DNA of 64,000 nt from Macrotrachela quadricornifera (taxonomy: Eukaryota > Rotifera > Eurotatoria > Philodinida > Philodinidae). The stretch covers positions 1-64,000 of the forward strand of contig JAJEKB010000498.1 in the NCBI GenBank assembly GCA_022393335.1, read 5' to 3'. The translations under genes and the position numbers were made by a program. Shown in pieces: positions 1 through 64,000 of this stretch. How positions within the stretch are numbered: position 1 is the first letter of the stretch; each line of letters begins with the position of its first letter. Under the pieces are notes generated by a model that ran no database searches, was not told the origin of the DNA, and saw only the letters and a program-made list of their open reading frames with translations.

Positions 1-107
1 AAATCGATATTTTTGACGAAAATTATTTTTTTTGACCCGGGGGGGGGACCTTAAATATTGATTTGACTTTGATTTTGTCTATTTCTACATTCTAAATTCC
101 ATCGATT

Positions 108-458
108 ATGCCAGGACGAACACCGAGTAAAAAACCTTTTCATAACTATGTTACAAGTAATAAAGGGAAAAGTCTTCTTATCATCGATGATTTCATTTAT
201 CAACAAAGTAAAGTTACACCAAACGTCACGTATTGGATATGTAAAATAAAGGATTGCAATGCTCGTGCTCATACAAAAACGAATACAGGTGAACTAATTA
301 AACAGACTGGTGGTGATCAAAAGAAGAAGACAAAGACAGCTTTGGCTCTTGAAGCTCGTCTGAAAACACTTGGTACTCGATTCGAGAATGGTCAAATTGA
401 TCGAAAACAATATCTTGAAGCACTCTCATTCGTTGTGGTCAATAAAAATAAACTCTAA
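108..458 (+). CDS. FLYWCH-type zinc finger fragment protein
   Basis: 116-aa open frame starting at the ATG after an AT-rich leader. Residues about 18-60 follow the FLYWCH pattern: a G-K-S-L-L start, an aspartate-phenylalanine-isoleucine-tyrosine step, then YW-x-C and a second Cys (YWICKIKDC), followed by A-R-A-H-T. The closing His-x-His pair normally found after this block is not visible; the frame instead runs into a Lys-rich linker and a short helical tail (about residues 78-110). FLYWCH fingers bind DNA or protein and are very numerous in bdelloid genomes (family knowledge). The missing second zinc-ligand pair suggests a truncated or diverged member, or an exon whose continuation is elsewhere. 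Expression and start are not established. Confidence 0.5.
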   Translation: MPGRTPSKKPFHNYVTSNKGKSLLIIDDFIYQQSKVTPNVTYWICKIKDCNARAHTKTNTGELIKQTGGDQKKKTKTALALEARLKTLGTRFENGQIDRKQYLEALSFVVVNKNKL

Positions 459-2708
459 TTCTTTTGTCGATTATTTTTATCTTTATCTAGTTCGTTCATA
501 ATAAATATCTCATCAATCAATGCCCCATATCTTAACACTCGCTATGCAGTATTCGAGATTCTTTTTATTCGAGATTTCTTTTTTCGAGATTATTGAGATT
601 TCGAGATTTTTTACTTTCGAAATATTTTCTTTCGAGATTGTGTTTTCGAGATTATTTGACATTACCGAATTTACCTGTCAGCGGAGGATTCAAAACTCAC
701 TGGTGCCGTCGAAAGTCTCAATGTAGAATTGAAAAAGACGTTCATATAAATAATTGGGTGGAATGTTTTAAGATTCTGTTGAAAAATGTAATTCTTTTTA
801 TCTATTCCTGATCCTACGAGATGACATCCGTCGTGTATTGCGAATGTAAGCTGGAAATGAACAAGAATACCACTGCCGATTGAAGCAACTATATAAGGGA
901 GGTATGTATTTGAAACTCAAAATATAAAATTTTAGAAAATATGTAAAAAATTTTGGGGATTAAAACAAGAACGTACCAAATTTTTCATTAAAGACTATGA
1001 AAAGCTTTTGAAGAACATAGAGAAACATGATTGGGTTCTGTCTCCCTGAGAGGTATATAGTTGAAAAGAGCTTGTCCAACTGTATTGAATGAGTTAAGTT
1101 TCACAAGTAATCCAGGTTATGGCGTCAATAGTAGAGGTTACACAGTTTTTAGTAATTTTTTTCTTCTACAGAAGAAATTTTTATTTGTGTCAGTTAGATT
1201 TTACAAAAAAGATCTGAATATACCATTCGATAGAGCTCGATAAGATGTCTGTGGCTCACTGCATTTTGAAGTTGGCTCGACTACTACAGCGAATCGCCTT
1301 ACAAAAACTTCGTGATGTATCACATCAATTACACTATATTCTTATGGATGATTAGACGTGAATTAATCATCGATAGGCTAGACGTACGTCTATTAATACA
1401 AGCAAATTAATGCATGTGAATTACCAAAATCTATTGTCTATTACAATATATTTCTATCAAGATTTTTATTTTTTTTGATTTGTTAAATGGAATCGTTTTA
1501 CTCTTATACATAGTAAAAAATAAAGGTAAGACTATACATTACACCTATCCAATTGCAAATTGCCTCAAGGTTATAGTCAATAAGATAAAGAAAGACAGAA
1601 AGTCATTTAGTGCAAAATGTATTAAATTTATAGTTGATGATGATGATGATCAATCTCATATTCATGAAGCTATTGTAAACAAAAGAACGTATCAATATAA
1701 TGCCATATCCATCATTTACATCAAAACTTGCACTTAAATAATTATTTCAAGCATAATTGAATTAATTAAAATCATTGATGTATTCAATTTCTGAAATAAT
1801 TAAAAATATTTCCGAAAAGTTAACATAACAAATCATTTATTAATTTATTCGAATGAATAAAATTTCTATGAATAATTCTGATGACTAATTTAAAATATAA
1901 AATATCAATACTTTTTTTTTGAATATTTATATAATAATATCCGACATTTTGGTCAGTTGTAGATAATAAATTAAACGGTCTTTGATACCAAAATGTGGGT
2001 ATTTTCCTTTTTATATTGGCGTAACTTGTTTTTAGTTACAAATGAGACACGTAAACATACGCAAGGTGTTTTTTTTTATAAAAATATTTTTTTAAATTTC
2101 ATTCTTCTTTTCTAACAAAAAAAAAGGAATCTTACGAGTCTTTTCGATTTGTTTTGTAAATGATTTTGACAGGAAGTAGAAAATAGAAAATGACATGTAA
2201 AATAGAGAAATCACTCATGCATCTTTCGTTTTTTTTCGTCATTATATTTGAATGTCGATTGCAATGCCTTTTTTTTTTCTTCGTTTTTTTTCTCATATTC
2301 TTCATTCCTTTTTTTTTGTGTTTCGACTATGAAGTACTTTTTCTTTCGTTGATTATTGCGTACCCGACGCACGTTTTTCTTTATTTATCTATATAAAAAA
2401 TAATTATAAGAAATTATTCATTGTTTTGATTTATCTCTAAAAAAAAAGTGTGTTTCGATTATTATTATTATTTTTTGTATAATGAAATGATGTAATTTTC
2501 TTTTATATTAGTTATATCATGATGATTAAGATGTTCATGTTTTTCTCTTTTATTTGATACGAATATTTTTTTATTTATATAATGAGTCAAGTATGAAATT
2601 TTCGATGAAAGGAAAGTATATTTTATATCCTTTTAATAATAATTCTCACTCTCAAATAAAAAATAGAATTTTATTTTTCAGATTTATTTAAAATTAAATT
2701 AAATTAAA
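459..2708. other. AT-rich intergenic stretch
   Basis: No convincing gene. It holds a cluster of TTCGAGATT-like words (about 545-655), long T and A runs around 2040-2400, and short open frames without recognisable domains. The last 100 bases before 2709 are a likely promoter/5' leader of the next gene, but no specific element is identifiable. Confidence 0.5.
545..655. repeat. Degenerate TTCGAGATT short repeat
   Basis: The word TTCGAGATT or a one-base variant occurs about eight times within roughly 110 bp, separated by T-rich spacers. This is a local simple repeat; no coding or regulatory role is evident. Confidence 0.6.
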
Positions 2709-5700
2709 ATGGTTGACAGAGGTTTAATATCATCGATTAAACGAGATAAATTAATATTAAATAATAATAATCAATTCTGGATTGGAAATAATGAAGGTAT
2801 TCATGAAAAATTTTTAAATAAAAAAACAATTGACATAGCATCTCGTTTGGGACAATTTGCTTGGCGACAAGTAACATCATCAACAATCCAGTTACCTGTC
2901 ATATTCAGGTAAAATTTTTTATTAATTAGAAAAATTTTATCTTGACATTTTTGATTACGTTAAGTATTGGCAAAACATATGCTTTTGATTTGATTTTAGT
3001 CGGTATATTATTTTTATCGAATAATCCTTCTTTAAGGTTATATATTTATGAAAGAAAAATTTTTTTCTAGAAATAATTTTTACATAAGTATCTTTTATAT
3101 TTTGGTAATTTATAGTATTTTATCGGTTAGCTGATTTTGTTCCTATAAGTAATTGTTAATAACATTAATTTCATATGTTTTTCATTAGAATCGAAAAAAG
3201 ACCAGTGTCTTACATATACAACTAGACACTTTTTTTTTATCATTCTGTCATTAACACACGTTATCCACAAGAAAGGACAGCTATATATCATTCGATGTGC
3301 ATCACGAATCATACAATCATATGGCGTGATTTGTAATAAGCTACTGTCACTTAAAGATTCAGTAGTTATTCATTTTTCTTTTAGAAGGTCTCAATTCAAT
3401 CTGTATTACATAAGAGATGTGAAGCATAAATTCTAACTTAATATAAACAAATATATAATAAGAAATAACTTGTAGCGACTTCTTTTAAGACACTTCATAG
3501 CGCTATGTGATTTATGATACAAATCGAATGATATATACTTATTATGATCCGTACGCAATAAACTCATATTTCTCCTGTTCTTCTTCTTTCCTACTATTAG
3601 GCCATATATAAGATGAATTACCACTATTCTTATTAAGTAATGCATATATTATATTATTGGACTTTAACGGATGGGCTGTTTGTTTAATACTCGAACAGAA
3701 CGAGTGAAATAAAACCTAAATATTTTCGGGCGTCAATCATACTATGTTATAAAGAACACCTTGCTCCACGATAAAGTCAGGTTTTTTTTCATGATTGAAA
3801 GAAGTAGAACAAGGTTTTGTGAAACACGATCGAAAAAGAGTATTGAAATGTATAGGAGTAGCAATTTGCATCTATCCATTCTCTGCTCATTACAGACTGT
3901 GATAGATGTAGCCATCGAAACATTATAGATCGTGACAGATACCATAGCAACAGATTGTCATAGGCCAAGACCAACATTTTAATTATATTTTATACGGAAA
4001 ATGTGTTCTTTTTATATAAAAATATGCTATGCGTTGTCTAATGCAAAGCGATATTTGAAAAATGAACTTCTGTTCAGACATGATCTTATATTGAAGATGA
4101 TTATTTGCTCGGAGGACCAAGAGTTACCTATAATGTTACAGTGAAGTTTAATGTTCCTACGTCAGCACTAGCAGCTATATCGTATTTCACATTTTAATCC
4201 TGCAGGGATTACGCGACACAACTTTTTCTTCTGATGGAAAGAATAACTACACGAGAAAGAAGATGAATGTAGTTTTTGAAGTGTATCTTTATTTTTATTT
4301 TGGGTCATGCAAAAATTCTTGCGCAAATATTGTCGCATTTTTAACTGATAAAATATATTTTGAAAAAAAAAGCAAAAAACATTTATTCGAAGTCTATGTC
4401 GAAAACTGTGTATTCAAAAACCTTTTTGTCACGTTTTGCTTTTGACTAACCCGTATATCTTTGAAGAGCATTAAAATAAACGCTGTATGAAAGAAAAACA
4501 ACTTGTAACAGCTGTCGCAACCATTAGTAGTCTTATGGTATTGTGTGATTTCCTTCTCTTCATTATTCCATGAAATTATATTAATCTGTGCTCTATTATA
4601 CTATCAGTTCTATTTTCAACAAACTAGGCATAAAATATTCTGGAATACATTGAAATAACATTTGAAAAACTCACCTTCATGGCTTTTACCATTTTTAGGT
4701 CGATCTTGCTGTTTGTTTTACTTTGATGTTATTTAGAAGATTGTTGATTTTTAATTTTTTGTCATGTTATTAAAGCCAATACTATAGAGAATTAAAAGGC
4801 AATTCTCTCGTAGAAAAACAAACAGCAAAATACGAAAGTATTTATAAAAGCAAATCAAAAAATACTAATATCTCAATATTTTCTGTCGCCAACTAATTTG
4901 AGCTATTTTTACCGACTATATTTTAATGCTGTTCAAAGATGTGTCTGTTACTCAAAAGTAAAACATAACATACATTTTTGGAACAGACAGTTAGAAAGTA
5001 CATTCGACATAGACTTTAAATAGATATTTTCGCTTTTTTCAAAACATATCTTTCCCAATAAAAAATGAAACAACGTTTGTGCAAGAATTTTTACATCATT
5101 TGTAAGAATACCTAAAAATTTTGTCAAATCTGAAATGGTTGCATTACTAAAAATAAGTTTTTCACTACAGCCATACAAGCACTTTAATCATCATTTAAAA
5201 GTTTCGACCTACTTTCGAGAGACTATACAAGGACCCTAGTGACTCATATTTATTTTCTGTTGTTAAAGACAAAAAAAAGGATCATGCGCGTTGTTTCGAT
5301 CTGTAGCTAAAAGGCTGAAACAAAATCCTAATGGAGAAGTAGGTCAAATCAAAATTAAAAAACTTAGTCGAATGTATCGTTTTCCAGACTATTAGACAAG
5401 TTAAAACATATAACAATCCTGCAATCACCATGAAAATCATTTGAATTCACATTTTTATCGTAAATAGAACTCAATGAACTCTGATTGCAAGCACTAACTC
5501 GATCGACATTAGCTGATATATAATCAAGTGTAAATCGAGCACTATCGTCAGCATTTTAAGACAACCTAGAGACAATTTTTTAAATAAAAAATAAGACTTT
5601 TTTTGAAATAGTTCTCTAAACGTAAAGACCTACATATGGTCTAAGGATTCAACTGGTCGGCAAGTAGTGAACTGCATAGGATTCTGAAACCCGACTCCGA

Positions 5701-8700
5701 CTCCATTAGAGTCGGAGTTGGAATCGGAGTCGGGTTTTAGAAACAACTAGATGGCATTCGAGCTTCACTCGACTGCGAAATGCGGTGCGAAGCACCAAAT
5801 TTCGATTAACGAAAAAACAAGAAATCCTAAAATCGCGGAAACGAATTTCGAAAACTAGACATTGTCGTATTCATTACTAAGAGAACTCTATCAATGCATA
5901 TTAACATGTTTTAGAAGATCATTATTATTTGATACTTTAGATATTTCTGTGATTCATTATCTAACAACAGCTGTATTTACAGCTGCCATAAATAAAATCA
6001 GTTGTTCGAAAAGAGTGGCGCCTAACTTTTCATTATGTTTTCGTTTTAATTATCGCAAACTTTGAAAAAAACTTAAATCCTTTAAAAATCGTCATTTTGT
6101 TACGCTTCCTGTGACAAAGCAAAACTTTCTATTGAAAATCAGAAAACCCATGATCATAGTTCGATCTTCATATTTTAATTTCGCGTTTCAACGAATATTT
6201 TGCGACTTTCCGTTCAAGAGATAATCGGTCCGCAAAATGACAATTTTGATGTGGACGTCGAGAAAGTAAGAAATAAAAAAAAAAAAAAAAAACTCGCGAA
6301 GGACTCCAGAAATGCTGTGCTTCGCACCGCATTAAAAAGTCCGATTCTGATAATCATGAATTATGTGTTAAAATTTGTTACTCATAATTTCACTTTATTA
6401 TTTCGAAAAAAACCATGAAGAAATGTGTCATATGACAAAATAAACTATATTTTATTTCTTATTGAGTCGCCCAGTTTTTCTCTCTTTCCAGAATATCAAA
6501 CCTTGGTATGAATTCTATGTTGATAAAATACAAAATACAGTTTTGGAGTTTTTTCAGAGTTGAAGTCGGGTTCCGAAAAAATTTCGTCTCGGAGCTTGAG
6601 TTGGAATCGGAGTCGCAAAAAAAATTTTTTTTTAGAAGTCTGCGTCGGGTTTCGGAATGAAAAAATGCGATTCTGCTGTTTACTATTGGCAAGCTATATT
6701 GCCAGCAATTCATACCTTAGCTTTATTCTCGATTCTATACAGAGCTACAATTTGAAAATTTCAGCATTGATTCATATGGACTTTGTAGTAAAGTTTTTCA
6801 AATAAGTCGATATAAGTTAACTTCACACATCTGAGGTATTTTATTGAAAACTAGACGTCTGAGCCTGGCAATAGTCTTTGATATTGAACCTTTGAATGAA
6901 AAATAAAGCAAAATTGCGAGCTTTAAAACGATTGAGAGGTGATAATACTATGTCAACGAATGTTCAATTTATATCTTGTTTCTAAATTAGTTCATGCTTG
7001 TAATCAGAGTTCATTGAGTTCTATTTATTAATACAGGACAGTGATATAATATTTAAAGGAAATTGCCAAAAAAATTGTGAATGGGTTTCTACAATAATAT
7101 CCTCATAGCTTTTATTCTCGGTTTCAAACTTGCATTCAACCGTACATCTTTATAAAGTTTTATGTGAATTATTAATTAATAAAATAAATTTAGACATTAT
7201 TGTCGAGAAGAATATTTATGTGTACAAATGATAAAGATTCATCTATTATCAAAATTTTCACCTGAAATTATATCTTATTGTATGAATCAATTACCAATTC
7301 ATTATTTTTCATTAACTGTGCATGAAGCAAATCTTTTTCAATATATAAATAAATTTCATTCAAATGGATTTTTATCAAATAAAAAACAATTAAATTATTC
7401 TCAATCAGATTCAGCATATATAACACCATATTTACCATTTGTTGAATTTTATCAATTTGTTTCTTCATATTCACAATCTATTAAAAATAACGGATTACCA
7501 GTGACACCAAAATCTAATAAATCAAATACAGGTAATTAAATTCTTTTTTATAGTAAAAATATCAAATCTAAATAGTGATTTATATAGTTAATAAAATGCT
7601 CTATGAGAGATAGCATACACTATATTTTCATATATGGATTAAAAGAGAAAAAACCCTAAAAAACAAAAATTGGTATTTTTCAGCTCTGGGAAGTGATTGT
7701 CAGAGTCATTTTTGAATGGTACCATCTTGAAGAGCGTACAATTCTGAACAAAATGCATGATCGTTGAATTTTCTATGACTTTCTTCTATAAAGTTGCAAA
7801 CATCACAAAAAGCGAAAAATTGCACTTTTTAGCGATTTGTTTGCAAAATTTCATATTTTTTTTCACTCTCTATGATGCTCATAACTTTGCAGAATAAGGT
7901 CATAGATAGTTCCGTGACCGTTTATTTTGTCCAGAATTTTACACTCTTTAATGATGGTACTATTCAAATATGGCTCTGACAATTGTTTCCAACATTTGAA
8001 AAATGCCAAGTCATATTTTCTACGACTTTTTCTCTTTTAATCCATATATGAAAAAATATGACGTATGCTCTCTTTCTCTCTCTTTATCCACTTACTGTAT
8101 ACCTCATAGCAAGAAAATATTAATCATAGATTTACTAATATACAATTAGAAGAAAAAAGATATTTACATTTTCCTAGATCGAGAAAAACAAAATATGAAT
8201 AATAATTGTTCATCAAACAAAATAATTTCATCGTCTCCTAATATAACATCATCAAGTAATTCATATTGTCAATCAATACTCTTCCGTGGGAGAAAGATTG
8301 TATCATATAGTACAAGATCATCAATAGATTCAAATGAAGCAATTACATGTCTTTCAATTAAAGATATTATTTCTACATATTTTCCTTGGGCTACACCCGA
8401 AAAGTTTGTTCAATTATGTCGAATTAAACAAATTGTACGATATAAACCAGATATACCAACTAATTCAAATTTTTCACTGAGATTAATTAATGCTCGTCAA
8501 TTAGATCAAGATTGGGATTTTTTTATTGAACAACTTTTACCAAAAATTCCATCTCATCAATCTCTCCTCACTGAAGATAGTAAGTATTCTTCTTTTTGAA
8601 ATCTTCATATATAAACAAAATAATCTCTCATAGTTAATGATAAATCCTCTGACAAAAGTTCACTTCCATCAATAGATGATAAAAATGATAATTCATCAAT

Positions 8701-9190
8701 ACCTTCATCAGATATAATTGAAAAATCTGTTCAAAATACTACAAATATTGTTTCATTATCTTCTGAGGAACATTCTATTCTTTCTCAGCATAAACAAAAT
8801 TCACCCTGTCCAATGGATACAAATCAAACAATTGATGATGAACATTTTCATTGTATAATAAATTCTTTGATCAATCAACAAATAGATATAGTAATAGAAA
8901 ATGAACAACAACAATTACAACAAGAAAATTTATTGGAGAATAATACTGATAAAGAACAAAATCAATTAGAAATAGATTCAACTGAAAATAAACAAGAAGA
9001 AACAGCTTTATCAACAATTGAAAACAATCCTATCAAGAAAAAACGACGTCGAACTCGATCTCATTTTACTTTCGCTAAACGACATAAACGAAATACACGA
9101 ATAAATAATCAAATTCAAAAATGGATTAACAAATATTCAATTGAACCAATATCAATTTTTCTTCAGAGAGTAGATATACCAATTGATTAA
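2709..9190 (+). CDS. Unknown 498-aa protein, four exons, nuclear-like basic tail
   Basis: Exons 2709-2908, 7194-7531, 8178-8579 and 8634-9190 join in frame through GT-AG introns (phases 2, 1, 1) to 1,497 bp. Each junction was checked for phase and the joined frame has no stop. The first intron is 4.3 kb and the second 0.65 kb; both contain inverted-repeat elements, whereas the third is 54 bp. The N-terminal half is Phe/Tyr-rich and looks folded. Exon 3 holds a compact segment with the motif TYFPWATPEKF. The C-terminal third is Gln/Glu/Asn-rich, ends in a strongly basic block (KKKRRRTR, then KRHKR) resembling a nuclear localisation signal, and closes with a short helical tail. I do not recognise the family; a nuclear protein is plausible. 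Single-nucleotide splice choices, especially the 8177/8178 acceptor, are inferred. Confidence 0.6.
4307..5097. repeat. Fold-back element in intron 1
   Basis: Arms 4307-4477 and 4920-5097 are imperfect inverted copies of each other (about 170 bp each; for example GCAAAAATTCTTGCGC at left against its complement around 5080-5097, and TTTGAAGAGCATTAAAAT against the complement near 4920). The 440-bp loop shows no gene. This looks like a non-autonomous inverted-repeat transposon in the long first intron. No target duplication was identified. Confidence 0.65.
5688..5796. repeat. GAGTCGGA hairpin followed by dispersed repeat
   Basis: 5688-5703 and 5710-5737 form a strong hairpin built from the unit GAGTCGGA(A/G)T. 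Immediately after it, 5745-5796 is a dispersed repeat starting AACTAGATGGCATTCGAG, also found at 30984-31031. A second GAGTCGGA-rich stretch lies at 6563-6655, and the 17-mer AATGCGGTGCGAAGCAC of this block reappears inverted at about 6318-6336. Confidence 0.6.
7605..8075. repeat. Fold-back (MITE-like) element in intron 2
   Basis: The ends are inverted repeats: CATATATGGATTAAAAGAGA near 7630-7650 mirrors TCTCTTTTAATCCATATATG near 8031-8050. The match continues inward as an imperfect arm (GATTGTCAGAG... and its complement ...CTCTGACAATTG). Total span is about 470 bp with no open frame. It occupies most of the 7532-8177 intron, which is otherwise spliced in the normal short-intron manner, so the element probably inserted into a small ancestral intron. 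Confidence 0.7.
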
Positions 9191-10700
9191 ATTTATGCAT
9201 TCAATGATCATGTCTCACATTAATCTATCTGAAAGTCTATTTTATATATTAAATGCAGACAAATGTATCATCTTCGTTGACAATACTTTTAATAAAAATG
9301 AAAAGGATATTTTATTTTGTTTTTTCCTATCATATATACAGACAGAAGACCAAAGAATCAATTAGATATTTTATATGTCATTTTCAATACTTCTCATTAA
9401 GCTAATTTTGAAAAAGGGTAGAATTTTTCTCAAGTACATATGTAAGATGAAAAATAGATGATTAATTCTTCTCTATATAAAAACAATTGAGATTCTGATA
9501 GAAGATAAAAATTGATATATAATACAATTCATAGAATACAATCCAATAATAGTATTTTTTTTTTGTGGTGTACATATTGTAGAGATCGAAACAAATAGAA
9601 AAGTCTCAATTTGTGGATTCGGCTCAGATTGAATCTACCAACTGTCATCAATGGGCAAATTTCCAAAAAAGGAATTTTCTCTGCTATATGCACATAACAT
9701 GGAAAATGCAAATTTCAAAGCAAGATAAGAAATGACTGTAACTTTCCCAATACCATTCAAAAATTATCTATTACCAAATAAAAGCAATTTCTTAGAAATT
9801 CCAGTAATTATTCATCTTGTAGGTCAAAACTTCCACATAATTTCGGTAAATACTCACTCCATGGAAAGAAATCAATTTCTTGAAACTCAATCATTTGTAA
9901 CAAATTACCAAACTTCTCAATTAAACGATACAAAAATTCCATACGGTCTTAAAGCATTAACAGAAATTTTCTCAGAAATTAACAAGATATTTTAGTAATT
10001 ATGGAAATACCTACAATTTCTTTGTTATTAGTACAAAGATATGATATGATAGAGATAGATTTGAAGAATCCCATCCATAAAAAGTAAAAGAAGTTTTTCT
10101 TAAGTTCAAAAATTACTAAGAGAATTCAGAAATTATAAAAACTTCTGTAATTACCAAAAATCCTTCTTCTTTTTAGGCGTAGGAGTTTTAAAATCTATAT
10201 TTATCATATTATGTCTAGCTTATAATAATTAAGAAATTATGGAAAGTACCTAGTAATTTGCGAAAGGTTTTGAGGAACTACTGAGTGAATGCTTATTGTC
10301 GGTGGAAATTTTCGAGGTAACTTACTGCTGTTTTTGGTAATTATGGATGAAGTTCTTTGTGTGTATCAGGTAAATTCTGAAAATAAATCGAAATTTCATC
10401 GTGTACTATTGGTAAGTACGGAAATTTTGTTGCTGAGATGCTGGTAATTTCCGAAATTTCTTTATCGTATGATGGTAATTTCGAGAAAATTGCTGGAGAT
10501 GCACATGAATATATTGAAATGGTATTAGAGAACTTTCGTTCATATTCGGAAATTTCTTTTCTTTTTTTCGTAATGTGAACATTCCTCTTATAGAAGTCAA
10601 AGTTTTCAGGAAAATCATATTATCGAATTTTCAGTTGCAAGTTCGCTAGGTTGTATACAAAATTTCAAAGCTTTTTAACGCAGTCACTAATACATTCACC
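9191..10700. other. Intergenic region with degenerate GGTAATT/GAAATTTC repeats
   Basis: After the stop of the upstream gene the sequence is AT-rich. From about 9730 to 10620, words of the type GGTAATTNCGGAAATTTC and their complements recur at irregular spacing in both orientations. Open frames here (for example 9732-9995) are made of these repeats, so I do not call them genes. Confidence 0.45.
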
Positions 10701-10934
10701 ATGACTCAGTTTTCTTGGAAAAATCTCCGAAATATCCATATCTCTGAAGAGTTAACTTTAAATAAATGCACTTAATGACCTTTTCATTATTTTTCACAGA
10801 TTATTCATTGTTCTTTTCTTCATATCATTACATAATGAGTCACAACAAAATTTCTAGATTTTTCCTCCTTATGCATATCTTTATCATGTTACGTATAAGA
10901 GCGGTCGAAATTTCGAAATAGTTCACTCTTTGTT

Positions 10935-12272
10935 CGAAAAAATTGATACAAAAGAAAACGCTATTTCACTAAGTGAAGTGAGCTCTTTGAATGATGATTT
11001 TGATAAAATGCGTCTTGAATCTGCAAATTCTGCCGAAGAAATGTCTGATGACGAGGTAGACCCAAACATTTGAAATGAAATAGAATCAGAATCTGATGCA
11101 GAATTCATGGAAGATCATGGACTCGTTGAAGAAATAACTTCTGCTTGTGAAGATAATACGGTCAATCCTATCGATTGTTATCATAGACAAAATTATTGAC
11201 CTTATGGTTCATGAAACTAATCGATACGCGGAGCAATACTTCCAAGCTCATGAGATCAGCAGACGATCTAACTATTGTGAATGGAAACCAACTACTGATG
11301 AAGAAATGCTCAAGTTCTTTGGGATTATTATCGAGATCAGATTGATATCAATGCTGAGACTGAACCCCTACTGGAGCAGCAGTCAGTTGTATGGATCGGA
11401 GATTATTTGGCATGCTATGCCGAGAGACAGGTTTGAATTACTCCTCAAGTTTTGGCATTTTTTGAATAACGATAACAAAGATTCGAATCAAGATAGGCTG
11501 TTCAAGTTAAAACCAATCTTGAATTTATTGAAAGCCAGGTTTTTGTTAGTATATATGCATGGCTCGATTGCGAGTATCGACGAAACTATGATATTATAGC
11601 GAAGCAGGCTTTTGTTCAAACAATATATTCCCGATAAAGCGCACAAGTACGGCGTAAAGATGTACAAGATAGTGCCTACCAATGGATACATCTAGAATTT
11701 TGTGACTGTACGGGTCAACAAGATCCCATGGCAGGTCTTGGGCATCCTCAAACAGTGGTAATGAATTTATTGGATAGTCCTGATGGTATTTTTCTTGCGA
11801 AACAATTGATAGAACATGACACGCATCTTATTGAAATACTGAGAAGTAATCGTGTTGGATCAGGAAGCAAAGTTGTTCAGAAAAAAACTTAGCTCCAGTG
11901 GAATTTACAGATTATGGAACAAAGATGGTGTGAAACTGATGAAGTGGAAAGACAAGAAGGACGTTTTGATGATATCTACAAGGTCGTCGCATTCAGCAAC
12001 CGTGGTGAATATGCCATTCGAGAAGCTAAAATCGGGTTTGATACAAAAATCGGCAGACCAAATAAAGCGAAAACTTGTTGATCACAAGCTCGAAGAAAAA
12101 GAAGGATCTGCTCTTGATGTTCGATGATGCTGTGCTGGCTGCTACGATAAAATCAGAAAACAAGAATCAAGAGAAACAAGTGCAACGGTAGGAAAAAAGA
12201 TAAAAACATTCTGTGTTAATTGTGCCAAATTCTTGTCTTGATTGTTTTAACGAAAAGTATTCTTCTATATAA
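10935..12272 (+). pseudogene. Broken piggyBac-family transposase (DDE_Tnp_1_7)
   Basis: Coding similarity runs through several frames on the plus strand. An acidic N-terminal segment (about 10940-11150) is followed by the conserved central region in the frame 11147-11599, including the segment IASIDETMI that carries the first catalytic Asp. Further on come KAHKYGVKMYKI, a L..LRSNR-type block and WKDKKDVLMISTRSS (11852-12127), then a C-terminal Cys-rich segment CVNCAKF...CLDCF (about 12210-12260). In-frame stops (for example at 11077 and 11597) and several frameshifts mean it cannot encode an active enzyme. piggyBac enzymes cut and paste DNA at TTAA sites. No intact terminal repeats were recognised at its edges. 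Confidence 0.8.
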
Positions 12273-12383
12273 TAAATGGTTGAAGTATTCGCGAAAACAG
12301 AATATGTGAAGGACTCATTGTTGCACTTTACTGAGGAAAGAATAGCAAAAAATCGATTCTTACATCATTTCTCTCAATGGAAC

Positions 12384-13217
12384 ATATCGTGAGCCACTGG
12401 TGCACAGTAGAGAGCTTTCGGATAAGCAGGCGGACATACGGTTTTTTTGCGTAGGAATGGCTTTCGTTTCACTAGAAATAATAATATACCATTCAGAAAA
12501 TCGTTTTTTTTAGAAAATAAAATATTTTTTAAGAAAAAAAAGCTGGGGAGCTCCCACCCTTTCTTTTCAAAAATTTTTTTTGTGAAAAATATTGTTGAGC
12601 TACATATCATTCAATATAGTTTGATGCGCTGATTCCGAATATCACCTTAGTTTTCCTTCAAAACATCACATGGGCGCATAAAACTGGATTTACAGCCAGA
12701 TACCTCGAATTTTTGGGCACCATCTAAGACAGCCTAGGAAAGGTTTCATGAGTTGGCGCTACTACCATAGTTAGGATATATATCCAGGAGTATGTGGTAA
12801 AAATACGCGCCTGATCAGACGTTACATCTTTGTAGAGTTTACAATATACAGAACGGTATGTTTTCAAATAGATTTTGGGGCTTGAAATCTTTTGTTTTCT
12901 ACTCTATTATAAATTCAATTTGGATCAGTTTTTTTTAAACATAAGGTCCACCTATGAGAAAGGTTTTATGATATTGTTTGCTTGTGCAATATTGTTTCAT
13001 ATTGCTGAGTGGATTGATTTTCTTTATTTATGGTGACTTCTGGGCCCAAGCCTTGGTAGGCTCTTTTCTTGGGCTCTATAAAATTTTGAGAATCGCTATT
13101 TTAGGAAATGATAGATCATATATGTATATATCTACACAAACGGCTAGATTCTGGAAAAGAATATTTTCGTTTATGTCCGCCTGACTCCCCACTATGTAAT
13201 GGCTCACATCGTGACGA
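12384..13217. mobile_element. 0.83-kb non-autonomous inverted-repeat element
   Basis: The left end (12384-12437) and right end (13171-13217) are imperfect inverted repeats about 50 bp long, sharing GTGAGCCA near the outside and the exact core CAGGCGGACATA inside. The interior has no transposase-like frame. Class is undetermined because no clear target-site duplication can be read. Confidence 0.6.
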
Positions 13218-14102
13218 ATGTGTTAATGTAGCGAACATCGTAGGATTGATCAACCTAATACCTTCGACTATCTAACGCAATTTTGAAGGTAGCATAAAAG
13301 TTTAGCTATGGTAACAGAGTTATGAACAGATATTTCCCTAATCTCGAAACATATTCGAAATATTAGTGAAGGTATCCTATGTTTAGCCATGAACTTACTT
13401 TGAAAAACTATCGAGAAAACTAATAGATCTAAATACAATAGCTGTTTACTAAAAAATTAATGTGTTTATAGTTGACAAAAAATTCATATGCAATTTTATC
13501 GTGATGATATGATTTAACATTATGTATTAGAAATAGAATCGATAAAGCGACAATGAAAGGCTCTATGATATGATACAATGGGTTTATCTAAAATACGAAG
13601 AAAGAGCATAAAATGTTCGCAGTGATAGAATCTGTCACTTTATGCTCAACTTTTGGAGAAAAAAAGTTGGAGAATTTATTTTAACTTTGTGCATTACGTC
13701 ATATTCTTTGTACATAGAATAATAGACAAACTATATCACTCAGAGCCGTAAAGCATATAAAAGTATATTGGATGAATTGGATCTCTTCTCAATATTATAC
13801 TTTCTAATAAATCTGAAACAATAACTTAAATATTTTTGAATAATTAATTTAAGCACAAGTGTGGACAAAAATGGGACAAGAAAGAAAAGGAACAAACATA
13901 TGCGATCCATAGTTTATTCTATACTTGTATAATATTTTGTAATTAGAAATAAAATGAACAAAGATCATTTTGATACGTGTAAAACGCTATCTGAATCGAA
14001 AGTCACTGTAATTATATAGAAAAGAAAATATATAAGATTTATTTGAAGAGTATATAGTTAAAAATTTTATTAATTGTATTAGTTGAGATTGTTTTCGAGT
14101 TT
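13218..14102. other. AT-rich intergenic stretch downstream of the ammonium transporter
   Basis: I see no gene or strong repeat. The part next to 14102 would be the 3' untranslated region of the minus-strand transporter. Confidence 0.4.
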
Positions 14103-16022
14103 TTAAGTAAAGGCTTCCTGAAGAATGTCTCTGACCGAATGTCGTCTGAACGTTTTTCGAGGAAATGGTCTCTCTGGCAGAACATCAGTGTTTGATGCAG
14201 CTGCTTGATCATCTGACGGAGTCACTTGTTCGTTTGATGGAGTTACTTGGTCGTTTGATGGAGCCACCTCATTGATTACTGTAGCTATCTGGTTGTTTGC
14301 GGGAGCTATTTTATTGATTGCTAAAGCTATTTGGTTCTTTGCAGGAGTAGCTCGTCTGCGCCAACTTTCTCCATGTCCATATATATCCATTCCAGTTACT
14401 TGATCTTCTGGTGGTAGACGAATGCCAATTGTAAAATGCATTGGAAGAAGGATACCAGCCGTACATGCAGCTGCAAAACCGATTGTCTATAATATTGATC
14501 AATAGAGTGAAAACAAGACTCAAAATCATTTGCCTTTACCGTTAGAATACCGGCTAATTGTCGCCAGATTTGAATAGGATTTCCATAAAAAGCTCCATCA
14601 AATCCTGCCGAATTGATTTCTGCTTGAGCAAAAAGACCCGTGCAAAGACCTCCAATTATCGCACCCATACCATGACAGGAAAATGTGTCCAAGCTATCAT
14701 CAATGAACAGAAAATGTTTCTTCAGCTGTAGCCACCAGTAGACACCTTCTGAACCAAGAATACCTATAAGCAAACAATAACCTGGTTGAACATAACCAGC
14801 TGATGGGGTTACTATTGAATAGAAAGATAATGAAATTTATTAAATAAACGAGAGAGACTTACTAACGACCAAACCAACAACAAGACCTGAACATGCACCT
14901 GAAATAGAAATGGTACCACGCACTGCATCAGTTAACACCCATGATAAGAGTGCACTAGCAGCAGCAATATTAGTATTCATCACCGCCAAAGATGCAATAC
15001 CTGTGTATCATATTGACTGTAAAAAAGGTAAGTAATTTAATGGACTTACCATTAGAAGCTAGAGCTGCACCTCCATTATATCCTGTCCAACCGACCCAAA
15101 GGAAACCTGCTCCAAGTATGGTAAACGGTAGATTATGACCAGCAAAATGTTTCGTTGGATCTGAATAAGACAGATATGAAGGAACTAGATATATAAAAAT
15201 AAAAAAACAACATACCATAGTCATGTCGCTTGCCGAGTATGATTGCAGCTATCAAGCCACTCACACCACTTGCAATATGTACTACAGTTCCACCAGCAAA
15301 ATCCAATGATCCATAAACTCGTAGCCAACCTTAAACGATATTCTTTCCATGACAATTTATATACAAACAAATTACCGTGAACATAGAAGGTCCAGCGACA
15401 TAGAGGATCATAGCATACAGTAGTCCAAAGAAAAATGAAAAGCATATAGGGCAACAACTTCATTCTACCGACAACAGCGCCACTAATCAATGCTGGAGTA
15501 ACAACAGCAATTGCAGCTTGATACGCCGCAAATGTGATTAGAGGAAATGTCGCTGTGTTTATATTGTCCGCCTGTAACCCATAGAGACTCGGTGAATCCG
15601 TAGGAAAACGAAGGGCACCTAGAATAAAGTAAGAAGACAACACAGTCTCGCTTCGGTGTTCTTCTATATTTATCTACCAAATTGAAAAGAACCAAATGCC
15701 GAGTTTCCTGGTCCAAAGACAAATGAAAAGCCGAAAAGACACCATTGAGATGTGACAATTCCAATGCAGATCAGTGAAAGAAACAATTGATTGAGAATAT
15801 TTTTATTATCGACGAGACCTCCATAAAAGAAGGCCAACGCCGGAGTCCTATAAAACAATTTTTATACGAAGTATAATTGAAACACTTACATTATATAGAC
15901 CAATGCCGTTGATGCCAACATCTAAATAATAAAACAATTGTGACCAAAAAGATAAAGCAGGTAAATAAAGTATTCACCCAAGCAGTATCACTTGAATCCA
16001 ATGAGCTATTACTACTATTCAT
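14103..16022 (-). CDS. amt: Ammonium transporter, Amt/Mep family
   Basis: Nine exons read leftwards: 15978-16022, 15890-15921, 15678-15847, 15376-15618, 15216-15329, 15050-15160, 14863-15000, 14540-14811 and 14103-14486. All phases agree and the sum is 1,509 bp (502 aa), with no stop. Family hallmarks are in order: DTAW at the start, [23 protein letters not shown] with the first pore His near residue 181, [27 protein letters not shown] with the second pore His near 331, and the C-terminal GMDIYGHGE motif. About eleven membrane segments are expected for the family. The protein conducts ammonium/ammonia across the plasma or intracellular membrane. The cytoplasmic tail (about residues 420-475) is an unusual tandem array of Asn-Gln-containing units. 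It looks functional; introns are 40-60 bp. Confidence 0.92.
14205..14345 (-). repeat. Tandem coding repeat in transporter tail
   Basis: The last exon of the transporter encodes a run of related 9-12-residue units ending in N-Q-(I/V) or (D/E)-Q-(V/A), such as [11 protein letters not shown] and VTPSNEQ. At DNA level the unit GTTTGATGGAGTCACTTG-like recurs several times. Confidence 0.6.
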
Positions 16023-17079
16023 TTATAACCTTATATTTATCGAATGAGCCAAAAAACACTTTATGTCTTGTACAATAACTACGCTCGAAACGCACACTTA
16101 ATATGAAACTGTAATGTTTGATCAAACTTTTTTCATAGTTTGTTTTTTTTCTTTATTCACCCACATAGACGACTGTATGTCAGCAACCATTTATACTGAT
16201 CTGTATGTTTGATTATAATTAAATCAGAGAAATTTATTAGGTTTGTGAAGCACATAATAAGCCATATTCTCTCATAAAGTATGTACATTGGACAGGTAAT
16301 GTATTTTGCAGATAAAATATTTCATTCTCTATAAACAACATACTCCTCGCACTGTGTACAAAATCTTCCATTGTATATCTTTAATCACATGTTTTTCAAG
16401 TGTTTCATACTTGTTACAACCGTGTCGACTAGCACAACATATGAAAGATGACATATATACGTATAAATTCCTCTCATTAAAAAGAAAAGGTTATAAATAC
16501 ATTGTGTAATGACAGAAAATGAGCTTTTTACTAGTCAATTTCTTGTTATTCATATAACTAGTATTAATACAAAAATATTTTTATGCAATTACTTTAAAAT
16601 TCTTTTCAATTGGTTAGTTAATCTTACAAGTTCGGTACAGGATGCAGTGACTTCTTAACTTTTCTTAAAGTAGGAATGCTCCTACAGTAAAACTCATACC
16701 ATCTATAAATGACAAAAAAAAACATATTTAGGTGTTTTAAACATGTCAATTTGTTCCATGACCTATAAAATAAATTATTGTTTAATATAGAACAGCAATC
16801 CTTTTTATTTGTCGAAAAAACCTATTAATTTGTACAGTACTATTTATTGACTAGCATATTAACAAATAAAAGGATAGATTTATCATTTAGCCTTGAATAA
16901 GGAGATATCATACGGTGATAAATTGCTTTGAATCAAATAATAAGAATTTTTTTTTCTTATTTATATTTATTTAATCGTTTCTGTACGCATGTTCTTTTTT
17001 AGACAATCAAAAGGAATTTTACTTTCTTTCTTTATACAACAAATATCAGATCAGTATTTTAACACTAACTAATTAAGTT
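16023..17079. other. Intergenic stretch upstream of the ammonium transporter
   Basis: AT-rich sequence without a recognisable gene. The portion near 16023-16200 presumably contains the promoter of the minus-strand transporter; no specific motif can be supported. Confidence 0.4.
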
Positions 17080-17924
17080 TTAATTTTGCCCAATACATTC
17101 TCCGTCAATATTAAAATTTCAATCTTGACTGGGCAAAATTAAAATTTTTTTTTTAACGAAAATGAAGAGAAGAAAGAAAAAAATGAAAGTATTAAGCAGA
17201 CAGAAATTAGTGGCGTAACCAGAAAAAAATTACAGAGGGGGCAATGCCCCTTCAAGCGTTTTGCGCACTAAGCGAAAAATTTCTCATCGAAGCGGGAGTG
17301 TCGAAAGTTGATAAGATCGGGGAGAAGGGAGAAAGGAGAGTTACAAATTTGTTGCATCGGGACAAGTTTTCATTTGTGCAGTCTGAAATGTACGAAACTC
17401 TTGTTTCTAACTGATTTTCATTGAAAAGTGTTGATGTTCGAAAAAAACTTAATCTAATTGTAGAAAAGTCAGAACAACTTCTCATCAAATGAAGGCTTTT
17501 TGCAAGTCTAAGACAGAACTTCTATTTTTTCTTATAATCTTGTTTAGAGAGAAAAGTATTGTCTCAAGAAATTCACAAGTTCCTCAGAACGTTTACCGGT
17601 GAAGACCACCATACTGGCGAGTTTTATTAGGATTAAAGCTTTTCACATAGGAAAAATATCTTTACAAGCAATTTAGGAAGTTATCGCAGTTGAAGATGTA
17701 CGAACTTATTGATTGTCGGACGAGAACTAATAGAAAGATGATTTTTTTCCAAATCTAAAAATCTTGGAAGTTTTGAAAACACCAAAAATATCCCTTTCGC
17801 AGAGTTAATGAAATTGCTGTCCGAATATTTATAAGAAAACTCGAGACTTTCGTGGTCTTAAATTTAATTTTTTTTGAAAAATCACTATTTTGACAGGATC
17901 AAAGTTTCTAAGTAGATTTCTCTT

Positions 17925-19004
17925 TTAATCCTATGAGTTCTGACATTTTTCTACCGAATTTAAGTTTGATAAAATATATTATTAAGTAGCTAGATGATAT
18001 TATCAAACCTCTGGTTAAGTTAAAACAAAAAACTATGTGATTGTATATTTATTCATTTCAATGTTGATATACATAGTTTTGATAATACAAAGAAAAATAA
18101 TTTTTTATACATAAACAAACACCACAATAAGTACACATCACATCCATTCTTTTTTCTCTTTGTTTCGTACCACAATAAGCACATCTACGACGAGTTGAAA
18201 TAACTTCTGGCATATGAGCTAACAGTTGTGGTGTTTTAGAATTTTCGTATAACTAATGTTCTTTTCGAAGCGCATCTTCTTCTGATTACTCATTGCCAAA
18301 AGGTCTTCCTAGCCTTTTTCTACTACAATAATTATCTATCAGTGCAGTGCTAATAGATGATATATATTCAATAATACTAATATTACTATTAGAAAGATGT
18401 CTATAATAGATAAATGAATTTACCAATGACATAGCAAGGAAATGAAAAAATATTCTTGTAAACTTGAAAAAGGGATCTATTGATCGATCTATATTGTTTC
18501 TTAATGCATGCTTATCGAAATAATTGAAAAAAGTACAGAAACTTGAGTTGTCAACTTTCCATTCTTCCCAGTCATCCATTGAATTTTGATTTTGTTCTTC
18601 GATTAATGAATCAATATCTTCAGAACTGTTACTTTCAAATTCATGAGAACTAATTGTACTTTCATTTTCATCAGATAAGATTTCGTCAGAATTTCAATCC
18701 ATTATCTTTTAGAAAATAGTTAGGTTTCATCACGGCACAATGAGTCAAAACACGAATTTTTCAGAAATTTAGATTTTTCAAGAAAACTTTCTGAAATCAA
18801 ATGAACATACTTCAGTACACTTTTCGATATTGTTTATTCATACGGATGTCTGTACAATTTTGCACAAATATGTCTTAACTACGAACATTTGTTCAAAAGA
18901 TTCTTTCTAGATCTTAAAAACCACAAACATATTTGAAATTTTTTGAAAATTAGAAATTTTTACTAGGTGGGACATATATGTCCTACCAGGACTCAAAGGG
19001 TTAA
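17925..19004 (-). mobile_element. Nested piggyBac-like element, internally deleted
   Basis: Bounded by TTAA at 17925-17928 and 19001-19004. The right end read inward is CCCTTTGAGTCCTGGTAGGA and the left end reads TCCTATGAGTTCTGACATTT, a diverged match. TTAA plus CCCTTTGAGTCC-like termini are characteristic of piggyBac elements. Inside is one minus-strand transposase remnant (18058-18702). At 1,080 bp it is about half the usual autonomous size. Confidence 0.7.
18058..18702 (-). pseudogene. piggyBac transposase remnant: acidic N-terminus joined to C-terminus
   Basis: A single frame of 215 codons from ATG 18702 to TGA 18058 is interrupted by three stops: codon 3 (TGA), after RPFGNE near 18286, and near 18255 (TAG). 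It begins with an acidic Ser/Glu/Asp segment typical of piggyBac N-termini and then passes directly into the post-catalytic helices (FFHFLAMSLVNSFIYY). It ends with a Cys-rich zinc-binding module, C-x2-C ... C-x2-C-x2-C-x-C (18105-18200). The DDD catalytic core is absent, so the copy arose by internal deletion and later gained stop codons. The frame is still shared on both sides of every stop. Confidence 0.75.
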
Positions 19005-19817
19005 TGAGACGAACTCTCAGAATCGCTTCTGGGAATCTATAGTTTCAATATTTTTTCCACCGAAGGCGGCTACGCTCGCAACAATTATTTAGAAAAAGTT
19101 GTTATCTCCCGTGCGCGTAAAATTAAATGTTCTCTAAGGTCATAAACATACCATTTTACAGTGGATAAATAGGAAACTTCGTCTTACTTCGATGAAAATT
19201 TACAGGGGGGCAAAACCATTTACAGAGGGAGCAGTGCACCCCCGTGCACCCCCGGTGGTTACGCCACTAACAGGAATGGACAAGCGATTAAATTCCAAGA
19301 TTTCATTGAAGTGAGGTAATAATCCATCGAAAAATTTTTCACGTTAAGAAAAAATGATTTGGCTTGTCCATAACTGTAAGCGATGCAAAAGTCTTTGAAA
19401 AATCGTTAGATGCTGCTAAAGCACTTAGGCGATTGGCAAACCAATTGGATTTTCTTGTTGTAAAGAGCAAAGTTTGACTGATAAATTTGTAACAAATATA
19501 TTTTCTAATCATGTAGGCAAAGATAAAAAATGTTATAAAATTCTCATACTCACTGCTGCCTTCAGAAAAATATACCGGTACAAAAGTTGTAGACGAAACT
19601 TCCCTCATCCTAACAACAAAAAAAAACAATTAGGTCGAACGTAGGCAAAGTGGTTTAACAATGTTAGATATTATTCCGATTAGGTTTGTGTCGCTGGATA
19701 TTCTAGTTTTTTTCATCTCTTTCGTTATAAGAAAAAAATTTTAATTTTACCTAGGCAGAATTGAAATTTTATTTTTGACTGGGTAAATTTCAAATGTGAC
19801 TGAATTTCAATTTTGCC

Positions 19818-21306
19818 TACTACATATATAAAGAACAATGTCTGTCTGTGTGTCTATCAGTCTGTTCGTTATGCATTCAGTCCCTGTACTAGCTAGCGTC
19901 ACCAAACTTTCCATGATGCCTCCCCAAGCCTAGAGGAAGGTCATGGCGGGGTCACCCACCGAGGGTGGTGGGTGTGGGTGAAGTCTCACCTAGATAGTAC
20001 TGTAATAGCTAACATAAGAAAACTTTTTATGGTGCTTCTCTGAGTCCAGAGGTAGCTTTAAAGAGTGCTGTTACCATTAATAGGTGTAGGAAGGTAGCGT
20101 CTGGGTGAAATTTCATTGAAGTCCTATCGCAATGAACTTTGCGTCAATTTTCCAGATATTTAGCGAATTTGTTATGATTCTAAGATTAATCATTTTTTAT
20201 CGAGGATTCTTTGGTTTAAATTTGAAAATATAATGTTTCTAATAGGTTATTTCGTTCGGGATGGGGTTCTTTTTTGTAAAACAAAAGAATGAAACACGAA
20301 ATTAGTTAATATCAGTTAATTTTCCTTTTTAGTCAACTTTATTTATCTTTTTGGAATGGCTTTAGCGCATATGTGCGTCGTTCTTTCTGAACATTACAAC
20401 CATATTAGTTAGAACAACAGACAAATGGTATGTATTCACAGATGTGAATCATTTGGGACGAGTGATCGCTTTAATGGCCACCCGTCCCGAATGGGCTATA
20501 AGAGAAAATGTGTACGAGTATTTCCTTGATGCACAACTACGATTTATCCATTTATTTTCTATGACTCACCCTCAACAACGTATTTGTTCTTTTTCTTGAC
20601 TCAAAACGATGACGTATCTATACATATAAAGAAGAATGTTTGTCTGTTCACTATGCATTCAGCCTTTGTGATAGCTAGCGTCACAACACTTTTCACACTA
20701 CTTCCTTAGCTCCTTAGGAAAGTCGACGTGGGGTTGGAACCATCAAACGGGATGTGCGAAATGGGTTGGATGAAATTTCATCCCGATCAATACAGATCGA
20801 GATTCTGATGAGTCTGTTCGCTATGTATTTAGTCATCGTGAGAGATAGCATCACGGAAATATTCGCATCAGTTCCTTGAGTGTGCTAAGGAAAGTCGGCA
20901 GAGTCATTGAAGATAAGAAAGGGAAGGGGGCGTGCGTGAAACTTCATCCAAGTCGTAAAAGACCGTGATTTTACTCATTTTCTAATCAAATGACGCAGTT
21001 TAATGCAAATTTGAGAGTGATTGTGTCTAGAGTGGATACAAGTGAGGATGTCAGTTTGAGTCCGATAAAAAGAGTCCAATGGCGAACACCTAACGCATAG
21101 CAGGAACAAACCTGTTAAATATGCCTGATGCATGTCGGTAAAAGTTCTGTCCAAGAGGTTCCAAGTGTGGCGCAAAAATCTCTGTTGTAGATAGCTCATC
21201 CACAGCGGGGAACAGTCCTGTAGAAGGCGTGTTATGTACAACAGAAAAAGTCGGTTGGAAGATGAAAAAATTTAACCATATTCTCTTGTCATCGGGTACT
21301 TCCGCT
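19818..21306. repeat. Helitron-like repeat block
   Basis: Two related units start at about 19822 and 20618 with (A)CATATATAAAGAA(C/G)AATGT(C/T)TGTCTGT and continue with TATGCATTCAG...TGTGATAGCTAGCGTCAC-like sequence. A further partial unit starts near 20812. The block ends around 21290-21306 with CGGGTACTTCCGCTAGT, which resembles the CTAG-type 3' ends of some Helitrons. No Rep/helicase gene is present. The call is tentative. Confidence 0.35.
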
Positions 21307-22671
21307 AGTATCTAATAAATTAGAATGTAATTGGAACAATTACGATCGTATTCCTTCGTATTTTTCAGTTTAATATGAATGGAAAAAACTAGATATACAA
21401 TAGTAAATATATCTTAGAAATTAAGCTGCATGCACAATTTTTTGAATAATTTGATAGCTAAAATCCTAGATATATATCGAAAAAATCAAGTGATGATCAA
21501 AATAAGCACTGCTTTCTTCTTTTTGAGGAAGTCTGCAATAATATCAAGCTAGAAACAAGTAACGCTCGTCAAGGGTGACTTGATTAACTCTTGACTGAAT
21601 CCATTCTATCTATTTCGAGAATCATTGATAGATAAATGGTCGACAAATATGACGCTATAGCCAGCTCAGCTTAAACGAATCGCCCACAATTTTCTCATCT
21701 TAGATAACATTTTTTGACTTTTATGATGCATTGATAGAGTACTGACATAAGCCGCCTGGACTATAATTCAACCAGAGTTCATAACGAAAAATTGAGACAG
21801 AATGTAACATTCCTATTGATTTTAGCTAAGTTACTTTAGCCTGTCCTTGTACTCTAAGCAAACATACACAGAGTTATGTTGTTCATATGACTCTCCCTCT
21901 CAGTCAAGAGAACAGGAACAAAACATTTTGCCCCAAATTTTCATTGGGATGTTCCGTAGTATTTGTTTGTTATGATCTCTTGATATAAGAAAAAACGCAT
22001 GTTCGGAATTAAGTGAATAAGAATTCGGAATGACAACAAGCAAATAACATCATATTAGGATTCAGAAGTCCTTTAACGAATAGGTCCTTGTTACGTCAAA
22101 TGTATAATTAAGGATTATTTTGCTTCAAGAATCGAATCATTCGCCATTTTCTCAAAGTGTTTCAACTCTTACTTATTGTACAAACGATGAAGCTTTTAAA
22201 TCAACGTCTAGTCGTTTGCATATTTAACGTTACTATATCGACTGTTATTAATTCAGCTTTGAAGTTAATAGATGCATCTCCTTTAAATTCTTCTCAATAA
22301 GCTACTGAGTCACAGAACAAAGTGAAATATGTCAGATGTTGTACGCTATTGCGGTTTAATAAACTATTACGATCGTTATATGAGAAATTAATTGTACTTC
22401 TTTTTGAAAAATGAACTCGAATTATAATGATATTCTCTAGTTAAAGCGTGCGCAGTATTCAAATTGTAGTAGATCAAAACACAGGTGACAAAAAAAAAAT
22501 AAAAGTATATCCAAAAAAAAGTGTTCATTCACAGAAATTTCATTGTATAAATCTAGTTATATGTTAAACGACAATATCAATTGAAATGTTATGAAAAAAA
22601 ACTCGCGTGAAGTGAGTATGAGGTTTGCTTTAATGTTTGAGAAGGTTTCGTAATGAAATTTTACTTATTGT
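21307..22671. other. Intergenic stretch
   Basis: AT-rich sequence with no gene or clear repeat that I can support. The right portion is the 3' flank of the minus-strand EGF-LamG gene. Confidence 0.4.
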
Positions 22672-25600
22672 TTATACGTTAGTGAGTGTAATGACTTCTG
22701 AAGCATTAAGTTCTCATGCATAAACGTAAAATTCGTCTATAAATCCACGATATTGTCCCATCTGTATTGCGCCTGAATTGCAAACACCTGTTCCAAGCAA
22801 AGAACTTCCCAGTGTTATTGTCATAGGAACATCAGCAGACATAAAAGCATATCCCCCTACGAAACTACTAAGAGTTCCGTTAACATATAATCGTTCGCCA
22901 TTAGTTGGTGAATAGGTTGCGACAATGTGTGTCCATGTATTGATTGAAAGTTATGGTCCGGTTAGTGATACATTACTATTATTCCAACTATTAATGGCAA
23001 TTTGCCCAGATGAAGTGAGTCCGATCATCCCCAAACACCAAGCATTTGTTTGTGCTCCATCAGTTCGACTGCTTCCGTGCAGTATAGTTCCTCCAGAAAT
23101 ATTTGTTGGTTTAATCCAAATTGCAAAGGAATATGGCCAACTACTAGTACCAAAACGTCGTAAACCTGTGATTTGAATGTAAGATGATGAACCCGAAAGA
23201 ATAAGAGCACTATTCAATCGACCTGATGATGTGTACGAATAGTTTGCTCCTGTTCCATTAATTAATAATGGGCCAGAATCAAGAAGTGTACTACTATCAA
23301 AGGAAAGACGAGCAACTAAAGTGGCATCACTCAAAATTTCCGTTGCATTTTTTGCTCGATTAATGTAAAATAAGGAATCAAGACAACCGTCAAATTTATT
23401 GTTTGGTGAATAGACAGCAGTTGCACCAATAGTTAACGCACTAAAATATTTTAAGTTTTTTATTAGCAAACAAATTAAGAAAAACAATTCGAAGAAAATC
23501 AAATGTGAAATATTCTTATTACAGAATATTAAATTATTTACCGTAGTAGTTAAATAAGAAAGACTCTCCTTTGAATAAAAATCTTTATTAAAATAAAGTG
23601 ATCACCAACCCTGATGCGCCTAGATATGATCCAGCACTACTACGCGATACATCCAAATAACCGTCGATATAGATATATTGTGTACGTATAGAATAGTCAT
23701 AGACAAATGCCTATAGAATGTCACAATCATTTTCTTTAGTATAAATTCGAGAACGACATACCACATGGTACCAACGACCTTCGGTTAATACCTAAATGAA
23801 AGCAAAAAATATTGAAGTGATTAATCTCATAAATTTTTTGTATTATTAGTATGTTCACATAATTTACTTGCCTGATTTCCTGCAGCATCATCACTATAAA
23901 AACCTAAACGAACGCGTTTAAGTCGAATAACCATGTGAAGTGTACGATCTCCTGTAATATTTTCAGACTGTCCGAGAATGCCATTATCGGTACATGATGC
24001 ATTATTACAGAGTGTTTGCGGATATATCCACATTTCAAATGTGAATGATGTATTGATTAAGTTGAGAAATGGTGGACTAGTAATCGTTGCTGATTGACTT
24101 AATGATCTATTCAACCACAGACATGAACCGGCTCCATTGTATCCCGGTGAAACATAGCTTGATCCGTTGCTAATTCCATTAAAATTATTATAGAAATCTT
24201 GTAAATTGCCGTCAAAACCAAGAAAAAATTGAACAGCTAAAAGAGATTGAAGAGAACAATCGCTTATCTGATTATTATGTATCATTCAGACCTCTTTGAC
24301 AAACACTACCAGTCCATGAACTTGTACTGAAAAAGCATTGATAAATGAACAATTAAAAGAATAAATAGACCGAAATTTTTTACCAATTACAGACGTTTAC
24401 TGCTACACATATTCCATTATTTTGACATGGATTGCTACAATTGGGCAAATTACAAGTTGAACCATACCTATTTAAAATATATCTCATTCAGTGAATAAAA
24501 TATTCTTAAGATATACCATCCGGTGTAACATGTACAAGTGTTTGAATTAGTGCAATTGCCATTAACACATGATGGACTGCATACATCTATTCATTAAAAC
24601 AATTATTCTCTCTTTCAGAATTTGCATCTTAGCTAGATGTCTAGGGTAAAGTACTAACAACTAAAACTTCCTTCCGTAGGTAATTTTAGTAGAAACACTT
24701 TATACTATCAGATACACATATACGTCTACGAACTTCTTTATCAATATTGCCTCAATCTCTAAGAATCTAACTTTTACACTAGCGGTGGCATACTTGATAT
24801 TTTGAAAGAATAACAAAAAGTTAGAAAACCTATAAGAAATGAATTATCAAGTAATTTTGAGCAGAAAACAGTAAATGTCAACAATATTGTTTTACTTAAA
24901 ACATCTTTACTAAATCTACCATCGAGGAAAGATATATGTTCTGACTAGAGTATCTTACCAAAGTCGTCTCAATCGTTAATTGTTTTGTAGTTCACATCAA
25001 AATCATTTGATTTAATTTTAAAAACTCATAAAATTTGAAGTAAAGTATGAGAGGCACATTTCGAAGTCTTTCTTTTATAAAATTGTAATCAAATCTAATT
25101 CAAAATCTAAGCTTCAATCTTGCTGATCGATCAATAATATGATTGATGCTGCCTTCTTGAAATATACGAAGTTGTACATAGTTTTTTTTTATTAAATTAA
25201 TGTTTTCTTCGTGGAAAATATTTATTGCTATTTGTAAGAGTGACTTTTAACATAGCACAGTGAATATTTTGTCAGATGACGCTATTCCCTTCTCTATTAT
25301 TGTATACTATTTTAAGCGATGATTATCGAATGATTAAGAGGGTAATAACTGTTTTTGTAGTGCAACTCTCAGTCTTGTTTACTTTCTAAGTGGGCTCATC
25401 TCTGTAGACGTTAAAAATAATTTAGTCAAATCGATGCAGTTTTCCAAATGTCTTCAAGAGAAATACTGCGCTGATGCGGCAATTTCTTTAAAAATGTTTC
25501 GTAGGTAACCCACGATGGTAATGTCCGAACAATACTCACTGACTTTATCTTTCTTACTTATCCTGATCAAAATTTCAAAACATCTATCGATGCATCCTTT

Positions 25601-26221
25601 GTTTTTCTTGTTATAAGCAAATAATGCAATTTTAAAAGTTTCTCAAATCTTTATGAACTTTTGACAATAGTCATTTTTTTTCTCGATCAGACTTAGGCAT
25701 CTCTGGTATTACTGTATACATTTGGTTGATTAATGTTATACGCACATCCTGTCGTTGTTGTCGCTACAGTTGTGTCTGCAATTATATCGAGTATTTATGC
25801 TTTTCCGTAAATCTATTTACTTGAAGTTGCTACAGTATCAATATTTAATCAATATCTATAAGAAATAGAATATATATAAATAATCTTACTCGAAGCTGAA
25901 GTAATATTGGTCGTATCTAGAGAAGAAGAAAATAGATTTAATTTACTAAGAAAAATACTTACTAATTAAAGACGTTGTCACTATTGCTGTGTTACAATAA
26001 TGAAAAGATTATAATGTAAATCAATTAATTTTTACCTGATGTGGATATCATTTTTTTGTTAAGTAAGAATATATATATTTAAAAAAGTTACTAAAGAAGA
26101 AATTTACCTGTTGTCGTTGTTGTGTCTTCGATAGAAAAAAAAAGAGAAATCAAGAAAGAGAAATTTCTAATGTTCTTATTACTTAAATTGGTTGATGTTG
26201 TATTTGAATTCGTTGGCATTA
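22672..26221 (-). pseudogene. EGF-like / LamG-domain surface protein, broken
   Basis: Exons, leftwards: micro-exons 26183-26221, 26108-26125, 25963-25986, 25890-25916 and about 25749-25775 encode a Thr/Ser-rich mucin-like stalk. Then come EGF-like exons 24517-24586, 24384-24467 and 24292-24326 (pattern C-x3-C...C-x-C...C, twice). Two laminin-G/concanavalin-like domains follow: 23872-24236, 23762-23791, 23610-23710 and 22672-23440. Phases agree across all junctions from 24586 on. The intron after 23872 starts with GC (AG|GCAAGT), a known minor donor. The last exon has in-frame stops at 22951-22953 (TAA) and 22714-22716 (TGA), yet coding similarity continues to the terminal TAA at 22672. The donor after the fifth micro-exon is GA instead of GT. 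Proteins of this design are extracellular, binding glycans or matrix. The first exon and signal peptide were not found. Confidence 0.75.
22714..22953 (-). other. Two premature stops in the second LamG domain
   Basis: TAA at 22951-22953 interrupts the frame between GP and LSINTW; TGA at 22714-22716 interrupts VYA...ELNAS. Both can be explained by single C-to-T changes (CAA to TAA, CGA to TGA) in an otherwise conserved frame. Confidence 0.75.
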
Positions 26222-27033
26222 CTTTGAAAAAAAGCACATCTTATATTGATCAAATTTAACTTTTTCAGTAAAGAATTTGTTTTTCTTGCTCACATAGATG
26301 AAAGTTTTATAGAATATGAAATAAATGCAGTTTTTAGTAAAATTTCATTAACATTTTACGATTTTAGCTAAATGTGTAACAGCGTGTAGTTTTTCTAATA
26401 GGTTTTATTTATGTTTCAATTTGATCTCTTAAAAATGGAAAATCTATCATGTGGTTTCTTCAGAAAAAAAATTAGATCATCCACATATTTTCAGATGATT
26501 CAATCTGATAATCACAAAAGTATAACAGCTAGTTTCACAAATCCGATTTCAGAAAAGAAGTTCAAACATTTCGAAAGGATCTCACGAAAAGATTTGGTAA
26601 TCAATTTTATGATTGTATGTAATCCGTTTAATTATTCTGAAAAAGAGAAAATCACAGAATTTCTCTATGAAATCACTCTTGAAGTTTCTGATGTGGGATA
26701 AAATGCTGAACTATAGAAAGATATATGATCTTGCTTCCTTTCCGGAACACAAATATAGAAATCATGTATAAGTTCGTTACAAATAGTTCTAAGTATTATT
26801 TTCAATTAGTGTCTAAAATGTTGCTGAAAGAATTATTTCGTAGGTTCTTCATCAATCACTAGAATTGAACTTTTCGAACTGACAAACCACTTGCATGTTA
26901 TCTGTTCGATTATATGATTCCATTCGAGATACTATCGCATGTTTAAAAACGTGTACAGAGGCGTTATGGGAAATGTAATCACTACATTGACAACTGAAGT
27001 CTGTTTTTTTTCAGTCTAATTACTGAGAATAGT
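26222..27033. other. Intergenic stretch upstream of the EGF-LamG gene
   Basis: Contains a 96-codon open frame (26411-26701, +) without recognisable domain or splice context; I do not call it a gene. The missing 5' exons of the EGF-LamG gene may lie here. Confidence 0.35.
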
Positions 27034-27034
27034 A

Positions 27035-28026
27035 CACACAATTAATAGGCATGCATCAAAACTAATAGTTTCTTTGACCATAATCAGAGTCCTGAAGTAC
27101 TATATACTGGAAGTAGTCATGGATCCTTTACTACTATATTAGGGAGATATCTTTATGCCTTCTATTTGTATACTAGGGGACATTCAGTATACAGTAGTTT
27201 GAGGGTCTATGTGTGTCTCAATATATAGTATTTGAAGACCTATGGGAACCTCTTCTATAGGGGTAGTTCCATGAGAAATCAAACATAAAATACACAAAGC
27301 TTCCAGAATATTTTCTTTTTACTAGATTTTGTAGAGCTTTTCTCGCTGATCACTTTGACATAAAAGAGTTGCGAAATTCATTAAGAAATGACGAAGCTAT
27401 AGCTAAATAAAAAAACATAGTAAAGTGATCTAAAATGCTATTTTTTCTGATAAAATAACAGAAAAAGTTAGGCGTCTGATATCCAAGTCATTATATTCCC
27501 GTCAGATATGACATAGTAGCTTTTATAGAGTAAAACTTTCTCTGCAGAACCCAATAGGTGATTTCTCAAAAAGGTTAAAAAAATATGCTATAAATTCCAA
27601 TACAATATTTCATTAAGATTTATTCCATATATTTACATCGTCTTTAAGAAATCATCTATAGAGTTTTGTTGAGAAAATTTTGCTCTATAAAATCTACTAT
27701 GTCATACCTGACGGGAATATAACTACTTGGAAATCAGGCACCTAACTTTTTCGGACATTTTATCAGAAAAAATAGCATTTTAGACTACCTCACCATGTTT
27801 TTTTTATTTTGGTTATAGCTTATCATCTCTTAATAATGTTCACAACTTTTTTTTATCAAAGTGATCAACGAAAAAAGCTCTACAAAGTTTAGTAAAAAAG
27901 AAAATTTTCTGGTTACTTTGTATATTTGTACTTCATTACCCATGAAACTACTAACACAGAATTTGAGGACTGTGATTATAGTTAAAAGAACTATTGGTTT
28001 TGGTTTTGATGCATGCCTACACACAA
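27035..28026. mobile_element. 1-kb fold-back element
   Basis: Outer ends match as inverted repeats: AGGCATGCATCAAAAC (27056 onward) against its complement GTTTTGATGCATGCCT (about 28003-28018), continuing through AATAGTT...TTGACCATAATCA. A second, longer pair of arms runs 27262-27560 against about 27640-27956, e.g. CTAAAATGCTATTTTTTCTG against CAGAAAAAATAGCATTTTAG. The left side has about 160 bp extra between the two arm sections. No coding region. A relative of the right arm occurs at 43,880-44,030. Confidence 0.75.
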
Positions 28027-28577
28027 TCCTTGCAAAAAATAACTAAACTAAGAACTTTTTCACTAATTAATTGTAATGATGTGCTATTTGAGTCAGTTTA
28101 GGGATATTTGAATCGACAAAATCCAAGTTGGGTGCTGAAAACAATTGAAGCTAATCCGTAGTCATTCATAATCATCCGATACCGATAACTTTAAACCGGT
28201 GCAGATTCAAGTTAAAGCTTTCTTAAATTATTATTGTACGGGCTGAATATATTAGTTGTCAATTGCCCTCTTTCATGATTGCCAAATAGTAGAAAGATGA
28301 CCGTTGATAAGCGCTTGATCAATCATAATAACATCCTGTTGCGACCACAGCGTAGAACATACTTTCGTATATCAGTTCATCAGAAAATAGAATGGGGTTT
28401 GTCTACTGCGCTAAACACAAAACATAATGCTCTTCCCACGACAGTGGAATCTATTGAGATTCTCATGTATATGACCATATTAACATTATATCTTATCTTT
28501 ATGAAAGTAAATCTACAGCTTGCTCAATCTCAATACAAAGAGATTTGAATTGGAATTTTATTCATAAGGAGAACATA

Positions 28578-29425
28578 TACACTGCTGGCCAAGAGTATCC
28601 TCCATCCCCTTGAATCTCAATCACAATATGAGTTATAAATTTGAAAACTAGTGTGTACATAAATCTCGATGAATGCTGATTAGCAGAGCTAGTTTACTGT
28701 AACTATCAATATATAACAAAGCCGGCCTATTCCATTATGTGCTTCATAAATTAGTGAAAGTTTAACATACTGACTTCAAACTTATAGGAAAGATTGTCCT
28801 ACAGATCATCAGTATTCTCTGAAATGTTTAACCTTATATCTTTTACTAAAAAGAATTGACACTATGTTCAAGTATTAGATGTTGTCATAGGTCTCGTTAT
28901 TCGAATAATCAAGTAATTGACGTCATCTTTTTGGTAAATAGTTAACATATCAAGCAGCACAGTTCTAACACAAAAAAGTTACAAAAATCAGTGAATATCA
29001 TGGAAAACAAGACATAAACTCTTATAATCGAAGTTTTTCTTTATTCTGACAAAGCTGAAGGAGATAGGGACTGAGAATATGAATTCCCTATACGTTACAC
29101 AAACACATAACGATTTTCGAACTTGAGCATAGTGGCAATCTGTCTAGTAAAACATATAAGACTAAACATTTCGGAGAATACTAAGGATCTGCAGAACAAC
29201 CTTTCTTGTAAGTTTGAAATTGATGTGTCAAACTTTTACCGATTTATGAAGTATACGATGGAGACAGATCTCATACATTATAACTTTCTTATACTTCATG
29301 CAGTTAGGTTGTGGATGGTATCGCTGACTAGCATTTATCGAAAACAGTGTACACACTAGTTTTCAGATCTACATCTCATATTGTGACTGAAATCCAGGGG
29401 CTATATACTTTTGACCAGTAATGTA
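28578..29425. mobile_element. Tc1/mariner-type fold-back element with ~300-bp arms
   Basis: Termini TACACTGCTGGCCAAGAGTA (28578) and TACATTACTGGTCAAAAGTA (complement, ending 29425) resemble the CACTGCTGGCCAAAAGTAT ends of Tc1-like transposons, and the outermost TA at each side fits the TA target. The inverted similarity continues for about 300 bp (28578-28870 against 29115-29425), leaving a loop of about 240 bp. No transposase is encoded. Confidence 0.75.
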
Positions 29426-29888
29426 TAAGTCAGAAAAAATCTTGAATGATTTGTGCGTAAGTTACTTTTTCGCCGAGACATCGTCAATTTAAGACAATAG
29501 CTCTTATACAAAACCACATTTTGAGACATTTTTTCTAACGAGATGAATCGGAGACAAGTGCAAAACGAGGTCACTTGCTGGTTGATTCGTGGATCTTTGT
29601 ATATTTCAATTAGGTTCTTATATATATATATACTTAAGTGTACTGAATGCTTTCCCCAAATTTTTTTTAGAGAACATCACTGGTCTGTCACTCTTAATGT
29701 CAAATTGTAACCAAGTTCCAGACGGCTCGATAAATAATTAATCCAAAAGTCTGTGAAAATTTGCAGAGAGATCCAGTGCACCAAGTAAATTTATATTCAG
29801 ATTAAAGAGAGAAAAGAAGAGAAATGTTAATTTTCATTTTTTTTGTAACGAAAACAGAAAATCAAACACTTTAGAACATTTAATAGTG

Positions 29889-30299
29889 CTAGGAGTGAAT
29901 CTTACCATTTGAACTGAGATTAACACCAAGTAGTGTAGCTAGAGCAGCGCAAACACTAACTACCATCAAGGGAACTATACCAAATTTAAAAATTGGTGAA
30001 GTATAAAATGTACCACTTGTGATCCTATACAGTAAATAGTCAATATGAAAACAATTCTAAAAGTTTTTTTCTTTGTTTACGGCTGGACCGATGGGACATT
30101 TTGAATAGTAGAAAGATCAGCTTCGACCTTCATAGGTGTTTCTGGTTGTGCCGATTCAAGAGGTTCACCCTTTCGTTTTAAATGAAAAAAATGTTTGAAA
30201 CGTCGATGAAAGTTAAATTAATCTTACCGATTTTGTCTTGTGCGTAAGGAAAGGTGTAGGTAAAAACTCTCCTGATACAGCAGCGCTGCTTGTTGGCAT
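29889..30299 (-). CDS. Small single-pass membrane protein, unknown
   Basis: Exons 30228-30299, 30081-30169 and 29889-30024 join in phase to 297 bp (98 aa). The N-terminal 60 residues are polar (Pro, Thr, Glu, Lys). They are followed by one strongly hydrophobic stretch near residues 70-90 (FGIVPLMVVSVCAALATLLG) and a short tail. This suggests a tail-anchored or single-pass protein. The exon 2 acceptor (AAAG|GGT) is weak, and the frame could instead splice at the GGTAAG near 29905 into a further exon, so the C-terminus is uncertain. Family not recognised. Confidence 0.45.
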
Positions 30300-31580
30300 G
30301 ATTTTTATGTAACAATTGATCTGTTGTTATGTCTCTATTAGCAGTTAAAAGCAATGAAAAAATAATGTACTGTTTCAAAAAATATTCAGTTATTTTTCTT
30401 TGAAGTGACAATTGTAAGCAATACGATGTAATTGACGATGTAATTTTCTTCTCGACAACAAGTCTTTGAATTCTTGTAGAAATAATTTACTGTATGTTTT
30501 GTCACACACCCTTTGTTTAGTTTACCAGCAAATACATTACGTTGTTCTGTTCGTCTCTCAGTTACTTCAACTCCTTACAACCTTCCCATCTTGAAAAACA
30601 GTACAATATGCCAATGCTGTTGTTATGGCTGACAAGAAAACGAGACTGAGAAGATGAAAAATTTGTAAAAACTCACAATGACATAAATTATAAAAGACGT
30701 GCGAGATGAAACACTTCTTCCGCTTTTCGAAATCATTTTTACAACAAACTTACTTCCTATATTCATCAACTAAGCTTGAGATTGGAGCAGTTTTTCAAAG
30801 TATTGTAACTAATAGATTGATTTCTTCGTTGTCTTTCATTCTTCCTTTCTCCTTCCTGGATTTATTCTGCGCATCTATATATAAATATGTTTCTCTTGGA
30901 TGATGGTTAGTGATTAGATATAATGATTTGTCGTTATGTGTGCGTGTACATGTGTGTGATATTCGTTTTCGAAATAAAAAAGATAACTAGATGGCATTCG
31001 AGTTTCACTCAATTGCGAAATACGATGCGAATGTAAGATTATGATGTAAATCGTAATACTGATGAAAATAAATCTACATGAGGAATCAAAAGATGTGTTA
31101 TGGGAATAATTCGTTCGTTTTTGAATTTGTTTAATCTATAGAGATAGATAGAGAGGAAGTATTCCTTGAATTGTTGCTGAAGATCGAAAATTTTGATTAT
31201 TGATAATTATATTTATTTCAAAAAAATCTTTTTGAGATTTAAATAAGAACCACATCAACACTATCATCCATTGGATTATAATAGAATTATTTTAATTCAC
31301 GAATATTTAGTTAACGAATTTCGAAAATGAAAACAAACAGAGACGTTTTCAAACAAAAACAAAGTCATGTATCCCATTTTTTATTGCATGAAAAACAAAA
31401 ATACTTCGAAGATTTGATTTTGGTTTTGGTTTCATTTTCGTTAATTTTATCAATTTGAATTGTCATCTATTATCAGATGTTTCGGTATCCATTACCTATC
31501 GTCTTCTGTTCGCTTAGCTGTAACTCAGCTGTTGAAAGAAAACAGCGAATAACTCTCACTACTATGTTCATTTTAATTAT
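30300..31580. other. Intergenic stretch with a dispersed repeat copy
   Basis: No gene recognised. 30984-31031 is a second copy of the AACTAGATGGCATTCGAG repeat seen at 5745-5796, differing mainly by C/T and G/A transitions. Confidence 0.45.
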
Positions 31581-31589
31581 CTCTTGTGA

Positions 31590-31960
31590 GAAGCTACGAG
31601 TAGATACACAGGCCATTTCAAAAGTAGTAAGAGACATGGGATGGGTACCTATGAATATGTTAATGGTGAAAAATATCAGGGTAATGGGACCATTGATCGA
31701 ATCAATGGAAAAGGAATTCCCACATTTTCAAATGGAAATCGATATGAAGGAGCAAGGAAAGCTGGAAAACGACATGGTTATGGCGTTTTAATTATTGGGC
31801 TAACGATAAAATGAATGGAAGTGGAAAATATATCTGGCCGACGAATATACAATATGAAGGGACATTTGGAGATAATAAAAAGTATGGGTAAGACGCATTA
31901 AGGTATACCAATGGACGTATTAAACAAGGTCTCTAGGACAATGGTCAATTTAAAGGTTGA
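31590..31960 (+). pseudogene. MORN-repeat protein remnant
   Basis: In the frame through 31640 the sequence reads as MORN units: GMGTYEYVNGEKYQGNGT, then GKGIPTFSNGNRYEGA and KRHGYGV. After a one-base shift it continues with MNGSGKYIW...QYEGTFGDNKKYG until a TAA near 31890, then YTNGRIKQGL and a TAG. MORN repeats bind membranes or scaffold proteins. The frameshift and stops show a relic of a larger gene. No start or splice structure can be assigned. Confidence 0.65.
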
Positions 31961-32154
31961 TATTTACGATATCATCTTGAAGGTATCAGTGTGAATGAAG
32001 AAGAAATATACACATCTATATCACACCTACTGACTTTTGATTGACATATACAAAGGTTACATAAGCATGTAAATAACTATCACAACTATTTTATTTATCG
32101 GAAATTATGTATGTATTCATAGAAGTCAATTAAAGTTATTATAGTTGTTGAATT

Positions 32155-33421
32155 TTAACTCGCATCGATACTTTTTACTGGTTCCACCCAATCATAGTTA
32201 CCAACTACTTGTAAAAGCCAATTTTGAGACGGATCATATCCAATAAAATCTTGAGGAAAACCAACTTCGAATTCATACGCTTTATTGATTTCTTCGATTT
32301 CTTCTTTACTTAAACGTACTTTCAATGCTTCGATGTTATCTTGTAAATGCTCCACTTTTCGAATACCAACAATAGGAAAGATATACGGTTGTTTTGCCAT
32401 AACATAAGCAAGAGCAACTTGAGTGAGAGAAACATTTTTACTCTTGCCAATTTTGTTTAAGACAGTAGTCACAGCTTGATCCGCTTCAGATGGACCTAGA
32501 AATATTTCGAGAAAATGACTTTCAGTTGAAAACTCGTCATAAAAGATATTGTTAAAATCATTTAAGAATCTTACCTTTGACTGGACCAATACTTGCTCTT
32601 CCTTTATCACCAGTCTTCTCCATGGCTTCTATTTGTTCTTTTGTTTTGAAATTACCTCTACCTAATGCTCCCCAAGGTGCAAAAGCCATTCCTTCATCTC
32701 GTATCATTGGAAAAATCTCTCTTTCTGCATCACGTTTAGCAGCATTGTATAAACCTTGATAAACCGAAAATTGACGAAGTCCATGATCTCGAGCATATTG
32801 ATTTGCTTTGGCAACAACCCATGCCGGTGTGTCACTAACACCTAAGTATAAAACTTTACCTGCTTTTACTAAATGATCGAGCGATTGCATCAATTCAGCA
32901 ATCGAACAAGTATAATCCCACCTAAAAGTTTATAAGGATTAGTTTTGTTCTAACATGTGAGAAAAAAAAAGAAATGATTACCAATGTATGTAGAGTAAAT
33001 CGATATAATCGGTTTGAAGTTTTTTTAGAGAAGCAGCAACACTTTCATGTAAACATTTAGTTGAATTACCAGCAAAATTGACATGAATTGGTTGTTTCTT
33101 CCAATCTGATCGATATCCACTGGAAAACTTAGTTGCAATAACCATTTGACTTCGATTCTGTCGTTTAGTCATCCATTCTCCAATTATTATTTCACTCTGT
33201 TCATCTTGATAATTACTTGAAGTATCAATAAAATTTCCACCGGCATCAAAAAATGCATCAAGAATCTTGAATGAATTCTCTTTTGATTGTGTACCCATAA
33301 ATTCCCAAACATCGCCAAGTGACATTGCTCCAAGACATAATGGTGATACACGAACAGCTGCAGTAGGTGCCAAAACACGGTATCGTGCCAGAGTACTAAC
33401 AGGAGGTGGTGCTGGTTCCAT
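32155..33421 (-). CDS. Aldo-keto reductase, fungal aryl-alcohol dehydrogenase type
   Basis: Exons 32982-33421, 32575-32921 and 32155-32495 join through short GT-AG introns in consistent phase to 1,128 bp (375 aa). It is an NADP-dependent aldo-keto reductase TIM barrel. The catalytic tetrad is visible as Asp66 (GGNFIDTSSNY), Tyr71, Lys98 (VIATKFS) and His146 (LLYIHWWD). C-terminal features are SLTQVALAYVMAKQPYIFPIVGIRKVEHLQDN and the PSQNW tail. Length and the MEPAPPPVSTLARYRVL N-terminus resemble fungal aryl-alcohol / norsolorinic-acid-type reductases, which reduce aromatic aldehydes or polyketide carbonyls. Acquisition from fungi is plausible because bdelloids carry many such genes, but this is inference. 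The gene looks intact and stands alone. Confidence 0.9.
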
Positions 33422-34683
33422 GTTTTAAACTATGAGTATCTAAACATAAGAAATATTGTGATAACTGAATTTTATAATGATGAAGTAATCAAGTAAAAGA
33501 GTACGATTGTTTTGTGTTTATACGTTACTACAAAGCGTGGTAAGAATGTTAGGAAAAGAAACAGAAACTGTCGGTATTTATACCACAACGTATTAACACA
33601 AGTTAATAAGTATTGAATGAAAGAGAAAAAGAACGGCCTTGTTATACCTCTAAAAACACTTTAATGCTGTACTTTTTTTTTTGCATTACCGTGTGATGAC
33701 GATGCATAATTTACTACACCATGTTTCGTGTTTCGCTACGAATACTGCGTCATTATGAAAAATTTTTTTGTTGATAAAAGTGGAGAAAATATATGATCAT
33801 TTCAGTAATCAACGAGGATTTTCGAGCATAATCTTTATTTTATATGCGAAAAAAATATTCAAAATTCAATCGAACAAACTATGATAGGTGTAAAAACAAT
33901 ACAATAATCGGTCGTTTCTATCAATTTAAGAAGCAAATTTACTCTCGTATCAATATCAGCTTCTTGACACAACACTTTCAGTTGTAAATATTTATTTAAT
34001 TTTAAGAAAATATAATTGTGCTCGATGCTCGAAGAAATTGTGTTTTCAACACTTTTTTACCAATTATCATTTCCATTAAAAACACAATAAATATTTTTAC
34101 GAATCGTGGCTCTATAAAACTGCTCCATTACTCCCTTTATCACAAATTGCTATTAATATGTGTGAAAAACGGAATAGAAAGAAAAAACCAACATCTTTAA
34201 AAATGAGTCTTTAAATCGAAAGCGGGCAAAAACCATTGTGATATTCTGAATCAGTACCTTCGATTATCTATTTTTAGCTGAGTTTCAGCTCAAAAGCGAG
34301 GAGACAGTTGGTGGTCTTCTCTCTTGAGATCCTTCAACACAATATTAAAGAGATAATTGAAACAAATACTTAATTGATAAACATGTGCTTATGAACTTTT
34401 CAGTTTTCAAAGCCTTCATTCCTTTGATAGAAAAAATATTGGAACATGAAAAAACGAAATAAGTAAAAAAAAATTGATTTACACGACGTAATAAAAAGAA
34501 GAGAAATGAGAGAAAAAATAAACTTCAATTATTTCAAAACTTGTTTTATTCGGCAATAAATACATAGACAGTAGATGAAATTTTGTTTTTTTATTTGAAA
34601 AATTTTACATTTAATGAAAAATACAATTACTGTTATTTTAATATTTTTTTTATAAACTTGAAAATGTTTAATAGATCTGTTGA
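33422..34683. other. Intergenic stretch
   Basis: AT-rich. It contains the 5' flank of the minus-strand reductase and the 3' flank of the next small gene; no other feature recognised. Confidence 0.4.
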
Positions 34684-34962
34684 TTAACCACTCCATTCAT
34701 GATAAATCATGGCGCCACCGGGAAGTGTATAAGTTTGTTCCCTGTATGATGAATTCTGTCCATTTCCAGCACTATCAAGACCTGAGTTTGCAGTTGCAGA
34801 TGGAGCAAGACCAAATGGATCAGTCATCCACTGTTCACTACCAAAATTTGCAGCTAGAAAATACAAAAAAAAGGAACAATTACATTCATATCTTTCTGAC
34901 AACTACATACGAGGTTTTGGAGCATGCTGTTGTGCATGATTTTGTCGATTGTTAGACGACAT
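34684..34962 (-). CDS. Small two-exon protein, unknown
   Basis: Exons 34911-34962 and 34684-34853 join in phase 1 to 222 bp (73 aa). ATG follows an A/C-rich leader. The N-terminus is Asn/Gln/His-rich (MSSNNRQNHAQQHAPKP). The remainder is Gly/Ser/Asn-rich with aromatic anchors and ends TLPGGAMIYHEWSG. It is soluble, with no membrane segment. The clean 57-bp intron with a TTTTCTAG acceptor argues for a real gene; function unknown. Confidence 0.55.
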
Positions 34963-35685
34963 TTGCTTGTTGAGAATCAAACAATAAATTGTGTTAATAC
35001 TTGGATTGTGCTTGTGTGTAAATATTAGAGTATTTATAGATCTCTTTCTATATTGATTGATATTGAAAGTTGACGTCAGAGAAAAAAATGATGAGCAAGT
35101 ATATACATAGATATGACGTCGAGATATTTTTTACTTTTTTGTAACACGTCGGAAGAAAAAAGCCAAGGTTTGAAACGTGTTTTTCTTACGCATGTATATA
35201 CATATATAATAGTTCTCTTACTTTCTTCTCTCTATCCTTGATAAAAATATAAGCATTCTTTATTCATTTTTACTTGCGTCAACGATCGCTCATGCATAAG
35301 ACTAAATAGAAAAAAAAACAACTAGTGATGAGTTGAAGGATACAACCAGTGAAATGCTTATTATTTAGTTTTCTTGAGATCCTTCAAATTTTGATGTTTT
35401 GATAAATTCAGTCTGTTAAAAAGACTCAAATAAGAATTAATTGAATTAATTCTCAATAATTTATTTTGTTGTAAAGAAATAGTCGAAAGCTCGGGGAAAC
35501 AAAATTGTTCTGTAACGGTAATATCGATGTCATCATTTCTAAACGATAAAATTCAGTTTGATTGTCGCACAATGATGAATTGCTCTTTGTACCATTGATC
35601 AAATCAAATCTAGCCTTTGTCTTGATTTAAGTTAGAAGAAAATTGTACTTTGGTTTTCTTGTGAGGGTAGATGTGAGTTTGACTA
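34963..35685. other. Divergent promoter region between two small genes
   Basis: Lies between the minus-strand gene starting at 34962 and the plus-strand gene starting at 35686. It probably contains both promoters. No specific motif is supported. Confidence 0.35.
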
Positions 35686-36371
35686 ATGCGTCTTGAACGT
35701 AAAACATCGAGCGAACGTTTTACAGTATTATCGACATGGGATATCCTTTTATTTCAAGGTAAGCAGCAAGACCATGATGTTTTAAACATCTGATTTTAAA
35801 AAATGACTTGTTGTTTGGTATAGTAATTGTTCACGAAATTAACTTTACAAAATAGATTTAAACGAGCTGATTTTCAAATATGAAGAGGAACAAGAACAAA
35901 AATATTCAAATGATCTTGACAAAGCATTGAAGTATGTAAGTGTTGATGGTGCTACTATGTTGACTTTCGATTTTGTCATGAGTTGTCAATACTCAACCTA
36001 GGTTCTCATAAAGTTTTTATAATCTATCTTTCATTGTTCTATAGAGTGTTGACAATACTTTGCTAGTTTTGAATGAATTTGATAATAATGTTGTTTCAAA
36101 TGATGAAGAACCAGATATTGAACAACCATCTTCATTGCCAGAATCAATTCAAATAGTTTGTCATTTAAAATTATTATCAACAACTCAACATTCAAAACTC
36201 CATTTACTATTAAAACAATTACAATCAAAGTTCATGGCTGTTTATGTAGATTCAAACACTGTGAAACAGAAATCTATTCTGGATTTTTTAAAAACCTATT
36301 CATTCAGGAAAAGTATATCTTTAGCCAATATTTGTTTGTCCATATCCTTTAACAACACTCCATTATACTGA
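35686..36371 (+). CDS. Unknown 159-aa protein, three exons
   Basis: Exons 35686-35758, 35856-35935 and 36045-36371 join with agreeing phases to 480 bp (159 aa). The first exon encodes a basic start and TVLSTWDILLFQ. The second is an acidic Glu/Gln-rich probable coiled coil. The third has an acidic linker, then a helical region VCHLKLLSTTQHSKLHLLLKQ and DFLKTYS. No domain recognised and no membrane segment or signal peptide. The acceptor/donor pairs are good (ACAAAATAG, TAT|GTAAGTG, TCTATAG). The true 3' end could differ if another exon exists. Confidence 0.45.
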
Positions 36372-37774
36372 AATTTTTTCAGTGGTCCAAGCAGGGTTCA
36401 TATTAGACAGGTTTTATTATATATTAAAAAAGCATGCAAAATACTTTCAATTTTTTAAAAATAATCTTCAAACTAAATAAGAAGTATATTTTTTGAGATG
36501 GATACCCATTCTGAGTCACATTCAGCAACATATTTTCCTTTTCGATAAAAATGACAACCATCATTATTTACTGGTCGAAATGTAATTGCTTCACATTCAC
36601 TATGCTTTTGACATTCTTCAAAACATTGTGCAATCGATTGGACTTTAACATATTGAAAATGATTAGCTAAACGAATTCCTTGATAATAATGAACATTGGT
36701 ATTCTTTGCTTTTAAAGAATTAATCATTCCATTAATATCAATCCATTTATTGAATTTTAAGATAATTTCGCCTGTTAATACTTTTGGATCAGAAGTTAGT
36801 GTAAAATTGGAACTGATATCACGTCATTTTCGCAAATGTGACCAAAATTGTATTGATTAATCATAATTATAAAATAATTGACTTCTAAATTCTGGATAGA
36901 AATTATGTTGATTTCGAAGTCGGTGTGAGGATAAGACTTGAAAGTCAACAAATGTAGTCTTCAATTTGTTCCAGATATACTTGTGCTTCTATTGTATTAC
37001 CAGGAATATTTTTGTGCTGCCATAATATTGAAGAAGTAGCTGTTCGGCGAGGATCAGCAATTCTTATGCTAGCAGCCACTGTACACCATCCACAATTTAT
37101 TGTGCTTGTGTTTTGTGGTGCATCATTCACAACTGTAAGCTGCCATGGCTCTATTCTATTTAAAAGGAAATCTATTTCTGCATTTTTCCTTTCTATATTT
37201 GCCTGATTTCTTTCTTCAATGATTCGATTGATACGTCTGTTAATTTCATCGTAACTGTAAGTGTTGAGAAAGTGATTATTCATTTCATTGTTAAAGTCCC
37301 AACTCGATGATGGACTTTCGTCTAGATCCATAGCTTGAACTCATTTCGTGTTATCAGGAAGGACATGCTAATATTAATATTTATTTATTATTATATACTC
37401 TCCCTTCTTTTATTATATATATATATTTATATAATTAGCAAATTAATTAAATGTTAAAGTTAAAAACTTTTTATTAAAATTTTTGGTTTAATTTCTATTT
37501 TTAATTTGACATTTAAGATATATTTATTTATTGTAATTGTTAATTAAGATGGACGTAAGGATTTTTATTATGTGATAAATATATTAGTATAATGAAATAA
37601 GTAAATAAATATAGGCGAACCAAAATAAAAATAAATAAAATAAACAAATGAATAAATAAATATAAGCAAAATAAATAAATAAATGAAAAAAGGTAAAATT
37701 AAAAAATGATATAATAAATATACATATAATGAGAATATGTGACGTTTCGACAATCGAAGTAGTCTTCGTCGAAC

Positions 37775-38820
37775 AACCGCGGTTTCAAGTACTGCTGTTG
37801 TAAACGGTTTTTAATACCGCGATGTGTTCGTTGGATAACCGCAATTTCAGATACCGTCGTTCTAAGTGATTTTCAATACCGCGGTGTGAGACACCACGAC
37901 CCTAATGGTTTGAAATGCCGCAGTGTACCTCTTGGATAGTCATGGTCTGAGATATCCTGAATTATAAATCAGATAGATAGATAGACAATTAAATATCATA
38001 AGTATTAAAGAAGGACATCATTAATTAATTAGCCAAATATTCATTATATTCATTTTCTTCCTGAAAATTATATATATATTTATCTAGTGACGTTTTGTCA
38101 ATGACGTTGATTCCATCACACTATTTTTTATGTAAAAATTTATAACAAAATGATATAAAACATGTATATTTTTTCAACCTATTGATAGTGGAACGAACGA
38201 AAGAATAATAAAAGCAAAATATTCGTCCAGCATCACAGTTTTGTTCGTTCCACTACCTACAAAAAAAATTTAAGATAAATCGCTACTTACCGCAGTGTTT
38301 TTAAGTGCACCGCGGTTTCTTGATGGCGCATCACGATGTACTACAGGATACCTCGGGTGCTTCTGGTTTCTTTTAACCGCGTTAATTAAAAACCGCGGTG
38401 CGCTAGTTACTAAACGCGGTTCTTAGCGGTTTTTAATAGCGTGACTTCAGACATTAGGATCCTAAGCCGTTTTTAACAAATAGGTAAATAAGTAGTTAGC
38501 TAGATAGATAATTTATAATTAGGGATATAGATAGATGGTTAGTTAAGCGAATAGATAGAGCAGCGGGTAGTTAGGTACATAGACATAAATACATCAATTA
38601 AAATAAGCACCGGTTTCTAAAAACGCGGGAATCAGACCGTTTATGAGGTTTCTCAAAGCTGCTGAATACCGCGTCAAATGAGTATCGCGGTTTTTAACGA
38701 TTTTGAAGTACCACATAAACGGTCTGATTTCCTCTGACTTGAAAAACCATTTGAAACCGCGGTTTCATTTACCGTCAAATACTGCGGTTTTCTGATCAAA
38801 TTTTTTCCGTGGGCAGTAGC
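37775..38820. repeat. CCGCGGT-rich core repeats of the long-TIR element
   Basis: About 62-66-bp units starting AACCGC(G/A)(G/A)TTTCA at 37775 and 37837, with a decayed third at about 37903. Many further scattered copies of ACCGCGGTTTTTA-like words run to 38800. The CpG-rich palindrome CCGCGG is striking in this AT-rich setting. Confidence 0.6.
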
Positions 38821-39118
38821 ATCGTCTTGCCGTCCTACTATCATATATTTAATATCAAAGAAAAGGAAATACAAATAAAAATTAAACTAAATAGTAAAAT
38901 CAGTACATCTTTATACAACATTCGACGAAGACTACTTCAATTGTCGAAACGTCACATATTCTCATTATATGTATATTTATTATAGCATTTTATAATTTTA
39001 CCTTTTTTCATTTATTTATTTATTTTGCTTATGTTTATTTATTCATTTATTTATTTTATTTATTTTTATTTTGATTCGCCTATATTTATTTACTTATTTC
39101 ATTATACTAATATACCTT

Positions 39119-40267
39119 AGTCGACTCTCCCTCGAAGGATCCGCGGGCAGTCTCTTAAATACTTCGAAATCCTTGGGAAGTCCTCAGGAAGTCACCACAC
39201 TAATTATTGGGAAATCCCTAAACTAGAAAAACTCCCCAGGGACTCTCTGGAGATTCCCCATGAAATTACTAGGGATTTCCCAGTTTTCAGAGAGTAGGGA
39301 GAAAATTAAAAATTCCCGAGGAATCCCCACATAAAGACTCCCTAGAGAGTCTTATTCTTCTGATCTAAGGCCACTAAGTGCATAAATGCTTTGAATAGAT
39401 ACTAATACACATATTTTTAAATACAGTCATATGATTAGCTGTAGAGACGTCCGATCGTACAGAAAGAAGAAAGAAGCTGAAATAAAAATATTAGTCGTTT
39501 TTGTTTCAAGCTAGAAAGTAAAATAAAAACACATATATTCTTAGAGACAATGTGTATACAAACTGTGAATTACTATTTCTTTACTAAAACTTTTATGGGT
39601 TGCGGACATTCTGCACTAGGTCATTCCGAACACTCGGTCATATGTGCTGAGTTTGGAATGACTTTTTGTCCTGGACAACTTTCATTACGAACACCCTGTT
39701 TTTTTCCTTATGTCCGGAGATCGTAATGAACATCTAATTCCGAACACCCTGTCGTTTTTGCCTTATATCAGGAGATCGTAATGAAGAGGTGGGGCGAAAT
39801 GTCCCTTTCTCACTTTTTTTTATAGAAGTAAATTTTTGTCTAATATTTTTAGAGTTCGTGACGTTTTTCAGTGACATTATCACTGAAATTTGTCTTCGCT
39901 ACAGTAAACTGGTAGATAGGTAAGTAGGTACGTATGTACGTAGATAGATAAATCCGTAGAGAGATAAATATATGGATATGTAGGTAGTTAAGTAGGTAGG
40001 TGAATAGTTAGGTAGGAAGGTAGGTAGATAGATAGCTAGTTAGATAGATGGATAGGTGAGTTGGTAGATAGATAGATAATTTACCTACCTATCTATCTAT
40101 CTATCGTTGTACTTAAGTGGAAGCAAGATTTCAGTGATAATACCACTGATATATGTCATGTGTTGGTCTATAACGATTCAATCTTCACTTTTCAAACCGC
40201 TCCCTAAATAATCCCTGGGGAGTTTTATCGGGGATTCTCCGGTGATTAGAAAAGGGAGAATGGACTA
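39119..40267. mobile_element. 1.15-kb secondary element in the right arm (TA target)
   Basis: Ends CCTTAGTCGACTCTCCC (39119) and GGGAGAATGGACTAGGG (to 40267) are inverted repeats. Comparison with the uninterrupted left arm shows the empty site reads ctaata-TA-ttta, with TA present on both sides of the insertion. The interior has palindromic CCCCAGGGACTC-type segments, a roughly 60-bp direct repeat ending GGAGATCGTAATGAA (39696-39785), and a GATA/GGTA microsatellite (39905-40110). Confidence 0.7.
39905..40110. repeat. GATA/GGTA microsatellite with terminal fold-back
   Basis: An imperfect tetranucleotide array (TAGG, TAGA) ends in an inversion, GATAGATAGATAATTTACC then ACCTATCTATCTATC, giving a hairpin. 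Confidence 0.7.
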
Positions 40268-40902
40268 GGGTATTTATTACATAATAAAAATCCTTACGTC
40301 CATCTTAATTAATAATTACAATAAATAAATATACCTTAAATATCAAATTAAAAATAAAAATTAAACCAAAAATTTTAATAAAAAGTTTTTAAGTTTAACA
40401 TTTAATTAATTTGCTAATTATATAAATATACATATAATAAAAAAGAAAGAGTATATAATAACAAATAAATATAAATATCCATAGCTTGACTATTGGCACT
40501 AGAAACAGCTCTAGTAGCAACAGCAGCCCTAGAAACCACCGAGCGAACCGCTCCATTAGCAATCACTGCATTAACAAAAGTTCCATCACTCTCTTTAATA
40601 CTATTACTCGCCACACCACTCGCTGATGGCAATACTTTTACTGGCGGGCCAGAACCAGCTATAATCCCTCTATTGACTCCTGCATTATAGGTCCTAGAAG
40701 CACGACGTACTGCACTAGCGGATCCGTGAGCTATACCATTGCTTGCAAAATTCGCACTACGTCCCATGCTACATGGTGCACTAACTAATCGCTTTATGAA
40801 TCCAACGATGAATGCATCAGCAGTGTGACATTGAAGCAGATGGATAATAAGAATAATAAGCAGTGCATTGCTACTGAATACTTTAACTCTTTGTTTCAAC
40901 AT

Positions 40903-41940
40903 GAATATCTCTAAAAAGAAAAATGTTTAGATAAATTAACTGTCATTAATCATAAATGTCAGTTCTTCATTTTAATAGCGTTAAAACTCTAGAAGTATTT
41001 GTTAGGATGGAAAATTTTAGAAAAGAAAACATTAGTTTTTGGTTCGTGTAACTACTATCGGCAATAAAAGCTAGAAATAAAAACTATACTTGAAAATCCT
41101 ATATATTTTTCTATTTATTTTAATATGACGAATATGAATTATAAAAAGGATAAGAAGAAAATAATATTCAAGCTTACATCTTTTAATAGTGTTAAAACAA
41201 TTCTGATATCAATATATGTAACTGTGTGTATCTATATGTATGGCATACGAATGATATTTATACATGTCAGAGCTTGGTATGAGATGGGAAATTTCCAATT
41301 TCAAGATGCATTTATCAAAATATTTACATCTTATAGTATATTATCTATCCTTTGAGACAAACAACCACACATCTTAAACGTTTTTTTATATGGAAAAATA
41401 TAAGTATCTAGTGTTTTTGCATATATGTTGTGTCTATCTATCGTGTTGAAAGAAGAGAAACAATATAATCTAATTTGCTCGCCATACATCATAACTGTTG
41501 ACATACTGAAATTTTCCTAAGAGATAATGGTTTTTTTCCCATAGAATATTGGTTGTTATATGTTAGATTTTTCCCTTTATGTTAGCGCATATACTATCAG
41601 ATATTTTCCAATACACATGCATATATATGTTCGTGTTTTTATTATTTTCGTGGAAATGATTTACTAATAAATCGAACTCACACAAAAAACTTACAATAAC
41701 AAAGAGCTTTCATCTAATTATTATTATCATTTCTGTCTCTACTTTTGAATTGATATTAGTAAGAAGGTGAGCTTAAACATTTAACTATCATAGTCACGAT
41801 TTCAATCATATCGAGTAGTAATATAAAAATCTGCATAGAGAAATTAAATTTTTAAAAAAAATGAAATTAAAAGTTGGATATTTCCACATCTATTTTTTCA
41901 AAAACTTATTTCAAAGCAACAGATAGTCAATGCTAGCTAT
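40903..41940. other. Intergenic stretch
   Basis: AT-rich. An open frame of 76 codons at 41125-41355 has a hydrophobic centre but no supporting context. No call made. Confidence 0.35.
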
Positions 41941-42108
41941 ATGGCGAGAATTAAAATCAAGTACTTACTAATACTGATTTTAACTTATTTCAAAGCCTCG
42001 GCTAATGATCAAATGTCAGCATATGACGTACATGCACGTCACAACTTTTCTCGAGTTTATTATTATAATTACTTATTAAGAAATCACAAAAAGCAAAGTT
42101 TTTATTAA
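41941..42108 (+). CDS. Possible small secreted peptide
   Basis: A 55-codon frame opening with a classical signal-peptide layout: a basic start (MARIKIK), a hydrophobic core (YLLILILTYF) and a small-residue cleavage site (KASA|ND). The remaining 34 residues are rich in Tyr, His, Arg and Lys and include a dibasic KK near the C-terminus, as in secreted peptide precursors. There is no homology I recognise and no intron evidence. Frames of this length are not rare in AT-rich DNA, so the call rests on the signal peptide alone. Confidence 0.3.
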   Translation: MARIKIKYLLILILTYFKASANDQMSAYDVHARHNFSRVYYYNYLLRNHKKQSFY

Positions 42109-43287
42109 TTAGATTGTACAAGTCGTTTAATATGTAATAGATATTGAATAAGAGACGTATGAGACTCGTTTTATCAAAATTTCAATAGTAAAATAAATAC
42201 AATGAAGGTGAACATTGGAGGAATAAATGTAATAAAATATTTCATTAAAAATAACTAAGAATCATTTAATGAATATATACATTTTGATACATATGTTAAT
42301 ATTAATCGTGGAAATGCAAAAAATAATTAAAACAATCGGTGAAATTAATAAATGTTTTTGTTCTCGAAATTGTTTTCTTAAAAGTTTTTAAAATGTTTGT
42401 GGACTTTGCATATTAGATTTTAGATGGGTTTTCTTATTTATAAGAATAATAGCTGCAATCAAATTAATTAGAAAATGGTATGAAGAAATCAAAGCAATGC
42501 ATAACATAATCATAGTTTGTTAATCTAGATGAACAACTAACCATAAACTATATTCGATATTCATTATCATTTTTTTTATCAATTAAATTTCGACGAATAG
42601 AATCATGAATTGCACTGTCAATAACAATAATCGTTAGAATAATAATAGCGAATTTAGTTACTTGGTTACTGTTCTTCTTATTGAAGCGAGATCCTTTTAT
42701 TGTAGTTACTGCTTATTCACATGCAACACATGCATTCAGCCATTGATTCATCTTAACCTTTAAAAGTCGAGAGGCTTTTCGTGACAATGAAAAACAACTG
42801 ATCACCAGAATAGAGCTTTTGAACCCTCAGTATAATCGTGTCAGACTCACAAGAAAATTTTTTTTTTCCTATAGAGATACAGAATATCCACTGGAATGAG
42901 CGTTCAGTCTTGACGGTTCAAATGTTTCCAGCTTTGTTAGTTGATGTGAGCGAAGTTTTTTTTTTATATCAGTAGCTTTATTTATTTTCTTTTATACATA
43001 ATAAATCACTAGAAACTAATATATTGAGTAGTTTTTTAACAATACAAAATGAAGGTACACATTTTACATAAGAAATATCCATGTCTATACTAACGAGGGA
43101 ACATAATTATATGTTCGAGCGTTTTAGAGCTCATCTTTTGGTCATAAGCAGATCTCGATGAGATATGAAAAACCTAAAAAGGGTTCATCCTCTCGTGCCT
43201 TTATTCGTGAGGTATCGAATTTTCAGCATGTATATAAATAGGCAATGAAATGATAAATGATTGCCCAGGTCGCACGGTACGGTCCGT
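42109..43287. other. AT-rich intergenic stretch
   Basis: No gene or strong repeat recognised. Confidence 0.4.
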
Positions 43288-43490
43288 CATATGGCCATAA
43301 AAGTGGGCACAGAAATACGGACCGTCACTCCATTAAAATAGATCGTTATACGGCGGCAATCTCATAGTATCCAGATCTATGTTAACGTCCCGATTAACAT
43401 GGAGCTGAATAATATGACATTACCGCCGTATAACGATCTATTTTAACGGAGTGACAGTTCGTATTTCGTGTGTCGTTTTATGGTTGAATC
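43288..43490. mobile_element. ~200-bp palindromic MITE
   Basis: Arms 43290-43360 and 43419-43488 are inverted copies with about 85-90% match by eye; the inner 28 bases (AAAATAGATCGTTATACGGC and onward) match exactly on both sides. The loop contains a second small hairpin ATGTTAA...TTAACAT (43380-43401). No coding potential. Confidence 0.8.
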
Positions 43491-43499
43491 TATTAAAGA

Positions 43500-44065
43500 T
43501 AATGAATACTATATCTAATTAGGACTGAACATATTCAAAAAATCACACTAAAACCTCACTAAATTCGTTATTTTTCAAATAGTAATTATAGAGTTTTGTC
43601 CAATTTTTTATGCTCTTTCATATGAAAGAGTTGGAATTTTAAAAAAAATCAAAATTTTATTAATAACTGGTGTATAAGTATAACTGCTTGTTACCAAAAT
43701 ATAGCCCATTAAATTCTACATCGAATGGTATATAGAATATCTTTTAGATATTGTAAAATAACGTCAAAACTAGCCAAATACTAAAAGTGTGCTAAACTTG
43801 TTTCCCTGCTTTATATTACAGTATTTAGTATTTTGACTATAGCATCATCGTTACTAAATGAAAATCAGAAAATTTTTTTACCAAAGTGATCAGTGAAAAA
43901 AGTTCTACAAAATCCGATATGAGAGAAAATTTTCAGAGTATCCTTACTATTCGTTTATAGGTAAAAATAAAAATGAACATGCTTTTCTGAGTCCTCACTA
44001 TAGGGAGCTAAGAGTACTTCTATAGGATAGAGCTTGAAGATCTATGAATAACTCTATAGAATGAC
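43500..44065. repeat. Partial copy of the 27-kb fold-back family
   Basis: 43895-44030 resembles the right arm of the element at 27035-28026: CCAAAGTGATCAGTGAAAAA corresponds to TCAAAGTGATCAACGAAAAA, followed by GTTCTACAAA, GAAAATTTTC and a GAGTCCTCA outer segment. The left half (43500-43870) is too diverged to align by eye. Confidence 0.5.
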
Positions 44066-45537
44066 ACACAGGATCCTATTAAAGCGTCGCATGGGATGGG
44101 ATGATCCCGTCCCATCCCATTCCATCTGATGACTCCCATGGGATAAACATCTTTTATAAAAATCCATTTTCTTATGAAGAACAACTTAAGCGTTATGATA
44201 TAGATGTATTTCTCGCTTATTTAAGTGTTAATAGTTTCGTAGTGATTAATATTAAAAAAAAACTTCACGAAATGCTGATGCAAAGTGAAAGCAGCCTAAA
44301 AAACCAAAAAAACCGCGAAAATTTCTCGAAAAATATTATAGTACAAGCCAAGTTTTAGACGATAACTGCGTCACAGTCATTTCATTTTGCGTTAGGCCAT
44401 AGTTATTCTGAAAGAGGAAACTTCGGTACATCTTCCTATGATAAAATCTCGACTTCGACTTTTCTGAGAAGCGGTCTTAATATAAAAAAGAAGAGTTAAA
44501 GAACAACAAGATTTTATAGTATGCGGCACCCATTATTCAATTCTTTCCAACTGAAGAAATCACTTAGATTTTCTATTTTGCGTTTCTTTGAATTAGAAAA
44601 TATAAACTTAAGTAAATCATTGAGTTAGTCGTAATTTAGTAGGAATATAAAAAAATCCCTGATTTTTTATCAAAATCAGGATTTATCCTCATTATCAAAA
44701 AAGGTTGCCGATTAATCGCGATTAATTGTCTAAATCGAAGCGATTTTGAAGACATGAGTATTGTCATAACTCTAGACTCATCACTGAAGATAGAACAACT
44801 AGCAGCACTTGATAGGCAAGACTCAAGAACATATTTTTGTAAGCAAAATCTTTTCTGGATTGGTTTTTTCAAAGATCTTTGAAAAATCACGCTGAGTTTT
44901 TAAAAATTATCATAGAAAACTATTGATTTTTTCTAAATATATTCATAATCTGTCCCCAAAACTGCATTGATTTATATACTTTTCGTGTCTTTTACCCAAG
45001 ATCTTCTGAAAACTAATCTAGAAAAGGTTTTGTTCACAAAAAAACGCTCTTAGGTCTTCATTATCAAGTGCTGAAAACTTCAGCTCTCTATAATGTTTCT
45101 GTCAGTAGCTTTTCAAAAAGTAACCAGGTATCTTATATTCTGGTGCTGATATCAGTATCCATTTGGTCAATCGTGGAATGAAATGGTGATATTTGAAAGA
45201 ACATCAAAATAAATCATTATATCGACAAATAATTCCTCAATTTTATTCAAATTTTTTTATTTTTAAACTTTAAAAATGAATTTTTTTCTGGAAAAATTAA
45301 AACTACTGTATAATTTTGATTTGTGACAATTAGATTGGTAGATGGCAAAATTCTTTGTTTTTATATTTGAAAAAATCAATTCTGAATAACTAGTTCGATA
45401 ATTGAAAAAAGAAAGAATAAAGTTACAATATAATATTATATTTTACAACCATTTCTATGACATATACATATGCTAATACACTTCTATTAGAAACGATAAT
45501 TAAGCAAAATAATTAAATAAATATTTGTAAAACTTAT
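44066..45537. other. Intergenic stretch
   Basis: Starts with a GGGATGGGATGATCCCGTCCCATCCC palindromic patch (44090-44120, quoted words overlap), otherwise AT-rich with no gene. The right end is the 3' flank of the minus-strand P450. Confidence 0.35.
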
Positions 45538-47210
45538 TTAATCTAATGTAATAGTAACACCAATATGTTTGGGAAGAATTGTATCAGTTTGTTTGTATCC
45601 ACCTGCATTCAATCGATCTCCTCCATCACCAAATGTAACATGTTGCATAAGTCGTGCACAAATAGCTTTAAGTTGAAGTCTTGCAAGATCTTGTCCAATA
45701 CATTGACGATGACCACCACCAAATGTTATTGAATTATTTTATTATTATTATATTTATCTTCAATAAGATATCGTTCAGGATGAAATTGATTTGGATCAAA
45801 TGATCCTGAACAATATCGTTGGTCTCTATTTAAATTATAAAACAGAATCATAACATGATCACCTTTGTTCAAATGAACACCAGTTGATGGTAATTGATCA
45901 TCAGCAACTAATGTTCGTACAGTACCGAAGAAAGGTGGTACAAAACGAAATAGTTCACGAAGTACACTATCCAAATAGATTAATGAATCAAGTTGTTCAA
46001 TTGAAAGAGTTTGTTGATTATATTGAGATAATTCTTTTTTTAATTTATTTTGAATATCTGGATATTTACTCATAAAGAAAATAAACCAAGTAAGAGCAGT
46101 CGAAGTAGTACCATAACCAGCTGAAAGAATTGAAAGCATTTCTCCAATAACTTCTGCTCGAGAAAGACCTAAAAAGAGAAGAAAAATAAACAGAAAATAT
46201 GAACAATTTTCATATAAATATTAACCTTTTTTGTCTTCTTCGGATTTTTCTCCTTCAGTTTTTTCATCTTGTTGTAATGAATCTACTAATGAAGCAATTA
46301 AACTAGTTCGTTTACGTTCAGCTCTTATTTCTGGTATTTCTCTTAACTCTTGTTCAATCATTTGTTCTAAATATCGATTAATAGTCGATAGTGCTCGTCG
46401 ATATGCAGGATTTAATAATAAATAAATACGACTAATGATCGTTAGTAATCGAACAACATTCACTGCTGCTCCCAAATAAGTATGAAATGCTTGAGTAAGT
46501 TCATTTTTATTACTATTATATTCATCTTCAAGTGTTTGAAGATCATAATCAAAAGCAATATAACCAAATATAGCAAGTAACAATTGTTAAGATTGTTCAA
46601 TCATATTTAAATGAATTTGTGTTGAATCATTGTTATAAGTACGCCAACGAGTTAATAATTTATCTGTACAATCATTTATTGTATCCAAATATGTATTTAC
46701 TTTATTACGACGAAATAATGGACTGACAATACTAACATGACGTTTAAATGCAGCTCCTAAAATTTTCATACATAATTATATTTAAATTAACTTTTATTTA
46801 TTTATATGAAATATTTAAAAAAAGATAAGGAGTATACATATATTCAAACCTTTTAAACAAAGCATTTGATTTGGATTAATAAGACTAAGTTTATCGATGA
46901 ATAAATCTGCTTGATCATAAATATGTCGATGATTAAATATATGTTGAACATCTTCTAGACGATTAATGGCCACTATGCGCATAGGACCAAGCCAATATTG
47001 AAAAACATCAACGCATTTTTCTTTCAGATCAAGCAATATTAAATTGAAAGGAATATTGTACCAGATAGAACCTGTTTGAAGCAAATTACCGAAAAAAAAT
47101 TGAGGTGGTATACCAGGTATAGGACCATGTAGAGTGAAATAAACACGTTTAAGATAGTAATATAACACTTTTAGAAAAATTATGATAATAGCAATTGTGA
47201 TTGAGATCAT
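45538..47210 (-). pseudogene. Microsomal cytochrome P450, damaged
   Basis: Exons 46850-47210, 46226-46756 and 45538-46168. The N-terminal membrane anchor (ITIAIIIIFLKVLYYYL) is followed by a proline hinge (GPIPGIPP). Later landmarks are the I-helix AGYGTTS, the K-helix Glu-x-x-Arg (VLRELFR), the PERF motif as FHPERY, and the haem loop FGGGHRQCIG (about 45700-45730). Full length would be about 507 residues, normal for the family. Two lesions are visible: an in-frame TAA at 46587-46589 (near codon 177), and a one-base frame loss in an AATAATAATAAAA run near 45745, just before the haem loop. The latter lies in a homopolymer and could be a sequencing error. The I-helix lacks the usual acidic residue (Gly-Tyr-Gly-Thr-Thr). 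P450s oxidise lipids or xenobiotics at the ER membrane. Confidence 0.85.
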
Positions 47211-49453
47211 ATTCTCTTGATATTTATAAAAGATATACGCAGATGAAGTACACGAGTACTGCGACAGACATTTGCTTTTTTTTCTGTTCTTTTCTGTTTG
47301 CGAAGAAAAAATGCTTTATTAGTAAGAACGTCATCGAGAAAAAATATAGGACATTTTTTTTTCTCTTTTTCTTTCTTTCCCTATTAATTCGGTCGATGTG
47401 ACCGGAAAATTTTATCAGAAGATGGAGAATCAACATGTTTCATCATATATCTAAATATATACCATTTATAAATGATTACCATCGAAAACTCTTAATTCAA
47501 TTTGAATATTATATTGAAAATACATTAACATACCAGATTTTAAATAAGTGTTTATCTACTTAATTTGCTCAGAATTTGAATTGAATTAACTATTCCTATA
47601 TCTCTAGTTTAGACATAAATATTGCTGCGTTTGTGTTGCACTATCCTTTAATTATTGTTTGTTGTAAAATACATAGGAAAGTAAAATGAAAGTCAGTTTG
47701 CATAGATAATCATCTTTGAAAGAATCAAGCATCGTTCACTTATAGGATTGCAAAATTTACATGTAGGTTGTAATGGCATTACCTGAAAAACTGGCTATCA
47801 CAAGAAAGTTTTAGAAGAATAAAAGAGATACGAATAGATTAAAACAGAGCTGGAAACGGAATAAATCATTTAGTGAAATATTTTCCTTAATTTTAATAGA
47901 AAAAATACAAGTTTGCGTCAAGAAACATTCAGATTTTCTGCAGATAAAGACAAAATTTTTTAAAGGAGAAATTCAATTTTTTCTTTAAAACTATTGAATG
48001 AGATTTATGAGTTATTTTTTGTTTTACTCATTGATAATTCTCAAAATTTCAAAGTTAAATAATTTGTAAAACGATAATCTTCATCGTAACAATTCATCTT
48101 AATTTATAATCGCAGATCAGAATACAAAGTATTTAATGCGAACATGTACATTCGTATCGACACAGTATGAATTACAAAAGTCGATAAAGTCATAATTGTT
48201 AGTTATCAGCTGATTGATAAAACAAGAAATAAAAAAATTATTGTCATCATCGAATTTCCTGGATGACTGTATATTTTGACCAGTAAAACTATTGATTCGA
48301 CTTAAAAAAAAGGCTGAAAAATCGAAAAAAGTTACAGATCTATTTCTATTTTAAAATATAGACATTTAAAACATTCATATTCTTATTCACTTTTAACAGT
48401 TAGAATTTTTTCTAGATTTTTATGCGCACTGTGGAAAAGCTCCAGCTTTATTATTAGATAAATTATATCAAAGAATACTATTAAAGAGAAAAAATTCATA
48501 CACTTTAATATTACATAATGAAAATCATGTTTTATTCAAATTAGAATTGGTTTCGATATATAAATGTAATAATACAGTATAACATCTTTCTTCAATTCTT
48601 TTGTTAATTTCAAAATATATGTTTGAATCGATTAAAATCAATTCCAATTAATCTTGTCTTTTATCTGTAAGAGAATGCTAAATAAAACTAGTTCTGATGT
48701 TTTAAAAATTATCACAAGGATTTACAAATACTATCAAAATAAATCATATTTTTATTAACAAATTTTACTTATATTGAAGAGAGAATTCGAATATTTAACC
48801 CCCATTAATATTATTCATTTTTGTTATAAAAATATTCAATATTTTGTAATATTTTCTTTTTGATATGTATCCAACTTCGATTGAGTTATTATAAAATCTC
48901 TTTTCTATGTAATCAATGTATTTATATCATTATTTCAATAACAAAGTGCAATATTTTTTATACTGTCTTGAATGGTGGTTTTGTTTATTTTCTCACGTAA
49001 AAGAGGAAAATCAATAATAGACAAATACTACTCTTCACTTATTCAAGGTAGTATAACTTTATTTGTTGTTCATTTTTATCGAAAAACATCTTTGAATGAT
49101 AATAAGAAATGTCTTTTCGGTTCACTCTCTTAAATCCACCATTGTTTTGCTTGTAGAAATAACGATTTATGAAAATTTACTTCGAAAACAATTTAAACAC
49201 TTTCATTTTGAAAATATCGCAAATGTTTTTTTTTCTCAATTAGTTGTTAATTTTGACATAAGGTGCTTAACTTTAAATATTTCCTATTTAATAAGATAAT
49301 TGAAAATCGAAATGAGTCAAAATCATTATAGATAGTTTAAAAAAATTATTATTATTAAAAATAAATGAAGAAAATGATCGATCAACTATAAAATATTGAA
49401 ACAAATAGGAAATTTAATTAATAAAATGAATGACAATTATTCTAATTAATTAA
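47211..49453. other. Very AT-rich intergenic stretch
   Basis: The only part with possible coding character is 48414-48582 (+), a 54-codon frame after a TTTTTTCTAG acceptor, beginning DFYAHCGKAPALLLDKLYQ. It has no partner exon, so it is at best an orphan exon. The rest holds nothing I can support. Confidence 0.35.
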
Positions 49454-49469
49454 TTAAAAAAATAAAGTT

Positions 49470-49691
49470 TTATACTCTTTTATGTTCACCTGGACTATGT
49501 CCACAATAACATAAATTTGAACCGCGATGATGTTGAGCATATTGTTGACAACGACAAAGAAGACAATAATTATCATAATTTGCAACGCGTCGATGTGATC
49601 GATGATGATGATGATGATGACGATGACGATCATCTCGAATATACATTTCATCATCATCATCATGTTCATTACATCCAAACATACAACCCAT
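49470..49691 (-). CDS. Small His/Cys-rich, probably metal-binding protein
   Basis: A 73-aa intronless frame. It begins MGCMFGCNEHDDDDEMY, continues with a His/Arg tract (HRHHHHHHRSHRR) and ends with a Cys pattern C-x2-C-x-C-x11-C-x-C-G-H-x4-H (CLLCRCQQY ... CYCGHSPGEHK). Paired Cys/His ligands suggest one or two zinc sites. The C-terminal CxCGHxxxxH signature is reminiscent of small zinc-knuckle proteins, but I cannot name a family. An open frame on the opposite strand of the same DNA (49517-49717) is a shadow of the GAT/CAT repeats. Confidence 0.55.
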   Translation of the reverse strand: MGCMFGCNEHDDDDEMYIRDDRHRHHHHHHRSHRRVANYDNYCLLCRCQQYAQHHRGSNLCYCGHSPGEHKRV

Positions 49692-49717
49692 TTTTCAATC
49701 GTTTCTTTTTAAAATAA

Positions 49718-51834
49718 ATTTTGAGAATTTATATTTTTTTTTCAAAGATCTCCTACTGACATTCATTTATAAATAACGATAAATATTCAATTTAATGAGA
49801 AATTCTTCTTTATTTTTTTTCTTTTCTTCCATTTTACGTTAAAAGGTAGTTGAGTATATCTATATTATTATAGTTTCGTTTCTTTTTATTCATAACTATT
49901 TATACTTTGAATTATTTTTAATGGTTTTTCTATCGAAAATTCATTATAAAAATAAAATCTTTGTTGTTTTTAATAGCTTAGGAAAAATATACATCAAACA
50001 AATAAATTACTCAAATTTTAGATTGACAATTACACTAAATTATGAAAATTACATAGCTTTAATGGTGAAACATTGGATCTCTTATTGTTTTGTGTATTTT
50101 AAATTTTAGTTCAATGAAGGCTACATTGAAAAGATTTACTTACCTTTTCTTTACCTGTACAAAAACAAAGAAAAAGTTCCATCTATTGTTTTTTGATTTA
50201 TTGACAAGTAAAACTTATGATGAAGTTGCCTAAATAATAAGCAAAGAATGCAGCATAAAATAATATATCTATTAAGCTATGTGGTGATTTGTGAAGAGAA
50301 CCATTTAAATGTAAGAGTACACTATAGTTACACTTATCAATGAGCTTATAATTGCGCAAGTTAGTATGCTCATCCAACATTTTTTAAGTGGTTTTTTCAG
50401 TACTATCTCGGAAGCGTTTTGACATGAGCATGAGATGTTTGCATATATCTTCATTATATATCTGAAAGACATTCTCTCTAGAAAAGATTTTGATGGCTTG
50501 AATAGTATATGACGACGGTATCGGTCGTAATTTAGTGAGCTAAATAACAGAGATTGTGTTTGATATGAACCTTCGTAACACTTTGTTCTTTCAGTTCAAT
50601 AATCTAAAATAATCCGTAAAACGTTATTTTCTCAAAAATCGTCTCACTTGTAATAAATACTGCTAAGCCATTGAAAGCAAAATATGTTTTCATACTGAGC
50701 ATAAATGTTAGCATAACATAGAGGGTCTCCTTATATCTTGAGGAATTTAAATTTTAGAGGTCAGTCAAAAAGAGAAAAGTCAATTGAATGAAATCTGAGA
50801 AAAACAACGATTGTACCGTGTTTATGACACACTTTTACTCAATGATTTTTATTGAACAGCTAATAAAAAAAGTGATCTAGATTATATCAAATGAGCGATA
50901 AGAATAGTTGTGGTCTGAACTATTATATTTCTATCAGAAGGCAAGAGTAAATATTGCAATAAAATTTACATAAGATGTTTTTTTTATTTGAGTGAATTAT
51001 TCATCTGTGAATCGATTGAACATGAATGAATAGATCTTTTCATATATATTGGTATAACCAAGTTTCATCTGATAATAATGCATTTGAAAGAATTTCTCTC
51101 AAATTTTTTTATCGATTTAGGGGCAAGCATTGTTCGACAATTTGTCAATCAGTTGTGATTAAAGTTGAAAAATTAAAAGAAAAATCTGTGCTTTGATTTT
51201 TTTTTGTTCTGTCTTTATTACAGTTGGAAGTAATAAAAATTGTAGAAGAACAAATAAAATACAAAAATGATTGCATTTGTCATTCTGCTTTGAATAAATT
51301 TCTCGAAGAAAGATGGAAGGGGTTACTTTTTGCTAGTTAATCAAAACTGGTTGTTCTTCGCTCTATAAGGAGAGAGGAAGAAAAAATAAATAATTCTTTT
51401 GTTAAATTCTCGCTTTGAGTGTTCTACAATCACAATAGACAGATGGTAGGATGAAAAAAACTACTATTTGTAAAATTCAAAAAGGTTTGAAATTGATGCG
51501 CCTTCATTTTTGCCTGTTAGATTCAATTGAATGACTCAGATATACGAATATCGCAAATATTTCTTGTTCAATTCACTTTCAAGATCGATTGAGTCGAGTT
51601 TATCAAGAACGAAAATCGTGAGCAACATCTCAATAATTTTCTTTCGTTATTGTTCATTTTTACGAAGAGAATATCTATTTTATTATTTAGAATCTTTGAG
51701 ATAGATTTATGTGAGGCGCACTAAGCCAATTGAATATCATTAAATTATCAAAAATGAAAAAAATTCGACCCTTCATCATAAAAAAAAGAGTTTAATAATG
51801 GATTTTTATCATTTAAGATAACAATATTTGAAAG
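49718..51834. other. AT-rich intergenic stretch
   Basis: No gene or notable repeat recognised. The last few hundred bases would include the promoter of the LRR gene at 51835. Confidence 0.4.
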
Positions 51835-52533
51835 ATGGCTTCGATATTTACTAATGAAGACGAACACTCAGTGTATAAGAATTCGACACTTGAAACTCGA
51901 ATTAAACAATATTCATCTCATTCAGGAGTGGATCTACAAAGACGGAAGTTGACGGATCAAGACATGGAAATTGTCGCTAAACAAGCAATCATCAATCAAC
52001 AGTGTACCGTACTCTGGTTACAAACAAATGAAATTACATCTCAAGGTGCAGAGATCATAGCGTCAGCCTTGTGCAAAAATTCTACATTAGAATGTTTAAG
52101 GCTTGACGAGAATTGCGTGTCGGATATGGGTGTTTTATCTCTGGCGAAGACTCTATCTCTCGATAATCGAACTCTGAAAGTACTTGTTCTACGATCAAAT
52201 AGTATCACAGACAATGGTGCACAACAACTTGCTGAAATGCTCAAGAAAAATAGAACCTTGACTTATTTGTCGCTCTCTGAAAATAAAATAGGCGATCAAG
52301 GAGTTCAACTGCTGGCTGATGCGCTTGCTCAATATAACAACAGTCTTGAACAGTTGTATCTGTATTCGAACAAATCGGTGACTGACTCTAGTGTCGATTC
52401 TCTCGTTGACATGTTGCAACACAATCGATGCCTGAAGACACTCGATATAGAAAACTGCAATTTTTCTGAGAAGGGAAAAGAAAGACTTCGACTATCGATC
52501 AAATCAAAGAACAATTTCGATCTTGAAGTATAA
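51835..52533 (+). CDS. Leucine-rich-repeat (RNI/NLRC3-type) protein
   Basis: An intronless 232-aa frame. After about 50 residues it consists of RNI-like LRR units of about 28 residues: CTVLWLQTNEITSQGAEIIA, LECLRLDENCVSDMGV, LKVLVLRSNSITDNGA, LTYLSLSENKIGDQGV, LEQLYLYSNKSVTDSS and LKTLDIENCNFSEKG. The motif LxxLxLxxNxIxDxGAxxLAxxL is that of ribonuclease-inhibitor and NLR-type repeats. These form a curved protein-binding surface; no nucleotide-binding or other effector domain is attached. The first 50 residues are charged. Intact, with a good ATG context (AAAGATGGC). Stand-alone LRR genes of this kind are abundant in bdelloids. Confidence 0.85.
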   Translation: MASIFTNEDEHSVYKNSTLETRIKQYSSHSGVDLQRRKLTDQDMEIVAKQAIINQQCTVLWLQTNEITSQGAEIIASALCKNSTLECLRLDENCVSDMGVLSLAKTLSLDNRTLKVLVLRSNSITDNGAQQLAEMLKKNRTLTYLSLSENKIGDQGVQLLADALAQYNNSLEQLYLYSNKSVTDSSVDSLVDMLQHNRCLKTLDIENCNFSEKGKERLRLSIKSKNNFDLEV

Positions 52534-55213
52534 CACAATGTGTTTAAAAGTGCATAAACGATTGATATTTACTATAATCAGTTGTCGTGTCACTAAAACT
52601 AAAATCAAATAATATAAATGTAAATTGAACATAATTTAATTTACGAAATCTCTGAAAGTTTCGTATTTTTTTCTTAATAACTTATTCTTTGTCAAGAGCA
52701 ATTTAAAAATCGAGAACCACTTATAATCGATTCGTTTTTGTATTTCCATGATAGATCTTAACGGTAAAGTTTTTTGAACAACTAGGTTTGAATGTTATCC
52801 ATTGCTAGAACATTGGAAAAATTTGGCTGACTGAATTATGACGAAACTTCTCCAGATGTCCCATCACTTTTAAAATCCCATTTTGAACATACATTGACAG
52901 CTACGAAATTAGAATAATCTTAAAAAGGTTTATTTACATGGGCTTTAATTCCTAAGATACCAAAGTTTTATTAGATTTTTTTGGCAAAAGCTCGTAATTT
53001 CCTCAGATCACTATGGAAATCATTTTTCTAGTTTTGAGTTAATACTTTCGACAACTGAAGTGTTATTACAAGACAATTCTCTTAGAAATAACGGAGCATA
53101 CAAGACGTTTCTGATTACATCTAATGGAGATCGTGAACTATTAATTCATGTTGATTGTTGTCATGGACTGTCATCAATTCATATTACCTTTCCTACTTTC
53201 CAACAAACTCAGATACAAAATCGTAAGAGAAAAATATTCATTTTTCATTTATTTTTTTCCTACCATAAATCCGATTTTCAACTGCTATTAACCACTTCGA
53301 AAATAAATGAAAAAATATCTTCTATATTCATATATATATATATAGAAAAGAGAAAAAATTTTGCTGGTTTATAAATTTTATAAGCTTATAAGTGAGATAA
53401 GATGTCCGTGTGAACATCCTAGGAAAAAAAATTCGATCGGACTCCGAGTTGCGAATTTTTGATTCGATCTGATAGTCGGATACTCCTACGTTTTCGGTTA
53501 TCGAAATCAGTAATTATTTGGATTGTTAAATTTCGATGGGATTTCTATAGGATTCTATCTAGCTTTGAATCTGTGGTCAATCTTATACATTAAGATTATA
53601 TTTGGAATCTAAATTTTACCGAATGTGAGCCGAAAAGTCTTACGAGTTGTAGCCACTGGAAACTGATGTATTTCGTATGGATTTTGGATCAGAAGCTGTC
53701 GTAGATCAGTTATTTTTTTCTATCCTATAATGTATGCCAAAAGAAATCCGTATTCTGAGAAACTCAAAGTAGTTCGGAAGCCTTTCCAGAAACCTTTTTT
53801 TAGTTTTCGAGACGGTTTCTGATCTTCTAAAACGTTACCAAGAATACTTTATTGTTTTCCGAAATTTCGAAAATTTTTCGGTTCTCGAGAACTCCAATTT
53901 CGATGGGTGTAGGGTTCTATAGAATACCTTTTTACCATTGTCGAAAATCTAATTACTATCTTCAGAAACCGATAGGGTATTTCAGGGAACCGATTCCTCC
54001 TAAAACTTGTTAGAGTATCAAAGAGATATGTGAAAATACTTTTTTCAGTTTCCGAATCATTTTATCGGAAACCCTTTGGGTTTTGAGCTTTCTGTCACTC
54101 GAAAAGATATAATAGAAAATCCAAACTAGTTTACGAGTTTTATTTAACTAGAAGGCACATTCTAGAACTTTGAGATTTTCACAACGAGTTTTCAAGACTT
54201 GCACCGGGTCAGCCAAAAGTCAGTTAACCCAAGAAAATATTCAATCTTTTCTTCGGTTAACTGACTTTCGACCTACCCTGAATTGTACACTAGAAAATAA
54301 GTCATAAAGTTTTATTGAGGATATTCTAAAGAGTAGAAAATCAAATTTGATTTTCTTTTTATTATATAATATCTTTCATTTTCTTTTATAAAGTAAAAAA
54401 AAATGATCATAATTTTGAAAAATACTATTATTCATTTGAACAATCAGGTGATCTAAAAAAAATTAGCCAAAATGAAAACTTACTTTCTATATAAATGATT
54501 AAATGATTTAAATAGCAAAAATACATTGAAATAAAAATATTTTTCATTAAATTCGGAAATGACACATTATTGTGCGTGAACATAATATGAATTTATTTCA
54601 TTGCACGCGACACACTCTACATATCAACCCTAGTAATCAATTTTACTGATTAATTTTTTAAGTTGATAATAGAAAACATAATATGTTGTATTCAATGTAA
54701 TGATCTTTCTGAATCGAAGTTGATTTTCGAATTTTATTCACATTCGACGTTTATTTTCTACTTTTTAGACAATAAATCTTCTTGAAAATTCAACCATTTT
54801 TAAATTTATAGAAATTCATTGAATAAGTCACAAAACTTTTAAAATGCTTTAGCTTATCTAAGATCGATTTTCCAAAAAGTAAAATTTATAAAAAAATTTA
54901 GTGTACGTGCATGGAAAAATTTTAATCTTTAGATGCTTCTGGCAAGTGCCGATATACTAGTTTAAAACATTAAAATATGTTGGTCTTTTCAATAGAATTT
55001 AGTGCAATGCGGATAGAATCTAAATATTTTGTTTTTCAAATATCAGTCAAAATAACGATGACTCATGTTTCTGTCACTAGAAAGTTGTGTTTAATAACAT
55101 CTGTACAGCAATTATTGGATCAGTTAACATAAATTACAAGGAAAAAATCAAGGTTGAGCGAAATACCTAAAAAGCGTAAATTATCATATTTTTGAATTAT
55201 TAAGTTAACTACT
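52534..55213. other. Intergenic stretch before the viral-gene element
   Basis: No gene recognised. An open frame of 104 codons at 53060-53374 has no domain. A 24-bp-arm hairpin lies at 54206-54278. Confidence 0.4.
54206..54278. repeat. Isolated hairpin
   Basis: AAAGTCAGTTAACC (part of 54206-54229) and GGTTAACTGACTTTC (within 54255-54278) form a stem of about 24 bp with a 25-base AT-rich loop and a few mismatches at the outer end. Confidence 0.7.
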
Positions 55214-55348
55214 TGTTATAGAATATTTGTAAGACACATTCCATAAAGAATTATTCTATATGCTTTTCTTTTCTTTTAATCTTATATGTATGTTTTCTCT
55301 TTTGTTCTTTCGTTCGTTACACATGCATATGCACAACGACCCCATTCC
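55214..55348 (+). repeat. Left terminal inverted repeat of the viral-gene unit
   Basis: Starts TGTTATAGAATATTTG and ends CCCCATTCC. Matches the complement of 56408-56543 along its full length. Confidence 0.85.
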
Positions 55349-55490
55349 TCGTTTGTTAGAAAGCAATTATTAATCAACTGAACAATACTTTATTAGCTTG
55401 AAGCTTTATCTGTATCGGCTCTTCAGACTTTAGAAGAAAATTGATTCAACAAGCTTCGCAAGACTAGAATTCAAATCCGTTAGAAGAAGC

Positions 55491-56243
55491 ATGACAAATA
55501 CTCAAGCATCCGGATCTGCTTCTACTAACGATATTCTTCAGCTAATTAATGATCTGACATCAACATGTAATTTTGCTACAGACCTTGGCGATTTCGTTGA
55601 TGCAATTGTTGTAGCTAAAGAAGTTATGAGTAAAAATGGATGGCGTAAGGATGTACCTTTAATGATTGCACTTTTCTTTGAAAGAGGCAACAACATAGGT
55701 AAACTTCTAGGCAGTGATGGTAGAATCTCACCTGCTGGCCAGCAACTAGTAAAATCATTAAAGAACAAGTACAACTTGCAGAGTCGGGCTAATGAAGTGG
55801 CAGGCCAATCAACTCGTAATGCATTAACTCTAGCACGCGTGAATCTTGCATCTCCTGCATTATCTTTAAAATATTCTGTACATAGACGCAATCAGCCTAT
55901 AATTTATAACGGACCAAAATGTCTTGCAATGCAAGCTTTTGCTTCAATAATCCCGCAAGGTAATCACTTGGACGTGCTCCGATCAGCTCATGCATGTGTT
56001 ATGCATCGTCTTTCATTAGCAATCAACAGTACCTATAAGGCCATGTCAAAAATTGATCAGCACAGAACAACTCTCAATTACGTCAATGCCGGTATCAATA
56101 ACAGTAAACTTGATCAAACTGATCGCTTTGATCTTCTTCATAGTCTTCAAGTCATCATCTCAACAGGTAATTCATCAACTGCTGCAGATGGAATAAAAGA
56201 ATTAGCCGAAGAGTTCGATGGTTTGGCTAAAGCTCAAAGCTAA
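55491..56243 (+). CDS. Endogenous phenuivirus-like nucleocapsid protein (Tenui_N type)
   Basis: An intact intronless 250-aa frame, close to the usual 240-260 residues of phenuivirus/tenuivirus nucleocapsids. The family pattern is visible along the whole length: a helical N-terminal arm; the W-x-KD-x3-MI-x-L-x3-RGN block (residues 51-67); a KYNL helix (93-96); the LTLARV core (112-117); a proline-bounded F-A segment (150-155); an A-H helix (166-180); and a final helical lobe (205-245). In the virus this protein coats genomic RNA and oligomerises through its N-terminal arm. Here it lies in cellular DNA between terminal inverted repeats. No polymerase or glycoprotein gene accompanies it. The open frame suggests recent arrival or retention. 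An alternative, unrelated cellular origin is unlikely given the ordered motifs, but no alignment was run. Confidence 0.85.
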   Translation: MTNTQASGSASTNDILQLINDLTSTCNFATDLGDFVDAIVVAKEVMSKNGWRKDVPLMIALFFERGNNIGKLLGSDGRISPAGQQLVKSLKNKYNLQSRANEVAGQSTRNALTLARVNLASPALSLKYSVHRRNQPIIYNGPKCLAMQAFASIIPQGNHLDVLRSAHACVMHRLSLAINSTYKAMSKIDQHRTTLNYVNAGINNSKLDQTDRFDLLHSLQVIISTGNSSTAADGIKELAEEFDGLAKAQS

Positions 56244-56407
56244 TGATCATCATTTATACCCGTGATATGGAAGTCAGATTTGAAGTCATTAAGTCAGATC
56301 TGGATTTAGCCTTTAGAAGATGATGAGAAGATCTAGATTTAGTGCAAAAAAACTAACTAGCATACGATTACTGCGAAGTTATTAGTTTTATGCTAGTTTC
56401 TGAAAAT

Positions 56408-56543
56408 GGAATGGGGGTCATTGTGCATATGCATGTGTAACGAACGAAAGAACAAAAGAGAAAACATACATATAAGATTAAAAGAAAAAAAAAGCATATA
56501 GAATAATTCTTTATGGAATGTGTCTTACAAATATTCTATAACA
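56408..56543 (-). repeat. Right terminal inverted repeat of the viral-gene unit
   Basis: Begins GGAATGGGGGTCATTG and ends CTATAACA; inverted copy of 55214-55348. Confidence 0.85.
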
Positions 56544-57079
56544 CTGCTTTCTCTTATTCATTGAGAAAGCTTTTAAAAACTTTATGAAAAGAATGATTGT
56601 GTGAGAATCTGAGAAACGGTTTGACCATGAGTAAATATAAACGAGCTACATCAAATAGTGGACTAAGTTTACAACCGGACGTCAACAGTTGTTTATGGTT
56701 ATTGTTAAAATTGAGCAACAATTCCGTACAGTTTTTTTATTGACAGATATCCGACGAGATCACAATGTACAACTGTCATCAATGGTATACTGAAGAATTT
56801 GGATATTGAATATGATGCGAAAAATAATGCGAATGAATATGAAAAGTTCTTACAAAAATGCAATTATTATATGTTATAGAATTTATAGCGTGAGTCGTGA
56901 ATCTCAAAATACACACGAGAACGCTAAAAGCTTAGTGATGAAAAAAATTCGTCGAAATGAAATATAGATATTCGAGAATGAATTCCGAAAGAAATATAGA
57001 AGTATATCTAATGGCACAAATGTCAGAAAGAAATCTATTAAAAGTGGTAAACTATATAAAATAATTAGAAAGATATATA

Positions 57080-57115
57080 TATTTAGGTCAGTTCAAAAGT
57101 AATGGTGGAGTTACT
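57080..57115 (+). repeat. Mariner-like terminal sequence
   Basis: TTAGGTCAGTTCAAAAGTAA resembles the ends of mariner elements (TTAGGT...CAAAAGTAAT). No matching second end or transposase was found. Confidence 0.3.
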
Positions 57116-57299
57116 GTCATTCCATAAAAAAAGCTTTAACAAAATTTCGCTCTATATACTTTTCAAGATAAAAGAATGTTCTATGTTTCTATGCTATTCG
57201 ATCATACTTCAACTAATGTTACAATAATAAAATTTCGATAAGATTGTTTTGTTTACATGTGTTATATGATATCATGAATCCTAACGAATATTTTTATGA

Positions 57300-57785
57300 A
57301 TAACTTTTGATAGAAACAAGATAGAGGACCGTAGTGTTTATCATTGGAAAGAGGAGAAGAAGGTGTATCAGATTCTGCATTATAGGTATTTTTAAATATT
57401 AATTTTTGAAGTATTTGTATTCAATCTTCTAACTATCGGGAAAATGCTTTTATTATGAAAAAGGAAACGATATCAGAGTAAGATTTTTTTCTCAAATCTT
57501 GGTAGAAAATCGCTTTGGAAGCTCGATTAGAATACTTATAATTCATCTTAGCATTCCATACTTTGTAGATCTTTGAGTTTTCGTTTGAATTTATATTTGA
57601 TAATTGAAAATTGACTCTAAACAACTTGTCAGATAGGTTTGTTCTTGAGAAGATCATTTGAAAACCTTATAAAAAATAGAGCCAGAAATTCTAGGATATT
57701 CACTTCAATGCGTTTTTATCTCCTCTTTCCAATGATGAAAATCGCAGCTCTCTATCTTACTCCTACCAAAAATTATTTAGAAAAT
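57300..57785. mobile_element. ~480-bp inverted-repeat element
   Basis: The left end (57300-57360) contains AAGATAGAG and TCATTGGAAAGAGGAGA; the right end (57710-57778) contains their complements TCTCCTCTTTCCAATGA and CTCTATCTT at matching spacing. The interior shows no gene. Confidence 0.6.
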
Positions 57786-58189
57786 ACTCACCCCTCTTTT
57801 TTTTTCTGAATGGGCAATAGTTAATTTCTCTTTATCGCTTTTTTCAGCAATAACAATAACAACAGCAGTGGCAGTATTTCTAACACTAAATGAAGTTGAA
57901 ATAATTGGATAATGTTAATTCAAGAAGAAAGCATAATCTATTTCGTAGCTCAAGACGCATATGAAATAGAAGTAGAAAGAATAAAATGTTATGGACAACT
58001 TGGATCATGAAATAGATGAATAAAACAAACATTTTTTCAGTTTGTGTCTTTTGGTTCTTGATAAAGTCGTTTTTCTTCTATTTTGAAGTTATTTTTTATA
58101 GATTTTCCTATATCTATCAATAAAGCTTTGTTGTGTCTGTTTCCTATATGATTTTTGAATATGTTCTAGATTATACTTCGATTGCATAA
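57786..58189. other. Intergenic stretch
   Basis: Nothing supported beyond AT-rich sequence. Confidence 0.35.
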
Positions 58190-60540
58190 CGATGTTAACA
58201 TGTGCAAAATTATTTGAGAATGAAAATCATTCTACTCTTCAAATTAAAAATGAATTAATTGAAACAATTATAAATCATAATCAAGGTAATCAATAGTACC
58301 ATAATTTATATGACAAATATTTTTAATTTTAAATCTTATCGTCTATATGTATAATGTTTAGTGTCTACCTGTCTGCACTAGGTTAAAGATTAAAGGTCAA
58401 GAATTAATAGTCAAATAAGGCTGTAAGAGGAAGGCGCTAAGAACTACTATATAAAGGTACCTATAGGTCCTGAAGAGTGTAAGACAACAAAGGAATAAAG
58501 CTATAAGGACATAAGGCTACATTGACTATTAAAATATGTGTGATACAAATGTATGAGGTCGTTAGGCTTTGATCTATAAACATAATATTGAATATTTGTA
58601 TGTCTCTTATTCAATGAAAAGTTAAACATCTGAAGTTATACGCTAAAGGAGGAACTAGTCGTGTAGTGTGTGAGAGTGTGATACTTTCATCAACAATTGA
58701 ATGTTCGTTAACATTATTAATAACAACTACTATTAATTCGATAGGGAGCTAAAGAAAAAAGAAACGCTTTTATTCGTTACCTATTTTTCTCTATATTTCT
58801 ATATTAAAATTTCTAGTCAGATCAAAATGAATAATCTTCCAATAGTCTTCATTTCTTTAGTTCAATATCGTTGAGTTCTTCATTATTTAATTTTCTTGAT
58901 AGCTATGAGCAAATAATAGAAGAACGTCAGCAATCGATAACGAATAGTAAGGTGCAAGATACTGAATCAAAATAACATGAGAAGTAACAAATAAACTTTT
59001 CTTTTTATTTTAGTCTCGTTCACTCTCTCTCTTTCTCTCTTTCTCTAGTATTAAATAGTACAAAAGATAAAACGTTGCTCAATGACTTATTAGCATCATC
59101 AATAATAAATAATATACCTAACAGTAATACACATCACATCCTAAACTATAATTTCATTTATATATTTCACTTTTCTGTTCACAGATATTTAATAATGCAA
59201 GAATTTCCTCTAGTGCAATGATAGCTGATTTAACTATAACATCCTATGTGAATCGACCATATCTATCCACATCGATGATCGTCCATTCGCAGAATATAGC
59301 CATATGAGTAGGTAAAATGAAAAACAACAAATAAAAGAATAGCAAGAAATTTGATAAAAATTTCTATTTGTTTAAATTCAACCATGAACGACATTGCAGA
59401 AAAATACAAACTTGATCTTGAAGGTATACGAACTGATCGTTTACGAGCGAATAAAACCAGAATTCGCATGTCAACAAAGTCATTTGCTATATTATGCTAG
59501 TTTTCAACATCTAATAAGAATCTGATGCAAAGATGCATTGATAGCTTAACAATGTATCAATAATTGTTTTTTTTCTTTTTCTTTTTATTGCTAATTTCAG
59601 TTTTTTAGAGAACCGATTTGATGAATACAATTCGAAAAAAATTTCGGTCAAAAATAAAAATTCGATATAATTCTATTAATAAAAATACACATACAAATAT
59701 ATTGCAAAATACAACAATGATTCAAATAGTATTTTTTAAAAATGTACCAAAATCTACATGGTTTCAGACGCGATAACAAGTAATAAATATCTCGAGCTAT
59801 AAGATAGACTAAAATATGAAAATAAATTGTTAATTTAGATGAAGCTCATTGTAATTATTATAAAACAATGAAAACACGTGCTTGGAATGAGTTCATTCAA
59901 AAAAATAATTTCCGATTTGCGTATATAGACAAAAGTAGGTCGATCTGAAATTCTATATCAATATATTAAAATCTAGAAAAAGATTATATCGAATTCGTCA
60001 GATTTAAACCATCTGAAGAAAACAATGAAGTTAATTGATCACATTGTTCATTAGTTTGCCATCAACGGTAACATAATATTGTCAGTGAAGAAGCTATTAT
60101 ATAAGCCGATCATTTGTCTGAAAATCAACTAGGTACCATGTTGTCATATCATCAATATCAAAATAAATTAATATAAAATAAATAATCTAATATTTTAGTT
60201 GAACAGTAAGTAGTCAATGAATCAATAGTTTATACTGTGCCATCTTAAGAAGATATAATAGTTACATATGCTCTTCTTATAGCAAAGATTGGTATTCATC
60301 AAGCAATGGCATGTGTCGAGAAACGTATGCTTTGTAAGTTTATGTTTAACAGTCAAAGATCTGAAAAATAAATTCTTTCTTTTAATCGATTCTACTAAAG
60401 CTGTTTTTTTCCTTATCTATAGTTATTTACAGACATTTGAACATATATACAATCAAGAACAACAGCAACGTTCATCTTACTTAATATCTTCCCAAATGAC
60501 AACGATCAGCAAAAACTTTAGTAATAAGTAGTAATATAAG
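58190..60540 (+). pseudogene. Decayed multi-exon gene debris
   Basis: Several short stretches look coding but do not join: 58192-58283 (MLTCAKLFENENHSTLQIKN, ending at a GGTAATC donor); 59838-59930 (LDEAHCNYYKTMKTRAWNEF); 59990-60170 (YIEFVRFKPSEENNEVN, then further segments separated by stops); 60230-60333 (EEDIIVTYALLIAKIGIHQA, ending at TTTGTAAG); and 60420-60531 (QTFEHIYNQEQQQRSSYL). In-frame stops such as TAA at about 60246 break otherwise coherent frames. The parts share the plus strand and spacing of an exon series, so a single old gene is likely. The family is not recognised. Confidence 0.35.
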
Positions 60541-62655
60541 ACAACGAATAGTCTTTTCTCTTGTGCCTCATATTGTCAATTCGTATTTGTTTCTTCCTTG
60601 TATTTCTCTTGATAGTATTAACAACAAGTCATTTTCTTGTGTTTCTGTTGTTTAGATTTTGAACTTTAAAAGCTCTTGTATTCATATATGTATAGATGTT
60701 ATGAGATAATTGCATACTTTATATTATTTCGAGTTTTCACTTCCATTCAAATACTTATTAAAATCTGCACAAGAATTAAAATGTATATTTAATGAAGTTG
60801 CAATCGAACAAAGTTTTCGAGAAAACTAAGTATCTCCATACAAGAATGCAAATGGTTGTCTGATAGGCTTTTCGATTCGTTGATTTTTAGCTTTTGATGG
60901 GCATCGAAATCTTAGACCGAGCCTTCGAAGTGCCACTTTTCGATAGATCAAGGGAATAACTACGCTCATCAAGAAGTGAATATACACGAAAATGAACTTG
61001 TGAAAGGCATTTTCTAAGAAGGTCGACTCGTGGTGAAAAGATTAAAATATTATTTTTTATAATTATTAAACTCACGTAAAATAAAGTCAAACATTTGATG
61101 GCTGGTGGATTTCTGTATATAGTAGTTGATGTATTTCCTATTCTTTATTATTAAGCTTCAGAAGTTTTATTTAGAGAGGCTTAAATAGTATCAATAAATT
61201 TCATGAAGATTTTGGAAATTCACTTTCTAAAAACATCTGATAATTATACTAAAAGGTTGATATGAATAGATTATATATTATCATGGTCCTTTATCTATAT
61301 AATGCAAAACTTAAAATTTTGAATATCTCTGTCCCAGGCTTCTATGGACAGTTCATATTTTTATTTTGTTAGTATCTCAATGAGAGCACTCAATAGACAC
61401 GAATGGGACCCAGCAACTTGCTCAACAATACAAACCCTTCTATTGTAAGATAATAACTCTGGATCTAGGTAAAATAGTGTACAACAACAATGTACAAAGT
61501 TCATTACAGGATATCCTAGTCCGTTTGGGGGCGATATGGATGGGGCAAGATATTGAGTGCAGGCTTTTTGCATACTTTTGTCTTACACATTTTGTAGCCC
61601 TAGATGATTGTTATTTGATGCTATAAAAATGGCTCCGGATCTAGTGAAAATAGCGGAGAACGAGGACACAATGTTTTGATACAGTCTACATACCATCAGA
61701 AGTTGACGATAACCCAATTTTTCTCAGTCAATTTTTAATTTTTGGAAAAAAGCGTTTTGGCAGTTTTGTGCACAATTAAATTTCCTATCCATTAGTATAT
61801 AAATTGTCCACTAAAGCATGGGAGAACTGTTGGAAAAACAAACGATTCTTTTATTCTCGGTGATCTAAAAATAAGAGGAAAGGGATATATATAGCTACAT
61901 ACCAAATACAACAAAAGTGTAGGTCAATCGAACTGAAATTTTTAGGAGTAACTAGTAACTTTGAGTTCATTATTTGCTGAAAGTTTCAATATGAAACTAT
62001 CTATGTATTGTATAGGAGCCCAAAATCGACCCTCGTCCTCACCCTAAATGGTGAGTCGTTCTATAGTCATGGGAAAATTCAATAGGTGGTCGAGTGATAC
62101 TATATCCTGACGCCATTCGATTGAACATCAATATGTAAGCATAGTAAAATAAATGAGGAGAGGAAGGCTATAGGCATCAACTTCTTTCTTTGATGTATAT
62201 GTGTCAGGTGTTGACTTTTGTATACAGAAATCATAACAGAAATTGTTGCGTAATATTTATAGCATCTATGACATGTTTACACATGGACATTTATCGTTTA
62301 CAATCATATAACATCGAAAGTATGTTATACTTTCAACATAAAATGTATAATAAAGTTTTTTTCATGTTTTATGCTGCATAAAACTGAGTACATTAGAAAG
62401 AAAATATTTTGTGTTTTTTCCAACTTTCGAATGAGTCATCACATGTAAAAAAAAAGGAAGAAAGAAAAAATCCACCATTTCATTTAACGATTATGAAACA
62501 CACGCCATGTGCAGAAAGAAATTTATTCAGACAGAGGCGTATAATGTGCATTATCTTTTTATATATAGTCATCATAGAAAGAAATTACCTTATTTCCTTC
62601 GTCAATTAGATACATTTATTCACACACTTTATAATTGACTGATCAGTAGACAAAC
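60541..62655. other. Intergenic stretch
   Basis: No gene recognised. 61440-61690 contains two diverged copies of a CTC(T/C)GGATCTAG...AAAATAG...AATG segment about 180 bp apart, suggesting an old partial duplication. The last part before 62656 would hold the F-box gene promoter. Confidence 0.35.
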
Positions 62656-64000
62656 ATGAATCAAATGAAACGATCATCAAATTTCAATGAATCTTCAAAG
62701 ATTGATGTAAAAAAATTACGAAGTAAGATTTAGATTGTATATGAATATATATATATCTAAAGTAAATTTTTTCTTAATATTCTAGGCACATCTTATGAGA
62801 CAAAGTAAATAGCAAAAATTTTTCCTTCACTACGTCAAATTGATTCAATTTCTTTTAGGAATACAATTACTTGTATAGAACATTTATCAAATGAATTATT
62901 TTATGAAATATTTGAATATTTTAATGGTTGTGATATTTATAAAGCATTTTCCAATATTAACTTTCGCTTTCAACATCTTATTACTTCTTCATTACTTCTG
63001 CTTCGAATTAAATTTCATTCAAAAGCTAAGTCAGAACTTGAATATTACTGTAAAAATGTTATTATTCCAAATCAACATAATATTATTTCTCTTCACTTCG
63101 AGAATGAATCCATCGTTGATGTTTTCTTTACTTACTGCGTAATTAATTCATCATTTGATCGGCTTGAGTCAATTGTTCTTGATAGTGTTTCATGTGAGCA
63201 ACTTATAATACTACTCTTTTATTTAAAATCTCTTCCACGTCTCTTCTCGCTAACAACAAACCATAACGAAGAATGTGACTGCAATTTAAGTACGGTCTAT
63301 CGAATGATTTTGTCCATGCCATCATTAAAATATAATAAATTGTCAGTTGTCTTATGGGATGTACTAGCTGAATTAAACATCTTAGTGCCTCTTGCTAGCA
63401 ATGAGCCGTTCAGTCCTATTGAATATCTAAATATTGATCACAACTGCACTTTGAATGAACTTCTGTCAATACTTCATCATACTCCGAAGCTCCGTCATCT
63501 GATTTGTGCAAATTGGATGAATTCAGATACTAGTGTCGATATGAAAAAACTAGTAACTTTACCAAACTTGATATATCTTCGGATTGACGAATGCCAAATA
63601 AAATTTCAAGAATTCGAAATGTTCATAACAAAAGTTTCTTCTCAATTACAAGTATTGAATATTGGAAATTTTTGGAATGAAGATTCTTTGAACGCTGATC
63701 GATGGGAAAGATTAATAAAAAAACACATACCTCATTTACATAGATTCGAGTACAGATATAACACTTATCTTACCGATGAAGACGAAGTGAGCGTTTTTTC
63801 TACAAAAATTAATGCGTTTACCTCATTATTTTGGATTAAACGACAATGGTTCGTTGAAGTCACAGTCGATGGTTACGATTTAATATGTTCAATTCATTCA
63901 TACAGGTACACTAGGAATAGTATAGTATATTGACAATATTACTTATTTGTTTTAGGAAAACGTGGGTTGATGCCTATAGAAATGACGTAACAGTTTCAAC
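62656..64000 (+). CDS. F-box/LRR-like protein, 3' end beyond the window
   Basis: Exons 62656-62722, 62786-62804 (19 bp), 62859-63905 and 63956 onward (cut by the window end). All phases agree, including the 50-bp last intron with a TTTTAG acceptor, after which the frame continues KTWVDAYRNDVTV. The third exon begins with an F-box (CIEHLSNELFYEIFEYFNG, then DIYKAFSNINFRFQHL), the SKP1-binding module of SCF ubiquitin ligases. It is followed by a long irregular LRR-like region (LESIVLDSV, IEYLNIDHNCTLNEL, LIYLRIDECQI, LQVLNIGNFWNEDSL). F-box proteins with such C-terminal regions are a very large family in bdelloids. The substrate is unknown. If the third exon is read without splicing, a stop occurs at 63931-63933. 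Confidence 0.85.

Follow-up and report, generated by a model that had tools for sequence, protein, structure and literature searches.

The window analysed here, a 64-kb stretch of DNA (64,000 nucleotides; GC content 30.6%) from the rotifer Macrotrachela quadricornifera, carries on its plus strand an uninterrupted phenuivirus-like nucleocapsid (N) gene (55491..56243), enclosed by a pair of nearly identical inverted repeats. The N frame runs from an ATG at 55491 to a TAA at 56243 through 250 stop-free codons, confirming what an earlier, sequence-only reading of the locus had described; it is open from 55434, and between this position and 55491 the ATG at 55491 is the only one in frame. Per start point, the chance of a 250-codon open frame is ~2e-8 given the stop-codon frequency of the window and 6e-8 given the base composition of the frame itself.

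The phenuivirus/tenuivirus-type identity proposed in the same reading is upheld by both profile and structure-database matches. In the profile search that it had suggested as a check, N matches Pfam family Tenui_N (PF05733) with E=4.4e-14 and 53.1 bits, above the cut-off of 25, and the alignment pairs N residues 44-220 with profile positions 42-223/224; among other Pfam rows at E<=10, there is a KH domain alone (E=0.052, under its cut-off). In the PDB, E<=0.1 is reached by 13 distinct chain sequences, every one of which bears the name nucleocapsid, nucleoprotein or NP protein, the best match being phlebovirus N chain 4j4w (E=1.4e-9), with 3lyf at E=4.5e-7; at E<=1, a 14th sequence (E=0.46) is an unrelated enzyme subunit that we take as a chance match. 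The length of N (250 aa) compares with 245-257 aa in the 13 nucleocapsid chains. A single-sequence AlphaFold2 model of the protein is mostly helical, with a mean pLDDT of 38.8 that makes it unusable for the 5H+3H fold and the N-terminal arm. Judged from its sequence, 55491-56243 is almost certainly an endogenous phenuivirus-type N gene; with this identity comes the need for a capture into DNA, a point of the earlier reading that is supported along with it.

R64, K67 and K74 of RVFV N form a positive patch that is described as kept across phleboviruses and has been probed with a triple mutant (PMC3093367), and substitution of all three is reported to abolish RNA binding (PMC5764413). Counting correspondences on the printed alignment to 3lyf, these residues become R65, N68 and R78 in the window protein, so that two of the three are basic and the RNA-binding K67 is replaced by asparagine. 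F149 and N181, listed with Y30 and D34 as conserved genus-wide (PMC5764413), are retained as F150 and N179, while Y30 and D34 fall outside the segment of N aligned to RVFV N. Because of the two basic cleft residues, the conservation of F150 and N179 and the basic character of the protein (pI 9.28), RNA binding by the predicted N protein is plausible.

The inverted repeats around the gene did not figure in the earlier reading. A blastn self-comparison pairs a 135-bp left arm (55214..55348, plus strand) with a 136-bp right arm (56408..56543, minus strand) at 97.8% identity, the two being 2 substitutions and 1 indel apart; their score is 229 bits, and the 3-kb region, resampled 100 times under a first-order Markov model, never gives an inverted repeat above 46.4 bits. 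In this alignment similarity ends sharply at the outer and inner edges of both arms, a 155-nt, 92% version of the arms being an ungapped extension beyond the outer edges. Between them, the arms bound a segment of 1,330 bp (about 55214-56543) in which N is the sole frame of at least 120 aa, followed in length by a 117-aa frame antisense to N. The gene is separated from the left arm by 142 bp (55349..55490, plus strand; GC 33.1%; no significant fold, z = 1.06) and from the right arm by 164 bp (56244..56407, plus strand; GC 32.3%), the latter with a short imperfect hairpin near its 3' end and an RNA fold that is not significant overall (z = -1.32; 21/200 shuffles fold as well). Neither AATAAA nor ATTAAA occurs between the N stop and the right repeat; within 55152-56900, AATAAA is found at 56192 in the gene, and ATTAAA at 55757 in the gene and at 56477 in the right repeat. 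The complementary ends of known bunyavirus segments span no more than from a few bases to some tens, and eight 7- and 8-base phenuivirus/bunyavirus segment-end motifs have no occurrence on the plus strand of 54802-57000; the repeats therefore do not look viral.

N is contiguous with the surrounding window DNA, in which an LRR-coding frame ends 2.7 kb upstream of the left repeat. Seven of the 32 non-N frames of at least 45 aa in 53600-58600 were compared with Pfam and, at E<=0.1, matched neither viral nor transposase families; the weak rows among them, EF-hand_10 (E=0.018) and Calpain_III (E=0.085), are both under their cut-offs. Across the window, six of ten larger frames match Pfam at E<=0.001 (transposase, ammonium transporter, laminin-G-like, aldo/keto reductase, P450 and LRR) and four do not, a content compatible with a rotifer source. 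The aldo/keto reductase match (PF00248, E=3.2e-32) lies at 32981-33424, within a set of minus-strand frames at 32155-33424 that is possibly a horizontally acquired gene. The codon usage of N is closer to a pool of seven window frames than to uniform usage (log-likelihood -270.3 vs -290.5), a fit that AT-richness alone could explain.

The near-identical ends of 135/136 bp resemble those of a terminal inverted repeat (TIR) DNA transposon, and other hallmarks of such elements were looked for at and around the locus. A candidate 7-bp target-site duplication (55208..55214 and 56543..56549), of which the last base of the left copy and the first base of the right copy are common to the repeats as aligned, matches at 6/7 positions and is not significant, being equalled or beaten by 9.3% of 20,000 random site pairs; a 9-bp duplication was not found at the element edges. 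The 1,330-bp segment contains no transposase. At 11138-11596 the window carries a transposase piece (PF13843 DDE_Tnp_1_7, E=1.1e-26), presumably piggyBac-type and a possible sign of nearby DNA transposon activity, and inverted-repeat pairs recur, eight in all. Together, the long near-identical ends, their sharp limits, the other inverted-repeat pairs of the window and the transposase piece argue for a transposon, and we consider it reasonably likely that the 1.33-kb unit is a young non-autonomous TIR element with viral N as its sole gene.

Neither arm recurs in full within the 64-kb window, where the best other match to the arms measures 31 bp (38188-38218; 84% identical, E=0.01). This match falls within a large inverted-repeat element at 37371-40478, whose left arm (37371-37773) pairs with 40271-40478 (93.4%) and 38921-39114 (96.9%), so that about 1.15 kb of other sequence seems to interrupt its right arm; the longest frame of the element has 81 aa. 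An inverted-repeat pair of ~73 bp (79%) at 17104-19779, possibly another transposon, surrounds a 135-aa frame that has no Pfam match at E<=0.1, and more diverged, MITE-like pairs lie at 28573-29430 (71%) and 4307-5096 (74%), in which the longest frame measures 82 aa and 69 aa, respectively. A frame at 96-458 encodes a FLYWCH zinc finger (PF04500, E=1.5e-9), a domain often linked to transposons.

Relatives of the gene and of its repeats were sought in large sequence collections. Against 5.8 billion proteins, N shared words with 871 candidates, none of which aligned at E<=1e-3, nor did any at E<=10. In viral contigs, 23 pattern matches yielded 0 confirmed related loci, and a scan with a degenerate motif gave 0 hits. 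An exact 27-base repeat probe was found neither in viral contigs nor in prokaryote genome contigs (0 in each), as expected for a eukaryotic element. Because the collections searched are not built of animal genomes, this lack of relatives is weak evidence.

If the two arms were identical at insertion, their divergence dates the last insertion of the unit; the viral capture may be older. The three differences over 136 positions (divergence 0.0221, with the indel counted) correspond to 8.3 expected substitutions in N per lineage, and 3.2-3.9% of substitutions in this gene create a stop. Under neutral decay the probability that no stop arises is then 0.73-0.77 per lineage, or 0.53-0.59 with the full divergence, and survival of the frame falls to 0.42-0.44 and 0.17-0.19, respectively, when frameshifts are included at a rate taken to be 1 indel per 10 substitutions. 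If 0.063 is assumed as an upper value for the divergence, the corresponding figures are 0.40-0.47 and 0.16-0.22 for stops alone, and 0.08-0.10 and 0.01 with the assumed frameshifts. The sequence-only reading had taken the intact frame as a sign of recent capture or selection. This does not follow from a frame whose neutral probability of staying free of stops is 0.53-0.77 at the observed divergence (survival of 0.17-0.44 with the assumed frameshifts), and we reject the argument that an intact frame implies selection: since neutral survival is not improbable at the observed arm divergence, the open frame is not evidence of host use. At the upper divergence of 0.063, it would be some, and the lower survival values obtained with frameshifts leave selection some probability.

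These results bear directly on the possibility that N is a domesticated host gene that selection maintains for an antiviral, RNA-binding function, a possibility compatible with the transposon-cargo history and with either of the other insertion histories considered below. The intact frame, the basic pI, and the retention of two of three cleft residues and of two conserved core residues are in its favour, as is the low neutral survival at 0.063 with assumed frameshifts; set against it are the not improbable neutral survival at the observed divergence, the lack of a relative for dN/dS in the protein collection or the viral contigs, and the missing polyadenylation motif between the N stop and the right repeat. 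On balance we regard domestication as rather improbable.

The strongest rival to the transposon-cargo reading is a nested insertion, in which viral cDNA landed in a pre-existing short TIR element (MITE) and the two have never transposed together. N is bracketed inside the arms by an exact 10-bp direct repeat (55428-55437/56311-56320), which could be the duplication left by a retrotransposon-type insertion, and the missing tail is no objection, because bunyavirus mRNAs are without poly(A) tails. However, 28/300 control pairs (9.3%) have a direct repeat of at least this length; the 10-bp repeat was accordingly rejected as an integration scar, and within the arms there is no point at which the edge of a separate insertion can be fixed. 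Such a history is unlikely in our estimation. Alternatively, the locus could be a plain endogenous viral element whose flanking repeats are the product of a foldback rearrangement or of an inverted duplication at the locus, with no transposon involved. Although the lack of both a significant target-site duplication and a transposase agrees with this explanation, it must account for arms that are sharply bounded on their outer and inner sides and for the further inverted-repeat pairs of the window, and it requires the coincidence of an inverted duplication on both sides of the gene; it thus appears improbable. Finally, an assembly or contamination artefact would have misjoined viral cDNA to host DNA, the joins being those of the assembled sequence; but an RNA virus enters a DNA library only after reverse transcription, and one would not expect its cDNA to come with 135-bp repeats that run on into AT-rich DNA at either side, which makes an artefact highly improbable.

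Endogenous bunyavirus-like N genes have been described in crustaceans (PMC4573495) and phenuivirus-like ones in ticks (PMC10675110), the latter report observing that a link to mobile elements could be assessed by further analysis of flanking DNA. Like the gene presented here, these are nucleocapsids of the same kind of virus residing in animal DNA; unlike its 135/136-bp arms, transposon-type inverted repeats are not described around them in the available portions of the two papers (PMC4573495, PMC10675110). Mobile elements with genes of negative-strand RNA viruses are also on record: bdelloid TelKA elements carry a paramyxovirus-type fusion gene (PMC5408684), and hookworm Atlas virus, another case of a phenuivirus-related gene in an animal mobile element, has a phlebovirus-like envelope (PMC9094657). 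TelKA, however, is of the LTR retrotransposon type and its gene is env-like (PMC5408684), as opposed to the 1.3-kb inverted-repeat element of the present locus, which has a nucleocapsid gene and no polymerase, and Atlas virus has its envelope gene in a retrovirus-like element (PMC9094657). Among the matches listed in a literature search that covered few subscription journals and no preprints, there was, judging by titles and the opening of abstracts, neither a phenuivirus nucleocapsid in a rotifer nor, within the same scope, an inverted-repeat transposon that carries a gene of an RNA virus. In the parts of the literature thus covered, endogenous bunyavirus-type N genes are already known, and their enclosure in transposon-type inverted repeats was not found.

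In its architecture, the unit recalls Pack-MULE and similar gene-carrying TIR transposons, which are non-autonomous, have long inverted repeats and contain captured foreign coding sequence. The cargo of Pack-MULE-type elements consists of host gene fragments, whereas here it is viral N, and no 9-bp duplication was found.

The following history would fit the transposon-cargo reading. An mRNA or genome segment of a phenuivirus-like virus would have been converted to cDNA by a host reverse transcriptase, and the N cDNA would have ended up between DNA transposon ends, giving rise to a 1.33-kb non-autonomous element (about 55214-56543). The element, N gene included, could then have been mobilised in trans by the product of a transposase gene located elsewhere. 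Its last insertion would be recent if the arms were identical at that time, since the ends are still nearly identical, and the N frame is perhaps intact simply through the youth of this insertion. If expressed, the basic N protein should bind RNA, and it might interfere with related viruses.

A bolder reading, which we regard as decidedly speculative, is that an RNA-virus nucleocapsid now serves a family of DNA transposons as a working part. Intact N genes would then be found genome-wide between transposon ends, either because the protein coats the nucleic acid of the element or because transposition makes a self-spreading immune cassette out of one captured antiviral gene. In such a case, a read-through transcript with 135-nt complementary ends around N would form a bunyavirus-like panhandle that N could coat.

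The inverted repeats shift the question posed by this locus from why N was kept to whether N is transposon cargo, and open a plain test between many intact copies under selection and one young decaying passenger. They also make the captured N gene datable, with the arms acting as a clock of the last insertion. Mobility of the element would mean that DNA transposons are able to take up and disseminate genes from RNA viruses without a DNA stage, and such genes would have a route through the genome, and perhaps between genomes, that is separate from retroelements.
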